Assembly (NCBI RefSeq): GCF_003287455.1
Contig: NZ_PRLC01000007.1
Location: 62,001 to 126,000, forward strand
Length of the DNA stretch: 64,000 bases
DNA from: Faecalibacterium hattorii
GTDB lineage: Bacteria > Bacillota > Clostridia > Oscillospirales > Ruminococcaceae
Direction of reading: 5' to 3'
Under the pieces are notes generated by a model. It saw only the letters and a list, made by a program, of their open reading frames with translations, was not told where the DNA came from and did no database searches. The stretch's first letter is position 1; every line of letters begins with the position of its first letter. The translations under genes and the position numbers were made by a program. Below are positions 1-64,000 of this stretch, in pieces.

Positions 1-24
1 CAACTTATCCCCGCGAGGGGACAA
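1..24 (+). CRISPR. Terminal repeat of a CRISPR array that lies left of the window
   Basis: The first bases match the repeat of the array at 2485-3109 (CAACTTATCCCCGCGAGGGG, then AC) with a degenerate 3' end. The array itself would lie outside the window. A hairpin terminator follows at once, as it does after the last repeat of the main array, which supports reading this as an array end transcribed left to right. Only one repeat is visible, so the call rests on similarity to the main array. Confidence 0.7.
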
Positions 25-25
25 C

Positions 26-70
26 AAAGCACCTCCGCCACTGGCGTTTTGCCAGCAGCGGAGGTGCTTT
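26..70. terminator. Hairpin terminator between an array end and the CARF-HEPN gene
   Basis: AAAGCACCTCCGC at 26-38 pairs with GCGGAGGTGCTTT at 58-70, with an inner CTGGC/GCCAG stem. T-rich sequence follows on the + strand. It can end transcripts from the array on the left and possibly also from the minus-strand gene that stops at 96. Confidence 0.75.
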
Positions 71-95
71 GTGTTATCCTTATTCTATTTACAGG

Positions 96-1559
96 TTACA
101 GGGCAAGCGCCATGCCTGCGGAAATGGTCATTGTAACAGGAAGCGCTTTGGCACCCTGAGGAACATTTGGCCTCATGGGACGGAGCTCCTGCAGGTAGTC
201 CGTCACATCCTGCAGGAGCTGCTCAATATGAGCAATGTCCAGCGGGAGAATGCGGTCGCTCTGCAAGCCAAAAGAGTTATCGTTTGCATGGTTGACCTGA
301 TTGCGGTAATGTATCACCCTTTGATAAAGCATTGCCGCTCCTTCGACCTGTCGCTGTACCTTATGGTCTATGACCAGCTGTCCAAAATCAATTGCCTCCT
401 TCACATAGTCGTGGACCTCTTCTGCACTTGCCACGCCAAACAATATATTGCCGTCTTCATTTTCTCTGTTTCTGTTCAAGCGCAAATCTGCCGTATAGTG
501 AAGTTTTTGCTGCAGCAGCGCCATCCGGCAGAAATGGAAATGAAACAATGGATACACCCATGGTTTCCCTTTGTTCTCTTTCCGTGTTTCCAAATATTTG
601 AGCCCGCTTTCCGTAGGCTGTAAAAAAATATGGCTGCAAATATACTCCGGCATCTGCTCACACAACAATGTCAGCGCCTGCTGATATAACCCATGCTTTG
701 CACACCAGCTCACCAGTTCCGGCAGCTTATCCAAAGCCCTCCGGTTATTTTCCTGTGATGCCAGCAGACCTTCGAATTCCATACGGAAACGATCATTCAA
801 CAGATGAAAAAACAGGCTGATCAGGGTTTTGCTCTCTTTAGGCGGTGTCTGTAATGCCTGTGCGATCTGACGCAGATCCTCATTCAGTGCCTGCACCCGG
901 CACAAAGCCAGATCATCCGAGAATCGATTGATGCAGGTCAGCAGCATGTGCAGAACCGGGTCGTTTTCGCCTTCGCTCTGCAAGTAATTTTTCAGCTTTT
1001 GTGCCGTTCCGGTAGAAAAGAATTCGTCCATTGCTGTGATCAGGTCGAATAAATTGTACAGCATACTGCTGTCGTGGATGCGGGAAGTCCCGTCCGGGCA
1101 CAGCTCAGAATAGATCACTCTGCGGGTCTCCACGCCTCGCAGGTCCCGCATACACCGGGCAGCTGTTACCAGCAGCATGGCAGTGTCCCGCATACCACCA
1201 GAAAGGTCGATGGAAAGGGTATCTTCTGCTTCGATTTTACCCAGCAGCAAAGAGATCGCCCGGAACTGCGCTTGATCATCCATGCTGTCCGGCACCGGGA
1301 TCACCACAAGCCGCTCTGCCGGAATGTCCACTGAAGGCAGGAACACATCCCGGAAATACTCTACAGTGGTGCAGGTTTTTCCGTCCGGCAGATGCACGGT
1401 AGGTTTGGTGCGCACCAACTCACTGCACAGCGCCAGAATGTAGTCCGGGCCTTCTTTGTGCTTTCTTAGTTCCTGAACGGCCGCTTCGTTGGTTTGGGTA
1501 TGGATATTCGGATTTCTGCCGAACGGACTCATATACAAAAGCAATACATTGCGTTCCAT
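96..1559 (-). CDS. CARF-HEPN ribonuclease of the Csm6/Csx1 kind
   Basis: This 487-residue protein is the likely signalling effector of the type III-A system. Family members bind cyclic oligoadenylate made by Cas10 through a CARF domain and then cleave RNA with a HEPN domain. The N-terminus has the early CARF strand NVLLLYMSPFGR. A second CARF motif, IDLSGGMRD, lies near residue 118. The HEPN RNase motif R-x4-H is RNQVNH at 419-424. I chose the ATG at 1559 because AGGAGG lies nine bases upstream; an earlier in-frame ATG directly abuts that site. The gene is transcribed away from the csm operon and has its own promoter. It could belong to a TM1812/Csx2-like subfamily rather than strict Csm6; the exact subfamily needs a profile search. 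Confidence 0.8.
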   Translation of the reverse strand: MERNVLLLYMSPFGRNPNIHTQTNEAAVQELRKHKEGPDYILALCSELVRTKPTVHLPDGKTCTTVEYFRDVFLPSVDIPAERLVVIPVPDSMDDQAQFRAISLLLGKIEAEDTLSIDLSGGMRDTAMLLVTAARCMRDLRGVETRRVIYSELCPDGTSRIHDSSMLYNLFDLITAMDEFFSTGTAQKLKNYLQSEGENDPVLHMLLTCINRFSDDLALCRVQALNEDLRQIAQALQTPPKESKTLISLFFHLLNDRFRMEFEGLLASQENNRRALDKLPELVSWCAKHGLYQQALTLLCEQMPEYICSHIFLQPTESGLKYLETRKENKGKPWVYPLFHFHFCRMALLQQKLHYTADLRLNRNRENEDGNILFGVASAEEVHDYVKEAIDFGQLVIDHKVQRQVEGAAMLYQRVIHYRNQVNHANDNSFGLQSDRILPLDIAHIEQLLQDVTDYLQELRPMRPNVPQGAKALPVTMTISAGMALAL

Positions 1560-1693
1560 CTTACACATCCTCCTGTTCTGTCCGCATCCGCAGCAGCTTC
1601 TGCTACCAGGTCTCATGCCGCTGTGATACGGTCACTTTGTTCGCACCGGGAAATTCTGCTACAGTTTTATCCTGGGCGGTTTCTTTTATCTGC

Positions 1694-1722
1694 ATCATAT
1701 CATGAAGCCGTTCTGCATGCAA
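1694..1722 (-). promoter_or_regulatory. Promoter of the CARF-HEPN gene
   Basis: On the minus strand TTGCAT (1717-1722) and TATGAT (1694-1699) are 17 bases apart, about 130 bases before the start codon. This separate promoter would let the effector be expressed independently of the csm operon. Confidence 0.55.
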
Positions 1723-1756
1723 GATAAAATAAAGTTTTTTCAGACCTTTATTCTTT

Positions 1757-1803
1757 CGATATTTTGTGCTATATTTAGCGTATGATCCCCGCAAGGGGGC
1801 AAC
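1757..1803 (+). CRISPR. Solitary CRISPR repeat with a leader-like flank
   Basis: A single repeat-like hairpin, ATGATCCCCGCAAGGGGGC, sits at about 1783-1801. The roughly 30 bases before it, including CTATATTTAG, closely match the bases before the first repeat of the main array (around 2469-2495). No second repeat follows, so this is a leader plus one repeat with no spacer. No gene lies in 1560-1973, and I see nothing else there apart from the promoter of the minus-strand gene. Confidence 0.65.
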
Positions 1804-1973
1804 ACCAAGCAGCACCAAAAAGAAAGACGCGGTTATTCTATGTACACGCTTTTTATGTATCTCGTTGCGCCGGCTGTAATGAACATCATTTTCAGGAAGA
1901 ATAATTTAGAACTTCTTGCTTAACTATCTGCAACTTGTGAGCTTTTTTCTTTGCAGTAACAAGGGAGTGTATT

Positions 1974-2345
1974 ATGTTCATTAACTTTACCAACCATCCG
2001 TCTGCCCAGTGGAGCGCCGAACAGAAGGCAGCAGCGCAGGCTTACGGCGAAGTGATCGACCTTGCCTTTCCTGCCATCGACCCTGCTGCGGATGAGGCGG
2101 CACTGGACTCGCTGGCATCCGCATATGCCGCCCGCATCCTGCACATGAAACCGGACGCTGTACTCTGTCAGGGCGAGTTTACCTTTGTCTACCGGGTTGT
2201 CCTGCGGCTGGAAGGAGCAGGCATCCCGGTATTTTCTGCCTGCTCTTTCCGTAAGAGTCAGGAGACCATCTCTCCGGACGGCAGCACTCTGAAGCAGAGC
2301 GTTTTCGTGTTTACCCGGTTCCGACGGTATGGTTCGCCGTCCTGA
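1974..2345 (+). CDS. Small type III CRISPR-linked protein of unknown function
   Basis: The 123-residue protein has an alternating strand/helix pattern. Recognisable blocks are FINFTNHPS at the N-terminus, GEVIDLAFPAIDP, DAVLCQGEFTF, and a late IPVFSACSFR strand. It has no membrane segment or signal peptide. The ATG is preceded by AAGGGAG at 1961-1967. It sits between the solitary repeat and the main array, in the same direction as the csm operon. I recall similar short proteins beside type III loci but cannot name the family with certainty. A Rossmann-like fold beside a CARF-HEPN gene makes a nucleotide-binding or ring-nuclease role an attractive guess. That role is inference only; nothing catalytic is visible. 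Confidence 0.65.
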   Translation: MFINFTNHPSAQWSAEQKAAAQAYGEVIDLAFPAIDPAADEAALDSLASAYAARILHMKPDAVLCQGEFTFVYRVVLRLEGAGIPVFSACSFRKSQETISPDGSTLKQSVFVFTRFRRYGSPS

Positions 2346-2373
2346 AAAGGGACTTTTTACCAACTGCGGCGTT

Positions 2374-2484
2374 TATAATCGGAGAGTCTGCATTTGTTCT
2401 TTTTTATGCAGATTTACTGCATTACAGTAAAGCAAACATTTTCCAACCTTCTGGCTCTTCCTTTTTTCGATGGGTTGTGATATA
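2374..2484 (+). promoter_or_regulatory. Leader of the main CRISPR array
   Basis: This AT-rich stretch between the 123-residue gene and the first repeat has a TATAAT at 2374-2379 with no convincing -35 box. It also has a short palindrome, TTTACTG (2413-2419) and CAGTAAA (2425-2431). Its last 35 or so bases resemble those before the solitary repeat at 1783. Array direction comes from the repeat: its 3' end ACGATAAC resembles the ACGAGAAC crRNA tag of the Staphylococcus epidermidis type III-A repeat. Confidence 0.55.
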
Positions 2485-3109
2485 TTTAGTATATGATCCC
2501 CGTAAGGGGGCGGAAATAAATGTCCGACCTCATGATATGCCGTTTCACATATTATCCCCGTAAGGGGGCGAAAACATTTAACATTTTTCAATACTCCTTT
2601 TATAATTTGATGTAAAAATTGCAACTTATCCCCGCAAGGGGACGATAACGCTTCTGTTGCAAATAGTGTATCTAAATTTACGGATTGCAACTTATCCCCG
2701 CAAGGGGACGATAACCTTAAATAAGCCATACAAGGCATCGTCTAACACAGAATTGCAACTTATCCCCGTAAGGGGACGATAATCTCGTTCCATTGTACTG
2801 GGCAACATACAAGACATCATTGCAACTTATCCCCGTAAGGGGGCGAAAACCCGAATTAATCGGTCTAATTCTCAATGTTTGATAATGTGATCCCCACAAG
2901 GGGACGATAACAGAATATCTGGCACATCAAAGAAAATGTTACAAATTGCAACTTATCCCCGCAAGGGGACGATAACCCACTTAGGTGTCAAAATAGCCTC
3001 TTCATCTACAATTGCAACTTATCCCCGCAAGGGGACGATAACTTGATGGCTGCGGTCATCTGCTGTCGGTCAAGTCCATTGCAACTTATCCCCGCAAGGG
3101 GGCAAAAAA
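2485..3109 (+). CRISPR. Type III-A CRISPR array, ten repeats
   Basis: The consensus repeat is 32 bases, starting ATTGCAACTT, with a CCCC-GCAA-GGGG hairpin and ending ACGATAAC. Full consensus copies are at 2618-2649, 2684-2715, 2945-2976 and 3011-3042; the copy at 2752-2783 differs by only two bases. The copies around 2485-2516 and 2545-2575 and at 2819-2850, 2880-2911 and 3078-3109 are degenerate, the last because its 3' end has become GGCAAAAAA. Most spacers are 33-36 bases. The array is read left to right, stops at a terminator, and lies just upstream of the csm operon. Spacer targets cannot be judged from the window. Confidence 0.95.
2577..2606 (+). promoter_or_regulatory. Possible internal promoter within the array
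   Basis: The long gap between the second and third repeats contains TTTAAC (2577-2582) and TATAAT (2601-2606) with an 18-base spacer, just before the first perfect repeat at 2618. It could drive the consensus part of the array on its own. AT-rich spacers can mimic promoters by chance. Confidence 0.35.
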
Positions 3110-3140
3110 CTCCGCACCTTTTTTGATGCGGAGTTTTTCT
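3105..3140 (+). terminator. Terminator of the main CRISPR array
   Basis: AAACTCCGCA pairs with TGCGGAGTTT and is followed by TTTCTTTTG. The left arm overlaps the degenerate end of the last repeat, so repeat and terminator are merged. Confidence 0.8.
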
Positions 3141-3228
3141 TTTGTTCAGCCTTAACCTTGCCTGTGCGGTGGTCTGTATAGAATCGAGAGGACCAGCCGG
3201 AACCGCTCAAATATTTTCCCTCGCATCT

Positions 3229-3256
3229 TTTGCATTCCGGCAGGATGTGCTATAAT
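3229..3256 (+). promoter_or_regulatory. Promoter of the csm operon
   Basis: TTTGCA (3229-3234) and TATAAT (3251-3256) are 16 bases apart, about 90 bases before the csm1 start. This is the only good promoter seen before csm1. Confidence 0.65.
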
Positions 3257-3347
3257 AAAGCAAAATGGTGACGTTTGAAACAAAATTGCCAATTTTATTT
3301 CCGGATTTTTGCGCAGTTATTTCATTGTTTGTAAAGGAGATGATATT

Positions 3348-5732
3348 TTGGATCTTCTTACCCTGCAGTCCACCTTTGGCGGGCTGCTGCACGACACCGG
3401 TAAAGCCGTGTACCGTGCAGGCGGGCAGCGTAGCAGCCACAGTGCACAGGGCTATCAATTCCTGTGCGAGATGCTGACCGGCGCAGACTGGAAACCCATT
3501 CTGGATTGTGTACGCTATCACCATGCATCCGAGCTGGAAAGCGTGCAGAACACACTGCCCAAGGACTCCCCCGCTTATATCGTTTATCTGGCCGACACCC
3601 TTTCCGCCACGGCGGACCGCCGGGAGATCGAAGGTGAAAGCAGTTCCTTCCGGCGGGACCTTCCGCTAGACTCGGTGTTCACCCACCTGAACGGTACGCA
3701 CCCCGGCTGGATGATGCCTGCGCAGCCGCAGGACGGCAGCCTGAAGCTGCCACGGCAGCAGCAGCCGCTTTCCGCTTCCGTCTATGCAGATGCCGTGCGC
3801 AAGCTGAGCGAGTGCCTGCCGGATCTGCAGCCGCAGCCGGAGTGGATCAACTCGTTGCTGGGTCTGCTGGAAACGCAGTTCAGTTGTTTTCCGTCCAGCA
3901 CCTTTACCGGCGAAAGCCCGGATGTTTCCCTGTTTGATCACGCCAAGACCACCGCAGCCATTGCGGCGTGTATCAGCGAATATGTGCAGGCAAACAACAT
4001 CACCGACCTGCGCAAGGCGCTTTTTGAGCAGGAGAAGGATTTTTGCCAGAAGGACGCCTTTCTGCTCTATACCGCTGATTTTTCCCGCATCCAGAAGTTC
4101 CTTTATACTGTCCATACCGAAAAAGCCCTGCGCTCCCTGCGCAGCCGGTCGTTCTTTCTGGAGCTGCTCATGGAGCACTATCTGGACGAGCTTCTGGCCG
4201 GGTGCGGCGTGTCCCGCGCCAACCTGATCTACAGCGGCGGCGGACACTGCTATGTGCTGCTGCCCAACACTGCCGCTGTGGCCGATACCCTGACCCGGTG
4301 GAACCGGCAGTTCAACCGCTGGCTGCTGCAGCAGTTCGGCACCCAGCTGTTTCTGGCCAACGCATGGACACCCTGCTCCGGCAGCGACCTGACCAATACC
4401 CCCGCTGAAAAAAGCCCCTACAAAGAGCTGTTCCGCCGGATGAACCGGCTGCTGGAACAGCACAAATTCCACCGCTATACCGCAGAGGATCTGCGGCAGC
4501 TGAACAGTACCGCCGCTTACCCGGATGGCCGGGAATGCAAGGTGTGCGGCACCAGTGCCAACCTTGCGGACGAGCTTTGCCCGTGGTGCAGGCTGTTTGT
4601 GGAGTTTTCCTACAAAATTCAGCACAAGAGCGTGCTGGTGGTAAGCCGTCAGCCCTCGGCAGCCGATGACTGCACGCTGCCTGCACTGGACGGCGGCAGC
4701 GAATATCTTTCCCTCACCGATCCGGCTTCCGCCCGCAAGCGCCTGAACTCTGACGAACCTATCGTGCGGGTGTATACCAAAAATGCACCGTTCACCAGTC
4801 TGACGTACAGCACCAATCTGTACGTGGGCGACTATGCCGCCAGCAACAGCATGGAAGAACTGGCCGGGCAGTCCCAGGGCGTGCGCCGTATTGCAGTCTG
4901 CCGTATGGATGTGGACAACCTCGGGCACGCATTTATCTCCGGTTTCGAGCAGGAAAACGAGAAAGACCCTGTCAAACGGATGCACTATGTTACCCTGTCC
5001 CGCACCTCGGCGTTCTCCCGGCAGATGTCACTGTTTTTCAAGTGCTACATCAACGGCATTCTCGAAGGGCTGCAAGTGAGCATTGTTTATGCCGGCGGCG
5101 ATGATGTGTTCCTTGTGGGCGCATGGAACGCTGTGCTGGAAGCAGCACAGCGCATCCAGAGCAATTTCACTGCATTTTCCTGCGGTGCACTGACCCTCAG
5201 CGCAGGCATCGGCATCTTTGATGACCATTACCCCATCCGGCTTTCCGCCGAGGAAACTGCCGCGCTGGAAGAAGCCGCCAAGCATCTGCCCGGCAAAAAT
5301 GCAGTGGCACTGTTTACGCCGGAGCGCAAAGCAGTACGGGATGCAAAGGGCAATCTGCTGGTGCAGCCGGAGCAGGGACATATCTATGCGTGGGATGTAT
5401 TCCGTACAAAGGTCCTGACCGAAAAGGTCGGCTGCCTGCAAAGCTTCTTCGGCAAGGATGACGCCGAGCATGGAAACACCATGCTCTACAATCTTCTGGC
5501 ACTGCTGCGGGAAGCAGAAAACGACCGCATCAACCTTGCACGGTACGCTTACCTGCTGGCGCGGCTTTCCCCAAAAAAGAATGCACCAGATTATAAACTT
5601 TACGAGCAATTCTCTCACAACATGATGGATTGGGCATTGGATGCCGTACAGCGTCACCAGCTCATCACCGCAATTTATATTTATGTCTATCAGAACAGAA
5701 AGGGTGGCGACACAGATGGCAGGATGGAATGA
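3348..5732 (+). CDS. csm1: Cas10/Csm1, type III-A large subunit
   Basis: The 794-residue protein is the signature subunit of the Csm effector complex. It holds an N-terminal HD nuclease motif (GGLLHDTGK, H15-D16) and, near residue 583, the GGDD motif (VYAGGDDVFLV) of the Palm domain that makes cyclic oligoadenylate from ATP. A zinc-binding cluster CxxC...CxxC begins at about C397. Both activities look intact. The start is the TTG at 3348, eight bases after AAAGGAG; an upstream TTG in the same frame has no ribosome site. It is the first gene of the operon and overlaps csm2 by 17 bases. The length is usual for the family. Confidence 0.95.
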   Translation: MDLLTLQSTFGGLLHDTGKAVYRAGGQRSSHSAQGYQFLCEMLTGADWKPILDCVRYHHASELESVQNTLPKDSPAYIVYLADTLSATADRREIEGESSSFRRDLPLDSVFTHLNGTHPGWMMPAQPQDGSLKLPRQQQPLSASVYADAVRKLSECLPDLQPQPEWINSLLGLLETQFSCFPSSTFTGESPDVSLFDHAKTTAAIAACISEYVQANNITDLRKALFEQEKDFCQKDAFLLYTADFSRIQKFLYTVHTEKALRSLRSRSFFLELLMEHYLDELLAGCGVSRANLIYSGGGHCYVLLPNTAAVADTLTRWNRQFNRWLLQQFGTQLFLANAWTPCSGSDLTNTPAEKSPYKELFRRMNRLLEQHKFHRYTAEDLRQLNSTAAYPDGRECKVCGTSANLADELCPWCRLFVEFSYKIQHKSVLVVSRQPSAADDCTLPALDGGSEYLSLTDPASARKRLNSDEPIVRVYTKNAPFTSLTYSTNLYVGDYAASNSMEELAGQSQGVRRIAVCRMDVDNLGHAFISGFEQENEKDPVKRMHYVTLSRTSAFSRQMSLFFKCYINGILEGLQVSIVYAGGDDVFLVGAWNAVLEAAQRIQSNFTAFSCGALTLSAGIGIFDDHYPIRLSAEETAALEEAAKHLPGKNAVALFTPERKAVRDAKGNLLVQPEQGHIYAWDVFRTKVLTEKVGCLQSFFGKDDAEHGNTMLYNLLALLREAENDRINLARYAYLLARLSPKKNAPDYKLYEQFSHNMMDWALDAVQRHQLITAIYIYVYQNRKGGDTDGRME

Positions 5733-6183
5733 TAATGGCCACAGCTATGGACAGCAGAAAGAGCTGCCGCCGGAGATCACGCCGAAAAAGGTGCCGGAAG
5801 ATTATGTAGACGAAGCCGAGCGTATTATGAGCAACCTGATGAGTCAGCCCAAAAAAGTGACCACTAGCAAGATCCGTGGCCTGCTGAGTCTTGTAACAGA
5901 GATTTTTAACGTTGAAAATCTCCGCACCGAAGAAGCACTTTTGCCCGAAAGTGTTGTAAAGATTAATCTGATGCGAGTTCGGGTAGCCTATGAATATGGT
6001 CGCGATACCGGAGAAAGTGTCGGTAAAGATAAAGCTTATCCCATGAAAGACTTTATTTCACAATCACATCTGCTAGAATACCTCAAGGGCATTTCCACCG
6101 ACCGTGCGGATCTGATCCGCTTTGCACACTACATGGAAGCGCTGGTCGCTTTCCACCGCTACTTTGGCGGCAAGGAGGGGTAA
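5716..6183 (+). CDS. csm2: Csm2, type III-A small subunit
   Basis: The 155-residue protein matches the helical Csm2 family, which lines the backbone of the Csm complex and contacts the target RNA. The motif VTTSKIRGLLSLV is the usual N-terminal signature, and the C-terminal part (FAHYMEALVAFHRYFGG) is also typical. I chose the ATG at 5716, which follows AAAGGGTGG and overlaps the end of csm1; the longer reading frame upstream is a csm1 shadow. csm3 starts three bases after the stop. Confidence 0.92.
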   Translation: MAGWNDNGHSYGQQKELPPEITPKKVPEDYVDEAERIMSNLMSQPKKVTTSKIRGLLSLVTEIFNVENLRTEEALLPESVVKINLMRVRVAYEYGRDTGESVGKDKAYPMKDFISQSHLLEYLKGISTDRADLIRFAHYMEALVAFHRYFGGKEG

Positions 6184-6185
6184 TT

Positions 6186-6851
6186 ATGTATGGAAAAATT
6201 CTGATCCGGTGCGATCTGGAAGTGCGCACCGGTATGCACATCGGCGGTTCCTCTGCCTTTTCTGCCATTGGTGCTGTGGACAGCCCGGTGGTGCGTGACC
6301 CTTATACCAGTTATCCCATCGTACCCGGCAGCAGTCTGAAAGGCAAACTGCGTACCCTGCTGGCCCGCAGCATCTGTCAGGATATCGAACACATGCCTGT
6401 TTTTGACAAGGACGACGAGCGCATTCTGCGCCTGTTCGGTTCCTCGGAGCCGGTGCGCCGTTCCCGCCTGCAGTTTGCGGATGCCTTTTTGTCCAATGCA
6501 AAAGAGCTTTCCAACGTGGGTGTGACCGAGGTCAAGACCGAGAACGCAATTTCCCGTGCCAACTCTGTGGCCAATCCTCGCCAGATCGAACGTGTGATCG
6601 CCGGTGCAAAGTTCGGTGTCAGCATCGTTTACGATGTGACCGACCCGGCACAGGTCGAGGAAGATCTTTCTCTTCTGGCCAAAGGCATGAAGCTGCTGCA
6701 GATGGATTATCTGGGCGGCCATGGTTCCCGCGGCAGCGGCCGTGTCAGCCTGAAAAACTTTGCGCTGGAAGGCTATGGCGCGCAGGTGGATCTCAGCCAC
6801 CTGAAATCCCTCTTTGATGAGGTGGATAGTTATGAACTATTTTCTGTTTAA
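6186..6851 (+). CDS. csm3: Csm3, backbone RAMP and target-RNA nuclease
   Basis: The 221-residue RAMP protein has the Csm3 opening (LEVRTGMHIGG), the SSLKGKLR motif and the glycine-rich LGGHGSRGSGRV near the C-terminus. Asp32 in AIGAVDSPVVRDP is at the position of the catalytic aspartate that cleaves target RNA every six bases in studied Csm3 proteins, so RNase activity is likely retained. AAGGAGGGG precedes the ATG. It overlaps csm4 by 20 bases, implying coupled translation. Confidence 0.95.
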   Translation: MYGKILIRCDLEVRTGMHIGGSSAFSAIGAVDSPVVRDPYTSYPIVPGSSLKGKLRTLLARSICQDIEHMPVFDKDDERILRLFGSSEPVRRSRLQFADAFLSNAKELSNVGVTEVKTENAISRANSVANPRQIERVIAGAKFGVSIVYDVTDPAQVEEDLSLLAKGMKLLQMDYLGGHGSRGSGRVSLKNFALEGYGAQVDLSHLKSLFDEVDSYELFSV

Positions 6852-7797
6852 GCTTCAGTTTGACACAGCTGTTCATTTCGGAGGAGCCGACTCTGCATTG
6901 TCACTTTATACCTCCGAAGAAACCCTGCGGGCAGATACCCTGTTTTCTGCCCTCTGCCATGAGACCCTCGTCCAGCATGGAGAAGAAGCTCTGGAACAAC
7001 TTTGTGCGCAGGTCCAGCAGGGAAAATTCCTGCTCAGCGATACAATGCCCTGGTATGGCGAAACGTTTTACCTGCCAAAACCCATTGCCGCGTCAGAATC
7101 CGCTGAGGAAGTGGAAACCACCCTGCGCAAAAAGGTAAAAAAACTAGCCTGGATCCCTGTGTTGGAATTTGACCGCTACGCCAGAAGCCTACATGAAGGT
7201 CATTTTACCCCTGACGAGCAACCGGAAAGCTTTGGCACCCACTATGAGCAAACCAAGGCAGCCGTTCCCATGCAGGGGGATACCATGCCGTATCAGGTTG
7301 GACTGTTTTGTTTTGCGCCGGACTGCGGACTGTATTCCATCTGCGGATTTACCGAAGACGGTCAGGATGAAGATCTGGAGTATTTGCTGAATCAGCTGGG
7401 CGCTACCGGCATCGGCGGCAAAGTCAGCTCTGGTTATGGAAAGTTCCATGTCGTGGCCAAGATTTATCTGAACGAACCTTTTGACGAACAGACAGAGTGG
7501 ATGTATCACGCTCTTTCTGCCGAGCATGCACCTTATCTGCTGCTGAGCACCAGCCTGCCGCAGACAGATGAACTGGACAGCGCGCTGAAAGACGCCTCTT
7601 TCCAGCTCGTACGCCGCAGCGGCTTCATGGCATCTGATCGTGTGGAAACGCCACTGAAGAAAAAAACGCAGTATGCCCTTTCGGCAGGATCTGTCCTGCA
7701 AAATCGTTATCAGGGTGCTTTGTATGATGTTGGCTTGTCGGATGTGCATCCGGTATACCGCTATTCCAAACCGATCTTTATGGGGGTGACATTATGA
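6832..7797 (+). CDS. csm4: Csm4, crRNA 5'-tag binding RAMP
   Basis: The 321-residue protein fits Csm4, which caps the complex and holds the 5' tag of the crRNA next to Cas10. It begins with the RAMP strand YFLFKLQFDTAVHFGG and has the early motif LRADTLFSALC and the glycine-rich GIGGKVSSGYGKF. The start at 6832 follows GAGGTGG. Its end overlaps csm5 as ATGA. Confidence 0.9.
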   Translation: MNYFLFKLQFDTAVHFGGADSALSLYTSEETLRADTLFSALCHETLVQHGEEALEQLCAQVQQGKFLLSDTMPWYGETFYLPKPIAASESAEEVETTLRKKVKKLAWIPVLEFDRYARSLHEGHFTPDEQPESFGTHYEQTKAAVPMQGDTMPYQVGLFCFAPDCGLYSICGFTEDGQDEDLEYLLNQLGATGIGGKVSSGYGKFHVVAKIYLNEPFDEQTEWMYHALSAEHAPYLLLSTSLPQTDELDSALKDASFQLVRRSGFMASDRVETPLKKKTQYALSAGSVLQNRYQGALYDVGLSDVHPVYRYSKPIFMGVTL

Positions 7798-8882
7798 TTC
7801 AGCAGGATCATCTGCAGATCTTCGACCTTACTCTGAATGTATGGGCACCTCTGTTTGTTGGCAATGGCAGCAGCTGTACCAAAAAAGAGTACATGTACAA
7901 CACCCGCAATGGCAAAGTCTCCTTTCTGGACGAGCAAAAATTTTTCAGCTTTCTGGTCGAACGCGATCTGGTGGACAAGTATGAGCAGTTTATGCTTAGT
8001 GACCAGTCCAATCTTTGGGCGTTCCTGACCAAAGACTGCGGCATTTCCGATGTGGAACTGAAAACACTGACTCGTTATCAGATTGTGGCAGGTGATGCTC
8101 TGGATGCCAAGCATTCACTGAAAGGAATCCATGCTTTCCAGCGTGATGCACAAGGGCACGCCTACATTCCCGGCAGCAGCATCAAGGGTGCGCTGCGTAC
8201 TGCATGGCTGCTGAGTGCGGTATTGGCTGACCGCAGTACCGGACACAGCCTTGCACCAAACCGCCGGGCCACCTTTCCGGAAGAGAAATATGTCAACCAG
8301 CTGCACCTGCGCACTCTGAAAGATGGAAGCATCGCTTCGGACGCTGTCAACAGCATTTTCCGCGGCATTCAGATCTCGGACAGTCTCTCAATCCCGGACA
8401 ACTGCATGATGCTGGCCGGAAAAACAGACTCCGCCACAGATGGCGGAACCCACAGCATCAACCTCTGCCGGGAATGCGTCGCACCGGGCACAGCCATCCG
8501 GTTCAAGCTGACCCTGGATCAGTCTGTTCTGAAGGGCCGCATTACAAAAGACTCTCTGCTGGAATCCATCCAACAGTTCGATGCATCCTATCAGCAGACC
8601 TACGCTCGGCATTTTACCCTGCCGCGCGGTGCCGTCAACCTGCCGCAGCAGCCCTATCTGATCCTGGGCGGCGGCTCCGGGTTCTTTGCCAAGTCGCTAG
8701 CATATCTCTATCTGGGCGAAAAAGAAGGTTTGCGCTGGACAGCAGAGCAAATGGCGCAGATGTTCCGTAAACATAAGCATGAGCGTGATGCCGAAAATGG
8801 CATTTCCCCGCACACCATGAAATATGCTCGCTTTCGTGGTCGGCTTTATCCCTATGGACATTGCGGGGTGAGTATCTTATGA
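7794..8882 (+). CDS. csm5: Csm5, crRNA 3'-end RAMP
   Basis: The 362-residue protein fits Csm5, which sits at the far end of the backbone and helps with crRNA maturation. Visible motifs are LNVWAPLFVGNG at the N-terminus, YIPGSSIKGALRTAWL in the centre and the late LGGGSGFFAKSL. It starts inside the csm4 stop (ATGA) and ends in the same way on cas6. Confidence 0.92.
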   Translation: MIQQDHLQIFDLTLNVWAPLFVGNGSSCTKKEYMYNTRNGKVSFLDEQKFFSFLVERDLVDKYEQFMLSDQSNLWAFLTKDCGISDVELKTLTRYQIVAGDALDAKHSLKGIHAFQRDAQGHAYIPGSSIKGALRTAWLLSAVLADRSTGHSLAPNRRATFPEEKYVNQLHLRTLKDGSIASDAVNSIFRGIQISDSLSIPDNCMMLAGKTDSATDGGTHSINLCRECVAPGTAIRFKLTLDQSVLKGRITKDSLLESIQQFDASYQQTYARHFTLPRGAVNLPQQPYLILGGGSGFFAKSLAYLYLGEKEGLRWTAEQMAQMFRKHKHERDAENGISPHTMKYARFRGRLYPYGHCGVSIL

Positions 8883-9634
8883 TCCAGCAGATTCAACTGG
8901 TTTTATCTCCCCCCAATGATGTGCGGATTCCCCAGTCGTGGGCCTATCGTCTGTATGGTTGGCTGATGTCACAGATTTCTTCTGAATTTGGAGAGCAGAT
9001 GCATCTGCAAGGGGAACACCCCATTGCGCATTTTCTATGTTTTTCGCCGGAAAAACAGTCTTTGATCTGGACGGTCAACCTGCTGAATGACGCTGCTCGA
9101 CAGGTAGTTTTTCCCGTTTTGGAATCTGCAAAGGAAATCCCTCTGCATGAATTGGTGTTATCTGTTTCAGAGGTCCATGTCTCTTCAGCGGTTTCTGCTG
9201 CGGAAATCATTCGTGCCGGGCGTTCCTGCAGCGAAAACCGCACGAAATTGATTTTCCAGTCGCCATGTGCCTTCAAGCAGGCCGGTCGTTATGCTATTTA
9301 CCCACAGGAAAACCTGATCCTGCAAAGTTTGATTACACATTGGAATACAACGTTCCCAGAATACGCACTTACAGATTCTGATGCGCTACAAGCTTTACAG
9401 CAGGGACTTCACATTGTGGATTACAATCTCCATACGACACGTTACCTGCTAAAAGAAACACGAATCCCGTCCTTTCTCGGAAATGTAACGGTTGAAGCTC
9501 ACCTTGCACCACCACTTCTGGAATTGTGGAATACATTGCTCTCTTTTGCACCGTATGGTGGAATCGGCATCAAAACCACGCTCGGCATGGGTGGAACAAC
9601 TACAGCTTTTCAAAAGAGAAACTTCTGTACCTGA
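8879..9634 (+). CDS. cas6: Cas6, crRNA-processing endoribonuclease
   Basis: The 251-residue protein fits the Cas6 family, which cuts the pre-crRNA within each repeat and leaves the 8-base tag. It has a two-ferredoxin length and the glycine-rich loop GIGIKTTLGMGG near the C-terminus. A histidine in MHLQGEHPIAHFLCFS is the likely region of the catalytic histidine, but which one acts is uncertain. GGGGTGAG lies seven bases before the ATG, which overlaps the csm5 stop. It is last in the operon, and no cas1 or cas2 follows. Confidence 0.88.
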   Translation: MIQQIQLVLSPPNDVRIPQSWAYRLYGWLMSQISSEFGEQMHLQGEHPIAHFLCFSPEKQSLIWTVNLLNDAARQVVFPVLESAKEIPLHELVLSVSEVHVSSAVSAAEIIRAGRSCSENRTKLIFQSPCAFKQAGRYAIYPQENLILQSLITHWNTTFPEYALTDSDALQALQQGLHIVDYNLHTTRYLLKETRIPSFLGNVTVEAHLAPPLLELWNTLLSFAPYGGIGIKTTLGMGGTTTAFQKRNFCT

Positions 9635-9844
9635 TTGTAAATTTAGGTAATCGTCTAGGAATGGCATGTACCGTAACCACCGGTCAGAGCCCTGGAATAG
9701 CGTAATATTAAAACAGCTGCTTAAGGAGCCATGAGAGTCGGTCTATCAACTGATAATCACAATACCACGCAAGCCCCTGCTGAGTGGTGGCATTGTGAAC
9801 AGCTCCAAGGGGAGCTTTGGTCTGGGACAGCGTAGTGTGAAAAG
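9635..9844. other. Non-coding stretch after the csm operon
   Basis: I see no intact gene here, no clear terminator for the csm operon, and no repeat. Broken gene remnants follow. Confidence 0.5.
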
Positions 9845-9985
9845 CTGGACCAGTTCTCCGTCCCCAAATACGAGTTTGCGGTGGGCACCGCCATCCACAA
9901 CGTGGTGCAGGACCTGATGACCCCGGAGGATGCCAGCCGCATGGCACAAGCTCTTTACGATGCCGCCGACCCGGTTTCTCGTTAA
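9845..9985 (+). pseudogene. 47-codon gene remnant, origin unknown
   Basis: An open frame from 9845 to the TAA at 9985 reads as ordinary protein (LDQFSVPKYEFAVGTAIHNV...DLMTPEDASRMAQALYDAA) but has no start codon. It looks like the C-terminus of a truncated gene. I do not recognise the family. It lies among other mobile-element debris and just before a terminator. Confidence 0.5.
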
Positions 9986-10053
9986 GTGGGCAGTAGATGC
10001 CGCACAAAAAATTTTGATACCAAGCACTGTTTTCCGTCCAATAAAATTCCCGT

Positions 10054-10078
10054 GCTGCCTTCGGGCGGCTTTTGTTTT
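10054..10078 (+). terminator. Terminator after the gene remnant
   Basis: GCTGCC-TTCG-GGCGGC followed by TTTTGTTTT. It presumably served the gene whose tail remains at 9845-9985. Confidence 0.75.
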
Positions 10079-10183
10079 AGCATATAAACCGTTCCATGCG
10101 GACGGTTAATCCACGATTTTAGCACTCCCAAGCTTCGTACTTTTTATACGGCGAAAAGGATTATAATTTTCTGCGTAGTACGG

Positions 10184-10189
10184 TATAAT
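10184..10189 (+). promoter_or_regulatory. -10 box before the XRE remnant
   Basis: TATAAT lies 37 bases before the GTG start of the XRE remnant. Copies of GTAC with TTCGTAC (about 10134) and GTACGAA (about 10204) flank it and might be an old operator. The -35 box is not clear. Confidence 0.35.
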
Positions 10190-10225
10190 AGGCAAAAGTT
10201 TACTGTACGAAAGTGAGGAGTGGCG

Positions 10226-10534
10226 GTGGACAACATTCTGAACACTATAACCGCCTACCGTAAAGAACGCAAATGGTCGCTTTACGATTTGGCAACTCAT
10301 GCGGGGATGAAATCGATCACCATTTCCACATGGTATAACAACAGTGCGACCCCGTCCATTCCTTCGCTTGTAAAGATCTGCGATGCCTTTTAGATTACAC
10401 TTTCTGAGTTTTTTGCTAAGGCAGAGGGAAGTGAGTCTACCCCGGTGGTACTTACGTCTCAGCAAATGCAGATTATTGATCGGTGGCCGGTGCTGCGTCC
10501 CGACCAGCAGGAAGCTGTTTTGAATTTACTGAAT
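10226..10534 (+). pseudogene. XRE-family regulator, broken by a stop codon
   Basis: A GTG start with GAGGAG upstream opens a helix-turn-helix protein (NILNTITAYRKERKWSLYDL, then THAGMKSITISTWYNN), typical of short XRE regulators on mobile elements. Codon 56 is TAG (10391-10393), where the family usually has a glycine in CDAF-G-ITLSEFF. The frame continues afterwards as good family sequence (ITLSEFFAKAEG, LRPDQQEAVLNLLN) up to about 10534, where integrase sequence begins in another frame. It is therefore both nonsense-mutated and truncated. Confidence 0.8.
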
Positions 10535-10536
10535 GT

Positions 10537-11055
10537 ACCATACATATTTCCAAATCGCTTCTGGTATTCAAAGATTACGGCTACCAGTTGACTACTACAA
10601 AGGAAAGCAACATCCGGGATGTGGACGTTGCTCCAGAGTACATGGACTTCCTCAAAGAATATTATAAGTATTGGAAGTCCCAGAAAAAATTGATGGGAGG
10701 AAGTTGGCAGAAAAGCCTTGATAAGAAAAGTTCCCAGTATGCGCCCTCGCTCCTTGCCCTTCGGGGAACGGACTTCGTGATCTGCAACGACCACGGATTT
10801 CCTATCAACCCGGACAGCTACGGCGCACTGGTTCGCAGGATCGAACAGCGGGCAGGCATTGAAGGGCTGCATCCTCATATGTTTCGGCACACTTTTGTGA
10901 GCATCCTCTTGTCCAACCCGGAGATCGGCGTGGCAACGGTGGCCGCAGAAACCGGACACGCACAGCCCAGTACGACCCTTGCGATCTATACGCAGGTCTA
11001 TGACAAGCGGCGCAAAGAAATTCGCAGCCAAATGAGCAAGGAACTGTACGAATGA
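10537..11055 (+). pseudogene. Tyrosine integrase, C-terminal catalytic part only
   Basis: From about 10537 the frame reads as the catalytic half of a Tn916/phage-type tyrosine recombinase: ISKSLLVFKDYGYQLTTTKE, then LHPHMFRHTFVSILL (HxxR), ETGHAQPSTTLAIYTQVYD with the nucleophile tyrosine. The core-binding domain and first catalytic arginine are missing. The sequence before it belongs to the XRE remnant, so a deletion joined the two. It ends 41 bp before the tRNA 3' end, the usual place of an integrase beside its attachment site. It should be inactive. Confidence 0.85.
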
Positions 11056-11065
11056 GCAAAAAAGA

Positions 11066-11096
11066 AGCACGAAGGCCGGAACCTTCGTGCTATTTT
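11066..11096. terminator. Bidirectional terminator between integrase remnant and tRNA
   Basis: AGCACGAAGG (11066-11075) pairs with CCTTCGTGCT (11082-11091). TATTTT follows on the + strand and TCTTTTTT on the minus strand, so it can end both the integrase remnant and the tRNA transcript. Confidence 0.85.
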
Positions 11097-11172
11097 GGTG
11101 GGTCAGGCAGGACTTGAACCCGCGACCAAGCGGTTATGAGCCGCCAGCTCTGACCAACTGAGCTACTGACCC
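11096..11172 (-). tRNA. tRNA with CAU anticodon, probably tRNA-Ile2
   Basis: On the minus strand GGGTCAG (5') pairs with CTGACCC (3'), and all four arms fold, with anticodon loop CTCATAA and an encoded CCA end. CAU is read as Met unless its C34 is changed to lysidine by TilS. The stretch CTCATAACCGCTTGGTCGC closely resembles E. coli tRNA-Ile2 (ileX) rather than elongator tRNA-Met, so Ile2 is preferred. The 3' end points at the integrase remnant, so it is a likely integration site. Confidence 0.85.
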
Positions 11173-11254
11173 GCAGAGCGCCGCCGCATCCGGGCGGAGT
11201 GCTACAGGATAGTATAACAAAAAAGACGGGAAATGAAAAGCGATTTTTGCAAAA

Positions 11255-11674
11255 TTATTTGGTGCGGTGGGCATCCAGCTTCTGCATCAGGAAGCGGTCC
11301 AGCATTTCCTGCGGGAAGAGCGGCTCCTTGTAACCGAAGGCCTCCCGGATGAAGATGAGGGTGACGACGGTCTGGCGGCCGGGGTCGAGCCGGAGGGTGT
11401 ACAGGGTATCCAGCGGCTGCTGGGTGGGCTGGTGGAGCGTCAGGTGGAGCAGGAAGCCGCCGTCGTTCTCGCGGCGGCACTCGTACACGAACTCGTCGGT
11501 GTCCTTATGTTCGTCGAGGCGGTCAAAGCAGTCGTCCAGCGGCAGGTCGGTGCGGAACTCGCTCAGGCCGGTGGGGCCGTACTGGCTACGGCGGGTGTTC
11601 TCCCGCCGGGTGAGCAGCAGGACGATGGCCCCCAGCGCCACCGCCAGCAGAATGATGGAAAAGACAGCGTTCAT
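11255..11674 (-). CDS. Membrane-anchored protein of unknown function
   Basis: The 139-residue protein has one N-terminal membrane segment (FSIILLAVALGAIVLLL) and a soluble domain with acidic and aromatic strands (DEFVYECRRENDGGFLLHLT). AGGAGGG precedes the ATG. I do not recognise a family. It is divergent from the next gene and shares with it a short intergenic region. Confidence 0.7.
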   Translation of the reverse strand: MNAVFSIILLAVALGAIVLLLTRRENTRRSQYGPTGLSEFRTDLPLDDCFDRLDEHKDTDEFVYECRRENDGGFLLHLTLHQPTQQPLDTLYTLRLDPGRQTVVTLIFIREAFGYKEPLFPQEMLDRFLMQKLDAHRTK

Positions 11675-11710
11675 GTCGCCCTCCTGAGTTTTTGATGAGA
11701 GTTTTCCTTA

Positions 11711-11744
11711 TTGTAACACAACACGCGGGAAATTGTGTTATAAT
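11711..11744. promoter_or_regulatory. Divergent promoter region with an inverted repeat
   Basis: TAACACAA (11714-11721) and TTGTGTTA (11733-11740) form an inverted repeat. TATAAT (11739-11744) fits a + strand -10 box for the gene at 11805, and TACAAT on the minus strand fits the gene at 11255-11674. A shared operator is possible. Confidence 0.4.
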
Positions 11745-11804
11745 ATTTGAAAAATTCCAAATTTTACGGCGGCCCGTGCCGGTCTCACGGGCGGGAGGTT
11801 CCTC

Positions 11805-12299
11805 ATGAAATTGAAATTCACCCACAAGACATGGTACTTTTTCCTGCTGTGCGCGGCGGCGGCTTCGATGCTGAACGGCTTTGCGGTGCTGGGCGGGATG
11901 GACTTCTCCTTCTTGGAGATGATCGCATTCTGCATCACGGGCATCACCGTCCTGTTTCTGGCGGCGGAAAAGGGCAGCCCGGCCAAGGAGAAGCGGAATT
12001 ATTTCTGCGTCTTCGTGGTGCTGATGCTCAGCTATGTGGTCAACGGCTGGGCGGCGTACATCTGCTCGGCGCTGGTCTGGCCTGCCCTGCTGGGGCTGGA
12101 ATACCAGAAGGGCAAGCCCATCCAGCGGCAGCTGCAGCTCGTGGGCGCGGCGGAAGTGCTCCACCTGATGTTCGTACTGCTGACGGTCTACGGCGGCATG
12201 ACGAATCTGAGCTTCTGGGCCAACCTGCTCTGGGTGCTGCTGGCCTGTGCCCGCGGCTGGGCCGCGCTGAGCCTGTATAAGATGCAGGAGGACGCATGA
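11805..12299 (+). CDS. Small polytopic membrane protein
   Basis: The 164-residue protein has about five hydrophobic segments, including WYFFLLCAAAASMLNGFAV and FCITGITVLFLAA. No catalytic motif or known family is visible. GGGAGG lies before the ATG. Its end overlaps the next gene as ATGA, so both are probably co-transcribed. Confidence 0.7.
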   Translation: MKLKFTHKTWYFFLLCAAAASMLNGFAVLGGMDFSFLEMIAFCITGITVLFLAAEKGSPAKEKRNYFCVFVVLMLSYVVNGWAAYICSALVWPALLGLEYQKGKPIQRQLQLVGAAEVLHLMFVLLTVYGGMTNLSFWANLLWVLLACARGWAALSLYKMQEDA

Positions 12300-13579
12300 C
12301 CCAGCGGCGGAGAGCTCCACGCCGCCGGAAAAAGATCCGGCGGCGGGTGTTTCTGGCAGGGCTCGGCGGGGCCGCACTTGCCGCCGGAGCGTATATTGTG
12401 CACCATTCTATCCAAAATGGAACCGAGTCGAAGTCTCCGACCGCCCCGGAAGCGGCACCGGAACCGAACCCGGCCCTGCCCTCCGGCGAGTGGCGGGCCG
12501 TCTGGGTGAGCTATCTGGAATGGGCGCGGATGGACTTTTCCTCCGAGGAGGCCTTCCGCACCGCCGCTGCGGAGCTGCTGGACAACTGCGCCGCGCTGGG
12601 GCTGAACACGGTCATCGCGCAGGTGCGGCCCTTTGGGGATGCGCTGTACGAGAGCAGCCTGTTCCCGTGGAGCCATCTCTGCACCGGGACGCAGGGGCAG
12701 GGCCCCGGCTTTGACCCGCTGGATGTGCTGGTGACGGAGGCCCACGGGCGGGGGCTTTCGCTGGAAGCGTGGGTGAACCCCTACCGGCTGAAGAGTTCCG
12801 CCGCCATGCCGCCCAGCATTGCGGACACGAACCTGATGAACACCCACCCGGAGTGGTGCTGCACCGTGGGAGACGGGGTCTACCTGAACCCCGCCGTCCC
12901 GGAAGCGGCGGCCTATGTGGTGCAAGGCGTGGCCGAACTGGTGGAAAAGTACGCCGTGGACGGCATCCACTTCGACGACTATTTTTACCCCACCACGGAC
13001 GCCTCCCTTGACGCGGCCCAGTTCGCGGCCAGCGGAGAGGCCGACCTCGCCGATTGGCGGCGGGCGAACGTGACGGCCCTTGTCAAAGCGGCCCGCGACG
13101 CCGTGAAGGCTGCTGACCCGACCCTGCGCTTCGGCATCAGCCCGCAGGGCAACCCGGACAACGACCTTGCCACCCAGTACAGCGATGTTTACGGCTGGCT
13201 GGCGGCCTCCGGCGAAGAGGCCGTGGTGGACTATCTCTGCCCCCAAATTTACTGGGGCTACGGCTACCAATTGCAGTCGGGCAGCACCCGCTTTGCCTTT
13301 GAGAATATCGTGCCGGAGTGGCTGGGCATGGCCCGCGCGGCGAATGTGGCGCTTTATTTCGGCCTTGGAGCCTACCGGGTCGGCGTGGGCGACGGCGGCG
13401 CCAACGAGGACAGCACGAGCCAGTGGGCCACCGGCAGCGCCTTGGCCCGGCAGGTGGCCGACCTGCGCCGCTGGGGCGCACAGGGCTGGGCACTTTACCG
13501 GTACGATTCCCTCTTCGGCCCGGCGCAGAACGACCTTGCCGCCGCCGAGCGGGCAGCGCTGGCGGAGGGAAACGGCTGA
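12296..13579 (+). CDS. Family-10-like glycosyl hydrolase (GHL10/YngK type), exported
   Basis: The 427-residue protein matches the GHL10 group of TIM-barrel proteins, thought to act on cell-wall or other extracellular glycans. Motifs are WRAVWVSYLEWARM at the start of the domain, NTVIAQVRPFGDALYESSLF, LEAWVNPYRL, and VDGIHFDDYFYP with the likely catalytic acids. Residues 14-34 read RRRVFLAGLGGAALAAGAY, which fits a twin-arginine signal or anchor. The genome has Tat genes at 27.7-29.3 kb. No lipobox or clear cleavage site is seen, so it may stay anchored. It overlaps the preceding membrane gene by four bases. Confidence 0.82.
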   Translation: MTQRRRAPRRRKKIRRRVFLAGLGGAALAAGAYIVHHSIQNGTESKSPTAPEAAPEPNPALPSGEWRAVWVSYLEWARMDFSSEEAFRTAAAELLDNCAALGLNTVIAQVRPFGDALYESSLFPWSHLCTGTQGQGPGFDPLDVLVTEAHGRGLSLEAWVNPYRLKSSAAMPPSIADTNLMNTHPEWCCTVGDGVYLNPAVPEAAAYVVQGVAELVEKYAVDGIHFDDYFYPTTDASLDAAQFAASGEADLADWRRANVTALVKAARDAVKAADPTLRFGISPQGNPDNDLATQYSDVYGWLAASGEEAVVDYLCPQIYWGYGYQLQSGSTRFAFENIVPEWLGMARAANVALYFGLGAYRVGVGDGGANEDSTSQWATGSALARQVADLRRWGAQGWALYRYDSLFGPAQNDLAAAERAALAEGNG

Positions 13580-13606
13580 TGGGTCGATCCTGTCTTTCCC
13601 TTTTCG

Positions 13607-13635
13607 TTGACAAAACTGCGCTGAACAGTTAAACT
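13607..13635 (+). promoter_or_regulatory. Promoter of gltX
   Basis: A perfect -35 TTGACA (13607-13612) is followed, 17 bases on, by TAAACT (13630-13635). The gltX start is about 50 bases downstream. Confidence 0.6.
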
Positions 13636-13687
13636 AAGGGGTAGCGATTCGCAAATTGATTTGTCGATATAGATAAGGAGCGTTTTT

Positions 13688-15157
13688 ATGCCGAGCAACA
13701 AAGTCCGCACCCGTTTTGCCCCCTCGCCCACCGGCTATATGCACGTTGGCAACCTGCGCACCGCGCTGTACACCTACCTAATGGCCAAGCACGAGGACGG
13801 CACCTTCATCCTCCGCATCGAGGATACCGATCAGGGCCGCTATGTGGAAGGCGCCGTGGACGTCATCTATAACACCCTGCGCGAAGCGGGCCTGAACTGG
13901 GACGAAGGCCCGGACATCGGCGGCCCGGTGGGCCCCTATGTCCAGAGCGAACGGATGGGCATGTTCAAGCAGTATGCCGAGCAGCTCGTCGCCGAGGGCA
14001 AAGCCTACTACTGCTTCTGCACCGAGGAGCGGCTGGAAGCCCTCCACGCCGAGCAGCGCGCCCGCGGCGAGATGACCCACTACGACGGCTGCTGCCGCGA
14101 CCTGCCCGAAGAGGAGGTCAAGAAGCGTCTGGCTGCCGGGGAGCCTTATGTCATCCGCCAGAAGATCCCCCGCACCGGCATCACCGGCTTCGATGATGTG
14201 GTCTACGGCCACATCGAGGTCGAGAACAGCGAGATGGACGACCAGATCCTCATTAAGACCGACGGCATGCCCACCTACAACTTCGCCAACGTCGTGGACG
14301 ATCACCTGATGGGCATCACCCACGTCATCCGCGGCAGTGAGTATCTGTCCTCCACCCCCAAGTACAATCTGCTGTATCAGGCCTTCGGCTGGGAGATCCC
14401 CACCTACATCCACTGCCCGCCGGTCATGAAGGATGCCCAGAACAAGCTGTCCAAGCGCAACGGCGATGCCAGCTATCAGGATCTGCGCGCCAAGGGCTAC
14501 CTGAGCGCCGCCATCCTGAACTATATCTGTCTGCTGGGCTGGAGCCCCAAGGGCGAGTACGCCGAGCAGGAGATCTTCTCCCTCGACGAGCTGCGCAAGG
14601 TCTGGAGTCCGGACGGCATCTCCAAATCCCCCGCCATCTTTGACCCCCTCAAGCTGCGGGCCATCAACGCGGAGTACATCCGCCGCCTGAGCCCGGAGGA
14701 CTTCCTCGCCGCCGCCGAGCCGTGGATCGATCAGGCCGTGCACACCCCCATCGACAAGAAGCTCCTCTGTGCGAACCTCCAGCCCCGGTGCGAAGTGCTG
14801 GGCGAGATCCCGGAGCAGCTGGACTTCTTCGACGCCATGCCGGAGTACGATGTGAGCCTGTACGCCAACAAAAAGCAGAAAACCACCCCCGAATCCGCTA
14901 AGGAGGCGCTGGAGGCCCTGCTGCCCGTGCTGAGCGACGAGGCTCTGGACTTCACGAACCGCGACGCCGTCTTCGACGCCTGCAAGGCCAAGGCCGAGGA
15001 GCTGGGCAAGAAGAACGGCTGGCTGCTCTACCCGCTGGGCATCGCCCTCTCCGGCAAGCAGCGCACCCCCGGCGGCGGCACCGACCTCGCCTGCATGATG
15101 GGCCGCGAGACCATCCTCGCCCGCGTGAAGGCCGCCATCGAGAAGCTGAACGGGTAA
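13688..15157 (+). CDS. gltX: Glutamyl-tRNA synthetase
   Basis: The 489-residue class I synthetase charges tRNA-Glu. The HIGH-type motif is in PSPTGYMHVGNLRTALY near residue 10, and the KMSKS-type motif is KLSKRNG near residue 254. The length and C-terminal anticodon-binding region are usual. AAGGAG is correctly placed upstream and a strong promoter precedes it. Whether it is discriminating or charges tRNA-Gln too cannot be told from the window. Confidence 0.97.
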   Translation: MPSNKVRTRFAPSPTGYMHVGNLRTALYTYLMAKHEDGTFILRIEDTDQGRYVEGAVDVIYNTLREAGLNWDEGPDIGGPVGPYVQSERMGMFKQYAEQLVAEGKAYYCFCTEERLEALHAEQRARGEMTHYDGCCRDLPEEEVKKRLAAGEPYVIRQKIPRTGITGFDDVVYGHIEVENSEMDDQILIKTDGMPTYNFANVVDDHLMGITHVIRGSEYLSSTPKYNLLYQAFGWEIPTYIHCPPVMKDAQNKLSKRNGDASYQDLRAKGYLSAAILNYICLLGWSPKGEYAEQEIFSLDELRKVWSPDGISKSPAIFDPLKLRAINAEYIRRLSPEDFLAAAEPWIDQAVHTPIDKKLLCANLQPRCEVLGEIPEQLDFFDAMPEYDVSLYANKKQKTTPESAKEALEALLPVLSDEALDFTNRDAVFDACKAKAEELGKKNGWLLYPLGIALSGKQRTPGGGTDLACMMGRETILARVKAAIEKLNG

Positions 15158-15208
15158 GTTTTTGTTGCTTCCCCATTTTTAAGAAAACAATACCGGGAGG
15201 GATTTTTC

Positions 15209-15481
15209 ATGATGTATCCGTTTATGACATTGGACGACAACACCGAGATCGTTCATTCGGAAATGCTTCCGGACCAGCGTGTAAAGGTCTACTTTGAAAA
15301 ACCGGACGCGAAGGATTGTTTTCATTCTGCTGTCTGCTATCTGCCCGACTATACATGGACGGATATCAGCGGCTTCACCCCCGAAGAGATCGGGCGCTAC
15401 CAGAAATTCCTTGAGACCACGGCACATCTTATTTTGCAGTTCTCCAAAGAAGGAGGCGTAGAGAATGCCGCAGGTTTTTAA
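15209..15481 (+). CDS. Small partner protein of the DUF4160 gene
   Basis: The 90-residue soluble protein has no motif I can name. GGGAGG precedes the paired ATGs at 15209 and 15212. It overlaps the DUF4160 gene by 17 bases. Such two-gene units are frequent in Firmicutes and resemble toxin-antitoxin pairs in layout, but no such activity is established here. Confidence 0.65.
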   Translation: MMYPFMTLDDNTEIVHSEMLPDQRVKVYFEKPDAKDCFHSAVCYLPDYTWTDISGFTPEEIGRYQKFLETTAHLILQFSKEGGVENAAGF

Positions 15482-15743
15482 GATCGGCTCCTACTGGGTC
15501 TATTTCTGGGCCAACGAAAACGACCCGCTAGAACCCATTCATGTGCATGTATCGCAGGGAGCCCCCAGCAGCAATGCCACGAAGATCTGGATCACACGGG
15601 CCGGAAAATGTTATCTATGCCACAACAATTCAGGCATTCCGCCGCGTGTGCTGCGGAACATCATGGCGATCATTGAAGCCCGAAGCGAAGAAGTCATTGC
15701 CAAATGGAAGAACTTCTTTGGTGAGGTGCGGTATTTCTGCTGA
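15465..15743 (+). CDS. DUF4160 protein
   Basis: The 92-residue protein carries the DUF4160 signature: MPQVFKIGSYWVYFWANEN, then EPIHVHVSQG and a C-terminal helix. GGAGGCG precedes the ATG inside the upstream gene. DUF4160 is often paired with a second small gene, as here, and function is unknown. It ends about 90 bases before a terminator-like hairpin. Confidence 0.8.
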   Translation: MPQVFKIGSYWVYFWANENDPLEPIHVHVSQGAPSSNATKIWITRAGKCYLCHNNSGIPPRVLRNIMAIIEARSEEVIAKWKNFFGEVRYFC

Positions 15744-15835
15744 TTTAGCAAACTTCCCCGCACGCCCCCAAAAAACGCCCTGCGGCCGCGCTACAGTATA
15801 TGCAAGCGGCGCGGGAAACAGAACAACGACAAAAG

Positions 15836-15862
15836 ATCCCCGCCGGAAAGCGGGGATTTTTC
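15836..15862 (+). terminator. Hairpin terminator directly before spoIIE
   Basis: ATCCCCGC-CGGAAA-GCGGGGAT followed by TTTTTC ends one base before the spoIIE ATG at 15863. It can end the DUF4160 unit, or it could mask the spoIIE ribosome site, because no other Shine-Dalgarno sequence is present. Confidence 0.65.
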
Positions 15863-18148
15863 ATGCTCAAAGTTCTGAAAACGGATGTTTCTCACCCCTT
15901 TGCGGCGGCGCTGATGCCGCGGGCCGCCGTCCGCCCGGCGCTGCGGCAGGGGTCGGCATTTCTAGCCGGGTTCCTCGGCGGGTGGGCCGTGCTGTACGGC
16001 GCGCTGATGCCCTTCGGCTTGGGGCTGACGCTGGGGTTCGCGGAGGACTGCTTCGCCGCCGGTGCGGCAGGGGCCCTGCTGGGCCTCCTGCTCCACGGGT
16101 TCGGGGCGCTGTCGCTGGACAGTCTCTGTCTGCTCTGTGCGGTGGGGGCCGCCGTGGCTGCGCGGTGGCTCTGGCCGGGCCGGTTCCGCCCTGCCGCGCT
16201 GGCGGGCTGCGGGGCGCTGGGGCTGGGAGCCGTCTGCTTTGCCTTCGGCCCCACGGGCGGCGGGGTCGATCTCCTGCTGACCTGCGGAGCGGATGCTCTG
16301 CTGGCGGCGGCGCTGGGCTTCGCGCTGCGGCGGTTCCCGCCCGAAACGCCCGGCGTTGGGATGCTGCTGGTCGCGGCCGGGGCAGCGGCAGCGCTGGGCA
16401 GCGTTTCGCTGGGGCTGCTCTGCCTTGGCGTGGCGGTCTGTGCCGCCGTCGAGCTTGCCCTCTGCTGCCGGGGCCAGCCCACCGCCGCCCTCGCGTACTG
16501 CGCTGTGACCGGGGCTGCCCTCTGTGCCGCAGACCCTTCCCTCGGCCCGGCAGCAGCCGGGCTTTCCTGCGCCAGTGCCGCCGGGGCCCTGCTGGCACCG
16601 GGCCGACGCATCGAAGCCTTCGCCGCCTACGCAGGCGGGTGCGTGGCCGGGGTGCTCTGCGTTCAGCCGCCCGGAAATGCCTTTTCCCTGCTGCTCAGTG
16701 CCGGGGCCGGGCTGGCAGCGGCGGCACTTCTGCCGAAGGACTGGCTGGCCCCGGTGCCCGCCCCAGAGGCTGCTGCCCCGGAGGAGCGGCCCCGCTTTTC
16801 GGCGGCGGCTACCCGGCTGGAAGCGGTGGCGGAAAGCCTGTCCTCGCTGGCGGAGACGGTCAACGAGGTCTACGACGCCCTGCCCCACCGGTGCGAAAGC
16901 TTCCGCTGGGTCATCGACAACACCCACGACAGCCTTTGTTTCAACTGTGGGCGGCGGGAATGCTGCTGGAAACAGGAATACGCCGCCACGCTGGACGGGA
17001 TGAACGCACTGCGTCCCATTCTGGAACAGAACGGACATCTGGAAACCAGCGACCTGCCCGGTGCGCTGTCCCGCTGCATCCACCCGGCGGCTCTTTGCGC
17101 GGCGGCGAACAAGTCCTTCGCGCTTTACCGCAGCCGGAAGGAGGCCCGCGTCCACGCCGAAGCCATGCGCACCGCCTTAACGGAGCAGTACAGCGCCGTG
17201 GCCGATGCGCTGGGGGTGCTCAGCGAGCAGCTTGGCCGCCCCGGCAATCCGGAGCCCTACAAATCCGGGCGGGTGGCGGACTTCTTTTCGAGCCTCGGCA
17301 CCCCGCCGCTGGAATGCGCCGTCTCGCTGGACGACCTCGGCCGGACGCGGGCGGCGGTCACCCTGCCCCGCACCCGCTTTGCTGCCGCCGAGCTTTCGGC
17401 CTTGGCGCAGGAGGTCGGGCGGCTCTGCCGCCGCACCTTCGAGCCGCCGCAGGTCCTCTCCTGCAAGGGAATGACCACCCTGCTCTTCTCCGAAAAGCCC
17501 GCGCTGCGGGCCGTCTTCGGCTTTGCGGCCAGCGCCGCGCGGGGGACGATCTCCGGCGACGCAGTTCAGCAGTTCTGCAGCCCGGCGGCGGCTCAGATGA
17601 TCCTCTGTGACGGGATGGGCACCGGCCGCCCCGCCGCTGTGGACGGCAACCTTGCCGCCGAATTGACGGCCCGGCTGCTGAAGGCCGGGTTCACAGCGGA
17701 ACTGGCGGCGCGGCTGGTCAATGTGGCGCTGGCCCTCAAGAGCGACGAGGAGAGCGGCGCGACGCTGGACCTCATCAGCGTGGACCTCTACACCGGCACC
17801 GCCCGGCTGTTCAAGGCCGGGGCCGCACCGGGCTTCCTCGTCCACGGCGGGCGGGCGCGGCCCGTGGGGGACGCCAGCCTCCCCATCGGCATTCTGGGCG
17901 GGGTAAACGGCCAGAGCCGGGTGGTGCACCTCGCCGCCGGGGATTATGCGGTGCTCGTGTCGGATGGGCTCCTCGTGGACGGCACAGGCTGGGTGCTCAA
18001 GCAGCTGGAACTCTCCGCTGCCGCTGCCGACCCGCCCGAACAGCTGGCCAAAGCGCTGGTAGAAACTGCCCGCACCCGCGCCGAAGCAACGGGCCGCCCC
18101 GACGATATCACCGCCGCCGTCCTGCGGCTGGAAAGCTGTGGACGTTGA
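15863..18148 (+). CDS. spoIIE: SpoIIE-like PP2C phosphatase with membrane domain
   Basis: The 761-residue protein has an N-terminal half of about ten hydrophobic segments, a linker with a CxxCxxxxxC patch (CFNCGRRECC), and a C-terminal SpoIIE phosphatase domain (ILCDGMGTG near residue 582, DLISVDLYTG, final DDITAAVLRLE). In sporulating Firmicutes SpoIIE sits at the asymmetric septum and dephosphorylates SpoIIAA to release sigma-F. The start at 15863 is uncertain: a hairpin lies where the ribosome site should be, and the frame stays open upstream to 15800. Whether this organism sporulates is not shown. Confidence 0.85.
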   Translation: MLKVLKTDVSHPFAAALMPRAAVRPALRQGSAFLAGFLGGWAVLYGALMPFGLGLTLGFAEDCFAAGAAGALLGLLLHGFGALSLDSLCLLCAVGAAVAARWLWPGRFRPAALAGCGALGLGAVCFAFGPTGGGVDLLLTCGADALLAAALGFALRRFPPETPGVGMLLVAAGAAAALGSVSLGLLCLGVAVCAAVELALCCRGQPTAALAYCAVTGAALCAADPSLGPAAAGLSCASAAGALLAPGRRIEAFAAYAGGCVAGVLCVQPPGNAFSLLLSAGAGLAAAALLPKDWLAPVPAPEAAAPEERPRFSAAATRLEAVAESLSSLAETVNEVYDALPHRCESFRWVIDNTHDSLCFNCGRRECCWKQEYAATLDGMNALRPILEQNGHLETSDLPGALSRCIHPAALCAAANKSFALYRSRKEARVHAEAMRTALTEQYSAVADALGVLSEQLGRPGNPEPYKSGRVADFFSSLGTPPLECAVSLDDLGRTRAAVTLPRTRFAAAELSALAQEVGRLCRRTFEPPQVLSCKGMTTLLFSEKPALRAVFGFAASAARGTISGDAVQQFCSPAAAQMILCDGMGTGRPAAVDGNLAAELTARLLKAGFTAELAARLVNVALALKSDEESGATLDLISVDLYTGTARLFKAGAAPGFLVHGGRARPVGDASLPIGILGGVNGQSRVVHLAAGDYAVLVSDGLLVDGTGWVLKQLELSAAAADPPEQLAKALVETARTRAEATGRPDDITAAVLRLESCGR

Positions 18149-18187
18149 TTTGTTCATAAACGGGGCCTATAATGATAGCATCTGCTC

Positions 18188-18377
18188 TGTACAACCTCTC
18201 CGTCATTGCTTCGCAATGCCACCTCCCCTTGTAGGGGAGGCTTTGGCAGTCCTCGCAAAGTTCCCGGTTTCGCCAGAGGCTCCCCTACTAGGAAAGACTC
18301 CCCCGGCCGGGGGAGGTGGCGTGTAAACGCCAGAAGGGGACGACTGTTGAGCGGCAGCGAGACTGAGAGGTTGTACA
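18188..18377. repeat. MITE-like palindromic element
   Basis: The 13-bp ends TGTACAACCTCTC (18188-18200) and GAGAGGTTGTACA (18365-18377) are perfect inverted repeats. Inside are secondary hairpins (GCTTCGCAATGCC, CTCCCCTTGTAGGGGAG, CCCCCGGCCGGGGG). No gene is encoded. Related pieces are at 34968-35070, 55112-55151 and 24661-24685. No direct repeat of a target site is evident. Confidence 0.75.
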
Positions 18378-18410
18378 AAGACAAATCCTTATCTTTGGAG
18401 GGCCTTTTCT

Positions 18411-19358
18411 ATGTTAAACCTCACCGTCGCGCAGGACGGCAGCGGCGACTACGCTTCCATTTCCGAAGCTGTGCTGGCCGTGCCGTATGAGCTGGAAGCC
18501 GAGATCACCATCGGCCCCGGCGTTTACCGGGAAAAATTGGTCTGCGAAAAGCGCCGCATCACCCTGCGGGGAGCCGGAGCCGACGCCACCCGCCTTGTCT
18601 GGGGCGACGGCGGCAGACTGCCCCACCCGGATGGCCGCTCCACCCACACCTTCCGCAGCTACACCGCCTTTTTCAGCGGGGAACAGCTCACCGTGGAGGA
18701 TCTGACCATTGAGAACGACGCCGGGCCGGGCAGCGCCGTAGGACAGGCCGTGGCCGCCTATGTGGACAGCGCACGGGCCGTCTTCCGCCGGGTGAAGCTG
18801 CTGGGCAATCAGGACACCCTGTTCTGCGCCCCGCTGCCCGAAAAAGAGCGGGAAAAGGACGGCTTCCTCGGCCCCCGCACCTTTGCGCCCCGCCGCGCCA
18901 CCGCCCAGTATTACCAGAACTGCGAGATCGCGGGCGACATCGATTTCATCTTCGGCGGGGCGGACGCGCTGTTTGAGCAGTGCACTCTGCGCACGGTGGA
19001 CAACCACATCCCCCACAGCTACATCACCGCCCCCTCCGGCCCGGCCGACGGCCTCGGCTTCGTCTTCTGGGACTGCGATTTCGTCTCGGACTGCCCGGCG
19101 GGCACCATCTACTTAGGCCGTCCGTGGCGGCCCACCGGCAAGACCGCCGTGCTGGACTGCCGGCTGGGGGCCCATATTTCGCCGGAGGGCTTCATCGGCT
19201 GGAACGACCGCACCGATACCGATTTAGCGCAGTTCGTGGAGGCGGGCAGCTCCGGTGAGGGGGCCGCGCCCCGCCCCGCGTGGGTCCACGCTCCTTCCGC
19301 TGCGGATGCCGCCGCCCTGCTGGCCCGCGCCCGCAAGCGCTGCCGTCCGGAACTTTAA
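18411..19358 (+). CDS. Pectinesterase (carbohydrate esterase family 8)
   Basis: The 315-residue beta-helix enzyme removes methyl esters from pectin. Family motifs are intact: GNQDTLF with the oxyanion glutamine near residue 138, GDIDFIFGGADALFE with both catalytic aspartates near residue 178, and YLGRPWRP near residue 240. No signal peptide is present, so it probably acts on imported oligomers in the cytosol. GGAGGG precedes the ATG. A small membrane protein follows 18 bases on. Confidence 0.93.
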   Translation: MLNLTVAQDGSGDYASISEAVLAVPYELEAEITIGPGVYREKLVCEKRRITLRGAGADATRLVWGDGGRLPHPDGRSTHTFRSYTAFFSGEQLTVEDLTIENDAGPGSAVGQAVAAYVDSARAVFRRVKLLGNQDTLFCAPLPEKEREKDGFLGPRTFAPRRATAQYYQNCEIAGDIDFIFGGADALFEQCTLRTVDNHIPHSYITAPSGPADGLGFVFWDCDFVSDCPAGTIYLGRPWRPTGKTAVLDCRLGAHISPEGFIGWNDRTDTDLAQFVEAGSSGEGAAPRPAWVHAPSAADAAALLARARKRCRPEL

Positions 19359-19376
19359 CGAAAAAGGAACGTCAAC

Positions 19377-19532
19377 ATGAAAAAACTTCCCAATGCTGTC
19401 AAATGGCTCATCATCGTGGTGGTGCTGGCCCTCATGGGCTGGATGCTGGTCGCGGTCAATGACCGCGCCTCCCGCGTCAAGATGCCGGAGCCCGACAACA
19501 GCCTCGGCGTTTACCGCTCTGCCGACGCTTGA
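19377..19532 (+). CDS. 51-residue single-pass membrane protein
   Basis: A short gene with AAAAGGAAC before its ATG encodes a peptide with one membrane segment (WLIIVVVLALMGWMLVAV) and a short charged tail ending GVYRSADA. No family is recognised. It lies just after the pectinesterase and before a strong terminator, so it is the last gene of that transcript. Confidence 0.6.
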   Translation: MKKLPNAVKWLIIVVVLALMGWMLVAVNDRASRVKMPEPDNSLGVYRSADA

Positions 19533-19542
19533 ATTTGATCCA

Positions 19543-19616
19543 ATAAAAAAGAGACTGCTGCAAACTTCTCTTCCCGGCGAAGCCGTGACGGAGGGAGTGT
19601 GCAGCAGTCTTTTCGT
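19543..19616. terminator. Convergent terminator
   Basis: AGACTGCTGC (19552-19561) pairs with GCAGCAGTCT (19601-19610) across a structured 39-base loop. TTTTCGTTT follows on the + strand and a T-run (TTTTTTATTG) on the minus strand. It separates the pectinesterase unit from the two-component genes. Confidence 0.75.
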
Positions 19617-21125
19617 TTATCTGCTTGTCATAAGGAACCAGAACGTCGTGCCTTTGCCCACAGTGCTCTGGACACCGAAGCGGAAGCCGTGCTGCTGGAA
19701 AATGGCCTTGGTGATGGACAGGCCGAGGCCGGTGCCCTGCCTGCCCGCGTCGGAGCGGGAGCGGTAATACCGGTCAAAGATATAGGGCAGGTCATCCGCC
19801 GCGATGCCGGGGCCGTGGTCTTCCACCTCGACCCGGACGCCCTCGGCGCATTTTTCCGCCCGCAGCACGAAGACGCCGTCGGCCCCGATGTGGTGCATGG
19901 CGTTGCCCAGCAGGTTGTGCAAAGCCCGCTGCATCATGTTGGGGTCAGCGTAAACGGGCAGTTCCTCCTCCGGCAGTTCCAGCCGGAGCTGCCAGCCGTT
20001 CTGGGTGCAGATGGCATCGTACCGCTCGCTGACCTCGTCGCAGAGCTGGGCCATATCGAAGTGGACCTTCTCGCACTTTTCCGCGCCGCTGGTCACCTTG
20101 CTCAGCTCCATGACGCTGGAAACAAGGGCCGTCAGCCGGTCGGCCTCGTCCACGATGATGTTCATCTGTTCGTCGCGGTGGGCCTTGTCGTCGCCGGTAA
20201 TGTCCCGCACCGTTTCCGCGTAGCCCTTGATGAGGGTCAGCGGAGTGCGCAGGTCGTGGGAGACGTTGGCCAGCAGGTCCCGCTGCATCTGGGAGGCACG
20301 CTGGACCTCTTTCGCCATATGGTTGAAGTCCTCAGCAAGGTCGCCCAGCTCGTCGTTCCGCCGTGTTTCCACATGGACGGCGTAGTTGCCCTGCGCCACC
20401 TGCCGCGCCGCGCCGGAAAGCTGGCGCAGCGGCTTTGTGAACCACTCACTGAACAGCCACGCCGCGCTCATGGAGAACGCGAAGATCAGCGCCGCCGCCA
20501 GCGGCAGCACCGTGCTCAGCACCGTGCCCGCCTCGGAAACGTGCATCAGGGTGGTGCTGACGAGGACGGTATAGGCCCCGTCCGACGTCATCCGCCCCAC
20601 AACGAGCTGATTATAGGCCGAGGGCTTGGCCGCCGGGAGCACGCGGGCAAACTCCCCGTTCTCGCGGCAGTACTGGCGCACCTGACGGGCCGTCGAATAG
20701 AACGCGTCGTCGTCCAGCGTATCCGGGAAGGATTTCTGATGCAGACTGCAATAGGACAGGTTCTCGTATTTTTTGATGGTTCGGAGGGTGGCGTCCGAGA
20801 TATCGACGCAGAAGCTGCTCAGCTCCCCGCCGGAATAGATCTCGCTGCCGAGCTGGCTGAAGAACTCCTCGTTCGTGACTTTGATGCCGCCGAACGCCCA
20901 GTAGGAAAGGGTTGTGCCCGACGCAATGGCTTCGTCCATCTTGGTCACGATGAGGTCGGCTTCCTCGGTCAGTTGTTTCTGGATGTGCTTGGTGTACAGC
21001 GGCTCCAGCAGCTGCGTGCTCAGGAACCAGAACATCCCCAGCAGCAAAAGGCAGATCAGGCACAGAAACCACATCAACTGCCCCCGGATGCCGATGGAGC
21101 GCCGTTTTTTTTCCTGTTGCCGCAT
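19617..21125 (-). CDS. Sensor histidine kinase
   Basis: The 502-residue kinase has a membrane segment at 17-37, an extracellular sensor domain of about 165 residues, a second membrane segment near 203-225, HAMP, HisKA with the phospho-accepting His290 (NVSHDLRTPLTLIKGYAE), and a HATPase domain (DHGPGIAADDLPYIF, GTGLGLSITK). The ATG at 21125 follows GGAGG; a TTG one codon earlier is possible. It is 18 bases after its response regulator and forms an operon with it. The stimulus is unknown. Confidence 0.93.
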   Translation of the reverse strand: MRQQEKKRRSIGIRGQLMWFLCLICLLLLGMFWFLSTQLLEPLYTKHIQKQLTEEADLIVTKMDEAIASGTTLSYWAFGGIKVTNEEFFSQLGSEIYSGGELSSFCVDISDATLRTIKKYENLSYCSLHQKSFPDTLDDDAFYSTARQVRQYCRENGEFARVLPAAKPSAYNQLVVGRMTSDGAYTVLVSTTLMHVSEAGTVLSTVLPLAAALIFAFSMSAAWLFSEWFTKPLRQLSGAARQVAQGNYAVHVETRRNDELGDLAEDFNHMAKEVQRASQMQRDLLANVSHDLRTPLTLIKGYAETVRDITGDDKAHRDEQMNIIVDEADRLTALVSSVMELSKVTSGAEKCEKVHFDMAQLCDEVSERYDAICTQNGWQLRLELPEEELPVYADPNMMQRALHNLLGNAMHHIGADGVFVLRAEKCAEGVRVEVEDHGPGIAADDLPYIFDRYYRSRSDAGRQGTGLGLSITKAIFQQHGFRFGVQSTVGKGTTFWFLMTSR

Positions 21126-21143
21126 CAACTGCGTTCCTCCGTT

Positions 21144-21830
21144 TTACCGCGCCGCGTCCGGGTCGAACTTATAACCGATGCCCCACACCGTTGCGATGTA
21201 GCCCCGGCACTTGCCCAGATGGCCGCGCAGCATTTTGACGTGGGTATCCACGGTGCGGTCCTCGCCGAAATAATCGTAGTTCCACACTTTTTGCAAAATT
21301 TTCTCGCGGCTGAGGGCGATGCCCTTGTTGGATGCCAGAAAGACCAGCAGGTCGAACTCCTTAGGCGTCAGGCTGACTTCCTCGCCGCTCACCCGGACGG
21401 TGTGGCTGGCCGTGTCGATGGTCAATTCGCCAAAGGTCATGGTTCCGTCGGCGCTTTCGCTCCGGGGCATGGTGCGGTTGAGCACCGCCTTGACGCGGGC
21501 CACCAGCTCCCGCGGGGAAAACGGCTTGACCACATAATCGTCGGCGCCGCCTTCAAGGCCCGCCAGCTTATCGTATTCCTCGCCGCGGGCCGTCAGGATG
21601 ATGACCGGCGTGTTGATGTGGCGGGTGCGCATCTCCCGCAGACAGGTCATGCCGTCCATGAACGGCATCATCAGATCGAGGATCACCAGATCGTATCCGC
21701 CGCCGCTCAGCAGAGAAAGTGCCGCCGAGCCGTCGCCCGCTTCCTCGCAGACATAGCCCGCATACTGCAGGTGCTCCCGGATCAGCTCCCGGATCCGGGG
21801 TTCATCATCAACGATCAGAATTTTTGCCAT
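21144..21830 (-). CDS. OmpR/PhoB-type response regulator
   Basis: The 228-residue regulator has a receiver domain (ILIVDDEPRIREL, phospho-acceptor in VILDLMMPFMDG, lysine in VVKPFSP) and a winged-helix DNA-binding domain (LTPKEFDLLVFL, RTVDTHVKMLRGHLG). The start at 21830 follows GGAGGGAG; an upstream in-frame start has no such site. It is first in the operon with the kinase at 19617-21125. Confidence 0.94.
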   Translation of the reverse strand: MAKILIVDDEPRIRELIREHLQYAGYVCEEAGDGSAALSLLSGGGYDLVILDLMMPFMDGMTCLREMRTRHINTPVIILTARGEEYDKLAGLEGGADDYVVKPFSPRELVARVKAVLNRTMPRSESADGTMTFGELTIDTASHTVRVSGEEVSLTPKEFDLLVFLASNKGIALSREKILQKVWNYDYFGEDRTVDTHVKMLRGHLGKCRGYIATVWGIGYKFDPDAAR

Positions 21831-21982
21831 CAGTGGCTCCCTCCTCACGGAATAATTTCTGATTTTCTGAGGATATCATACAGCGAAGTTTGGAAATTTT
21901 TGTGAAGTTTGGGTGAAGGGTTTGGAAAAACCCCCTCCTTCAGTATACCACATTCCGGCGGTGCAATCCAGAAGGGCGCGGC

Positions 21983-22012
21983 TTGCGCTTTTGCGCACAA
22001 GTGTGCTATACT
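21983..22012 (+). promoter_or_regulatory. Promoter of the beta-propeller gene
   Basis: TTGCGC (21983-21988) and TATACT (22007-22012) are 18 bases apart, about 50 bases before the start codon at 22064. Confidence 0.5.
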
Positions 22013-22063
22013 GAAACGATACGAAACCACACACATTTTAAGGAAAAAAGGGACCATACTTCC

Positions 22064-23359
22064 ATGCGGATCGGACTTGTTGAATTGCTGCTCATCCTGC
22101 TCATCGCCGCCCTGTCCATCGGCCCCAGCGCCGCCCTTTGGGTGGAGCGCTGGATGCGCCGCGCCCAGCGCTCCACGGCAGCCGCCGCCCGCCGCCGGGC
22201 CGCGCAGGAGGCCCAGCGCGCCGCCGAGCGGGAGGAAGTGCTCCAGCGCTTCCAGAAGCTGAGCATCGTCTTTGTATTCTGCGCCGCCGCTGCCCTCGTC
22301 TGGGGCTTGGTGCTGCGGCCCATTGACGTCACCGTTACGCCCTACACGGCTCCGGAGGTCCAGCCGATGCCGGACGCCGGACCCACCGCCGAAAGCGGCG
22401 ACGTCCTTTCCGTCACCGGCTGGCGGGATATTTCCTGCATCCGGGAGCGGGACGGCTGGCTCTACTTCGCCGCACAGGCCGACACCCGCGCCGGCGGGGC
22501 CGCGCTGCTGCGGATGCGGGAGGACGGCAGCGGCCTTTCTTCCATCCTGACGGCGGAGGGCGAGATCACCGGCTTCGATTTTGACCCGGACGGCGACATC
22601 TGGTACACCGTAGTCACCGCCAGCGGTGGGGCCCTCTGCCGCGCCGGGTACGACGGCTGGGGTGCCGCCTCCGAACAGATCGTGACCCAGATCGACGGTA
22701 CCGCCCTCTCCTGCCCCACCGCCGTGGCTGTGGGGGCCGACGGGAGCGTCTACTTCACCGATGCCGCCGCCGTCTCGCCGAAGCACGGCGTGGAGAGCGC
22801 CCTGCGCACGGAGCTGGTCGCCCACACCGGCACCGGCAGCGTCTACGTCTACGACCCCGCCGCCCGCACGGTGCAGACCGTGCTGACCGGGGCAGCCGGA
22901 GCCTCCGGCCTTGCGCTGGATGAAAACGGCACCCTCTACGTCTCCGACCTCGGCACCCGCTGCATCTGGAGCGTGGAGGCCTCGGCCCGCGGCCTGACCG
23001 CCGGGGGCAGGAACTGCGGGACGGCCCTGACCGGTCTGCCCGGATATCCCGGTGCACTGGCGCTGGACGAGGACGGCACCCTGTATATCAGCTATCGCTG
23101 GGCCCGCGCCGACTGGCTGGAAAACCACGCGGACCGCACCCTGCTGCGGGGAGCCGCCCTCCGGCTGAGCCGGACGATGCAGCAGAATTTGTTCTCCCTG
23201 CCCGCCGGGAGCATCCGGGCCGAAGCTGCCGCCCCCGGCGGCGGGCGGCTGACCATTTCCGGCAAAAAAGCGGGCAGCACCACCGCACTCTGCCCCGTGG
23301 GCAGCCGATTGTATCTGGCTATTTCCGGGGAAACAGAATTGAATTGGGTAAGGATATGA
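22064..23359 (+). CDS. Membrane-anchored beta-propeller protein with a TatA-like N-terminus
   Basis: The 431-residue protein starts with IGLVELLLILLIAALSIGP, which matches the ELxLIxLI...GP signature of TatA/TatB. A charged helix, a second membrane segment (LSIVFVFCAAAALVWGLVL, about 66-84) and an extracellular six-bladed propeller resembling NHL/SMP-30 proteins follow (GFDFDPDGDIWYTV, GLALDENGTLYVSDLGTRC, ALALDEDGTLYISY). No enzymatic residues can be assigned with confidence. The start was chosen as the ATG at 22064; AAGGGA lies ten bases upstream. UPF0340 and yggS follow closely. Confidence 0.7.
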   Translation: MRIGLVELLLILLIAALSIGPSAALWVERWMRRAQRSTAAAARRRAAQEAQRAAEREEVLQRFQKLSIVFVFCAAAALVWGLVLRPIDVTVTPYTAPEVQPMPDAGPTAESGDVLSVTGWRDISCIRERDGWLYFAAQADTRAGGAALLRMREDGSGLSSILTAEGEITGFDFDPDGDIWYTVVTASGGALCRAGYDGWGAASEQIVTQIDGTALSCPTAVAVGADGSVYFTDAAAVSPKHGVESALRTELVAHTGTGSVYVYDPAARTVQTVLTGAAGASGLALDENGTLYVSDLGTRCIWSVEASARGLTAGGRNCGTALTGLPGYPGALALDEDGTLYISYRWARADWLENHADRTLLRGAALRLSRTMQQNLFSLPAGSIRAEAAAPGGGRLTISGKKAGSTTALCPVGSRLYLAISGETELNWVRI

Positions 23360-23371
23360 GGTGATCTGACT

Positions 23372-23932
23372 ATGACCGAAGCATTCAAACAGCAAATCGA
23401 AGAAGAGGCCCGTCAGGCGGTGACTGAGCTGCTGGCACAGGCCAAGCTCCGCAGGGGCGATGTCTTTGTGGTGGGCTGCTCGTCCAGCGAGATCGTCGGC
23501 GGGCACATCGGCAAGGACAGCAGCTTGGAAGCCGCCCAAGCCGTCTACGCGGGCATCGCGCCCGTGCTGGCCCAGCAGGGCATCTGGCTGGCGGCCCAGT
23601 GCTGCGAGCACCTGAACCGCGCCATCATCATCGAGCGGGAAGCCGCCGAGAAATACGGCTGGGAGGAAGTCTGCGTCGTGCCCCGCCCCCATGCGGGCGG
23701 CAGCTGGGCCACGACCTGCTGGAAGCAGTTCCGCGACCCCATCGCCGTGGAGGAGATCCGCGCCCATGCGGGCATCGATATCGGCGGCACCCTCATCGGG
23801 ATGCACCTGCGCCGGGTGGCCGTGCCGGTCCGGCTGAGCCTTTCCAAAATCGGCGAAGCAAACATTCTCTGCGCCCGCACCCGCCCGAAGCTGATCGGCG
23901 GCGAGCGCGCCCGCTATACCGAGGAGGACTGA
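23372..23932 (+). CDS. UPF0340/TIGR01440 family protein (YwlG-like)
   Basis: The 186-residue protein matches the UPF0340 family (B. subtilis YwlG): VVGCSSSEIVGGHIGKDSS, LAAQCCEHLNRAIIIERE, and VVPRPHAGGSWAT. Function is unknown; the conserved cysteines and histidines suggest a metal or nucleotide site. It starts 12 bases after the propeller gene and ends six bases before yggS. Confidence 0.9.
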   Translation: MTEAFKQQIEEEARQAVTELLAQAKLRRGDVFVVGCSSSEIVGGHIGKDSSLEAAQAVYAGIAPVLAQQGIWLAAQCCEHLNRAIIIEREAAEKYGWEEVCVVPRPHAGGSWATTCWKQFRDPIAVEEIRAHAGIDIGGTLIGMHLRRVAVPVRLSLSKIGEANILCARTRPKLIGGERARYTEED

Positions 23933-23938
23933 GTTTTT

Positions 23939-24658
23939 ATGGCTGAAAAGACACTGGAAGAGATGCGGGAGGCCGTTGCCGCCATCCGCGAGAAGATGGC
24001 GGCCGCCGCCCGCGAAGCCGGGCGCGCCCCCGCTGAAGTACAGCTCTGCGCCGCCTGCAAGACCCGCACGGCGGAGACCGTGGCCGCCAGCGCGGCCCTG
24101 CCCATCGATGTGTTCGGCGAGAACCACGTGCAGGAGCTCTGCGCCAACTATGACGCCGGGGCCTACTGCGGCAAGCCGAGCCATTTCATCGGGCATTTGC
24201 AGACCAACAAGATCAAAAAGGTGCTGGGCCGCGCCAGCCTGATCCAGAGCGTTGACAGCGAGCACCTGCTGGCCGCCATCGAGAGGGAAGCCGCCAAGGC
24301 GGGCCTTGTGCAGAACATTCTGCTGGAAGTGAATATCGGCGGCGAGGAGTCGAAGTCCGGCGTTTCGCCGGAGCAACTCTGGCCCCTGCTGGACGCTGCT
24401 GCTGCGCAGGAGCACCTCCGCGTCTGCGGCCTGATGGCCATCCCCCCCGTCAACGACGATGACGCCCAGAACCGCGCCTATCTCGCCGCCGTGCACAAGC
24501 TCTTTGTCCAAGCCGGGGAGCGCGGCTACGCCAATGTGAAGATGGAGACCCTCTCCATGGGCATGAGCGGCGATTACGAGAACGCCATCCGCGAGGGTGC
24601 CACCCTCGTCCGCATCGGCACCGCCATTTACGGGGAGCGGGATTATTCAAAAAAATAA
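23939..24658 (+). CDS. yggS: YggS/PLPBP pyridoxal-phosphate homeostasis protein
   Basis: The 239-residue protein has the YggS fold: Lys41 in CAACKTR binds PLP, GENHVQELCANY, HFIGHLQTNKIK, and METLSMGMSGDYENAI near the C-terminus. YggS carries PLP without known catalysis and keeps B6 and amino-acid pools balanced. It closes a three-gene run with the UPF0340 gene. Confidence 0.95.
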   Translation: MAEKTLEEMREAVAAIREKMAAAAREAGRAPAEVQLCAACKTRTAETVAASAALPIDVFGENHVQELCANYDAGAYCGKPSHFIGHLQTNKIKKVLGRASLIQSVDSEHLLAAIEREAAKAGLVQNILLEVNIGGEESKSGVSPEQLWPLLDAAAAQEHLRVCGLMAIPPVNDDDAQNRAYLAAVHKLFVQAGERGYANVKMETLSMGMSGDYENAIREGATLVRIGTAIYGERDYSKK

Positions 24659-24660
24659 AC

Positions 24661-24685
24661 CTCCCCGAAGGTAACTGAGGGAGTA
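24661..24685. repeat. Fragment of the short palindromic repeat
   Basis: CTCCCCGAAGG and AACTGAGGGAGT match the ends of the elements at 34968-35070 and 18188-18377. Only a remnant is left between yggS and the ABC gene. Confidence 0.4.
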
Positions 24686-24699
24686 AAAGAGGAGAAACC

Positions 24700-26499
24700 A
24701 TGGCAAACGATCAAACCAAACCCATCCAAGATCCCAGCGCCCACCACACCAGCAGCCGCGCACTGATCCGGCGGTTCCTGCCGTATCTGGCCAAGTACAA
24801 GGGCGTGCTGTTCTTTGACCTGTTCTGCGCCGCGCTGACGACGCTCTGCGACATCATCCTGCCCAAGATCATGAGCACCATCACCAACTCCGCCATGGGG
24901 GTGGGCATCACCCTGACGGTGGGCATCGTGCTCAAGCTGGCCGGGCTCTATTTCGTGCTCCGCATCATCGACGGTGCCGCCCAGTATTTCATGTCCGGCA
25001 TCGGTCACATCATGGGCGTCCACATCGAGACGGACATGCGCCGCGACGCCTTTGACCACCTGCTTCTGCTGGACCACACCTACTACAACAACACCAAGGT
25101 CGGCACCATCATGGGCCGCATCACCAACGACCTGTTCGACGTGACCGAGTTCGCCCACCACTGCCCGGAGGAATTCTTCATCGCCTTCATCAAGATCTTG
25201 GCGTCCTTCCTCATCCTCTGCCGTTCCAGCTTCCCGCTGACACTGGCAGTCTTCGCCTGTGTGCCGCTGATGGGCATCGTCTCGGTCAAGCTGAACCAGA
25301 AGCTCCGCGCCCGGTTCCGCCAGCAGCGCGTCCAGATCGGCGAGCTGAACGCCACCATCGAGGACAGCCTGCTGGGTCAGGGCGTGGTGAAGGCCTTTGC
25401 CGCCGAGGAGCAGGAGAGGGCAAAGTTTTTGCAGGGCAACAAGGACTTTGAGCAGATCAAGACCCTCGGCTACTACGCCATGGCCGCCTTCAACACCTCC
25501 ACCCGCCTGTTCGACGGCCTGATGTACCTCGTCGTCATTCTTGCGGGCGGCCTGTCGCTGGTGTACGGCAAGATCAGCGCGGGCGACCTCGTGGCCTACG
25601 TGCTCTACGTCTCCACCCTGATCGCCACCATCCGCCGCATCGTCGAGTTCGCCGAGCAGTTCCAGCGCGGCATGACCGGCATCGAGCGCTTCGCTGAGAT
25701 CATGGACACCCCCGTGCCCATCCACGACGCCCCCGACGCAAAGCCCCTGCAGCCCGGCCCCGGTGCCATCCGGTTCGACGACGTCAGCTTCGAGTACCCC
25801 GATGACCACAACAAGGTCCTGCACCACGTCAGCCTTGACATCAAGGCCGGCGAGCGTCTGGCGTTAGTGGGCCCCTCCGGCGGCGGCAAGACCACCCTGT
25901 GCAATCTAATCCCCCGCTTCTACGATGTGACAAGCGGCCACATCTACATCGATGGGCAGGACATCCAGCACGTCACCCTCAAGAGTCTGCGGCAGGACAT
26001 CGGCATCGTCCAGCAGGACGTCTACCTCTTCAGCGGCTCGGTGGCGGAGAACATCGCCTACGGCAAGCCCGGTGCCACCCGCGAGGAGATCGTTGAAGCG
26101 GCCCGTCTGGCGGGCGCGGAGCGGTTCATTCTGGCCCTGAAGGACGGCTTCGACACCTACGTGGGCGAGCGCGGCGTCAAGCTCTCCGGCGGCCAGAAGC
26201 AGCGCATCGCCATTGCCCGCGTCTTCCTCAAGAACCCGCCCATCCTCATCCTTGACGAGGCCACCAGCGCCCTCGACAACGAGAGCGAGATCTTGGTGGG
26301 CCGCAGCCTTGAGAAGCTGGCCCACGGCCGCACTACCCTGACCATCGCTCACCGCCTGACCACCATCAAGAATTACGACCGCATCCTCGTCCTCGGTGCC
26401 GAAGGCATCGAGGAATCCGGCACCCACGACGAGCTGCTGGCAAAACAGGGCGTCTACTACCGCCTGTGGAACCAGCTTCCGGGCAAGGATACGCTGTAA
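24700..26499 (+). CDS. ABC exporter, fused membrane and ATPase domains
   Basis: The 599-residue half-transporter has six membrane helices followed by an ATPase domain: Walker A GPSGGGKTTL near 391, signature LSGGQKQRIAIAR near 494, Walker B ILILDEATSALD near 517, and the H-loop IAHRLTT. It should work as a homodimer or with a partner. Substrate is unknown. GGAGAAACC precedes the ATG. A strong terminator follows. Confidence 0.93.
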   Translation: MANDQTKPIQDPSAHHTSSRALIRRFLPYLAKYKGVLFFDLFCAALTTLCDIILPKIMSTITNSAMGVGITLTVGIVLKLAGLYFVLRIIDGAAQYFMSGIGHIMGVHIETDMRRDAFDHLLLLDHTYYNNTKVGTIMGRITNDLFDVTEFAHHCPEEFFIAFIKILASFLILCRSSFPLTLAVFACVPLMGIVSVKLNQKLRARFRQQRVQIGELNATIEDSLLGQGVVKAFAAEEQERAKFLQGNKDFEQIKTLGYYAMAAFNTSTRLFDGLMYLVVILAGGLSLVYGKISAGDLVAYVLYVSTLIATIRRIVEFAEQFQRGMTGIERFAEIMDTPVPIHDAPDAKPLQPGPGAIRFDDVSFEYPDDHNKVLHHVSLDIKAGERLALVGPSGGGKTTLCNLIPRFYDVTSGHIYIDGQDIQHVTLKSLRQDIGIVQQDVYLFSGSVAENIAYGKPGATREEIVEAARLAGAERFILALKDGFDTYVGERGVKLSGGQKQRIAIARVFLKNPPILILDEATSALDNESEILVGRSLEKLAHGRTTLTIAHRLTTIKNYDRILVLGAEGIEESGTHDELLAKQGVYYRLWNQLPGKDTL

Positions 26500-26523
26500 A
26501 ACTTAACATCAACGCATGAAAAA

Positions 26524-26560
26524 AGCGAAGCGGCTGAATTTTCAACCGCTTCGCTTTTTC
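26524..26560. terminator. Convergent terminator
   Basis: AGCGAAGCGG (26524-26533) pairs with CCGCTTCGCT (26546-26555), with T-runs on both sides. It ends the ABC gene on the + strand and the ROK kinase on the minus strand. Confidence 0.9.
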
Positions 26561-26577
26561 TTGTGGAAAATAAAGCC

Positions 26578-27528
26578 TTACTCTCCCACGATCAGGCGTA
26601 CTGCACCATAGATACCGGCGTCATTGCCGAGGCTCGCGGACTTGATGGGCGTCTCGCGGCAGGAGCGGAAGGCATACTCCTTGAAGTGCTTGACCAGCGG
26701 GTCAAAGAGGACATCCCCTGCGCGGGCCACGCCGCCGCCCACGAGGAACATTTCGGGGTCGGTGGTGGAAGCGATGTTGGCCAGCGCCATGCCGAGGGTG
26801 TTGGACATCTCTTCCACCTCGCGGGCCGCCAGAGCATCGCCGCTGCGGGCCGCATCAAAGACATCCTTGGCCTCGAACTCTTTGCCGCGCAGAACGCAGT
26901 CTACGTCCGGGTTCTCTTCCAGCAGCTTCTTCATGCAGCGGACAACGCCGGTGGCGCTGGAATACTGCTCCAGACAGCCGCGCTTACCGCAGCCGCAGAC
27001 CGCCGTCTCGTGCGGATTGACCGTAATGTGGCCGATCTCACCGCCCGCACCGTGGGTGCCATCAACGACCTTGCCGTTGACGATGACGCCGCCGCCGACG
27101 CCGGTGCCCAGCGTGACCATGACCGCACTGCGGCAGCCCTTCGCCGTGCCCATCCAGATCTCGCCCAGCGCCGCCACATTGGCGTCGTTGCCGACGAGGA
27201 CCCGCAGGCCGTCCAGCAGACCGGACAGCTGGGCCGAAACATTCCGCTCGCCCCAGCCGCCGAGGTTGGCGCAGACGATGGGCACCACGCTGGAGTTCAG
27301 CACGGGGCCGGGCACACCGATGCCCACGCCCTCGACCTGCTCGGCGGGGATCTCCTTTTCGGCCATCTTGCCCCGGATGGCGTTGGCCAGATTTTCAAGG
27401 ATGTGCTCACCGGCGTTGGAGGTATCGGTGGGCACCTCCCACTTTTCCAGCAGCGCGCCGGAGGTGGTGAACAAGCCGACCTTCGCGGTGGTGCCGCCGA
27501 GGTCGATGCCGAATGCGTATTCTTTCAT
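26578..27528 (-). CDS. ROK-family glucokinase
   Basis: The 316-residue sugar kinase has the ATP motif IDLGGTTAKVGLF, the substrate aspartate in VGNDANVAALGE, TLGTGVGGGVI, and the ROK zinc motif CGCGKRGCLEQY with the upstream histidine in GAGGEIGHI. It probably makes glucose-6-phosphate, but ROK enzymes also use other hexoses. It is monocistronic, with its own promoter and terminator. Confidence 0.9.
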   Translation of the reverse strand: MKEYAFGIDLGGTTAKVGLFTTSGALLEKWEVPTDTSNAGEHILENLANAIRGKMAEKEIPAEQVEGVGIGVPGPVLNSSVVPIVCANLGGWGERNVSAQLSGLLDGLRVLVGNDANVAALGEIWMGTAKGCRSAVMVTLGTGVGGGVIVNGKVVDGTHGAGGEIGHITVNPHETAVCGCGKRGCLEQYSSATGVVRCMKKLLEENPDVDCVLRGKEFEAKDVFDAARSGDALAAREVEEMSNTLGMALANIASTTDPEMFLVGGGVARAGDVLFDPLVKHFKEYAFRSCRETPIKSASLGNDAGIYGAVRLIVGE

Positions 27529-27583
27529 GATTCATTTACCCCTTTTTTCGCAGCGGTCTCCCGCTGATTTTTACCTTGTGAAC

Positions 27584-27612
27584 AGTATAGCATATTGCCG
27601 AAGTGTTTGCAA
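27584..27612 (-). promoter_or_regulatory. Promoter of the ROK kinase
   Basis: On the minus strand TTGCAA (27607-27612) and TATACT (27584-27589) are 17 bases apart, about 55 bases before the start codon. Confidence 0.65.
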
Positions 27613-27633
27613 TCTGCCCGTTCCTCCACATAA

Positions 27634-27662
27634 AAAAGCGCCCCGCCGCAAAGGCAGAGCGC
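27634..27662 (-). terminator. Terminator of the tat operon
   Basis: GCGCCCCGCC (27638-27647) pairs with GGCAGAGCGC (27653-27662), and TTTTTTA follows on the minus strand. It lies after tatC. Confidence 0.75.
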
Positions 27663-27690
27663 GTTTTCAGTTTCCTAAAAAAGCCGGAAT

Positions 27691-28497
27691 TCACTCCGCG
27701 TCGGAGTCCTCTTCCTCTTCGTCGTCCTCGTCATCCTCGTCCGTCTTGGGCTTATAGAAAATGCCGCTCAGGAAGATGCTGACGAAGTACAGCAGACACA
27801 TAGGCACTGCCACGAAGCACTGGGACACGATGTCCGGCGGGGTGATGATGGCTGCGATCAGGAAGATCAGGACGATGGCAACGCCGCGGCCCTTCTTCAT
27901 GATCTCCGGGTTTGCGATGCCCATCTTGGCCAGAATGATGGTGACCAGCGGCATCTCAAAGACGCAGCCGAAGATGATGAACATCGTCAGGCAGAGGTTG
28001 ATGTAGCTCTCGATGCTGATGGATGCCGTGATGTAGTCGGTGCCTTCCAGCGTAACGAGGAAGTTCAGCATAAAGGGCAGGGTGACCTTGTAGGCAAACA
28101 GCACACCAACACAGAACAGCGCCAGACCAAACACCAGCACGAGCCGGAAGAAAAAGCTCTCGCTCCGCTTCAGGCCGGGCTTTGCAAAGGCGTAGATCTG
28201 ATACAGCGCCACCGGGATGGTTACGATGACGGCTGCGATCAGCGAGACGCGGAAGTACTGCATCAGTTTTTCCTGCGGGGCAAGGAACACGAAGGTATAG
28301 TTCGCGTTCATTGCCATCGCCGTCAGCAGGTCGATCAGCTTATCGGAGATCGCCAGAAATCCGATCACGCCCACCACAAACACCGCTGCGCAGATGATCA
28401 GCCGGTTCCGCAGCTCTTTCAGGTGGCCGGTCAGCGTCATGCTGCCGTCCTCTGACATGACTTCGGCTTTCTTTTTGCGCTTTACGTTTGTAGCCAC
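27691..28497 (-). CDS. tatC: TatC, twin-arginine translocase receptor
   Basis: The 268-residue protein has six membrane segments and typical TatC features: SMTLTGHLKELRNRLI at the N-terminus, the conserved FLAPQEKLMQYF loop, and VFEMPLVTIILAKMGI. TatC binds twin-arginine signal peptides. The C-terminus is an unusual run of acidic residues after YKPKT. It is last in tatB-tatA-tatC. Confidence 0.95.
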   Translation of the reverse strand: MATNVKRKKKAEVMSEDGSMTLTGHLKELRNRLIICAAVFVVGVIGFLAISDKLIDLLTAMAMNANYTFVFLAPQEKLMQYFRVSLIAAVIVTIPVALYQIYAFAKPGLKRSESFFFRLVLVFGLALFCVGVLFAYKVTLPFMLNFLVTLEGTDYITASISIESYINLCLTMFIIFGCVFEMPLVTIILAKMGIANPEIMKKGRGVAIVLIFLIAAIITPPDIVSQCFVAVPMCLLYFVSIFLSGIFYKPKTDEDDEDDEEEEDSDAE

Positions 28498-28500
28498 GAA

Positions 28501-28707
28501 TTACTCCTCGTCCTTCTTCTCGGCCTCGTCCTCAGACTTGGCCTCGGTCTTCTTGGTCTCGCCGTCATCCTCGACGTCTTCCATGCCTTCCTTGAAGTTC
28601 TTCATGGTCTTGCCGAACATCTTGCCCAGCTTCGGCAGGTTCTTGGGTCCAAAGATGACCAGAACGATGATCAGAACGATGATAAGCTCCTGAGGTCCGA
28701 TTCTCAT
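28501..28707 (-). CDS. tatA: TatA, twin-arginine translocase pore subunit
   Basis: The 68-residue protein starts MRIGPQELIIVLIIVLVIFG with the FGP hinge and an amphipathic helix (KNLPKLGKMFGKTMKNFKEG), followed by an acidic tail. The start at 28707 follows AAGGAG; upstream codons are non-coding. TatC follows three bases on. Confidence 0.93.
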   Translation of the reverse strand: MRIGPQELIIVLIIVLVIFGPKNLPKLGKMFGKTMKNFKEGMEDVEDDGETKKTEAKSEDEAEKKDEE

Positions 28708-28797
28708 AATAATAATCTCCTTTTTACCTTGCCGCGCCGCTTTGGCGGGCTGATTTACAATGTATCGTACAACCGCGGGCGCGGGTGCATCCAAAAA

Positions 28798-29331
28798 TTA
28801 GACGTTGGCTTCCTCGGCGGGGGCAGCCTCCTTGGGTTCCTCCGCAGGGGCAGCTTCGGCAGCAGGGGCGGGTGCCTCAGCCTTTTCGGCGGGCTGCTCC
28901 TCGGCCTTCACCGGTTCGGCAGCGGGCTCCGCCTTTTCAGCAGCGGGTTCCTCGGCCTTCGCGGGCTCTTCGGGCAGCTCCTCTACGGCATCCTCCAGCT
29001 CAGCGACCTCCTCGGCCTCTTCGGCCTTCTTGGCCTCTTCCTTGCTGGTCTTGCCAATGTTGGTAAAGCTCTTGGTCACGTCCTTCATGCTGTCGTCGAT
29101 ATCCTTTTTGATATCGGTCAGCGGGGCGACGGCCTCCTTGATGGGAGCCTGAATCTCATTCAGCGGCTCGACCACGTTCTTCTGGATCTCCTCCGAAGCG
29201 GCGCCGGTGTACTTTTTCAGCTCCCGGAGCATCTTGCCGAACTTGCGTGCGTATTCGGGCAGCTTGTCCGGCCCGATGACCACGAACGCAACGATCACGA
29301 CAAGGATCAGTTCAGTAAAACCAATTTTCAT
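28798..29331 (-). CDS. tatB: TatB-like translocase subunit with a long tail
   Basis: The 177-residue protein starts MKIGFTELILVVIVAFVVIG, then PDKLPEYARKFGKMLRELKK, which fits TatA/TatB; the length and first position favour TatB. After residue 100 it is a low-complexity tail rich in alanine, glutamate and proline. GGAGGAAAGG precedes the ATG at 29331. In many Firmicutes one TatA does both jobs, so the A/B distinction here is by analogy. Confidence 0.82.
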   Translation of the reverse strand: MKIGFTELILVVIVAFVVIGPDKLPEYARKFGKMLRELKKYTGAASEEIQKNVVEPLNEIQAPIKEAVAPLTDIKKDIDDSMKDVTKSFTNIGKTSKEEAKKAEEAEEVAELEDAVEELPEEPAKAEEPAAEKAEPAAEPVKAEEQPAEKAEAPAPAAEAAPAEEPKEAAPAEEANV

Positions 29332-29577
29332 AGCGTTCCAATTCCTTTCCTCCAACACGGGCATTCCTTTTTTCAGTTCCCATGCTGTGCTGTTCTGGGG
29401 TGCGGCGCAGCGTGCGCCTTTCGTTGCCCTATGTATACCGAAAGTCAATGAACTGTATATGAATTTATTTTGAACAGTTTATGAATAAGATGGGTTTTGG
29501 TTTGTTTTTGATAACGTGCAGGATACTCACGAAGTCATATTACAAGCCGGATACGTCTTGGACGGTACCGTTTTGCA

Positions 29578-30462
29578 TTACCGGACGGGATTGGTCAGCG
29601 AACCGATGCCGTCGATCTCGCACCGGACTACATCGCCGGGCACGAGGAACTGCGGCGGATCCATCCCCATGCCGACGCCCGCCGGGGTGCCGGTGGCGAT
29701 GATGGTGCCCGCTTTCAGGGTCATCCCCTGCGAAAGTTCGGCAATGACATGGTCGATATCAAAAATTTGCAGCATCGTGTTGGAGTCCTGCCGCTTCTCG
29801 CCGTTGACGAAGCTGCGGAGGCCGAGCTTGGGCGGATAGTCGGCGAACTCGTCCGCCGTGACGATGCAGGGCCCGATGGGGGTGAAGCCGTCAAGGCTCT
29901 TGCCGAAGTACCACTGCTTGTGGGCAGTCTGGACGTCGCGGGCCGACACATCGTTCAGGATGGTGTAGCCGAAAACGTAGTCCTGCGTCTGCCCTGTGGG
30001 CACATCCTTGGCGTCCTTTCCCAGCACCACCGCCAGCTCACACTCGTAGTCCAGCTTTTTCACAAGGTCGGTGTGGGCCTCGATGGCCCCGCCGTCCGGC
30101 ACGGCGCGTGTGACCCGCTTGGAGAAGTAGATGGCGTCCTGATGCTGGGTCGCAAAGGCATCGGCGGAATATTTTTCCGCCTCATCCGAGTGGGCCATGT
30201 AGTTGATACCGAGGCAGATGACGTCCTGCGCTGGGGCCGGGATGGGGCTTTCCGGCGTGACGGCCTCAATGGGCAGGGCCGGGATGCCCGCAACGGCCAG
30301 CGACAGTCCCGCCCGCACCTGCGGCGTCAGAAAGGGGATGGCGTCGGACAGGGTCTCATAGCTCAGCCCCAGCCAGCTCAGCGGCCAGACCTGCCGCCCG
30401 TCCTCCGATAAGATCGCCGGATCTTCCACGCCGTCCGGCAAACGGCACGTGATAAAACGCAT
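29578..30462 (-). CDS. Fumarylacetoacetate hydrolase family enzyme
   Basis: The 294-residue protein has the FAH fold in its C-terminal two thirds: CLGINYMAHSDEAEKY, the metal ligands in LDYECELAVVLGKDAKDV, and GYTILNDVSARDVQ. Known members hydrolyse or decarboxylate acylpyruvates and related diacids; the substrate here is not clear. It is 15 bases downstream of the DJ-1 gene and likely in the same transcript. Confidence 0.9.
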   Translation of the reverse strand: MRFITCRLPDGVEDPAILSEDGRQVWPLSWLGLSYETLSDAIPFLTPQVRAGLSLAVAGIPALPIEAVTPESPIPAPAQDVICLGINYMAHSDEAEKYSADAFATQHQDAIYFSKRVTRAVPDGGAIEAHTDLVKKLDYECELAVVLGKDAKDVPTGQTQDYVFGYTILNDVSARDVQTAHKQWYFGKSLDGFTPIGPCIVTADEFADYPPKLGLRSFVNGEKRQDSNTMLQIFDIDHVIAELSQGMTLKAGTIIATGTPAGVGMGMDPPQFLVPGDVVRCEIDGIGSLTNPVR

Positions 30463-30476
30463 AGGGAGTCCTCCTT

Positions 30477-31028
30477 TTAGTGCCGATACGCGATGGCGTT
30501 CTGGATACGGTCGGCTTCGGCGGGGCCGGCAAGCTGGCGGACGAGTTCCAGTGCAAAGGGGATAGCGCCGCCGAGGCCGTAGCTGGTGGTGATGTTCCCA
30601 TCCACGACGACCTCTTCATCGTGGACCACCGCACCGGCAAGCTGGTCTTGGAAGCCCGCATGGGCGGTGGCGTTTTTGCCTTCCAGCAGCCCCAGCGAGG
30701 CAAGGATGCTGGGGGCGGCGCAGATGGCGGCCACCTTCTTGCCCGCCTTGGCGAAGGCGGCGCAGGTGTCGGTGACGGTCTTGTTGGCGGCAAGGTTCGG
30801 GGTGCCGGGGATGCCGCCGGGCAGCACGACCAGATCCACATGGGAATAATCCACCTCTTCGGCCAGTGCATCGGCGGTCAGATGAATTTTATGGCTGCTG
30901 ACCAGCTCTTTGCGGCCCATGGCCGACGCCACGATGACCTCGACCTTGGCGCGGCGAAGAAGATCGACGACGAGAAGGGCCTCGCACTCCTCGGTGCCGT
31001 CGGCGAAAAAGACAACTGCTTTGCTCAT
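30477..31028 (-). CDS. DJ-1/PfpI family protein
   Basis: The 183-residue protein has the DJ-1 nucleophile elbow with Cys103 (AAICAAPSILA) and the conserved glutamate near residue 15 (FFADGTEECEAL). Members act as glyoxalases, chaperones or protein deglycases; the exact activity is uncertain. The start at 31028 follows AAAGGAG. Confidence 0.9.
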   Translation of the reverse strand: MSKAVVFFADGTEECEALLVVDLLRRAKVEVIVASAMGRKELVSSHKIHLTADALAEEVDYSHVDLVVLPGGIPGTPNLAANKTVTDTCAAFAKAGKKVAAICAAPSILASLGLLEGKNATAHAGFQDQLAGAVVHDEEVVVDGNITTSYGLGGAIPFALELVRQLAGPAEADRIQNAIAYRH

Positions 31029-31055
31029 ACTGCGATACTCCTTTTTCAAAGCGAT

Positions 31056-31096
31056 AAAAAGCACCGCAGGGCGGGTGCTTCCCGGCCCCGCGGTGC
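31056..31096 (-). terminator. Terminator after the TrpR-like regulator
   Basis: On the minus strand GCACCGC and GCGGTGC (31090-31096 with 31061-31067) enclose an inner GC-rich loop and are followed by TTTTTATC. It separates the regulator from the DJ-1 gene. Confidence 0.65.
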
Positions 31097-31108
31097 GCGG
31101 TCTTGCGG

Positions 31109-31408
31109 TTATTCCTCGGTGGCGGCGTCTGCCTTTTCCTCCAGCAGCCGACGGAGCACGCTGTCATCCTTGCTGATGACCCGGCTCACCCGGCTGATGA
31201 TGGCGCTGGACGCCCCGATGTTGCCCATGATGCTGGTGTAGCTCTGCTTGCTGACGAGCTTTTCCGCGATGTTGTAGCGCTGCTCCATGGCGCTCAGTTC
31301 GGCGTAGCTGCACACATCCTGTAAAAAGCGGTAGCACTCTTCCGGCGTTTTCAGCTCCAGCAGTGCGGAATACAGGCCGGACTCTCCGGTGGGATGATCT
31401 TTTGCCAT
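31109..31408 (-). CDS. TrpR-related regulator of the YerC/YecD family
   Basis: The 99-residue helical protein matches the YerC/YecD family of TrpR relatives (LKTPEECYRFLQDVCSYAEL, then QRYNIAEKLVSKQSYTSI and GASSAIISRVSRVIS as the helix-turn-helix). Whether it binds tryptophan is not known. A palindrome close to the E. coli trp operator lies upstream, suggesting self-control. Confidence 0.9.
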   Translation of the reverse strand: MAKDHPTGESGLYSALLELKTPEECYRFLQDVCSYAELSAMEQRYNIAEKLVSKQSYTSIMGNIGASSAIISRVSRVISKDDSVLRRLLEEKADAATEE

Positions 31409-31463
31409 AGCGTTTTTCCTCCCTCATGATTTGGGGTTGGTCTGGCCCGCGAGGGGCACTTCA

Positions 31464-31485
31464 GTACACTACTTTAGTGTAGTAC
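31464..31485. promoter_or_regulatory. Trp-operator-like palindrome
   Basis: TACACTA (31465-31471) and TAGTGTA (31475-31481) are perfect inverted repeats three bases apart, flanked by GTAC-type ends. It lies 56-77 bases before the YerC/YecD-type gene. The E. coli TrpR operator has a similar GTACTAGTT/AACTAGTAC layout. The role as operator is inference. Confidence 0.6.
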
Positions 31486-31513
31486 AAACGCAGGAAAATT
31501 GCAATGGGGAATT

Positions 31514-32005
31514 TCAGAGCATTTTCTCCATTTCGGTCAGCTGCATGGAGATGCCCGCCGCCGCATTCTCCACCGGCTTCAGGATGCGGTAGCCCCGCGC
31601 CTTGAAGAACTGCTGCACGGGCAGACACTTGGTGTGCACCTCACAGCAGACGCGGCCCCGGCCCTCGCCGCGGGCCAGCCGCTCGCAGGACATGACGATG
31701 TCCCGGCCGATGGCCTTGCCCCGGTACTCCGGCTTGAGGTAGAGGTGCAGCAGGTGCAGCACGGTGTTTTCCATCTTCCATGCAAAGTAGCCGATGAGCT
31801 TATCGCCCAGAAAAACGAGGAAGTAGTTCACATCGTTGTCGATGTCCTCCTCAATGGCCTCGGCGCTTTGCAGCGCCTCCACCAGCGTGTCCAGCTGCTT
31901 TGCCGGGTAATAGCGCTTGTAGACCTCGTGCCAGAGCTCACTGGCAAGGTCGGCGGTCGTGTGAATGTATTTGGCCTTTGCGACCAGCTTGTAATCCGGT
32001 TTCAT
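31514..32005 (-). CDS. GNAT-family acetyltransferase
   Basis: The 163-residue protein has the GNAT acetyl-CoA site in LKPEYRGKAIGRDIV and later VHTKCLPVQQFFKARGYRIL. The substrate is unknown. The start at 32005 follows AAGGAGAA; a longer reading frame upstream runs through a terminator and is not used. Confidence 0.88.
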   Translation of the reverse strand: MKPDYKLVAKAKYIHTTADLASELWHEVYKRYYPAKQLDTLVEALQSAEAIEEDIDNDVNYFLVFLGDKLIGYFAWKMENTVLHLLHLYLKPEYRGKAIGRDIVMSCERLARGEGRGRVCCEVHTKCLPVQQFFKARGYRILKPVENAAAGISMQLTEMEKML

Positions 32006-32090
32006 AGTTCTCCTTCGGTTTCGGGTTTTGTGCCGCTGCGGCGGCGTTTTTCTTATTGTATCATACCCCGCCCAAAAGTGCAAAACAAAA

Positions 32091-32123
32091 AGGCGGCTGC
32101 GCCTTTCAAAAGCGCAGCCGCCT
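32091..32123 (-). terminator. Terminator after the small membrane gene
   Basis: AGGCGGCTGCGC (32091-32102) pairs with GCGCAGCCGCCT (32112-32123), and TTTTTGTTTTGC follows on the minus strand. Confidence 0.85.
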
Positions 32124-32153
32124 GATTGCCGTTTGCATTGGAACGAGTGTGTT

Positions 32154-32336
32154 TTACAGCGCGGTCTTGATGCTGTGATGAGTGGAGCTGTAACGAACAA
32201 CTGCTTCCATCAGGGCGAGAGGCCACAGAATGACCTTGCCCAGAATCTCGGCCGGCTTGACACATACCGTGTCCATGCTGTTGATGCCAAGCAGAACCAA
32301 ACAAGCGATACCGCAGCCCAGAATGTAATAGTACAT
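32154..32336 (-). CDS. 60-residue hydrophobic protein
   Basis: The short protein has one clear membrane segment (YYILGCGIACLVLLGI) and a second weaker one. AGGAGG is seven bases before the ATG at 32336, and a strong terminator follows, so it is probably a real monocistronic gene. No family is recognised. Confidence 0.65.
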   Translation of the reverse strand: MYYYILGCGIACLVLLGINSMDTVCVKPAEILGKVILWPLALMEAVVRYSSTHHSIKTAL

Positions 32337-32770
32337 AATCAAACCTCCTATATTTTTCTACGGGTCATGGCCCGAAGTTCAAGTGTCAGCGGGGCGTCTT
32401 TCCGCTCTCCGCACTCATACTATACCGCAGTTTTTATATAAAGTCAATAGACGAAATCATGAAACAAACGAAAGTATCTGTTGAAGTTTCTTTTACTCAT
32501 CGAAATAAAGTGTTGAAGTCCGCTTTGCTTTATAAACGTGAAGTCATTGCCCTGAATTGGCCGCAGCGCGGAAACACTTTGTTCATATTTCGGGTCAAAA
32601 CGCCCCGGAAACCGGCGTTTTGTTTTCTTTGCAAGTACAGGAAATGCTGCACAAAAGTCCTGTTTGAAGTTTGTGCAGAACGCCGTGCAATAACAGTTGT
32701 TCCTTCCTCGTTTACAAGTTAAGGAAAGTCGTGTCGGAATTTTTGTTTTCGAAAGCCGGAGGGCCCCATC
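32337..32770. other. Intergenic region with an orphan terminator
   Basis: No convincing gene is seen in this AT-rich stretch. AAACGCC (32598-32604) and GGCGTTT (32614-32620) form a hairpin followed by TGTTTTCTTT on the + strand. There is no + strand gene before it, so an untranslated RNA is possible. An open frame at 32459-32722 lacks a ribosome site and looks random. Confidence 0.45.
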
Positions 32771-33742
32771 ATGAAGGAAAAACTCTGCAAAAAAATCTTG
32801 GGTTTTCTACTTGCCTCCCTGCTCCTGCTGACCGTTTCGCCGCCTGCCTTCGCGGATATGGGGCCGAAACCGTCGGTCACGCTCAGGCTCTACATCTACA
32901 ACGACCAGAATTACGCCGTGACTCTGCTGGGCAATACAGAATCCACCGGCCCATGGAGCGCCCCCAGCGCATACGGGGACTGGATGGGTTCCCGCGAGGT
33001 GTGGGAAGCCTTCAAGAACTACGACGCGCCGGAGGGGTACTACTTCCTCGGCTACTTCGAGGAATACTTCGGCGACACCGAACAGACCTTCACTTGGGGG
33101 TACTACCCGCCCCAGAAATTCTATGTGCTCCTTTATAATATGGACACCGGGGTCTTTTCCATTAGCAAAGAGCCGGTCCAGCGGTATGCGTTCGACAGCG
33201 AATGGCAGGTGCTGTTCGACCCGGAGGACGGCTGGATGCACGTCTACACCAACCGGACCGACAGCGACCAGATTTCCCTGTTCACCTCCCGGTTACTCAT
33301 CACGCTGATTCTGGAGCTAGCGCTGGGTGCTCTGGTGTTCGGTCTGCGCGAAAAAGCCCAGCAGAACCTCATCGGCGGGGTCAATCTGGCCACGCAGTTT
33401 GCACTGAACCTTGTTCTCCACTACGGGCTGTTCTATCTCGGCCCTTGGGCGGGCTTTGCGCTCTACGCCGGAATGGAAGTTCTCGTCTTTGCCGTGGAAG
33501 CCTTTGTTTACTGCCGCTGGCTGCCGTGGCCGGAGGGCAAAACGCCCCGCCCGGTGCTCTACGCCCTGACGGCCAACCTGCTCTCGTTCGGGGTCGGCTG
33601 GCTTTTGAACGAGCACCTGACGAACGCCCAGATCCGGTGGCTCAGCCTTGCGGCCCTGTTCCTGTGGTACACGGTGCCCAAGTTGGCGGGAAAAGCGTGT
33701 CTTTCTAAGCAAAACGCACAAGAAATCGACAAAAAATTGTGA
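32771..33742 (+). CDS. Exported multi-pass membrane protein
   Basis: The 323-residue protein starts with a signal peptide (ILGFLLASLLLLTVSPPAFA, predicted cleavage before DMGPKPS), followed by an extracellular domain of about 140 residues and a C-terminal half with five or six membrane segments. I know similar proteins only as hypothetical. GGAGGG is nine bases before the ATG at 32771. No catalytic motif is seen. Confidence 0.7.
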   Translation: MKEKLCKKILGFLLASLLLLTVSPPAFADMGPKPSVTLRLYIYNDQNYAVTLLGNTESTGPWSAPSAYGDWMGSREVWEAFKNYDAPEGYYFLGYFEEYFGDTEQTFTWGYYPPQKFYVLLYNMDTGVFSISKEPVQRYAFDSEWQVLFDPEDGWMHVYTNRTDSDQISLFTSRLLITLILELALGALVFGLREKAQQNLIGGVNLATQFALNLVLHYGLFYLGPWAGFALYAGMEVLVFAVEAFVYCRWLPWPEGKTPRPVLYALTANLLSFGVGWLLNEHLTNAQIRWLSLAALFLWYTVPKLAGKACLSKQNAQEIDKKL

Positions 33743-33752
33743 TTTTCAATTC

Positions 33753-33781
33753 TTGTTGCCTGAGAGGAAATGCGCTATAAT
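33753..33781 (+). promoter_or_regulatory. Promoter of the lectin gene
   Basis: TTGTTG (33753-33758) and TATAAT (33776-33781) are 17 bases apart, about 45 bases before the start codon. Confidence 0.7.
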
Positions 33782-33825
33782 AGAATCATTCAATCGGCGG
33801 ATACCGGAAAGGAGAAACAAGCGCT

Positions 33826-34413
33826 ATGGCAAAAACATCGCAGGTCGTTTTAATGGAAAATGAATTTTACCTGATCAAGGCCCCGAACGGGAAGGTGTTG
33901 GAGGTAAAGAACTTCAATACCGAGAACGGCGCTGCGATCCAGCTTTGGGATTACGCGGGCCATCCGTGGCAGCAGTGGCAGTTCGTGGACGCGGGCGAGG
34001 GCCGCTGGCGCATCCAGAACCGCTTTACCGGCAAGTTCATCGACCTCGCCCTCAGCGGCGTGGTAGAGGGCACATGGCTGCACCAGTGGAGCCGCAGCAG
34101 CGGGCTGAGCCAGTGCTGGGCGCTGGAACCCACCCGCAACGGCCGCACCCGCATTCGGAACGTGCTGGCCGACAAGTACATCGACCTTGTGGCCATGAAC
34201 ACCTCGAACGGCGCACAGGCTCAGATCTGGAACTACGTTTCCGGCGGCAATCAGGAGTGGAACCTCGTCCGGGTGGACGCTTCCGCCGCGCAGACCAACG
34301 CCCGCGCCGATGAAGCCCACGACCCGGAGCCGACGCCCTCCCAGCGCAAGCACCAGAACGATCTGGTCCGGAAGCTGAACGACGCGGGCAAAGGCCGCGC
34401 TGCACGCAAATAG
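33826..34413 (+). CDS. Ricin-type beta-trefoil lectin, no signal peptide
   Basis: Residues 10-150 are a ricin-B trefoil with three repeats, each with the QxW-type core (HPWQQWQFV, SQCWALEP, NQEWNLV) and sugar-site blocks such as GKVLEVKNFNTENGAAIQLW. A charged, proline-containing tail of about 40 residues follows (EPTPSQRKHQNDL). No signal peptide or membrane segment is present, which is unusual for a lectin module that normally sits in secreted enzymes. It has its own promoter and terminator. Confidence 0.88.
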   Translation: MAKTSQVVLMENEFYLIKAPNGKVLEVKNFNTENGAAIQLWDYAGHPWQQWQFVDAGEGRWRIQNRFTGKFIDLALSGVVEGTWLHQWSRSSGLSQCWALEPTRNGRTRIRNVLADKYIDLVAMNTSNGAQAQIWNYVSGGNQEWNLVRVDASAAQTNARADEAHDPEPTPSQRKHQNDLVRKLNDAGKGRAARK

Positions 34414-34426
34414 CCAAACAACACAA

Positions 34427-34463
34427 AAGGCGTCCCGCGGGGCAGACTGCGGGACGCCTTTTT
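34427..34463 (+). terminator. Terminator of the lectin gene
   Basis: AAGGCGTCCCGC (34427-34438) pairs with GCGGGACGCCTT (34449-34460), followed by TTTTGAATG. Confidence 0.9.
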
Positions 34464-34488
34464 GAATGAAAAATAGAGGAGAACTCCC

Positions 34489-35019
34489 ATGAACGCAGAA
34501 TTCCCCATGCTGAACACGACGCTGTGCTATCTGGAGCAGGGCGGCAAGTGGCTGATGCTCCACCGCGTGACCAAGAAAAACGACATGAACCACGACAAGT
34601 GGATCGGCGTGGGCGGCAAGTTCGAGCCTTTTGAAAGCCCGGAAGACTGCCTTCTGCGGGAGGTGCGGGAGGAAACGGGCCTGACCCTGACGAACTACCG
34701 CCTCCGGGGCATCGTGACCTTTTTGCTGGGCAGCCTGACCGAGTATATGTTCCTCTACACCGCCGACGGCTGGACCGGCGAGCTGGTGAAGGACGCCGCC
34801 CGGAACGAAGGGGTGCTGGAATGGGTGCCGAAGAGCGAAGTCGAGGCCCTGCCCGTCTGGGAGGGCGATAAAATTTTCTTCCGCTTATTAAAAGAGGACC
34901 GCCCGTTCTTCTCCCTCAAGCTGAAATATGAGGGGGACGATCTAACGGAAGCGGTCCTTGATGGGGAACTCCTTCCGTCATCGCTTCGCGATGCCACCTC
35001 CCTCAAAGTGGGAGGCTAA
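34489..35019 (+). CDS. NUDIX hydrolase (MutT-like)
   Basis: The 176-residue protein has the Nudix box from GGKFEPFESPEDCLLREV to REETGLT (residues about 43-66), which binds metal and cleaves nucleoside-diphosphate bonds. It resembles 8-oxo-dGTP phosphatases. The last 17 or so residues (ELLPSSLRDATSLKVGG) are encoded by the short palindromic repeat at 34968-35070, so the natural C-terminus was probably replaced by insertion. Confidence 0.9.
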   Translation: MNAEFPMLNTTLCYLEQGGKWLMLHRVTKKNDMNHDKWIGVGGKFEPFESPEDCLLREVREETGLTLTNYRLRGIVTFLLGSLTEYMFLYTADGWTGELVKDAARNEGVLEWVPKSEVEALPVWEGDKIFFRLLKEDRPFFSLKLKYEGDDLTEAVLDGELLPSSLRDATSLKVGG

Positions 35020-35070
35020 TAGGCTCCCTCTTTGAGGGAGCTGGCGCGGCAACGCCGCGACTGAGGGAGT
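34968..35070. repeat. Short palindromic repeat inserted at the NUDIX gene end
   Basis: The element begins ACTCCTTCCGTCATCGC and ends CTGAGGGAGT, with inner hairpins GCTTCGCGATGC and GGCTCCCTCTTTGAGGGAGC. The block CGTCAT-GCTTCGC-ATGCCACCTCCC is shared with the element at 18188-18377. Its left part forms the end of the NUDIX frame and its right end lies two bases from the stop of the PTS gene. Confidence 0.75.
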
Positions 35071-35071
35071 C

Positions 35072-36130
35072 TTAATTCAGCTTCAGATCTCCTTCTTTGA
35101 TCCAGCCCAGCTTGCGCTCGATCTCGCAGAAGAGGACACTGAGCACGGCGGGCAGGACGAAGCAGAGCAGCAGCATGGCAGCCCAGTCCATCGGGGTGAT
35201 GGCGGCCTTGGTGCCCGCGGCGATGTCGTTGACCCAGCCGGTGTAGACGCCGATCTGGCCCACCAGACCGCAGGTGCCCATGCCGGAGGAGACCGCCGCG
35301 CCGTTCATCTCAAAGTGGAACAGGCAGGTGGCCAGCGGGCCGGTGATGGCCGAGGCCAGCGTGGGGGCGATCCAGATGCGGGGGTTCTTGATGATGTTGC
35401 CCATCTGGAGCATACTGGTGCCCAGACCCTGACTGACCAGACCGCCCACGCCGTTTTCCTGATAGCTCATGACGGCGAAGCCGACCATCTGGGCGCAGCA
35501 GCCCGCCACCGCCGCGCCGCCCGCAAGGCCGGTCAGGCCCAGTGCCGCGCAGATGGCCGCCGAAGAGATGGGCAGGGTCAGCGCCACGCCCACGATGACC
35601 GACACGAGGATGCCCATGACCAGCGGGGCCTGTTCGGTAGCCCACATGATCAGGGTGCCCACCTGACTTGCCGCCGCACCGATGGGGGCCGCGATGAGCA
35701 TGGAGAGGCCGACGCCGACAAAAATAGTCACCAGAGGGGTCACAAGAATATCGACCTTGGTCTCCTTGCTCACGGCCTTGCCCAGCTCCGCTGCCACGAT
35801 GGCAATGATGAGGACGGCCAGCGGGCCGCCCGCTCCGCCCAAGGCGTTGGCCGAGTAGCCCACCGTGATAAGGCTGAACAGCACCAGCGGCGGGCAGTGG
35901 AGCGCCCAGCCGATCGCGCACGCCATAGCCGGGCCGCTCATGGCTGTGGCATAGCCGCCCAGATCCACCAGCATCTCAAGCCCGGTCTGCTGGCCCAGCG
36001 TCTTAATGATGGTGCCGATCAGCAAGCTGGCAAACAGGCCCTGTGCCATTGCGCCCAGCGCCTCGATCAGGTAGCGCTGGGGGGTAATGACGATATCTTT
36101 TCGTTTCAAAAACTCCTTGAAGTTCGACAT
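35072..36130 (-). CDS. PTS IIC-like membrane protein (PTS_EIIC_2 family)
   Basis: The 352-residue protein is very hydrophobic, with about ten segments (ALGAMAQGLFASLLIGTIIK, then ALGGAGGPLAVLIIAIVAAE and TPLVTIFVGVGLSMLIAAP). It fits the PTS_EIIC_2 group, membrane components found without the usual IIA/IIB partners. Substrate is unknown and no IIA or IIB gene is near. The ATG at 36130 follows AAAGGCGG. Confidence 0.82.
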   Translation of the reverse strand: MSNFKEFLKRKDIVITPQRYLIEALGAMAQGLFASLLIGTIIKTLGQQTGLEMLVDLGGYATAMSGPAMACAIGWALHCPPLVLFSLITVGYSANALGGAGGPLAVLIIAIVAAELGKAVSKETKVDILVTPLVTIFVGVGLSMLIAAPIGAAASQVGTLIMWATEQAPLVMGILVSVIVGVALTLPISSAAICAALGLTGLAGGAAVAGCCAQMVGFAVMSYQENGVGGLVSQGLGTSMLQMGNIIKNPRIWIAPTLASAITGPLATCLFHFEMNGAAVSSGMGTCGLVGQIGVYTGWVNDIAAGTKAAITPMDWAAMLLLCFVLPAVLSVLFCEIERKLGWIKEGDLKLN

Positions 36131-36185
36131 AGAAATTTCCGCCTTTCTTCCCGGCATCTCACTGCAACGGGACTGCATGTCCATC

Positions 36186-36214
36186 ATCATACCATACACC
36201 TGTCAAGACAGCAA
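36186..36214 (-). promoter_or_regulatory. Promoter of the PTS IIC-like gene
   Basis: On the minus strand TTGCTG (36209-36214) and TATGAT (36186-36191) are 17 bases apart, about 55 bases before the start codon. Confidence 0.5.
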
Positions 36215-36354
36215 GTGAAATTCTCGCTTTTCGTGAAAAGAACCAAATTTTTTAGCGGCAGACGCAATTTTTGCGCCGGATGAACCGTATCTTTCATGGA
36301 GCGATTTTTCTCTTTTCCGTTCGTGCTTTTCCCGACGCACCGCTGCAAAGAAGA

Positions 36355-36384
36355 TTGACGGGGACCGGGGGTTGGGTGTATACT
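36355..36384 (+). promoter_or_regulatory. Promoter of the GH25 lysozyme gene
   Basis: TTGACG (36355-36360) and TATACT (36379-36384) are 18 bases apart, about 100 bases before the start. I see nothing else in the 36131-36487 gap. Confidence 0.6.
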
Positions 36385-36487
36385 GGAAGAGTGAAACTAG
36401 GATTACAGATCCGTTCCGATTCAACCGGGTTCGTTTTTGCCGCGGGGCGGCCGCTGCCCGATGATTTTTGGAGGAAAAGCTAACGGT

Positions 36488-38035
36488 ATGAAACATAAAT
36501 TTTCATCTGTTTCGAATGATACATCCGCAAAGCGGTCCCACCGCGGCGTGGGACAGGCTGTGGCGGCTCTCGTCATGGCCTTGGCGCTGACCATCGGCGG
36601 CGCGGGCACCACCATCCTGCTGGCTTCCCAGCCTGCGGGCCTGACCGTTGCGCCCGTCACCGTCGATTGGGAGGAGAGCAGTTCCCTCAAGCACAACAAC
36701 ACCAAAAAGCACACGTCCGAGCCCGCTGCGTCCAGTACAGCAGAGGAACCGGCTGCGGCAGAGGACGAAGCTGCCGAGCAAGAACAGCCCGCCGCTTCCG
36801 TCTCTGCCCCTGCCGCCAGCGTGACGACCGCAGAGCCCGCTGCGTCCAGTGCAGCAGCCGCTCCAGCGGCCCCTTCCGAACCGGCCGCTGAGCCGGGACC
36901 CGCCGCCCCTGAAACCGAACCGGAAGAAGACGACCCCATGGCCGGTTCGGCAGAGGAGGTGGACCACGAAAACGCTGCCTTCCCCCACTTCGTGCAGGAA
37001 ACGGAAGAGCTGGCCGCGGAGGACCCGCTGCGCGCCCCGGAAGAGACCGCAGATGACGTCTCGGCAGAAGTCGCCGAGACTCCTGCCGCCTCCGAAAACG
37101 GCGGGGATCTTTCCGCCGCTGCGATCACCGACACGGACGGCACCATCCTGCTGACACCGGAAGAGATCCGCGCCGCGCTGGACGCCGGTACGCTGGACGA
37201 GAGCAGCGTAGACACCCAGTGCCTTGACAGTGAGAACGGCTTCCTGAAATGGCTGTGGGAGTTCCTCTTCGGCAAAAAGGACGACACCCCCGCCCCCCCT
37301 GCGCCTGTCTACTCCGGCTGGCGTGTGGAAAACGGCAACACCTATTATTACAGCCAGACCACCAACCAGCGGGTGACCGGCATCCAGTCCATTGACAACA
37401 AGCTCTATTACTTCGATGCCAACGGCGTCAAGCGGGACGCCACCTTCGGCATCGACGTCTCCAAATATCAGGCCAGCGTGGACTTTGAAAAGGTCAAAGA
37501 GGCCGGGGTCCAGTTCGTCATCATCCGCCTCGGTTACCGTGGCTACGGCTCCGGCACGCTGGTGCAGGACCCTAAGTTCGAGGAGCACTTCACCAACGCG
37601 CGGAACGCCGGTCTGCGGGTGGGCGTCTACTGCTTCACACAGGCCGTCAATGAGGACGAGGCCCGCGAGGAAGCTCAGGCGTGCGTCTACGTCCTGAACG
37701 GCCGCCAGCTCGACTACCCCATCTACTATGACACCGAGGCCACCGGCACCGGTTCCGGCCGCGCCGACGGTCTGGGCGTGGAGGACCGCACCAAGTGTGC
37801 CGTCGCCTTCTGCGAGGAGGTCAAGGCCCTCGGCTACCAGCCCGGCGTCTACGCTTCGACCACATGGTTCCGCAAGCGCCTCGACTTGAGCCAGCTGACC
37901 AAGTACAACATCTGGAACGCTCACTACAACGTTGCCAGCAGCCCCATCGCCTGCAACATGTGGCAGGGCAGCTGCACCGCCCGCATCCCCGGCTACGGCG
38001 GCCAGATCGATGTGAACATCAGCTACATGGGCTGA
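36488..38035 (+). CDS. GH25 lysozyme, secreted or membrane-anchored
   Basis: The 515-residue protein has a membrane segment near residues 22-45, a long linker rich in Ala, Glu, Pro and Ser (about 70-260), a cell-wall-binding-like repeat (GWRVENGNTYYYSQTTNQRV), and a C-terminal GH25 muramidase domain starting at GIDVSKYQ (about 321). The catalytic acids are in YYDTEATG near 414. It cuts the glycan strands of peptidoglycan. The start at 36488 follows GGAGGAAAAG. Confidence 0.92.
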   Translation: MKHKFSSVSNDTSAKRSHRGVGQAVAALVMALALTIGGAGTTILLASQPAGLTVAPVTVDWEESSSLKHNNTKKHTSEPAASSTAEEPAAAEDEAAEQEQPAASVSAPAASVTTAEPAASSAAAAPAAPSEPAAEPGPAAPETEPEEDDPMAGSAEEVDHENAAFPHFVQETEELAAEDPLRAPEETADDVSAEVAETPAASENGGDLSAAAITDTDGTILLTPEEIRAALDAGTLDESSVDTQCLDSENGFLKWLWEFLFGKKDDTPAPPAPVYSGWRVENGNTYYYSQTTNQRVTGIQSIDNKLYYFDANGVKRDATFGIDVSKYQASVDFEKVKEAGVQFVIIRLGYRGYGSGTLVQDPKFEEHFTNARNAGLRVGVYCFTQAVNEDEAREEAQACVYVLNGRQLDYPIYYDTEATGTGSGRADGLGVEDRTKCAVAFCEEVKALGYQPGVYASTTWFRKRLDLSQLTKYNIWNAHYNVASSPIACNMWQGSCTARIPGYGGQIDVNISYMG

Positions 38036-38056
38036 TCCTTTCCCGACAGCAAAAAA

Positions 38057-38087
38057 ATCCCGGAAACCAAACGGTTTCCGGGATTTT
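38057..38087. terminator. Convergent terminator
   Basis: ATCCCGGAAACC (38057-38068) pairs with GGTTTCCGGGAT (38073-38084), with TTTT on the + strand and TTTTTTT on the minus strand. It ends both the lysozyme gene and dnaJ. Confidence 0.92.
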
Positions 38088-38101
38088 CGTTTGCCCTGAG
38101 A

Positions 38102-39274
38102 TCAGGCGAACATATCCTTCAGCTTCTTAAAGAAGCCCTTGCGCTTTTCGTAGTTTTCCTCTTTCAGGGTGCCCTCGAATTTCTTCAGGGCGTCACGCTG
38201 GGCCTTGTTCAGCTTCTTGGGGATCTCGACCTCGCACTTGACGTACATATCGCCCCGGCCCCGGCCGTTCAAGTACTGGATTCCCTTGCCGCGCAGCCGG
38301 AAGGTGGTGCCGCTCTGGGTGCCTTCGGGGACGGTGTACTCCACCTTGCCGTCAATGGACGGCACGGTGACGCTGTCGCCGAGGACGGCCTGACTGTAGG
38401 TAATGGGCACCGTGACCCAGACATCGTAACCATCCCGCTGGAAGACCTCGCTGGGCCGGACAGTGACCATCACGATGACATCGCCGGAAGGGCCGCCGTT
38501 GGTGCCGGCGTCGCCCATGCCGCGGAGCGCAAAGCTCTGATCGTCGTCGATGCCCATGGGGATGGACACCTCCAGCGTCTTCTTGGTGGCCGTTTTGCCG
38601 GAGCCGTGGCAGACCTTGCAGGGGTTCTTGACCAGCTTGCCCTTGCCGCCGCAGCGGGAGCAGGGCTGCTGGGTCTGCATCACACCGAAGGGGGTGCGCT
38701 GCTGGCGGATGACGTAGCCGCGGCCGCCGCAGTCGGGGCAGGTCTCCGGGCTGGAGCCCGCCGCGCAGCCGGAGCCGTGGCACTCGGTGCACTCCTGCTG
38801 GCGGGTGATGGTGATGTTCTTCTTGCAGCCATGCACGGCCTCGTCAAAGCTCAGGGTGATCCGCACGCGGATGTCCTGCCCCTTGCGGGGGGCGTTGGGG
38901 TTTGCCTGACGGGACGAGCCGCCAAAACCGCCGAACCCGCCGCCGAAGATATCGCCGAAGATGTCGCCCAGATCGACGCCATCGGCACCGCCGAAGCCGC
39001 CGAAGCCGCCCGCGCCGCCGCCGTTCTGGGCCGCGTAGCTGGGGTCAACACCCGCGAAGCCGTACTGGTCGTACATCTGGCGCTTCTTCGGGTCCGAAAG
39101 CACCTCGTTGGCTTCATTGACTTCCTTGAATTTTTCCTCGGCATCCTTGTCGCCGGGGTTGTAGTCCGGGTGGTACTTCATTGCCAGCTTGCGGTAGGCT
39201 TTTTTGATCTCCGCATCGGTAGCGCTTTTGGATACCCCCAGCACCTCGTAGTAATCACGCTTTTCCTGTGCCAT
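38102..39274 (-). CDS. dnaJ: DnaJ co-chaperone
   Basis: The 390-residue protein has the J domain with HPD ([13 protein letters not shown]), a Gly/Phe-rich region, four CxxCxGxG zinc repeats between CTECHGSGC and CKVCHGSG, and the C-terminal substrate domain. It stimulates DnaK ATP hydrolysis. It is separated from dnaK by a terminator, so it may be transcribed partly by read-through. Confidence 0.97.
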
Positions 39275-39302
39275 ATCCCTCTAACCTCGTAAACCCACAA
39301 AG

Positions 39303-39330
39303 GCCGCTCCGGCAAAACCGGAGCGGCTTT
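39303..39330 (-). terminator. Terminator between dnaK and dnaJ
   Basis: GCCGCTCCGG (39303-39312) pairs with CCGGAGCGGC (39318-39327). On the minus strand it lies after dnaK and is followed by CTTTG, so it is weak; it may lower dnaJ transcription rather than end it. Confidence 0.65.
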
Positions 39331-39390
39331 TGCTTATTCCTCAGCCCACATCCGCCGGTTTGGCCGGACGTGTGCCGCTTGTATCAAACA

Positions 39391-41223
39391 TTAGACTTCC
39401 TTGAAGTCAGCATCCACGACGCCGTCATCCCCCGGCTTCTGCTGGTTGTTGTTCGCACCGGCATCGGGGCCCGGCTGTGCGCCGGCGGCCTGCTGAGCGG
39501 CTGCGGCTGCCTGATACATCTTCTCGAAGACGTGGCTCAGAGCATCCTGCTTTGCCTTGATGTCGTCGATGGAGCCGGACTGCACTGCGGTCTTCAGCTC
39601 GGCCAGCTTGGCCTCGGCCTCGCTCTTGACGTCGGCGGGCATCTTGTCGCCGTTTTCCTTCAGCATCTTCTCCGTCTGGAAGACCATCTGGTCGGCACCG
39701 TTGCGGATATCGACCTCTTCGCGCTTCTTCTTGTCGTCGGCAGCGAACTGCTCGGCTTCCTTGACGGCCTTATCGATATCGTCCTTAGACATATTGGTGG
39801 AAGCAGTGATGGTGATGTTCTGCTCCTTGCCGGTGCCCAGATCCTTTGCGCTGACCTTCACGATGCCGTTTGCATCAATATCGAAGGTGACTTCGATCTG
39901 AGGCACACCACGGGGAGCCGGAGCGATGCCATCCAGATGGAAGACGCCGAGGCTCTTGTTATCGCGTGCGAACTCACGCTCGCCCTGCAGGACATTGATC
40001 TCGACCGAGGGCTGATTGTCCGCTGCGGTGGAGAAGACCTGACTCTTGTGGGTGGGGATGGTGGTGTTGCGCTCGATGATCTTGGTGCACACGCCGCCCA
40101 GAGTCTCAATGCCGAGGCTCAGCGGGGTGACATCCAGCAGCAGCAGACCCTTGACATCGCCCTGCAGGACGCCGCCCTGAATGGCAGCACCGACAGCCAC
40201 ACACTCATCGGGGTTGATGCCCTTGAAGGGCTCGCAGTTCAGTTCCTTCTTCACAGCGTCGTAGACGGCGGGGATACGGGTGGAACCACCGACCATCAGG
40301 ACCTTCTTCAGGTCGGAAGCGCGCAGACCTGCATCCTGCAGAGCCTTGCGGACAGGAGTCATGGTGCGATCGACCAGATCAGCGGTCAGCTCGTTGAACT
40401 TTGCGCGGGTCAGGGTCATATCGAGGTGCTTGGGGCCGGTCGCATCGGCGGTGATGAAGGGCAGGTTGATCTGGCTGCTCATTGCGCTGGACAGCTCGAT
40501 CTTTGCCTTCTCGGCAGCTTCCTTCAGGCGCTGAGCGGCCATCTTGTCCTTGCGCAGGTCGATGCCGTTTTCGGTCTGGAAGGCATCCGCCATCCAGTCG
40601 ATGATGCGCTGGTCGAAGTCGTCGCCGCCCAGATGGGTGTCGCCGTTGGTGGCCAGAACTTCGGTAACGCCGTCGCCCATCTCGATGATGGAGACATCGA
40701 AGGTGCCGCCGCCGAGGTCGTAGACCATGATCTTCTGGTCGTCTTCCTTATCGATGCCGTATGCCAGAGAAGCGGCAGTGGGCTCGTTGATGATACGCTT
40801 GACGTTCAAGCCCGCGATGGTGCCGGCGTCCTTGGTAGCCTGACGCTGGCTGTCGTTGAAGTAGGCGGGAACGGTGATGACGGCCTCGGTGACGGGCTCG
40901 CCCAGATAAGCTTCGGCGTCAGCCTTCAGCTTCTGCAGGATCATGGCGCTGACCTGCTGGGGAGTGTACTCCTTGCCGTTCAGGGTCACCTTATGGTCGG
41001 TGCCCATCTGACGCTTGATGGAAGAAACGGTGTTCTCCGGGTTGGTGATGGCCTGACGCTTTGCGACCTGACCGACCAGACGGTCACCGGTCTTGGTGAA
41101 GCCAACAACGGACGGGGTGGTGCGGGCACCCTCAGAGTTTGCGATGACGACGGGCTCGCCGCCCTCCATGACAGCCACGCAGCTATTGGTCGTGCCAAGG
41201 TCGATACCAATGATCTTACTCAT
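39391..41223 (-). CDS. dnaK: DnaK (Hsp70) chaperone
   Basis: The 610-residue protein has the Hsp70 ATPase motifs ([47 protein letters not shown]) and the substrate domain, with a C-terminal Gly/Gln/Asn-rich tail ending in ADFKEV. The start at 41223 follows GAGGAG. It is the third gene of hrcA-grpE-dnaK. Confidence 0.98.
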
Positions 41224-41318
41224 AATAAAAGCTCCTCTCAATTCAGAACGTATTGTTTATATGATGCTCAAAGTGGATAAGCGGATGTTTATTGAAACTC
41301 CCCTGCGGGAGGCTTGGC

Positions 41319-41936
41319 TTATTCAGCCACCACAACGGTCGCATGGCGGACGATCTTGTCGCCCAGCTTGTAGCCCTTCTGGTAAACGGTGACCACCGTA
41401 CCGCTCTCTTGGCCCTCTTCTGCGGGGACCTGCTGCACGGCGTTCATGATGTTGGGATCAAAGGCCTTGCCCAGTGCTTCGATCTCCTCCACATGGAGGG
41501 CATCCAGCGCCTTGGCGGCTTTGTCCAGCGTCATGGTCACGCCCTTTTTGTAATTCTCGTCGGTGGTGGGGGCGTTGGCCGCCATCTCCAGCGTATCGAG
41601 GATCGGGATGATCTGGTTGACCGCGAAGGAAATGCCGTCGTTGAACTTCTGGTCAGCCTCGCGGGCCGTGCGCTTGCGGTAGTTGTCGTACTCGGCAGCC
41701 ATCCGCAGCAGCTTGTCTTTCGTCTGGCCCGCCTCCTGCTGGGCGGCTTCGAGCTTCGCCTTTACGGCCTCTAGCTCATGGGTCTTTTTGTTGAACCAGC
41801 CGTCCTTCTTGCCGTCCTTTTCCTCGGCGGCGGGAGCAGTCTGTTCCGCAGCCGCTTCCGGCGCGGCCTGTTCTGCGGTCTTGGGCTCCGCAGCGGGCTG
41901 TTCCTGCTGCGGGGTCTTCTTGGTTTCTTCGCTCAT
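41319..41936 (-). CDS. grpE: GrpE nucleotide exchange factor
   Basis: The 205-residue protein has a low-complexity acidic/Gln N-terminus, a long coiled coil (about 55-110) and the GrpE core (EYDNYRKRTAREADQKFNDG, LGKAFDPNIMNAVQQVP). It exchanges ADP for ATP on DnaK. Its start overlaps the hrcA stop as ATGA. Confidence 0.95.
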   Translation of the reverse strand: MSEETKKTPQQEQPAAEPKTAEQAAPEAAAEQTAPAAEEKDGKKDGWFNKKTHELEAVKAKLEAAQQEAGQTKDKLLRMAAEYDNYRKRTAREADQKFNDGISFAVNQIIPILDTLEMAANAPTTDENYKKGVTMTLDKAAKALDALHVEEIEALGKAFDPNIMNAVQQVPAEEGQESGTVVTVYQKGYKLGDKIVRHATVVVAE

Positions 41937-43006
41937 TCGAGATCCTCCTTATAGATCACAGTCCGCCGGGGTGCGGCTGCCTGCGGGGTATCTTTTTGTC
42001 GGCCGCTCATTCCCTCGCCCAGATGATCGGCAAAGGCGTGGAGCAGCGGCATCAGCTTCTGGAACGGCATCCGGGTGGGTCCGATCAGTGCCACCGAACC
42101 CCACAGCCCGCCGCCGACCAGATACCGGTCGCTGACGATGCACAGGCCGGGGATCTGCGGCTCAATATCCTCACCCAGCAGCACGCTTTCCCTGCGCTCT
42201 GCAGGCGGTGCGATGAGCCGGGCGGCCTCTTCCTCGTCGTTCAGCAGCGAGAGGATGGAGCCGACCTTGCCTTCCAGCTGGGGCCAGTCGAGCAGGTACT
42301 GCTCACCGCCCAGATAGACATGGGGCGTGGTGGAATCCTGCAAGATCGCCGCCGCCGCCGAGACCACCGGCACCAGCTCCGGGCCGATCTGGCTGCACAG
42401 CTCCGCAAGGAGCCGGGGCGAAAGATCTACGGGAGCCACGAAGGTCAGGTTCCGGTTGAGCAGAGCGGCCAGCGCCGCCGCGTTCTCGCGGGAGAGGCCG
42501 GTGCGGACCCGCGCCACACGGGTGCGGACGTAACCGGCTGTGGTGACGGCCAGAACTGCCGCCGCGCTGCGGCCCACCTGCACGACTTCGTAATGCGCGA
42601 TGCACAGATCCTCGGCACAGGGGGTGCTGATGGCGGCCGTGTAGCCGCTGATGGCGGCCAGCGCCTTCGCCGCGCCCTGCGCGAGCTTTTCAGGCTCATG
42701 GTCAAGGCTGGCGAACACGGCATCCACCCGTGCACCGGTCACACGGTCCAGCGGCTGATCGTCGGTCAGCAGATTATCCAGATAATAACGGTAGCCCTTG
42801 GCGCTGGGCACGCGGCCCGCGCTGGTGTGGGGCTGCTCCAGCAGACCCAGCTTTGTCAGCGCCGCCATCTCATTGCGCAGCGTCGCGCTGGAAACCGCCA
42901 TGTCAAAGTAGTTTGCCAGCACACTGCTGCCCACGGGCTCACCTTCGAGACCATACAGCGCCACGATTGCCTGCAAGACTCGCTGCTTGCGTGCATCCAT
43001 CGTCAT
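41933..43006 (-). CDS. hrcA: HrcA heat-shock repressor
   Basis: The 357-residue protein has an N-terminal winged helix (RKQRVLQAIVALYGLEGEPV, VSSATLRNEMAALTKLGLLE, QPHTSAGRVPSAKGYRYYLD) and a GAF-like C-terminal domain with IGPTRMPFQKLMPLL. It binds CIRCE and is kept active by GroE. The ATG at 43006 follows AAAGGAGG. A perfect CIRCE box lies upstream, so it controls its own operon. Confidence 0.97.
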   Translation of the reverse strand: MTMDARKQRVLQAIVALYGLEGEPVGSSVLANYFDMAVSSATLRNEMAALTKLGLLEQPHTSAGRVPSAKGYRYYLDNLLTDDQPLDRVTGARVDAVFASLDHEPEKLAQGAAKALAAISGYTAAISTPCAEDLCIAHYEVVQVGRSAAAVLAVTTAGYVRTRVARVRTGLSRENAAALAALLNRNLTFVAPVDLSPRLLAELCSQIGPELVPVVSAAAAILQDSTTPHVYLGGEQYLLDWPQLEGKVGSILSLLNDEEEAARLIAPPAERRESVLLGEDIEPQIPGLCIVSDRYLVGGGLWGSVALIGPTRMPFQKLMPLLHAFADHLGEGMSGRQKDTPQAAAPRRTVIYKEDLE

Positions 43007-43038
43007 AGCGCCTGCCTCCTTTGTTTGCTTTTTGTTCT

Positions 43039-43065
43039 TTAGCACTCCATCTTCCTGAGTGCTAA
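43039..43065. promoter_or_regulatory. CIRCE operator
   Basis: TTAGCACTC (43039-43047), nine bases, GAGTGCTAA (43057-43065): a perfect CIRCE inverted repeat, just after the promoter and before hrcA. Confidence 0.98.
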
Positions 43066-43069
43066 GACC

Positions 43070-43097
43070 ATTATATTCAATTTTCCGGCGCTGTCAA
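43070..43097 (-). promoter_or_regulatory. Promoter of the hrcA-grpE-dnaK operon
   Basis: On the minus strand TTGACA (43092-43097) and TATAAT (43070-43075), both consensus, are 16 bases apart and directly upstream of CIRCE. Confidence 0.9.
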
Positions 43098-43157
43098 TAG
43101 GTTCGCAGAAAAGTTTTGAAAGATTCACAAATTATACATCTCTCTCAAATCAAAATC

Positions 43158-43224
43158 GGCCAAGCCGGAAAATCGGATCAGCGTTTGCGCCAACTGGCGC
43201 ACCACCCGATTTTCCGGCTTGGCC
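43158..43224. terminator. Large palindromic terminator after spoVT
   Basis: A perfect 19-bp inverted repeat (GGCCAAGCCGGAAAATCGG at 43158-43176; partner 43206-43224) encloses an inner GCGCCA/TGGCGC hairpin. It lies after the spoVT stop on the minus strand and before the heat-shock promoter, and is followed on the minus strand by ATTTTGATTT. Confidence 0.8.
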
Positions 43225-43240
43225 TTCTTCCTTTATAATG

Positions 43241-43783
43241 TTATTCTTCCATTTGTTTGGCCAGAAACGCCGCCGCAACGGCTATCGCCTTTTGCTGGGC
43301 AGCGTCTGGCTGGGCGCTCTTGTCCTCGGTCAAAAGCCCCACCGCGCCGGTCACATCCCCCGCCGCGATGATGGGACTGACGCAGAGCAGCACCCGCTGG
43401 GCCCCCTCGCAGGGCAGCAGGGTCTTCTCCGCCTCGCCCTCGCTGGCGTAGGGCTTGCGGCCGTCCATCAGCCTTTCCAGCGGCTGACTGACGCTGCGGT
43501 CGATGAGGTCCCGCCGCCCGGCACCGGACGCCGTGAGGATGCGGTCCCGGTCGCAGACGAAGGCCGTCAGTGCGAAACTCTTGCTCAGCGCATCGACGTA
43601 CTGGGTCGTCACGCCGCTCAGCTCCCCCACCGGCGAATACTTTTTGAAGATGACCTCTCCCTCGCCGGTCGTGAAAATTTCCAGCGGGTCGCCCCGGCGG
43701 ATGCGCTGGGTGCGGCGGATCTCCTTCGGGATGACCACCCGCCCCAGCTCGTCGATGCGGCGCACGATGCCTGTCGCTTTCAT
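43241..43783 (-). CDS. spoVT: SpoVT-like AbrB-family regulator
   Basis: The 180-residue protein has an AbrB swapped-hairpin DNA-binding domain (GIVRRIDELGRVVIPKEIRR) and a C-terminal GAF-like domain, the layout and length of B. subtilis SpoVT. SpoVT tunes forespore genes under sigma-G in spore formers. Here it is single-gene, with a strong terminator. In a non-spore former it would have been re-used; that cannot be settled from the window. Confidence 0.92.
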   Translation of the reverse strand: MKATGIVRRIDELGRVVIPKEIRRTQRIRRGDPLEIFTTGEGEVIFKKYSPVGELSGVTTQYVDALSKSFALTAFVCDRDRILTASGAGRRDLIDRSVSQPLERLMDGRKPYASEGEAEKTLLPCEGAQRVLLCVSPIIAAGDVTGAVGLLTEDKSAQPDAAQQKAIAVAAAFLAKQMEE

Positions 43784-43878
43784 AGCACATTCTCCCTTTC
43801 TCTGTTCGGCGTTTCCTTTGTTCCCAGATTTCGTTTTCTGTGGTTATTTTGTGGTAAGAGAAAGAGAATTATTCAATC

Positions 43879-45372
43879 TCAGATTTTCTGCTTGATGCTC
43901 CGGCTGCTCCCAGTTTTTTGTTTGTCTTCATACATCCGCTGATCGGCAAGGATGCGCAGCTCCCGCACGTCGGCGCTGTCCGCCGGGTAACAGACCACGC
44001 CGCAGCTGGTGCTGATGTCGATGGTCTGCCCCTCCAGCACATAGGTCTGGCGGATAATCGATTTGATGGTTTCCATCCGCTGCGCACACCGTTCTGCGTC
44101 CACTTCGCCGTTGACGATAAGGGCGAACTCGTCGCCGCCGATTCGGAAGGCGTAGTCCGTGTTCCGCACACAGCTCCGCAGCCGGCCCGCCACCGCTTTG
44201 AGCAGCTGGTCGCCGACGTCATGGCCGTAAGTATCATTCACCGGCTTGAACCGGTCAAGGTCGAGGTAGAACAGCACAAAAGGCTCGCCCTGCTGTTCCT
44301 TCTCTTTCAGGGTCTTGTTGAAGCACCGCTCGTTGAGCAGGCCGGTCAGGCCGTCGCTGTTGGCAAGGCCCTCCATCTTTTTGCGCTCGCTGGCCTCCGC
44401 ACGCAGGGCGTGTTCCTTTTCCTCCACTTCCTGCCGGGCGTTGATCCGGACAAACCGCACCAGCGTGAACACAATGCCCGCCATCAATGCGATCAGCAGC
44501 AGGATGGTCGCCGTCTGGATCTTCCGCATCCCGGCGTCCACCACGCTCCGGTCCACGATGCCGACGATGCTCAGGCTCTGAAAACCCACCGGCTGATAGA
44601 CCAGATAATAGCTCTTGCCCCCATAACGGTACGCCACACTGCCCCGGCCGCTGTTCTGCACGTCTTCGCGCATCTTGGCCAAGGCATTGGTGTTGATCTG
44701 TGCGTTCTGCTCCAGAAAATCAAACAGGTTTTCCATCCGGGGCTCGATCTCACTCTTCGGCTCTTCGGAGAGCATGATATCACCCGACGGATAGATGATG
44801 TAGCAATCGCTCTGGCCGTTGTAGGCGTGCCCGCCGATCATTTCTTCCAGCGTCTCGTTGTCGTAGCTGACAGCGATGCAGGTGTAGGTCTCGCCGTCCA
44901 CTTCCACCGGCTCAATGGGTACCGTGAACACGACCCGGCGCTCCCCGTTTTTCATGGTATAGCTGCCCACACAGGGATGTCCGGTGGCGTACATTTCGGA
45001 AAATGCGCCCCAGATGTGCTTAGCCGAGCCATAGCCGCCCTCGGCATCCAGATAGGTGCAGTCTTCGTTGAACAAGTACAGGCCGCTGTATTTCCATGTA
45101 GGCTTCTGTTGGTTGAACAGGCACAGACTGGCCCGGACCGCCTCCCCGTCGGCGTCATCCTGCAGGTTGCTGCCCCACTCGCTCAGCACATTCCAGTTCC
45201 GCTGGGCGAACATGGTGAAGGTCTTGTCCACCTGCTCATAGGTCTCCAGAAGGTTTTTGGTGCTCTCGGTGTAAAACTGGTGCTGGACATAGATCATATA
45301 CCCCACGATGCCCACCACAAGCACGGCAGCCAGCAGGATCGACAGCGTGATCTTCTCTTTGCTCCTCTTCAT
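43879..45372 (-). CDS. Membrane diguanylate cyclase with extracellular sensor
   Basis: The 497-residue protein has a membrane segment at about 8-28, a Cache-like extracellular sensor, a second segment near 289-308 and a GGDEF domain (GGDEF at 412-416, DLDRFKPVNDTYGHDVGD). The product is c-di-GMP. RxxD (RNTD) lies five residues before GGDEF and fits an inhibitory I-site, so the enzyme is probably feedback-controlled. No EAL partner is present in the window. Confidence 0.93.
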   Translation of the reverse strand: MKRSKEKITLSILLAAVLVVGIVGYMIYVQHQFYTESTKNLLETYEQVDKTFTMFAQRNWNVLSEWGSNLQDDADGEAVRASLCLFNQQKPTWKYSGLYLFNEDCTYLDAEGGYGSAKHIWGAFSEMYATGHPCVGSYTMKNGERRVVFTVPIEPVEVDGETYTCIAVSYDNETLEEMIGGHAYNGQSDCYIIYPSGDIMLSEEPKSEIEPRMENLFDFLEQNAQINTNALAKMREDVQNSGRGSVAYRYGGKSYYLVYQPVGFQSLSIVGIVDRSVVDAGMRKIQTATILLLIALMAGIVFTLVRFVRINARQEVEEKEHALRAEASERKKMEGLANSDGLTGLLNERCFNKTLKEKEQQGEPFVLFYLDLDRFKPVNDTYGHDVGDQLLKAVAGRLRSCVRNTDYAFRIGGDEFALIVNGEVDAERCAQRMETIKSIIRQTYVLEGQTIDISTSCGVVCYPADSADVRELRILADQRMYEDKQKTGSSRSIKQKI

Positions 45373-45550
45373 ATTCTACGCTTTCTTTTGCGATGTTTCG
45401 TTTATTTTTTTACTGCCTCAACTTTTTCTCGAAGGGCAGCTAAGATTTCTTTACCGTTTTTTCAATAAAAATTTACCAAAACCAGTGATTTTTGTCAATG
45501 GCATTTTTCCTGTTTTCCCGAAGGGACTGGTCGTTTTTTTCGGTTTATGC

Positions 45551-45556
45551 TATACT
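45551..45556 (+). promoter_or_regulatory. -10 box before the flavoprotein gene
   Basis: TATACT lies 41 bases before the start codon at 45597. No convincing -35 box is seen. Confidence 0.4.
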
Positions 45557-45596
45557 GGGATCGAATCCGGGACATCCCCGAACCAAGGAGCGTTTC

Positions 45597-46892
45597 ATGC
45601 AACAGATCGTAATTTTAGGCGGCGGTGCTGCAGGTATGGCGGCCGCGCTGGCAGCGGCACAGGCGGCGGGCGGCTCGGCCCGCATCACCCTGCTGGACCG
45701 CAACCCCCGCTGCGGCAAAAAGCTGCTGGCAACCGGCAACGGCCGCTGCAACCTCGACAACACCGGCATCGCGCCGGAGTGCTATTTCACCGCCGACCCC
45801 AAGGCGCTGGCCCCGCTGCTGGCGGCGGTGGAGCGGAGCGCCCCGCTGGAGTGGTTCCGGGCGCTGGGCCTTTACACCCGCACCGACGAGGCCGGGCGGG
45901 TCTACCCTTACTCGAATCAAGCCGCCGATGTGCTGGCCCTGCTGGAAGGGCAGATGGCCCGCCTCGGCGTAGAGGTGCGGACCGGCTGCACCGTAAATAC
46001 CATCAGCCAGAACCGGAACGGTTACACCGTCCTCTTCGACAGCGCCGAGCACAGTAACGAGACCCTCCACGCCGATGCCGTCATCTGTGCGCTGGGCGGC
46101 AACGCAGGCCCTCAGTTCGGCACCGACGGCTTCGGCACCAAGTTCGCCGCCCAGTGCGGCGGGAAGCTGGAGCCGCTCTACCCCTGCCTGACCGCCTTGC
46201 AGGTGGCAAAACCGAACCGATCCCTTGCGGGCATCCGGGCCAAGGCCGCAGCCTCCCTGCTGGACCTCGACCGGCACACCACCCTCGCCGCCGAGACGGG
46301 CGAGGTACAGTTCACCGAATATGGCCTGTCCGGCATCTGCATCATGCAGCTTTCCGGTCTGCTGGCCCCCAAGCGCGGGCCCAAGCGCCCGGCCGTGGAG
46401 CTGGACCTCTTCCCCGCGCTGGACGAAGCGGCCCTGACGGCCCTGTTCGCGGGGCGGGTGTCCCTGCTGCCCGGCAAGACCCCCGCCGATCTCTGGACGG
46501 GTCTGCTGAACCCGAAGCTGGGCAAGGCGCTCTGGGCCGCAGCCCATCTGCCGGACAAGCCCCTGAACACCCTGCCCGATGCCGCGTGGCAGGTGCTGGC
46601 CAACACCGCAAAGCACTGGCTCTTCGAGGGGCTGACCCCCTGCGGATGGAAACAGGCCCAGACCACCGGCGGCGGTCTGAGCCTGACAGAGCTGGAACCC
46701 AGTTTTCAATTCAAGGGCTGCCCCGGCCTCTACTTTGTGGGCGAAACGCTGGACTGCGCCGGAATGTGCGGCGGCTTCAATCTCCACTGGGCCTTCGGCA
46801 GCGGCATCACCGCCGGGCGGGACGCGGTGCGCTCGCTGTCAGCGGCGCGACATCTCGCCCATAAAAAACGCGGGCAGCGTAATTCCGGGTGA
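45597..46892 (+). CDS. HI0933/BaiN-type FAD-dependent oxidoreductase
   Basis: The 431-residue flavoprotein has the FAD dinucleotide motif IVILGGGAAGMAAALAAA, then NPRCGKKLLATGNGRCNLDN of the HI0933 family, TEYGLSGICIMQLS, and the C-terminal LYFVGETLDCAGMCGGFNLH. Members include BaiN of bile-acid metabolism, but that role cannot be assumed. The start at 45597 follows AAGGAG. Its last 86 bases overlap the end of the AGCS gene on the other strand. Confidence 0.9.
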   Translation: MQQIVILGGGAAGMAAALAAAQAAGGSARITLLDRNPRCGKKLLATGNGRCNLDNTGIAPECYFTADPKALAPLLAAVERSAPLEWFRALGLYTRTDEAGRVYPYSNQAADVLALLEGQMARLGVEVRTGCTVNTISQNRNGYTVLFDSAEHSNETLHADAVICALGGNAGPQFGTDGFGTKFAAQCGGKLEPLYPCLTALQVAKPNRSLAGIRAKAAASLLDLDRHTTLAAETGEVQFTEYGLSGICIMQLSGLLAPKRGPKRPAVELDLFPALDEAALTALFAGRVSLLPGKTPADLWTGLLNPKLGKALWAAAHLPDKPLNTLPDAAWQVLANTAKHWLFEGLTPCGWKQAQTTGGGLSLTELEPSFQFKGCPGLYFVGETLDCAGMCGGFNLHWAFGSGITAGRDAVRSLSAARHLAHKKRGQRNSG

Positions 46893-48270
46893 TCCGTGCC
46901 ACCGTGCCGGAAAGCCCCGCCACGCCCACGAGGTTGGGCAGCATCATCAGCCCATTGAACGTGTCGGACAGGTCCCACGCGAGGTCGAGCTTCATCACCG
47001 CGCCCACCACCATGATCCCCACGAACACGGCCTGATACGCCCCGCCGGCCCGCGGCCCCAACAGGTAGCTGACCGCCTTGGTGCCGTACTGGCTCCATCC
47101 CAACACTGTGGAGTAGGCGAACAGTAAGATCGACACCGCGATGAACTTGGGCCCGAAGCTGCCGAAGACGGTGGAAAAGGCTTTGCCCACCAGCGCGGAA
47201 CCCACGACCCCGGCGGCGGCGCGGCCTGTTTCCAGATCCACCAGACCCGACGTCAGGATGACAAGGGCTGTCAGGGTGCAGACCACAAGGGTATCCGCAA
47301 AGACCTCGAACAGCCCCCACATCCCCTGCTGCACCGGCTCGGTGACGTTGGAGGACGAATGCACCATGACCGACGCGCCGAGACCCGCTTCGTTGGAAAA
47401 GGCCCCCCGCTTGAACCCCCACGTCACGGCGCGGGCCACGCCGCAGCCCAGCACCCCACCGCCCGCCGGGGCCAGCCCGAAGGCCCCCCGGAAGATGGCC
47501 GCGAAGGCCGCCGGGACGGCAGAAGCGTGGACCAGCACCACCACCAGCGCCCCGCCGAGGTAGAACAGGGCCATCAGCGGCACGACCCGCTCCGCCACCG
47601 CCGCCACCCGCTTGAGCCCGCCGAAGATCACCGCCGCCGAACATCCGGCCAGCACCACCCCGGTGGCCAGTTCCGGCACCCCGAAGGCGGCGCGCAGGTT
47701 CCCCGCGATGGAATTGATCTGGCTCATGTTCCCCATGCCGAACGACGCCAGCACACAGGAGGCTGCAAACAGCACGGCCAGCACCCGGCCCAGCTGTTTG
47801 CAGCCTTTTTTGCGCCCCAGCCCGTCGGCGAGGTAGTACATCGCGCCACCCTGCCACGCGCCCTCCTCATTCTTGTGCCGGTAAAAGATGCCCAGCACGT
47901 TTTCGGAAAAGCTGGTCATCATGCCGAGGAGGGCCATGACCCACATCCAGAACACCGCCCCCGGCCCGCCGCTGAGGATGGCCGTTGCCACCCCCACGAT
48001 GTTGCCGGTGCCGATGGTGGCCGCCAGCGCGGTGCACAGGCTCTGGAACTGGCTGATAGCCTGATCGTCGGTGCCCGTGTGGGCGGTCACGCTCCGGTCG
48101 GTGAAGATGGCCCCGATGGTCTGCCGCATCCAGTACCGGAAGTGCACGAGCTGGAAAAAGCCCGTCCGCACCGAGAGCATCGCCCCCGCCCCGAAGAGCA
48201 GTGCCAGCCCCAGCGGCCCCCACACGACCCCATTGACCGCGCCGTTGACGGCAGTAATGGTCTCCAACAT
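46807..48270 (-). CDS. AGCS sodium:amino-acid symporter
   Basis: The 487-residue transporter has about eleven membrane segments and the AGCS motifs: QSLCTALAATIGTGNIVGVA, WMWVMALLGMMTSFSENVLG, GAWQGGAMYYLADGLG and SNEAGLGASVMVHSSS. It probably imports alanine or glycine with sodium. The ATG at 48270 follows a G-rich site (GGGGGGA). It overlaps the flavoprotein gene tail-to-tail by 86 bases. Confidence 0.92.
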   Translation of the reverse strand: MLETITAVNGAVNGVVWGPLGLALLFGAGAMLSVRTGFFQLVHFRYWMRQTIGAIFTDRSVTAHTGTDDQAISQFQSLCTALAATIGTGNIVGVATAILSGGPGAVFWMWVMALLGMMTSFSENVLGIFYRHKNEEGAWQGGAMYYLADGLGRKKGCKQLGRVLAVLFAASCVLASFGMGNMSQINSIAGNLRAAFGVPELATGVVLAGCSAAVIFGGLKRVAAVAERVVPLMALFYLGGALVVVLVHASAVPAAFAAIFRGAFGLAPAGGGVLGCGVARAVTWGFKRGAFSNEAGLGASVMVHSSSNVTEPVQQGMWGLFEVFADTLVVCTLTALVILTSGLVDLETGRAAAGVVGSALVGKAFSTVFGSFGPKFIAVSILLFAYSTVLGWSQYGTKAVSYLLGPRAGGAYQAVFVGIMVVGAVMKLDLAWDLSDTFNGLMMLPNLVGVAGLSGTVARITRNYAARVFYGRDVAPLTASAPRPARR

Positions 48271-48396
48271 CGCAAGATCCCCCCTGCCACACTGTATGGC
48301 AGAGGGGATCGTTGTATGCGCCGGGATCGTTTTTTGTATAATCCGCCCTTTGCCGGGCCATCCTTTCGGTATCATTTGCAAAAAGGAGGGCGCAGG

Positions 48397-49314
48397 ATGC
48401 ACAAGGGAGGTTGGAGGCCGTTCTGGGCTGCGCTGGGGGCGGCGTTGCTGGTGCTGCTGCCCCTTGTGGGCGGCACGGTGCTGCTCACCCGCCGGATGCT
48501 GCACACCCAGCTCCTTGCCCAGACCGCCGAACCTCAGCAGGGCGTGCCCATCACACTGCCCAAGGAGGACGACCGGATGACGGTGCTGCTCTGCACTGCC
48601 GGGGAGCAGCCGGGCTTTCTGCTCCTCTACCTGAACGCCCCGCAGAACGTCTGCGGCCTCTTGGCCGTGCCGGGGGAGCTGACTGTTCCCTTCGGGGATG
48701 GGGAAGCGTCCCTCACCCGCTGCTACGCGGCGGCGGGTCCGGCGCGGTGCCGCCAAGCCCTGCTGGAAACGCTGGCCCTGCCGGAGGATACCTTTTATCT
48801 GGCTCTTTCCCCCGCCGTGCTGGAAAAGCTGGCGTCCCGCTACGGGGCCGTGCGGGTGGGGTTCTCCGGGGCATTCACCACCGAAGAGCTGGCCGCCCTC
48901 GGCCAGACCGGCAATGTCCAGACCCTCAGCGCGGGGGAAGCCTCCGCCTTTCTGACCGGCCTCGACGAAGCCGGGCGCATCCCGCCTGCCCACCGGGCCG
49001 CGGCACGGGCCGCAGTGTGGGACGCCTTTTTCCGGCAGGATCTCGAACTGCTCCCCGCCTCCCTGCCGGACGCCCTCCGGGCCCAGAGTTCCGCCCTGCT
49101 GACGGACTTCACCGCGCAGGACTACGCCCGCCTCGGCGAGATTCTGGAGTTCCTCGCCAACCGCGCAGCCTCCATCCGGGCCGACGCTTTGCCCGGCGCA
49201 TGGGACCGGGCCAGCGGCACTTATTCGGTCACGGAAGCCTCCCGCGCGGCGGTGCAGACCTTCCTCAACGTTTCGCCCACCGACGAACAGGCATCGTCCG
49301 CCAGCGAGCCGTAA
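48397..49314 (+). CDS. Membrane-anchored protein with a degenerate LCP-like domain
   Basis: The 305-residue protein has an N-terminal anchor (FWAALGAALLVLLPLVGGTV) and an extracellular domain whose strand order resembles LytR-CpsA-Psr enzymes: MTVLLCTAGEQPGFLLLYLN, then LLAVPGELTVPFGDG, and FYLALSPAVLEKLASRYG. The usual arginines and aspartates of LCP phosphotransferases are absent (SIPRDT-type motif reads AVPGEL). Catalysis is therefore unlikely, and the LCP link is only suggestive. AAGGAGGG precedes the ATG. The end overlaps the MocR gene by 94 bases on the other strand. Confidence 0.55.
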   Translation: MHKGGWRPFWAALGAALLVLLPLVGGTVLLTRRMLHTQLLAQTAEPQQGVPITLPKEDDRMTVLLCTAGEQPGFLLLYLNAPQNVCGLLAVPGELTVPFGDGEASLTRCYAAAGPARCRQALLETLALPEDTFYLALSPAVLEKLASRYGAVRVGFSGAFTTEELAALGQTGNVQTLSAGEASAFLTGLDEAGRIPPAHRAAARAAVWDAFFRQDLELLPASLPDALRAQSSALLTDFTAQDYARLGEILEFLANRAASIRADALPGAWDRASGTYSVTEASRAAVQTFLNVSPTDEQASSASEP

Positions 49315-50660
49315 CCCAGCACGAACGTTCCCGCAAGGCCGGGCGTTTCGCCGGTCAGGTCAAAATCGCTCAACAGACTCAGCCGCACCCCCTGCTGTGC
49401 CGCCGCCACCCGAAGGGCCGGGTCCGGCGGGGCCTGTTTCACCTCAGCCAGCAGGTGCAGCCCCGTGTGCAGCCCGGCTAAGGTCAGCTCACCGGGGGCA
49501 AAAGCCCCGTTCAGCGCCTTGGTCAGCGCGTCCCGCCGGGCCTTGTAGGCCACCCGCTCCCGCGCCAGATGCCGGGTAAAGTACCCCTCGGTGATGAACC
49601 GGGCCAGCGTCTGCTGCTCGAACCGGCTGACCGTGCTGGAATAAAGCCGGTAAGCCGCCCGCCACGCCGGGAGGAGCTGCACCGGCAGCACCATATAGGC
49701 GATGCGGATGCTGGGGGCAAGGCTCCGGGAGCAGGTGGAGAGATAGATCACCGGGCCATCGGCCCCGGCCATCCCCTGCAAGCTGGGCAGTGGGCGGGTG
49801 TCGAACCGGAACTCGGAGTCGTAGTCGTCCTCGATGATGTACCGCTCCCCCGGCTTGCGGGACGCCCAATGGAGCAGCTCCGCCCGCCGCCCGGCGGGCA
49901 TGGTGACCCCCGTGGGGAACTGGTGGCTTGGGGTGACGTAGCAGACCGCCGCGCCCGACCGGGTCAGTGCCTCGATGGACAGGCCGTCCTCGTCCACAGG
50001 AAGGCAGCAGCAGGGCACGCCGTTGTTTTCCAGCACCCGCTTGGCGCGGGGGTAGCCGGGGTTTTCCACCGCCGCCGCACCGGGCAGCAGCGGGGCCAGC
50101 AGCCCCAGCAGGTATTCCAATCCGGCTCCCACCACGATCTGTTCCGCGCTGCACCGCACGCCCCGGTACTCTTCGAGGTAGCCGGCCAGCGCCCGCCGCA
50201 GTTCGAGATCGCCCTGCGCGTCGCCGTGGGTCAGCAGCTCCGGCGAGGAATAGAGCAGCTCCTTTTGGAGCCGCGCCCATGTCCGGAACGGGAAGAGCGC
50301 CGGGTCCACCCCCCGCGTGGAGAGATCATAGCGGACGGGCCGCTCCGGCTGGGCCGCCGGGGGCAGCGGGGCCGGGGCGGCGGGCAGGGTCTCCGGCCGG
50401 ACGGGCAGGGCCAGATACTCCTGTACATAAAAACCGCTGCGCTCCCGCGATTCCAGATACCCTTCCGCCGCCAGAAGCTGATACGCGGCGTCCACCGTGT
50501 TGACCGACACCGACAATTCCGCCGCCAGCCGCCGCTTGCCGGGCATCCGAGTGCCCGCCGGGATGGCCCCGGTGCGCATTTCCTCCGCAAGGCTATCGTA
50601 GAGCTGTTCGTACAGCGGCACCGCCGAGGCCGCATCCAGCGCTGTTGTCAAGTGGAACAC
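49221..50660 (-). CDS. MocR/PdxR-type regulator with Lys-to-Arg change at the PLP site
   Basis: The 479-residue protein joins a GntR winged helix (AVPLYEQLYDSLAEEMRTGA, LSVSVNTVDAAYQLLAAEGY) to an aminotransferase-like domain (YIIEDDYDSEFRF, VIYLSTCSRSLAPSIR). The family normally has SK(S/T)L at the last motif, where lysine forms the PLP aldimine; here it is CGG, arginine. It is divergent from an ECF S component, which fits vitamin-uptake control. The end overlaps the LCP-like gene on the other strand. Confidence 0.9.
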   Translation of the reverse strand: MFHLTTALDAASAVPLYEQLYDSLAEEMRTGAIPAGTRMPGKRRLAAELSVSVNTVDAAYQLLAAEGYLESRERSGFYVQEYLALPVRPETLPAAPAPLPPAAQPERPVRYDLSTRGVDPALFPFRTWARLQKELLYSSPELLTHGDAQGDLELRRALAGYLEEYRGVRCSAEQIVVGAGLEYLLGLLAPLLPGAAAVENPGYPRAKRVLENNGVPCCCLPVDEDGLSIEALTRSGAAVCYVTPSHQFPTGVTMPAGRRAELLHWASRKPGERYIIEDDYDSEFRFDTRPLPSLQGMAGADGPVIYLSTCSRSLAPSIRIAYMVLPVQLLPAWRAAYRLYSSTVSRFEQQTLARFITEGYFTRHLARERVAYKARRDALTKALNGAFAPGELTLAGLHTGLHLLAEVKQAPPDPALRVAAAQQGVRLSLLSDFDLTGETPGLAGTFVLGYGSLADDACSSVGETLRKVCTAAREASVTE

Positions 50661-50746
50661 AAAACCCCTCCTCTTTTTGGGCAGTCTTCCAAACTGACCC
50701 CATAAAAAAACTCTATTCTGGGTATTTTCACGGGTTCAGTTCTGCG

Positions 50747-50752
50747 TATAAT
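50747..50752 (+). promoter_or_regulatory. -10 box of the ECF S gene
   Basis: TATAAT lies 72 bases before the start at 50824, within the 160-base divergent region shared with the MocR gene. No clear MocR direct repeats could be picked out by eye. Confidence 0.5.
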
Positions 50753-50823
50753 AAGAGCATACCCGCCGAGACCGAAAATGTCAATCGGTTTTATGGGTTT
50801 TGTGAAAATGGAGGGAATACATC

Positions 50824-51480
50824 ATGTCAACAACCGCAATGTGGCTGCTGCTGGCAGTCGTCGTCATCGTTATCCTCTTTGCCAGTGTGCTGTATAAGCG
50901 CACCTTTACCGTGCACGAGCTGGCGCTCACCGGCGTCATGGCCGCGCTGAGCCTTGTGGCCTACCTGTTCTTCCGGGTGCCGTTCTACGGCGGCTCCTCG
51001 TTCCATCTGGGCAACACCTTCACGGCCCTGACCGCCCTGCTGCTGGACGGCGTGTCCGGCGGTCTGGCCGGTGCCATCGGTCTGGCGCTGGCCGACATTC
51101 TGGCCGGTGATCCGGGTTACGCCGTCACCACCTTTGTGCTGAAGTTCATCATCGGCATCACCTGCGGTGCCGTGGCACACAAGGCCTTCAAGCTCCGCGA
51201 CCTCGACCGCCACAGCGCCGGTTACCTCGTCAAGGTCATCGTGGCTGCCGGTTCCGGTCTGCTGCTGAACGTCGTCACCGACCCGTTCCTCGGCTACTTC
51301 CGCAACGTTTACATCTTCGGTCAGGAGTACACCGTCGCACAGGCTCTTTCCAAGATCGCCGGCGGCGTCACCTTCGTCAACAGCGTGGCCTCCACGGTCT
51401 GCGCCGTCATCCTCTACCTCGCCCTGCGCCCGGCGCTGGAACGCGCCAATCTCCTGCCCAAGGGTGAGAAGAAGCACTAA
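50824..51480 (+). CDS. ECF transporter S component
   Basis: The 218-residue membrane protein has about six hydrophobic segments and the ECF S pattern (TFTVHELALTGVMAALSLVA, SSFHLGNTFTALTALLLDGV, GAIGLALADILAG). It binds a vitamin and docks on a shared EcfAT module, which is not in the window. The adjacent MocR/PdxR-type regulator makes vitamin B6 a reasonable guess; sequence alone does not show it. GGAGGG precedes the ATG. Confidence 0.85.
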   Translation: MSTTAMWLLLAVVVIVILFASVLYKRTFTVHELALTGVMAALSLVAYLFFRVPFYGGSSFHLGNTFTALTALLLDGVSGGLAGAIGLALADILAGDPGYAVTTFVLKFIIGITCGAVAHKAFKLRDLDRHSAGYLVKVIVAAGSGLLLNVVTDPFLGYFRNVYIFGQEYTVAQALSKIAGGVTFVNSVASTVCAVILYLALRPALERANLLPKGEKKH

Positions 51481-51514
51481 GCATTTCTCCAACCTCTCCA
51501 CAGGTCTCTGACAA

Positions 51515-51565
51515 AACCGCCCCCGGTCCTGCACGTTCATGCAGCACCGGGGGCGGTTGCGTTTT
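51515..51565. terminator. Convergent terminator
   Basis: AACCGCCCCCGGT (51515-51527) pairs with ACCGGGGGCGGTT (51546-51558) around an inner TGCA hairpin. GCGTTTTAAT follows on the + strand. It also covers the end of the PIN gene. Confidence 0.85.
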
Positions 51566-51992
51566 AATTGATACTGTTTTGTTCCAGCTGCTCCAAAAAG
51601 ACGTCCGGCGTATAGACCGGCACCGACGATTTCGCGTAGTCTTTCGTGTTGCGGGTCACGATGCAGTCCACCTGAGAACGCAGTGCCGTTTCGATCATCA
51701 CGGCATCCTCAAAGTCCGCAGTCGGGGATGCGATCGCGTGGAACACATCCTCTGCCGAAGTATCCAGCAGCCCTACGATCGTCAATAGCTGACTGAGTTT
51801 CTGACGGCTTTCCTTATCACTGTGGGTGCAGCGGTGGGTCAGGTAATAGATATCCGTCGCCGCCTTTGCGGTAATGCAGCCGGTAAACCATTCCGCTGCG
51901 GCCGCGCGGAAGATGCTTCGTGCCGGAATGGAGAACGGCTCCCGATTTTGCAGAAAATCCATTACGACGCAGGTATCCAGCAGCGCCTTCAT
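51564..51992 (-). CDS. PIN-domain toxin
   Basis: The 142-residue protein fits the PIN fold: the acidic residues in LLDTCVVMDFL (N-terminus), ITAKAATDIYYLTHR, DFEDAVMIETALRS and CIVTRNTKDY. Such toxins cleave RNA with metal held by the acidic residues. It overlaps the antitoxin gene by four bases. Confidence 0.9.
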   Translation of the reverse strand: MKALLDTCVVMDFLQNREPFSIPARSIFRAAAAEWFTGCITAKAATDIYYLTHRCTHSDKESRQKLSQLLTIVGLLDTSAEDVFHAIASPTADFEDAVMIETALRSQVDCIVTRNTKDYAKSSVPVYTPDVFLEQLEQNSIN

Positions 51993-52204
51993 AACTTCCC
52001 CAGCCTTTCCTCCCGTGCCTGTTCCAGCGTCATCGTCGCCGGGACGCTGCCAAACAGCGACTCCACTGTGTTCAGCTTATTCTGGTAGGGCGAGGTCAAT
52101 TTTGCAATGGTCTTGCCGTTGCGGGTGATGTAGACTTCCTCCGTTGCAGCCAGCAGAAGATATTTGCCCAAGTTATTCTTGAGCTCCGTTGCAGTGATCG
52201 ACAT
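51989..52204 (-). CDS. Phd/YefM-type antitoxin
   Basis: The 71-residue protein has the Phd/YefM DNA-binding part (SITATELKNNLGKYLLLA, VYITRNGKTIAKLT) and a C-terminal toxin-binding tail. It precedes and overlaps the PIN gene, the common order. It would repress its own promoter. Confidence 0.9.
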   Translation of the reverse strand: MSITATELKNNLGKYLLLAATEEVYITRNGKTIAKLTSPYQNKLNTVESLFGSVPATMTLEQAREERLGKL

Positions 52205-52244
52205 CTTGACAGCCTCCTTTTCCTCATCGTACTATTATTATATC

Positions 52245-52319
52245 AAATTCGTTCGATGAATTCAAACGAATCGGACGAATTTACCAAATAAAATATCCCG
52301 GTCTGGCATTCATTCGATG
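52245..52319. promoter_or_regulatory. Putative operator repeats of the toxin-antitoxin pair
   Basis: ATTCGTTCGAT (52248-52258), its inverse ATCGGACGAAT (52270-52280), and ATTCATTCGAT (52309-52319) surround AAATTCGT/ACGAATTT arms at 52245-52252 and 52275-52282. They lie 40-115 bases before the antitoxin start and fit autoregulation. The last copy is inside the rlmA terminator. Confidence 0.55.
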
Positions 52320-52336
52320 CAAACCGGGACATTTTT
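52292..52336 (-). terminator. Terminator of rlmA
   Basis: ATCCCGGT and ACCGGGAC close a hairpin; ATATTTTATTTGG follows on the minus strand, after the rlmA stop at 52336. Confidence 0.7.
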
Positions 52337-53172
52337 TATTCTTTCTCAAACACCAAGAACCGGAAGGCGATGTCCGTCGTCAATTCCGGGAGGGCGGCGA
52401 GGCGGGCCGCGCCGTCGCGGGGCGTCTTCCAGTAGTAGGGCGTCATGGCGAAAAGCGCTTCGAGCTGGGCAGCGGGCACCGTGATGGTGCCGGAGACTTC
52501 CCGCTCTCCAATGGGGCGGAAACCCTCATAGGCCACCTGCTGCACCGGATTTTTGTAGGGCGTATCGTAGAGGATCGCCTTCATCTGGTACAGATGCTCC
52601 GCGCCGGGCACCACATAGATCATCCGCCCGCCGGGGCGCAGGACGCGGAGGAACTCCTCCCGCGCAAAGGGCGAGAAGCAGTTCAGCAGCAGGTCGGCCC
52701 AGCCGGTGCGGACGGGCTGGGCAAAGCTGGACGCCACGGCGTACCGGGCCGCGGGCAGAGCTTTGGCGGCCCAGCGGACCGCCGGTTTTGCGATGTCGAA
52801 CCCGGCCAGCGCCAGCGGCTGTTCCGCCGCTTCGAACTGCCCGGCGATGCACCGGTCATACCAGCCCTCACCGCAGCCCGCATCCAGCAGGTGCAGCGGC
52901 GCATCCGGCGCGGCGGGCTGGCCGTATTCGAGGCAAAGCTCGCCCAGCGCCTGACCAAAGATGCTGTAGTACCCCCCGTTGAGGAAAGCGCGGCGGGCGG
53001 CGACCATCTCCTTGCTGTCGCCGGGGGCCTTGGTGCGCATACTCTGCACCGGCAGCAGATGCCAGTAGCCCTCCTTGGCGCGGTCAAAGCAGTGGCCGGA
53101 GGGGCACTTCAGGTCCCGCTCACCGGTCAGCGGCCCGCCGCACAGCGGGCACTGCCACGGCTCACATTTCAT
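52336..53172 (-). CDS. rlmA: 23S rRNA (guanine-N1)-methyltransferase, RlmA type
   Basis: The 278-residue protein has the RlmA zinc finger (CPLCGG and CPSGHCFD) and the methyltransferase SAM motif [13 protein letters not shown]. Related enzymes modify G745 or G748 of 23S rRNA. The start at 53172 lies inside the end of the helicase gene, an 11-base overlap, so translation is probably coupled. Confidence 0.92.
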
Positions 53173-55084
53173 CGCTGTGATCCTCGATGGGGGCCGTTGC
53201 ACCGCCGTGGGCGTTCATATACTCCTCGAAGTTGGTGAACTTCTGCTGCGGCGGGCGGCGGCTGATGAGCACAAGGCCCGGATCTTCGTCCCGGCTGGGG
53301 GCAGCGGCACGGCCGCGCCCGCGGGAGGTCTCCTGCTTGGGGGCGCGGGGCGCACGGGCGGGCTGGCTGCTGCGCTCACTGCGGAGTTTGCCGCTCTGGG
53401 CACTGTTCTGGGCCGGGCGGGCAGCGCGGTCGCCGTTACGCTCCGTGCGCTCATTGCGGCTGCCGCGGGCCGGGCGGCTCTGGCCGTTCTGGCCGTTCGG
53501 CTGGGCATTGCGGCGGTTCTGGCCGCTGCCCTGTTCGCTCTTGGCGTTGTTCGCTGCCGGAGCGGCCTTGGCGGCGGGCTGAGCCGGGGCGGCCTTCTTC
53601 ACAGGGCGGAGCGGCGTTGCCTCCGGGGCGCTCACAAAGTGGGGGTCAAACTTGGGCTGCGCATTGCTGCCCCGGTTGGGGGCGGCACTGTCCTCGCGGC
53701 GGGGGCGGTTATTATTGGAACGGCGGTTTTCATTGCGCCCGCCGGAAGTTCGCTTCTGATTTTCGTCCATGGATGGTTCCTCTTTCGGTTGAGATTTCAA
53801 CGGCTGCTTTTCTGCGGCCGGTTTTTCTTTTTTGGGTCTGGCCGGTTTCACGGCCTTGGCGGGCTGTTCCGGCTTGGCAGCCGGGGCTTCGGCTTCCGCC
53901 TTGGGCTTTTTGCCCCGCACCGGCGGCTCCTTCTTGGCGGGGGCGGGCACGCCGTCCCACGGGTGGCCGGACACCACCGGGATCTTCTGGCGGTTCAGCT
54001 TTTCGATGCCGGCCAGATACTCCTGCTCCTCCGGGGCGCAGAAGCTGACGGCGGTGCCGTCTGCGCCCGCGCGGGCCGTGCGGCCGATGCGGTGGACGTA
54101 AGTTTCCGGCACTTCGGGCAGGTCGTAGTTGAAGACATGGGACAGCTCGCTGATGTCGATGCCGCGGGCGGCGATGTCGGTGGCGACCAGCACCTTGGTC
54201 TGCCCGGCCTTGAAGCCTTCCAGCGCGGCCACACGGGCAGACTGGCTCTTGTTGCCGTGGATGGCGGCGGCGGGGATGCCTTGCTTGTTCAGGTCTTTTG
54301 CGATCTTATCCGCGCCGTGCTTGGTGCGGCTGAAGACCAGCGCGTTCTGCACCGGCGGGTTCAGGTTCTGGATAAGCCACGGCAGCAGGAATTTCTTGTT
54401 GCCCTTCTCGACGAAGTACAGGCTCTGGTCGATGCGGTCCACCGTGCTGGACACGGGATCCACCTTGACGAAGGCGGGGTCGTGCAGGATGCCCGCCGCC
54501 AGCTGCTCGATCTCCTTGGGCATGGTGGCGCTGAACATCAGGTTCTGGCGCACTTTGGGCAGCTTTGCGATGACCTTCTTCACGTCATGCACAAAGCCCA
54601 TGTCCAGCATCCGGTCGGCCTCGTCCAGCACGAAGATCTCGATGCTGCCGAGGTCGATGAGCCCCTGCCCCACAAGGTCGTTCAGGCGGCCGGGGCAGGC
54701 GATGAGGATATCGACGCCCTTTTTGATGGCTGCCACCTGCGGGGCCTGACCCACACCGCCGAAAATGACGGTGCTGCGCAGAGAGAGGTACTTGCCGTAC
54801 ATTTCAAAGCTCTCGCCGATCTGCAGAGCCAGCTCACGGGTGGGGGTGAGGATCAGGGCGCGGACAGCCCCTTTCTTCTTCGCAGGGTTCGCGGTCAGGC
54901 GGTCGAGCATGGGCAGCGCAAAGGCTGCGGTCTTGCCGGTGCCCGTTTGGGCGCAACCCATCAAGTCCCTCCCGGCCAGCACCGGCGGGATGGCCGATGC
55001 CTGAATGGGCGAGGGGGATTCGTAACCCGCCTCCGCAACGGCACGCAGCAGCGGGGCGGACAGATTCAGTTCGTTAAAAGTCAT
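53162..55084 (-). CDS. DEAD-box RNA helicase with long basic C-terminus
   Basis: The 640-residue protein has a full RecA-like core of about 370 residues: Q-motif, [42 protein letters not shown] and [11 protein letters not shown] basic, low-complexity tail rich in Lys, Pro, Arg, Asn and Gln follows (about 380-640), which can bind RNA. It fits the RhlE/CshA group of cold- or ribosome-linked helicases and overlaps rlmA. Confidence 0.94.
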
Positions 55085-55111
55085 GGTTCTCCTGTATCAA
55101 TAAAATGTTTC

Positions 55112-55151
55112 CCTCTTTGCCAGAGGCTCCCCCTGCTGGGGGAGCTGGCAT
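55112..55151. repeat. Fragment of the short palindromic repeat
   Basis: GCCAGAGGCTCCCC and a GCTCCCC/GGGGAGC hairpin match the right part of the element at 18188-18377. It sits between the DUF1015 gene and the helicase. Confidence 0.55.
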
Positions 55152-55161
55152 TTCGTAACGT

Positions 55162-56457
55162 TTATTCTTTGATCTTACGGCACTCGATGTAGTACCGCTT
55201 TTCCTCCGCATGGCCCATGCTGAAGGTCTTGCGGGGCAGCACGCCGCCCATCACGATGCCCTTGAACAGGTCGCTCTTTTCAAAGGGCGGCAGCAGGAAG
55301 GCCACGCCGCCCTGCTGTTTGCACAGGGCACGGACGGCGGGCTCGTCGTGGACGTAATCCACGCGGGCCTCGATGTGGCGGGCCATAAAGTATTCGATGA
55401 AGGTGTCGATGGTGCCGACGGTCAGGGGCGCAATGGGGCGCTCGAAGCTGAGCACGTTGGCAATGTGGGGGCCCGCCAGCGTAAAGGACTGCTGCTTGGC
55501 ATCGCCGAAGCAGATGCCCGCGTTGTTGGAGTCGCTCCACGCGATGAGGGCCAGCAGCACCGCGCCGCAGTCCACATTGAACAGCACGCGGTGGATGGGC
55601 TCGATTTCAATGGCCGGGGAGTGGATGTTGCACACCTCGGCAAGGCACCACCGGGCCGGGTGGTGTTCCCGCTGCTCCGGGGTCAGGGTGGGCTTCAGCT
55701 CCTCCCAGCAGGCCTTGGCGGAAGCCAGCGAGTGATTGCCATCGCCGACGGCCAGCGTCAGCGGCGCGGCCCCCTTGGCCTCCGGGTATTTGGCGTCAAA
55801 GGCTTTCTGACTGCCCAGTTGCTGCAAGGCGGCGTCGATCTGGGCCAGCAGCGCCGGGTCCTCCACGGCCCAGCCCGCAATGTGGCCGCCGCCCAGCATC
55901 AGTTCGCCCTCGTAGACTTTGCGCAGCTGCGCCTTTTTCTCACCGATGGGCTCGATGAGGGTGCAGTCCGGGTCGTCGGCCAGCATCATGATGTGGGGCG
56001 TTTCGAGGCTGGCCCCCCGCCGGACGGCCATCCGGGGCGGGATGCGGCTCTCCACCGTGTGCTCGCTGGGGCGGATGTCCGCCTTGGCGCCCTCGGCGTA
56101 GCTGTAGGCTTCGAGGTCGATCTTGCCCACGAGGCCCTGCCGCACCCGGCCGCTCTGCTCGGTGCGCTCCACGTAGATGAAGCCGTCCACAGCGCGGGTC
56201 AGCACCGACTGGGTGTATTCGTCCATGGCCGCATGGATCGTTTCGATCTTCCGGGGGACATCCTCGTCTTCCAGATACACTTCCGGCAGGATCAGGTTCA
56301 GCGCACTGGGTGAACCTGCCGCTGCCCATTCCGCCTTTTCCCAATAGGAGCGGTCGCTGGTGAACTGGTCACAGGCCACGCAGCCCCACTGCTCCAGTTT
56401 GATCTGCTCCGACGGCAGCAGGATATGTGCCGGGGAAAAGCAGGATGTTTTTTTCAT
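55162..56457 (-). CDS. DUF1015 family protein
   Basis: The 431-residue protein fits DUF1015, which often sits beside serine or central-metabolism genes. Features are WGCVACDQFTSDRSYW near the N-terminus, VDGFIYVERT, LAVGDGNHSLASAKACWE and GGVAFLLPPF. Function is unknown. The ATG at 56457 follows GAGGGAGGAA. It is 37 bases downstream of the glycosidase-like gene. Confidence 0.85.
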   Translation of the reverse strand: MKKTSCFSPAHILLPSEQIKLEQWGCVACDQFTSDRSYWEKAEWAAAGSPSALNLILPEVYLEDEDVPRKIETIHAAMDEYTQSVLTRAVDGFIYVERTEQSGRVRQGLVGKIDLEAYSYAEGAKADIRPSEHTVESRIPPRMAVRRGASLETPHIMMLADDPDCTLIEPIGEKKAQLRKVYEGELMLGGGHIAGWAVEDPALLAQIDAALQQLGSQKAFDAKYPEAKGAAPLTLAVGDGNHSLASAKACWEELKPTLTPEQREHHPARWCLAEVCNIHSPAIEIEPIHRVLFNVDCGAVLLALIAWSDSNNAGICFGDAKQQSFTLAGPHIANVLSFERPIAPLTVGTIDTFIEYFMARHIEARVDYVHDEPAVRALCKQQGGVAFLLPPFEKSDLFKGIVMGGVLPRKTFSMGHAEEKRYYIECRKIKE

Positions 56458-56494
56458 ATCACATTCCTCCCTCTCATGAAAGGGTTTCGCAGGT

Positions 56495-57616
56495 TCATTC
56501 AAAAATTCCAGCCGTCGGGTCCCACACGACGACATGTTCCGCACCCGCCTCGGTCTGGCTCTGGATAAGAGCGGTGTGCTCCTCGTCGGCCATGGTGGAA
56601 GCCGAGGGCACCCGCACCAGCAGGTTCTTCACGCCCAGCTCCACCGCCGGGACGCCCAGCGTCGGGGAGGTGCCGGTCACCTCGGCCAGTGTATAGCTGT
56701 ACCAGAGGGTCACGCTGCCGCCGAAACGCTGTTCCCACGCGGTGATGTCTGCCGTCAGCTGGTCGGCGCGGCCCACACCGTTGGTGGAGCCGTAGTCCTG
56801 CTTGCTGCTGGTAGAGGAGGGGAACTGGACATTTTCCAGCACGATCTGGTCAAAGCCCGCCGTGTGCAGCTCGTCGATGAGGTCGCCAATGTACTGCACC
56901 GCCTCGGCGGCATAGGGGTTCAGCCACGGATTACCGCCAGCGGACGCCTTGTTGTCCAGCCAGAGGTACTCCTGATTCTTATACCGGATGGCCATGGCGT
57001 GATCCACGCGGGCACCGGCAGGGTCCCGGAAGGCGGCAAGCTTCGCCACCGGGATCAGGCCCTCGTCCTTGAAGATGGAGGCCACCTTGGCCGGGTCCAC
57101 CGTCACGCCGGCAGGGCTGGCCGCTGCGGCGGGCACCTGCGAAGCGTAATAGACGGCACCGGCGGCATCCTTCAGGGTGACGACCGCGTACTTTGCGCCC
57201 TGCGCAGCGAGCTGCTGGGCTGCGGCGCGGATGGCGGCATCATCGGTCAGGGTCGTGAGGTCGGCCTCTGCCCAAGCGCCCTCCACGATGGCGGTGCCGT
57301 CCACAGCGGGGGTCACCACCTCCGGCTGGGCCTCCGAAGAAGCTGCCGGTTCCTCCGCCACGGACGACGCCGTGCTCTCGGCTGCCGACGAAGCGCTCCC
57401 GCCCGCCGGGGAGGAGGCGGAAAGATCCCGGTTGCGCACGACGGTGTACCACGTATGGGTCGCCCAGTCCAGCACATGCGGCGCGGCCACCCATGCAGCG
57501 GCCAGCACCACGAGGACCAGCACCGCGATGCCAATGCCCTTTTTCACCCGCATCTCGCGGCTGTAAAAGCTGCGCCGGTAGCGCTTGACCTTCTGGCGTT
57601 TTGGATATTTTGCCAT
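56495..57616 (-). CDS. Membrane-anchored putative glycoside hydrolase (GHL13/DUF4015-like)
   Basis: The 373-residue protein has a basic N-terminus, one membrane segment (GIAVLVLVVLAAAWVAAP, about 29-46), a Ser/Ala linker and a TIM-barrel-like domain (GLIPVAKLAAFRDP, NPWLNPYAAEAVQYI, DELHTAGFDQIVLENVQFPS). It resembles putative glycoside hydrolases of the DUF4015 group, related in style to the gene at 12296-13579. It lies 25 bases after rnfA in the same direction. Confidence 0.7.
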   Translation of the reverse strand: MAKYPKRQKVKRYRRSFYSREMRVKKGIGIAVLVLVVLAAAWVAAPHVLDWATHTWYTVVRNRDLSASSPAGGSASSAAESTASSVAEEPAASSEAQPEVVTPAVDGTAIVEGAWAEADLTTLTDDAAIRAAAQQLAAQGAKYAVVTLKDAAGAVYYASQVPAAAASPAGVTVDPAKVASIFKDEGLIPVAKLAAFRDPAGARVDHAMAIRYKNQEYLWLDNKASAGGNPWLNPYAAEAVQYIGDLIDELHTAGFDQIVLENVQFPSSTSSKQDYGSTNGVGRADQLTADITAWEQRFGGSVTLWYSYTLAEVTGTSPTLGVPAVELGVKNLLVRVPSASTMADEEHTALIQSQTEAGAEHVVVWDPTAGIFE

Positions 57617-57641
57617 AATGAACCACCCTCCCTTGGGGTCT

Positions 57642-58250
57642 TTACAAGATCACGGAATGGCCGGTAAAGCCATAGATGGCCAGCGCCAGCACACCGATGT
57701 AGATCAGCGTGATGGGCAAGCCGCGAAACGCTTCCGGGATGGCCCGGCTGCGCAGACGATTCTGGGCTTCCGTCACCAGCATGACGGCCAGCAGATAGCC
57801 GAGGCCGCTGCCAAGGCCGAAGCCGATGGACTGTTCCAGCGTAAAGCTCTGGGTGCGCTCGACCAGAACGGTGCCCAGCACGCCGCTGTTCACGGCGGCG
57901 ATGGGCAGGATGCGGATGAGCTGGCCGCTGCGCGGGCCCTTGGCCAGCTTCAGGACCACCAGCTCAAACAGGCAGACCACCGCGATGCACGCAAGGTACA
58001 CCACCGGGCGAAGCTGGGCGCGGTTGGGCAGCGGGGCGAGGAGGCGGCCCGCATAAAAGGCCAGCGGAGCCACCAGTACCTGCGTGATGCAGAGCATCAG
58101 CGCGAACCACCAGCTGCTGGTCCGCTTGTCGCCGACCAGTTGGACAAGGCGGGAAACGCCGAGGCCGCGGGTGAAGATGGCATTCTGGGCAAAGATGGCC
58201 AGCACCGCGTAGCTGAAGAACACGCCCACAAGATGCAGCACTTCGCTCAT
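57642..58250 (-). CDS. RnfA-like membrane protein lacking the cluster cysteines
   Basis: The 202-residue protein has six membrane segments and aligns with RnfA. The usual LGICPFLGVSK is shortened to RGLGVSRL, and the second cysteine site (TTNCAVLG) is VNSGVLG. In studied Rnf complexes these cysteines hold an iron-sulfur cluster between RnfA and RnfE. The start overlaps rnfE as ATGA. An Rnf gene symbol is withheld because the role may differ. Confidence 0.8.
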   Translation of the reverse strand: MSEVLHLVGVFFSYAVLAIFAQNAIFTRGLGVSRLVQLVGDKRTSSWWFALMLCITQVLVAPLAFYAGRLLAPLPNRAQLRPVVYLACIAVVCLFELVVLKLAKGPRSGQLIRILPIAAVNSGVLGTVLVERTQSFTLEQSIGFGLGSGLGYLLAVMLVTEAQNRLRSRAIPEAFRGLPITLIYIGVLALAIYGFTGHSVIL

Positions 58251-58978
58251 TCTTTCTCCTCCTTCCCGCTCTCTTGGCTCTGGGGATGCACGGCCAGATA
58301 GCCGCGCGCCTCATTTTTCAGGTATTCGCGCTGTTTGCGGGCCAGCGCACGCCAGACGGCGCACACCACGCCCAGCACGATGAAGCCGCCCGCCGGCATA
58401 CTGGCCATGGGCAGGATGGAGCGGCTCAGCTCCACGCCGAACACGGTGCCGAAGGCCAGCCACTCGCGGACGCAGCCAAGGATCAGCAGGAGCAGCGCGT
58501 AGCCCAGCGTGATGCGCAGACCTTTCGAGACAGCCTTATGCATGGACTCCTGCACCCGGCCAAACCGGTAGGTCAGCAGCGGCTCCACCACCAGCATGGG
58601 CAGGTAGACGCCCATCGTCAGCAAGTCGGTGCCGAACAGCATGTTCAGGATGGGGTAGGCGGCGAGGTAGACCACCGCCGCACTGCCGCTGTACACAAAG
58701 GCACGGGGCAGCAGCTTCTTTTCCAGCTCCTCCGGCTCCGGGCGCTCGTCCCGCAGCGGGCACAGGCGGCTCAGAAGGCACGCCAGCATCCGGGAAGGCG
58801 TCAGCAGCAGAGCCACGGCCACCGCCAGCATCGCGGCGTTTTTGCCCGAAGTGGCAAGGACCACCAGCGGAGCCAGACCCATGCCCTGCATCACGACAGG
58901 GTTGTTTTTGAAAATGCGGTCATGGTGCGCGAACTTTTCAGGGTCGCGCGCGATCGCTTCGGCAATATGACGTCTCAT
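58247..58978 (-). CDS. RnfE-like membrane protein lacking the cluster cysteines
   Basis: The 243-residue protein aligns with RnfE: KNNPVVMQGMGLAPLVVLAT, VYLPMLVVEPLLTYRFGRV and ILGCVREWLAFGTVFG. The usual LGLCP reads MGLAP and the VVNC site reads VVEP, so both cluster cysteines are gone. A basic, charged C-terminal tail is added. It overlaps rnfD and rnfA by four bases each. Confidence 0.8.
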   Translation of the reverse strand: MRRHIAEAIARDPEKFAHHDRIFKNNPVVMQGMGLAPLVVLATSGKNAAMLAVAVALLLTPSRMLACLLSRLCPLRDERPEPEELEKKLLPRAFVYSGSAAVVYLAAYPILNMLFGTDLLTMGVYLPMLVVEPLLTYRFGRVQESMHKAVSKGLRITLGYALLLLILGCVREWLAFGTVFGVELSRSILPMASMPAGGFIVLGVVCAVWRALARKQREYLKNEARGYLAVHPQSQESGKEEKE

Positions 58979-59979
58979 TCCGCATCCTCCTTCCGGTTCA
59001 GCAGCCGATAGAGGCGGGTCTCGGTGCGGTCCAGCCAGCCGGAAATGCTGTTGACCGTAAGCAGCGCAAAGCAGACGCCCGTATCATAGACGCCGAAATA
59101 GCGGAACCCCATGGTCGCGGCACCCACCAGCACGCCGTACAGGATGCGGCCGATGCGGTGGTGGGCGCAGGTGTAGGGCTCGTTGAGCAGGAACACCGCG
59201 CTGAAGAGCATCGCGCCGGTCAGCAGCTCGTCCCGCACACACTGCAAACGGGAGAGCAGACCTGCCGCGAAAGAGGCGTCCATCAAACCCACCTGACGGG
59301 GGAAGAAGAAGGCAATGAGGGCGCTCGTCACCAAGAAACTGACGGTCGCGCTCAGGCGGGTATCCTTCTGCAGCCAGAGGAAGAACCCGCACGCCAAGAT
59401 CACCAGCGCAGCACCGGTGCCCATGGGGGCGGCGTACTCGCCCAGCCCCAGCGACAGGGAGCCGATGTTCAGGATGCCGCCGCTGCGCAGAGTCTGGGAG
59501 ACGGTGTCAGACACCGGCACACCGGGAGCGTCCCACAGCGGGATGTTCGTGTAGGGCTGCGGGTAGCGGAACACCTGTTCCGGCCACGACACCGCCGCCA
59601 CCGTGTAGCCGACAGCCGCCGGATTGAAAGGATAGCTGCCGTAGCCGCCGAAGACCTCCTTGCCGATAAGGACACCGGCCAGCACGGCGGCGATGAGGAC
59701 GTACCAGTCCACCGTCACCGGCATCAGCAGCGCGATGAGGAGGGCAAAGCTCTCGTTGGAGCAGTCCTTGGGTTGGTAGACGCGGCGGCGGAGCAGCGAC
59801 ACCAGACGGTCGCAGAGGTTACCGGTCAGCAGGGCCGCGCCGCAGAGCAGCAGCGGCCGCAGCCCGTACAGAAAGCAGGACACGCACAGCAGCGGCACCA
59901 CCATCCAGCAGAGGTGCTTGTAGTAATGGCCGGTCTTGGCCAGCTCCCGCTCCTGCGCACGGATCAAAGTTTCATCCAT
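58975..59979 (-). CDS. RnfD-like membrane protein
   Basis: The 334-residue protein aligns with RnfD/NqrB: VFGGYGSYPFNPAAVGYTVA, MGTGAALVILACGFFLWLQ and LLNEPYTCAHHRIGRILYGV. In RnfD a threonine of an SGAT motif carries covalent FMN; here the region reads SDTVSQTLRSGG, one residue shorter and without SGAT. The ATG at 59979 follows GAGGAG; the upstream frame belongs to rpe. It starts 13 bases after rpe. Confidence 0.85.
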   Translation of the reverse strand: MDETLIRAQERELAKTGHYYKHLCWMVVPLLCVSCFLYGLRPLLLCGAALLTGNLCDRLVSLLRRRVYQPKDCSNESFALLIALLMPVTVDWYVLIAAVLAGVLIGKEVFGGYGSYPFNPAAVGYTVAAVSWPEQVFRYPQPYTNIPLWDAPGVPVSDTVSQTLRSGGILNIGSLSLGLGEYAAPMGTGAALVILACGFFLWLQKDTRLSATVSFLVTSALIAFFFPRQVGLMDASFAAGLLSRLQCVRDELLTGAMLFSAVFLLNEPYTCAHHRIGRILYGVLVGAATMGFRYFGVYDTGVCFALLTVNSISGWLDRTETRLYRLLNRKEDAE

Positions 59980-59992
59980 GGTGCGGCTCCTC

Positions 59993-60643
59993 TCACAGAG
60001 CGGCCAGACGGCGCACAGCGGCCGCCGGGTCGGCTGCGCCGAAGACGGCGCTGCCCGCCACGAGGATGTCGGCCCCCGCTTCCACGCAGAGGGGCGCGGT
60101 GGTGTCGTCCACACCGCCGTCCACTTCCAGCAGGAAGTGAGCGTTGCGCTTGGCCCGCTCTTCCCGCAGCCAGCGCAGCTTTTCCAGCGCCGAGGGCATG
60201 AACTTCTGCCCGCCAAAACCCGGCTCCACGCTCATCACCAGCACAAGGTCCAGCTGGTCGAGGTAGGGGCTGAGCGCCTCCGGGGCGGTGCCCGGCTTGA
60301 TGGTCAGGCCCACCTTGCAGCCCTGCGCCTTGATGGCGTCGATGGTGGCTTGGATGTCGTCCTCGCATTCGAGGTGGAAGTTCTGCAAGGTGGCACCGGC
60401 CTTGGCGAAGGGTTCCGCGTAGGCCAGCGGATGACTGATCATCAGGTGGACATCGTAGAAGGCGGCGGGCATCCCCTTGTGGAGGCTTTTCAGCACCGGC
60501 ACGCCGAAGCTGATGTTCGGCACAAAGTGGCCGTCCATCACGTCGTAGTGCAGCATCTGCGCTCCGGCGTCCAGAACCATCTGGCAGTCGGCACCCAGCT
60601 TGGTAAAATCAGCCGAAAGGATCGAAGGACTTACAATCGTCAT
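59993..60643 (-). CDS. rpe: Ribulose-phosphate 3-epimerase
   Basis: The 216-residue TIM barrel matches Rpe: SPSILSADFTKLG, HYDVMDGHFVPNISFG, VHLMISHP, MSVEPGFGGQKFMP and DGGVDDTT with the metal ligands. It interconverts ribulose-5-P and xylulose-5-P. It leads the Rnf-like run and shares direction and close spacing with it. Confidence 0.97.
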   Translation of the reverse strand: MTIVSPSILSADFTKLGADCQMVLDAGAQMLHYDVMDGHFVPNISFGVPVLKSLHKGMPAAFYDVHLMISHPLAYAEPFAKAGATLQNFHLECEDDIQATIDAIKAQGCKVGLTIKPGTAPEALSPYLDQLDLVLVMSVEPGFGGQKFMPSALEKLRWLREERAKRNAHFLLEVDGGVDDTTAPLCVEAGADILVAGSAVFGAADPAAAVRRLAAL

Positions 60644-60836
60644 ATTCGTTTGTACTCTCCGTTATTTTTACGAAAAATTTTGCTATTTGGCCCGGTTCTG
60701 TCGCTCCTGTGCAGACAGAATTCAGGGTAGACATAGCTATTTTTATTTTACATGAAAACACGCAAAAAATCAAACCCACAGCCGTGTTTTTCACGGAAAA
60801 GACGCAAAAATCCATTTCACGGCCCCGGCAATACAA

Positions 60837-60873
60837 AAAGCAGCCAAGCCGCTCCCGGATGCGGAGCAGCCTG
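60837..60873 (-). terminator. Terminator of the second two-component operon
   Basis: On the minus strand GGCTGCTCCG and CGGGAGCGGCTT close a hairpin, followed by GGCTGCTTTTTG. It is just after the kinase stop at 60886. The rest of 60644-60836 has a small CCGTG/CACGG hairpin near 60782 and no gene. Confidence 0.65.
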
Positions 60874-60885
60874 ACTGCGCAGATT

Positions 60886-62400
60886 TTAATCCACCGGTTT
60901 CATGCTGGCGGGGTCTTCCACCGGCACCGGGCGGCCCGATTCGTCCGGCAGACGCTTGATCTCACCGGGGTTGGGCGGGCAGGTGGGCAGGGTGAAGACG
61001 AACTGGCACCACTCGCCCTGCTGGCTCTCGACCCGGATCTGGCCGCCGGACAGGTTGACCAGCACCTTGCAGATATTCAGGCCGAGGCCCGCGCCCCGCG
61101 CATGGAGCCCGCGGGACTTGTCTTCCTTATAGAAGCGCTGGAACACATGGGGCAGCGCCTCCGGGCTGATGCCCTGCCCGGAGTTCCAGATGGAAACTTC
61201 CACCTCCGGGCCCAGCTTCTCGACCTTGAACTTAATGGTCCCGCCCGCCGGGGTGAACTTGATGGCGTTATCCAGCAGGTTGTACGCGACCTGATGGATC
61301 AGATCCGGGTCGGCGTAGACGAGAACTTTCTCGTCCATGGTCAGGCCCTCCAGCTCGATCATGCCGTCGTTGATCCGCTGCTCGGCCGAAAGAGCCACGC
61401 CGGTCAGGGTCTCCCAGATGTTGAACATCCGGGCGTTGACCTGATACTCGCCGCTCTCCAGCTTGGACAGATCCAGCATGTTCTGGATCAGCCGGGCAAG
61501 GCGGCCCGTCTCCTCCGAGACGAGCTGCAAATAGTGGTTCTGCATATCGGGCGGGATGGTCCCGTCCAGAATGCCGTCGATGAAGCCCTTGATGGTGGTC
61601 ATCGGGGTGCGCAGCTCGTGGGCGATGTTTCCCATGAACTGCCCACGGGAGTTGTCGTTGGACTGGATGTTCTCCGCCATCCGGTTGAAGGTGTTGGCCA
61701 GATCGGCCACCTCGCCTTCGCCCTCCACGCCCTCGACCCGGACGGAGAAATCGCCCCCGCCGAACCGCTGGGCCGCATCGGTGATCTTCTGGAGCGGGTC
61801 GGTGAGCCGCCGCATCAGGAAGGAGGTCACCACGCTGGCGCAGAGCAGCATGATGCAGGCCGAGAAGAAGAAGTTCGACCCGAACTCTTGCTTGAAGGCC
61901 GTCAGCCGTGCGCCGGAGGAGCAGAGGAACAGATACCCGCTGCACACGCCCTGCGCATCCCGCGTCTGCCGGACGGAGACGTAGCTCTTTTCGGTCAGCA
62001 CGCCGTCCAGCGTGCTCAGCACATGGTAGGGCTTATCCTCCCCCACCTTGGCTATCAGCTCTTCGGGCACCGTCTCCTTGGCCAGCAGCTCCGGATTGGA
62101 CGTGATGAGAACGCTGCCGTCCTCATCGGTGAAAAAGAGGTAGGCCTCCGCGCTCTCGCCGATGATCACCAGCTTGTCGCTCAGTGCGGCCAGCTCGTCG
62201 CCGCCGGGCAGCGCCGCCTGCTGCACCACGTAGTCCGCCGCCCGCTGGGTGACCTCGGCCACGCTGTCCAGCGCCTCGTAGCGCTCCTGCGCGAAATAGC
62301 GGTTGAACAGGACCCATTCCGAGAATCCCATCACCGCCGTGCCCAGCACCAGAAGGGTCGCCACCATCGAAAAGAAGGTGACGGAAATACTTTTGCGCAT
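60886..62400 (-). CDS. Sensor histidine kinase
   Basis: The 504-residue kinase has a membrane segment at 9-30, an extracellular sensor of about 140 residues, a second segment near 180-195, HAMP, HisKA (GNIAHELRTPMTTIKGFIDG) and HATPase (VYADPDLIHQVAYNLLDNAI, GAGLGLNICKVLV). It starts inside the stop of its regulator (TAATG), so the two are translated together. Confidence 0.94.
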   Translation of the reverse strand: MRKSISVTFFSMVATLLVLGTAVMGFSEWVLFNRYFAQERYEALDSVAEVTQRAADYVVQQAALPGGDELAALSDKLVIIGESAEAYLFFTDEDGSVLITSNPELLAKETVPEELIAKVGEDKPYHVLSTLDGVLTEKSYVSVRQTRDAQGVCSGYLFLCSSGARLTAFKQEFGSNFFFSACIMLLCASVVTSFLMRRLTDPLQKITDAAQRFGGGDFSVRVEGVEGEGEVADLANTFNRMAENIQSNDNSRGQFMGNIAHELRTPMTTIKGFIDGILDGTIPPDMQNHYLQLVSEETGRLARLIQNMLDLSKLESGEYQVNARMFNIWETLTGVALSAEQRINDGMIELEGLTMDEKVLVYADPDLIHQVAYNLLDNAIKFTPAGGTIKFKVEKLGPEVEVSIWNSGQGISPEALPHVFQRFYKEDKSRGLHARGAGLGLNICKVLVNLSGGQIRVESQQGEWCQFVFTLPTCPPNPGEIKRLPDESGRPVPVEDPASMKPVD

Positions 62401-63095
62401 TACTGACGCACCTCGAACTTATAGCCCACGCCCCAGACGGTCTTCAGCTCCCACTTGTCGGAAGCGCCGGACAGCTTCTCGCGCAGACGCTTGACGTGGA
62501 CATCGATGGTGCGGCTGTCGCCGTAATACTCGAAGCCCCAGACCTCGTCCAGAAGCTGATCGCGGGTGTAGACCCGGTTGGGGTGAGATGCCAGACAGTT
62601 GAGCAGCTCCAGCTCCTTGGGGGGAGCCTCCACCACCTTGCCCTTGACCCGCAGCTCGTAGCTGTTCATATCCAGCCGGAGGTTGTCGAACTCGATGACG
62701 CCCTCTTTCGTCTCGGTCTGGGTGGAAGCGGTGCAGCGGCGCAGCACCGCCTTGATACGGGCCACGACCTCTTTTGCATCGAAGGGCTTGACCATATAAT
62801 CGTCGGCGCCCAGTTCAAGGCCCAGCACCTTATCGAAGGTCTCGCCCTTGGCCGTCAGCATCATGACGGGGGTGTTGCCCAGCTTGCGGATACGGCGGCA
62901 GACTTCCAGACCGTCCATCTTGGGCATCATCACATCCAGCAGCACCATGTCGGGCTTGACCTGATTGAACTTGTCCAGCCCCTCTTCGCCGTCGTTGGCG
63001 ATGGTGACCTGATAGCCCTCCTTGGTCAGATAGAGCCGCAGCAGCTCGCAGATATTCACGTCGTCATCCACGACAAGGATCTTTTCGTTTGCCAT
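62400..63095 (-). CDS. OmpR/PhoB-type response regulator
   Basis: The 231-residue regulator has a receiver domain (ILVVDDDVNICELLRLYL, VLLDVMMPKMDG, MVKPFDAKEV) and a winged-helix domain (PPKELELLNCLASHPNRVYT, RTIDVHVKRLREKLSG). GGAGGAA precedes the ATG at 63095. It pairs with the kinase at 60886-62400. Confidence 0.95.
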   Translation of the reverse strand: MANEKILVVDDDVNICELLRLYLTKEGYQVTIANDGEEGLDKFNQVKPDMVLLDVMMPKMDGLEVCRRIRKLGNTPVMMLTAKGETFDKVLGLELGADDYMVKPFDAKEVVARIKAVLRRCTASTQTETKEGVIEFDNLRLDMNSYELRVKGKVVEAPPKELELLNCLASHPNRVYTRDQLLDEVWGFEYYGDSRTIDVHVKRLREKLSGASDKWELKTVWGVGYKFEVRQ

Positions 63096-63196
63096 GAGTG
63101 TTCCTCCTGTATCTCGACTCGTTCGTCGTTTGTGATCGTCTCTTAAAAAGCGTCCCACGCACCGGGACGGCTGTTTTCAATGAATGCCTATCTTCT

Positions 63197-63202
63197 ATTA
63201 TA
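63197..63202 (-). promoter_or_regulatory. -10 box of the second two-component operon
   Basis: TATAAT on the minus strand lies 102 bases before the regulator start. A -35 box is not clear. Confidence 0.4.
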
Positions 63203-63254
63203 CGGAACAGTTATGACAAAATAAAGAAGGTTTTGTATGATTTTTCACATTTCT

Positions 63255-63366
63255 GGTGCCAAAAAAGCGGCACCAACATGGTTTTGTTCCGTCTTCTTCC
63301 TCAAAATTATGGCCGCTCATGGATCAAGAAAAGATTTCTCTTTCCATCAGCGGCCATTCTTTTTTA
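63255..63366 (+). ncRNA. Possible small RNA or orphan terminator
   Basis: TGGTGCC/GGCACCA forms a first hairpin (about 63255-63276). A long stem then joins ATGGCCGCTCATGGA (63309-63323) to TCCATCAGCGGCCAT (63343-63357), followed by TCTTTTTT. On the + strand there is no gene before it, so it may end a short RNA. A weak TTTTCA/TATTAT pair lies near 63172-63200. The rest of the 63096-63471 gap has no gene. Confidence 0.4.
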
Positions 63367-63384
63367 CCAGATTATTCGCAACTT

Positions 63385-63449
63385 TTTATCGGCAAAATTC
63401 AATTTTACGCATTTCAAAATTTGATTTCTTGCCGATAAAATGGTATAAT
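63385..63449 (+). promoter_or_regulatory. Promoter and palindromic operator of the Fic gene
   Basis: TTGATT (63421-63426) and TATAAT (63444-63449) are 17 bases apart. TTTATCGGCAA (63385-63395) and TTGCCGATAAA (63429-63439) are inverted repeats; the right arm lies between -35 and -10, so a bound regulator would block transcription. Confidence 0.6.
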
Positions 63450-63471
63450 TATTTTACTGGGAGGTGTTTAT

Positions 63472-64000
63472 ATGAAGTATCTTTCTGTCGCTGATACGGC
63501 AAAATCATGGAATGTTTCAGAGCGCACTGTCCGCAACTACTGTGCTACCGGCAAGATTCCGGGGGCAGTCCTTATCGGCAAGACATGGAACATTCCGCAG
63601 GATGCAGAGCGTCCAGAACGTATCAACAAAAAGCAACAAGCACCTCGTACTCTGCTTACTGTTTTACAGGATGAAATGGCCGGACATGTCAAAGGTGGTA
63701 TCTACCACAAAATCCAGATCGACCTTACCTATAACTCCAATCATATTGAGGGTAGCCGCCTGACCCATGACCAGACACGGTATATCTACGAAACCAACAC
63801 CATCGGCATGGAGAACGGTGTTATCAATGTAGATGATGTAGTCGAAACAGCCAATCACTTCAAGTGCATCGATATGGTCATCCGAGATGCCAAGAAGCCC
63901 ATCAGCGAAGCTCTGATCAAAAAGCTGCACTTCACCCTAAAAAGCGGCACCAGCGATTCCCGCAAGGACTGGTTCGCCGTTGGCGAATACAAAAAACTTC
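63472..64000 (+). CDS. Fic-family protein with HTH N-terminus, partial
   Basis: The visible 176 codons read into the right edge of the window. Residues 1-45 are an excisionase-like helix-turn-helix (YLSVADTAKSWNVSERTVRN, KIPGAVLIGKTWNIP). Residues 60-130 fit the Fic N-terminal part, including the inhibitory motif SNHIEG (S89-G94) that holds Fic AMP-transferases in check. The catalytic HPFxxGNGR motif should lie beyond the edge and is not seen. GGGAGGTG precedes the ATG. Confidence 0.85.
   Translation, partial: MKYLSVADTAKSWNVSERTVRNYCATGKIPGAVLIGKTWNIPQDAERPERINKKQQAPRTLLTVLQDEMAGHVKGGIYHKIQIDLTYNSNHIEGSRLTHDQTRYIYETNTIGMENGVINVDDVVETANHFKCIDMVIRDAKKPISEALIKKLHFTLKSGTSDSRKDWFAVGEYKKL

Follow-up and report, generated by a model that had tools for sequence, protein, structure and literature searches.

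The window analysed here, a stretch of 64,000 nucleotides from Faecalibacterium hattorii (G000:C50:62001-126000, in an assembly of 2.79 Mb with a stated completeness of 99.96%), encodes three membrane proteins that resemble subunits of the Rnf complex and lack nearly all of the recognisable residues that would hold its cofactors, which raises the question of what such proteins might do. Their genes, here termed D', E' and A', form a run on the minus strand in the order rpe-D'-E'-A', in which all four reading frames are open and D', E' and A' overlap. The run is headed by rpe, encoding ribulose-phosphate 3-epimerase (positions 59993-60643; TIGR01163, 253 bits against a cut-off of 212.6), and a promoter-like site lies upstream of it on the same strand (60745-60773), as judged from a consensus scan only, which returned 8 sites against 1.3 expected from shuffles. 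D' (58975-59979) is an RnfD-like membrane protein in which a Pfam search finds the PF03116 (NQR2_RnfD_RnfE) domain alone (E 1.7e-52). The RnfE-like E' (58247-58978) and the RnfA-like A' (57642-58250) both match PF02508 (Rnf-Nqr), with E values of 6.9e-23 and 5.5e-22 respectively; the fold of A' is a putative assignment made by alignment. Scores against the NCBIfam models fall far under their cut-offs (69.6 against 229.3 bits for rnfA, 50.1 against 213.4 for rnfE and 124 against 207.05 for rnfD). We are highly confident both in the identity of D', E' and A' as Rnf subunits and in the loss of cofactor residues described below.

The same genome contains a complete canonical operon (G000:C46, about 73.2-78.4 kb) in the order rnfC-D-G-E-A-B, with the motifs GICP, TTNC, GTC and VVNC, SSATPL in RnfD and GGAGFPT in RnfC. 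Its RnfA scores 228.0 bits, slightly below the cut-off of 229.3. Genome-wide, there are four matches to PF02508 (two in the window and two in the canonical operon), two to PF03116 and one to RnfC_N, the last in the canonical operon. F. hattorii carries a normal Rnf in addition to the D'E'A' set.

In the Rnf complex of C. tetanomorphum the ligands of the membrane iron-sulfur cluster are Cys25 and Cys113 of RnfA and Cys26 and Cys109 of RnfE (PMC9588780). In an alignment to the solved chains 7zc6_A and 7zc6_E, these positions fall on Ser33 and Ser122 in A' and on Ala36 and Pro133 in E', and the original prediction, which held that the four cysteines had been replaced, had therefore read the residues correctly. 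We compared the cofactor sites of 16 canonical rows, E. coli rsx among them, with 135 or 136 paralogue rows. Cysteine is retained in none of 136 paralogues at the first site of A' and in 65/136 at the second, in a single E' protein (1/135, locus L171) at the first site and in 0/135 at the second. Counted by set (n=134), 69 paralogue sets have no ligand cysteine, 64 have one and one has two, whereas all 16 canonical sets have four, which argues that the loss is not due to chance. Among the close relatives and the window together (n=52), the first site of A' is occupied by Ser in 51 cases and by Thr in the remaining one, and the second is Ser in 19, Thr in 18 and Cys in 15; with the window again counted in, the E' sites are invariably Ala and Pro (51/51 each), and Arg34 of A' is invariant across 24 rows. 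It had also been proposed that every ligand was lost at once. None is left in the window, but the frequent survival of the second RnfA cysteine in relatives indicates otherwise: ligand loss was stepwise, with three sites vacated early and the second A' site later and more than once. A salt bridge between a basic residue in A' and an acid in E', where the cluster used to sit, was considered and rejected, as its association over 134 sets (p 2e-12) falls to p 0.3 when the window and L040-L090 are removed, and kinship explains it.

The absence of a flavin-attachment motif from D' had been overlooked in the original prediction. A flavinylation-like motif is found in 0/135 D' proteins, compared with 14/16 canonical RnfD proteins; Thr occupies the aligned FMN column in 11/135 D' proteins, in a flavin loop that is a poorly aligned region. 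The Arg and Glu residues near FMN in canonical RnfD are also lost in D'. The Asn near riboflavin is still Asn in 82/135, and a loosely bound flavin in D' is therefore possible. There are four other FMN_bind loci in the F. hattorii genome, none of them close to the window and the nearest on other contigs.

Asp248 of RnfD may bind Na+, and RnfD resembles urea and ammonium transporters (PMC9588780). The corresponding position is acidic in 123/135 D' proteins (Asp in 70 and Glu in 53) and is Glu267 in the window; the retention of an acid at this putative Na+ site is a lead towards transport. Near-invariant residues that are new in D' are Tyr38, Phe118, Ala122, Pro227, Arg228 and Glu251.

No match to RnfB, RnfC or RnfG was found in the window or in the 51 close-relative loci. 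The earlier statement that rnfB, rnfC and rnfG are absent thus holds for the locus but not for the genome, which has the complete rnfCDGEAB operon elsewhere. In the deeper paralogue sets there is likewise no match to RnfG, and RnfB is matched only weakly, by ferredoxin-type frames (18-26 bits). An RnfC-like protein, RnfC', accompanies 33 of 75 deeper sets. It keeps two 4Fe-4S motifs and lacks the FMN loop, and the four RnfC' proteins tested all fall below the cut-off for Complex1_51K, for which canonical RnfC scores 138 bits. F. hattorii itself has no RnfC', since the best match to the RnfC' profile in its genome is at the canonical level (E 2.1e-37). Scores above 230 bits were obtained in only 3 of 243 genomes of the class, all of family f22. 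The top RnfC' score outside the order, 219.5 bits, is a level that canonical RnfC reaches and shows no spread beyond the order; RnfC' proteins at L176, L177, L179 and L182 score 186-217 bits, not above canonical RnfC, and a weak RnfC' outside the order is thus possible.

Two further candidates for membership of the set were rejected. The long N-terminal part of E' at L184 does not match RnfG, as a fused RnfG would, and appears to be low-complexity; of the genes that separate rpe from C' or D' in deep sets, the three tested are MecA-like and on the opposite strand.

One reading of these sets is that they are still redox enzymes with a shortened path, in which a flavin bound non-covalently by D' would receive electrons from the RnfC' clusters, with A' and E' either acting as a scaffold or using the remaining Cys to bind another metal. 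We regard this as unlikely: the GGAGFPT motif is absent from the FMN/NADH site in 33/33 RnfC' proteins, no RnfG-like partner adjoins the sets, and such a path cannot explain Faecalibacterium, as there is no RnfC' in the F. hattorii genome or in the 51 loci.

The locus has very likely been named before, as rnfDEA of F. duncaniae A2-165 (CG447_09840-830), an identification based on gene content and genus, not sequence (PMC10781979). According to a figure legend there, rnfDEA and rnfCDGEAB are two putative rnf operons, ascribed to energy conservation, and cofactor loss is unmentioned in the accessible portion of that paper. Both this name and the names of the Pfam families would suit an ordinary second Rnf complex, a reading that is contradicted by a locus from which the cluster ligands, the flavin motif and all of RnfB, RnfC and RnfG are missing, and that is scarcely credible. 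A search of the open PMC literature found the word rnfDEA in PMC10781979 alone and no description of cofactor loss in D'E'A', and the accessible part of a review (PMC12174285) mentions no such Rnf paralogue.

The 51 close-relative loci come from a scan with A' of a species-genome collection, which by design covers close relatives only, and belong to Faecalibacterium, Gemmiger, Fournierella, Ruthenibacterium, Anaerofilum, Pygmaiobacter and other Oscillospiraceae or Clostridia. The run rpe-D'-E'-A' is preserved in 50/51 of these loci, the exception (L054) being cut by a contig end so that A' alone is visible. Of the 31 genomes of the genus, 29 give E' a score of 210 bits or more, and the remaining two are 80% and 79% complete. 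Among twenty further regions from other families, nine are canonical operons and the other eleven are paralogue stretches. From f22 there are eight of the latter (L171-L178), and a separate stretch, L169, makes nine; the stretch of L182 (f13) is cut after E', that of L184 (f6) has no rpe and a long, low-complexity start to E', and at L179 (f9) the contig runs out after rpe and RnfC'. With f21, contributed by L150, six families of the order are represented. Of the 148 family genomes sampled, A' is present in at least 108, 81 of them read as loci (the F. hattorii genome included) and 27 identified by score alone. Twelve inspected genomes keep the DUF4015 gene described below with no match to C', D', E' or A', a clean absence which implies that the set can be lost cleanly. 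A class-wide search with A' is uninformative on spread, as it does not separate A' from canonical RnfA, which scores up to about 150 bits.

Phylogenetic analysis of 97 rows chosen from the available sets, by a quick tree search with SH-aLRT support only, unites the 32 rows of A' with support 87 (95 for the 31 rows left when L184 is omitted) and the 33 rows of E' with support 97, each as a single clade. These clades adjoin RnfA and RnfE of Clostridia, the split between the A and E subunits is fully supported, and the A' and E' branches are long relative to those of the canonical subunits. The simplest reading would be a single duplication of an Rnf operon followed by loss of B and G.

Long branches are also what might be expected of remnants of a lost second Rnf, and there are further signs in the direction of decay, including the loss of RnfC' in the Faecalibacterium group and, as a partial sign, the twelve genomes in which the set is missing. 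A few drafts have one internal stop (A' of G078, A' of G336 and E' of G026). Values of dN/dS, from a simple Nei-Gojobori count on 42 rows in which some species are perhaps represented twice, exceed those of rpe: between the window and its nearest relative they are 0.12 for A', 0.23 for E', 0.13 for D' and 0.03 for rpe, with medians over pairs of 0.35, 0.37, 0.31 and 0.25 respectively. Selection on D'E'A' is purifying, yet looser than on rpe. The original prediction that the genes are intact and under selection is borne out by the open frames and by the low ratios to the nearest relative. These observations, the invariant replacements at the E' sites and at Arg34 of A', and the spread of the set across several families of the order make decay very improbable. 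A second, complete Rnf operon is present in the genome, but decay of D'E'A' is unsupported, the frames being open in nearly all relatives. As the set is conserved, mostly intact, under selection and changed at every examined cofactor site, decay is much less likely than a new role; this much of the original prediction stands, without the simultaneous loss of ligands on which it had also relied.

D'E'A' might alternatively be an accessory of the canonical complex that pairs with canonical subunits and regulates, stores or assembles the complex. Most genomes with A' do have both, canonical RnfA being above the cut-off in 122/148 family genomes and slightly under it in six more. However, G105, G160 and G163 (drafts, 94-97% complete) have A' and no match to canonical RnfA, and the residues that are near-invariant in canonical subunits are mostly lost, those kept at 70% or more numbering only 14/58 in A', 11/58 in E' and 18/63 in D'. 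An accessory role is in our view quite unlikely.

Downstream of A' on the same strand lies GHL (56495-57616), a DUF4015 putative glycosyl-hydrolase-like protein (PF13200, E 1.3e-15) with a single hydrophobic segment at residues 27-45, an N-terminal transmembrane segment. GHL adjoins A' in 40/51 close-relative loci and is found in 68/80 deep regions, the 12 without it comprising 7 paralogue sets and 5 canonical operons, and its membership of the set is unsure. Co-occurrence of A' and DUF4015 is strong by Fisher test (91/11/18/28, p 6e-10, with G172 and five inspected genomes, later reassigned to the A' side, still counted as lacking A') and is confounded by synteny and kinship. We rejected GHL as a substitute for RnfG: in twelve inspected stretches (L192-L203), all but L196 with rpe as well, GHL occurs in the absence of C', D', E' and A', a DUF4015 match is missing from 11 genomes that have A', and the canonical operon at L183 is followed by DUF4015. 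The term DUF4015 occurs in none of ten open PMC papers retrieved for it, and no riboswitch that might hint at a substrate was found in 21 loci.

How does this set relate to known systems? A', E', D' and RnfC' are homologous to RnfA, RnfE, RnfD and RnfC of the Rnf complex (C. tetanomorphum 7zc6 and the F. hattorii rnfCDGEAB operon), and the paralogue sets keep the order C-D-E-A with G left out. Unlike Rnf, they lack the full cluster ligands, the flavinylation motif, RnfB and RnfG, and RnfC' either lacks the FMN loop or is absent. Na+-NQR (NqrABCDEF) has relatives of A', E' and D' in NqrE, NqrD and NqrB (A' against the NqrE chain 7xk3_E, E 5.3e-11), but it retains its cluster and both covalent FMN (PMC9588780, PMC10643135), and no NqrF-like gene was noticed here. 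The NQR/RNF-like flavinylation systems, described mainly from Actinobacteria and candidate phyla, similarly have an RnfD-like part with no RnfD flavinylation site; in contrast, as far as the available text describes them, they combine a flavinylated RnfG-like partner with an NAD-binding domain and have no RnfA or RnfE (PMC8238504, PMC11334425). D' has no fused NAD-binding domain detectable by Pfam and no FMN_bind partner near the locus, and is thus not a system of this type.

Since the residues for the cluster, the covalent flavin and the FMN loop are gone and the acid of D' and all three membrane subunits are under selection, our preferred reading, to which we give a probability of roughly 0.4, is that D'E'A' may be an Rnf-derived carrier of ions or solutes that is uncoupled from electron transfer. 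An old duplicate of an Rnf operon would have become fixed beside rpe within the order and would then have shed rnfB, rnfG, the cluster residues of A and E and the covalent-FMN residues of RnfD, retaining a D-E-A core. A' and E' would still pair as an inverted two-fold module able to open to either side, and D' would still offer a path like that of ammonium and urea transporters with a cation-binding acid, so that the set could now move a cation or small solute with no ferredoxin:NAD electron transfer. A precedent for such movement is NqrD-E, which opens to the cytoplasm or periplasm according to the redox state of its cluster (PMC10643135). Where relatives have RnfC', gating of the carrier by the RnfC' clusters is possible; Faecalibacterium has lost RnfC', and its set is expected to contain no known redox centre. 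A more specific version, that the inverted RnfA/RnfE pair, in which half-helices formerly clasped the iron-sulfur centre, gives alternating access to an ion or small solute at the emptied cluster site, with D' as cation path and the whole cluster-free and flavin-free, is possible though doubtful. The persistence of the second A' cysteine in about half of the sets counts against a carrier, as do the Fe-S motifs of RnfC', which speak for some redox link in the relatives that have it, the possible loosely bound flavin, the absence of any substrate hint from riboswitches, and the draft locus L107, in which rpe and A' are present and D' and E' are missing.

Rnf and Nqr are taken to need a membrane iron-sulfur centre and flavins, and the D'E'A' family has shed the residues that bind them. 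If the carrier reading is true, the conformational machine of Nqr and Rnf can run without electrons, and living relatives would document a gradation that starts with sets whose RnfC' has Fe-S motifs and ends with sets without any known cofactor; the order of loss can be read by comparing sets that have RnfC' with sets that do not, and sets that differ in their number of ligand cysteines (0, 1 or 2). D'E'A' is conserved and misleadingly annotated, and a change of function is probable. The annotation should be corrected, as the genes match rnf models, and D'E'A' should not be entered as an energy-conserving rnf in models of butyrate energetics. In dominant butyrate-forming gut bacteria, the set offers a natural test of which parts of this machine work without electrons.

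Upstream of the ribulose-phosphate 3-epimerase gene (rpe) that heads the rpe-D'-E'-A' run of RnfD-, RnfE- and RnfA-like paralogues, the window encodes a histidine kinase and a response regulator on the reverse strand (60886-63158). This pair adjoins rpe in most of the named loci, the close relatives found with A', where clusters 5 and 6 are represented in 38/51 and 35/51, respectively. A 705-codon open frame on the forward strand (53075-55192) lies antisense to a DEAD-box helicase gene and is probably a shadow frame arising from GC-rich coding sequence.

In three deep relatives a MecA-like gene on the opposite strand is located between rpe and either D' or C', the RnfC-like paralogue that lacks the FMN loop (L104 2678-3559, L110 3565-4179 and L166 2763-3341, all on the reverse strand). 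The E' protein of locus L184 (7632-9194, forward strand) carries approximately 300 low-complexity residues N-terminal to its membrane part. A small draft genome (L107) possesses rpe followed by A' only, without D' and E', which reflects either an assembly fault or a real loss.

Directly 3' of A' in the window is a reverse-strand gene (56495-57616) encoding a DUF4015 putative glycosyl-hydrolase-like protein, whose closest relative of solved structure, 4s1a, is an uncharacterised protein. DUF4015 genes are present in 109 of the 148 sampled family genomes, nearly always as a single copy. At locus L183, from a different family of the same order, a DUF4015 gene (280-1518, reverse strand) is also found 3' of a canonical C-D-G-E-A-B Rnf operon, an arrangement that may represent the layout preceding the presumed duplication behind D'E'A'.
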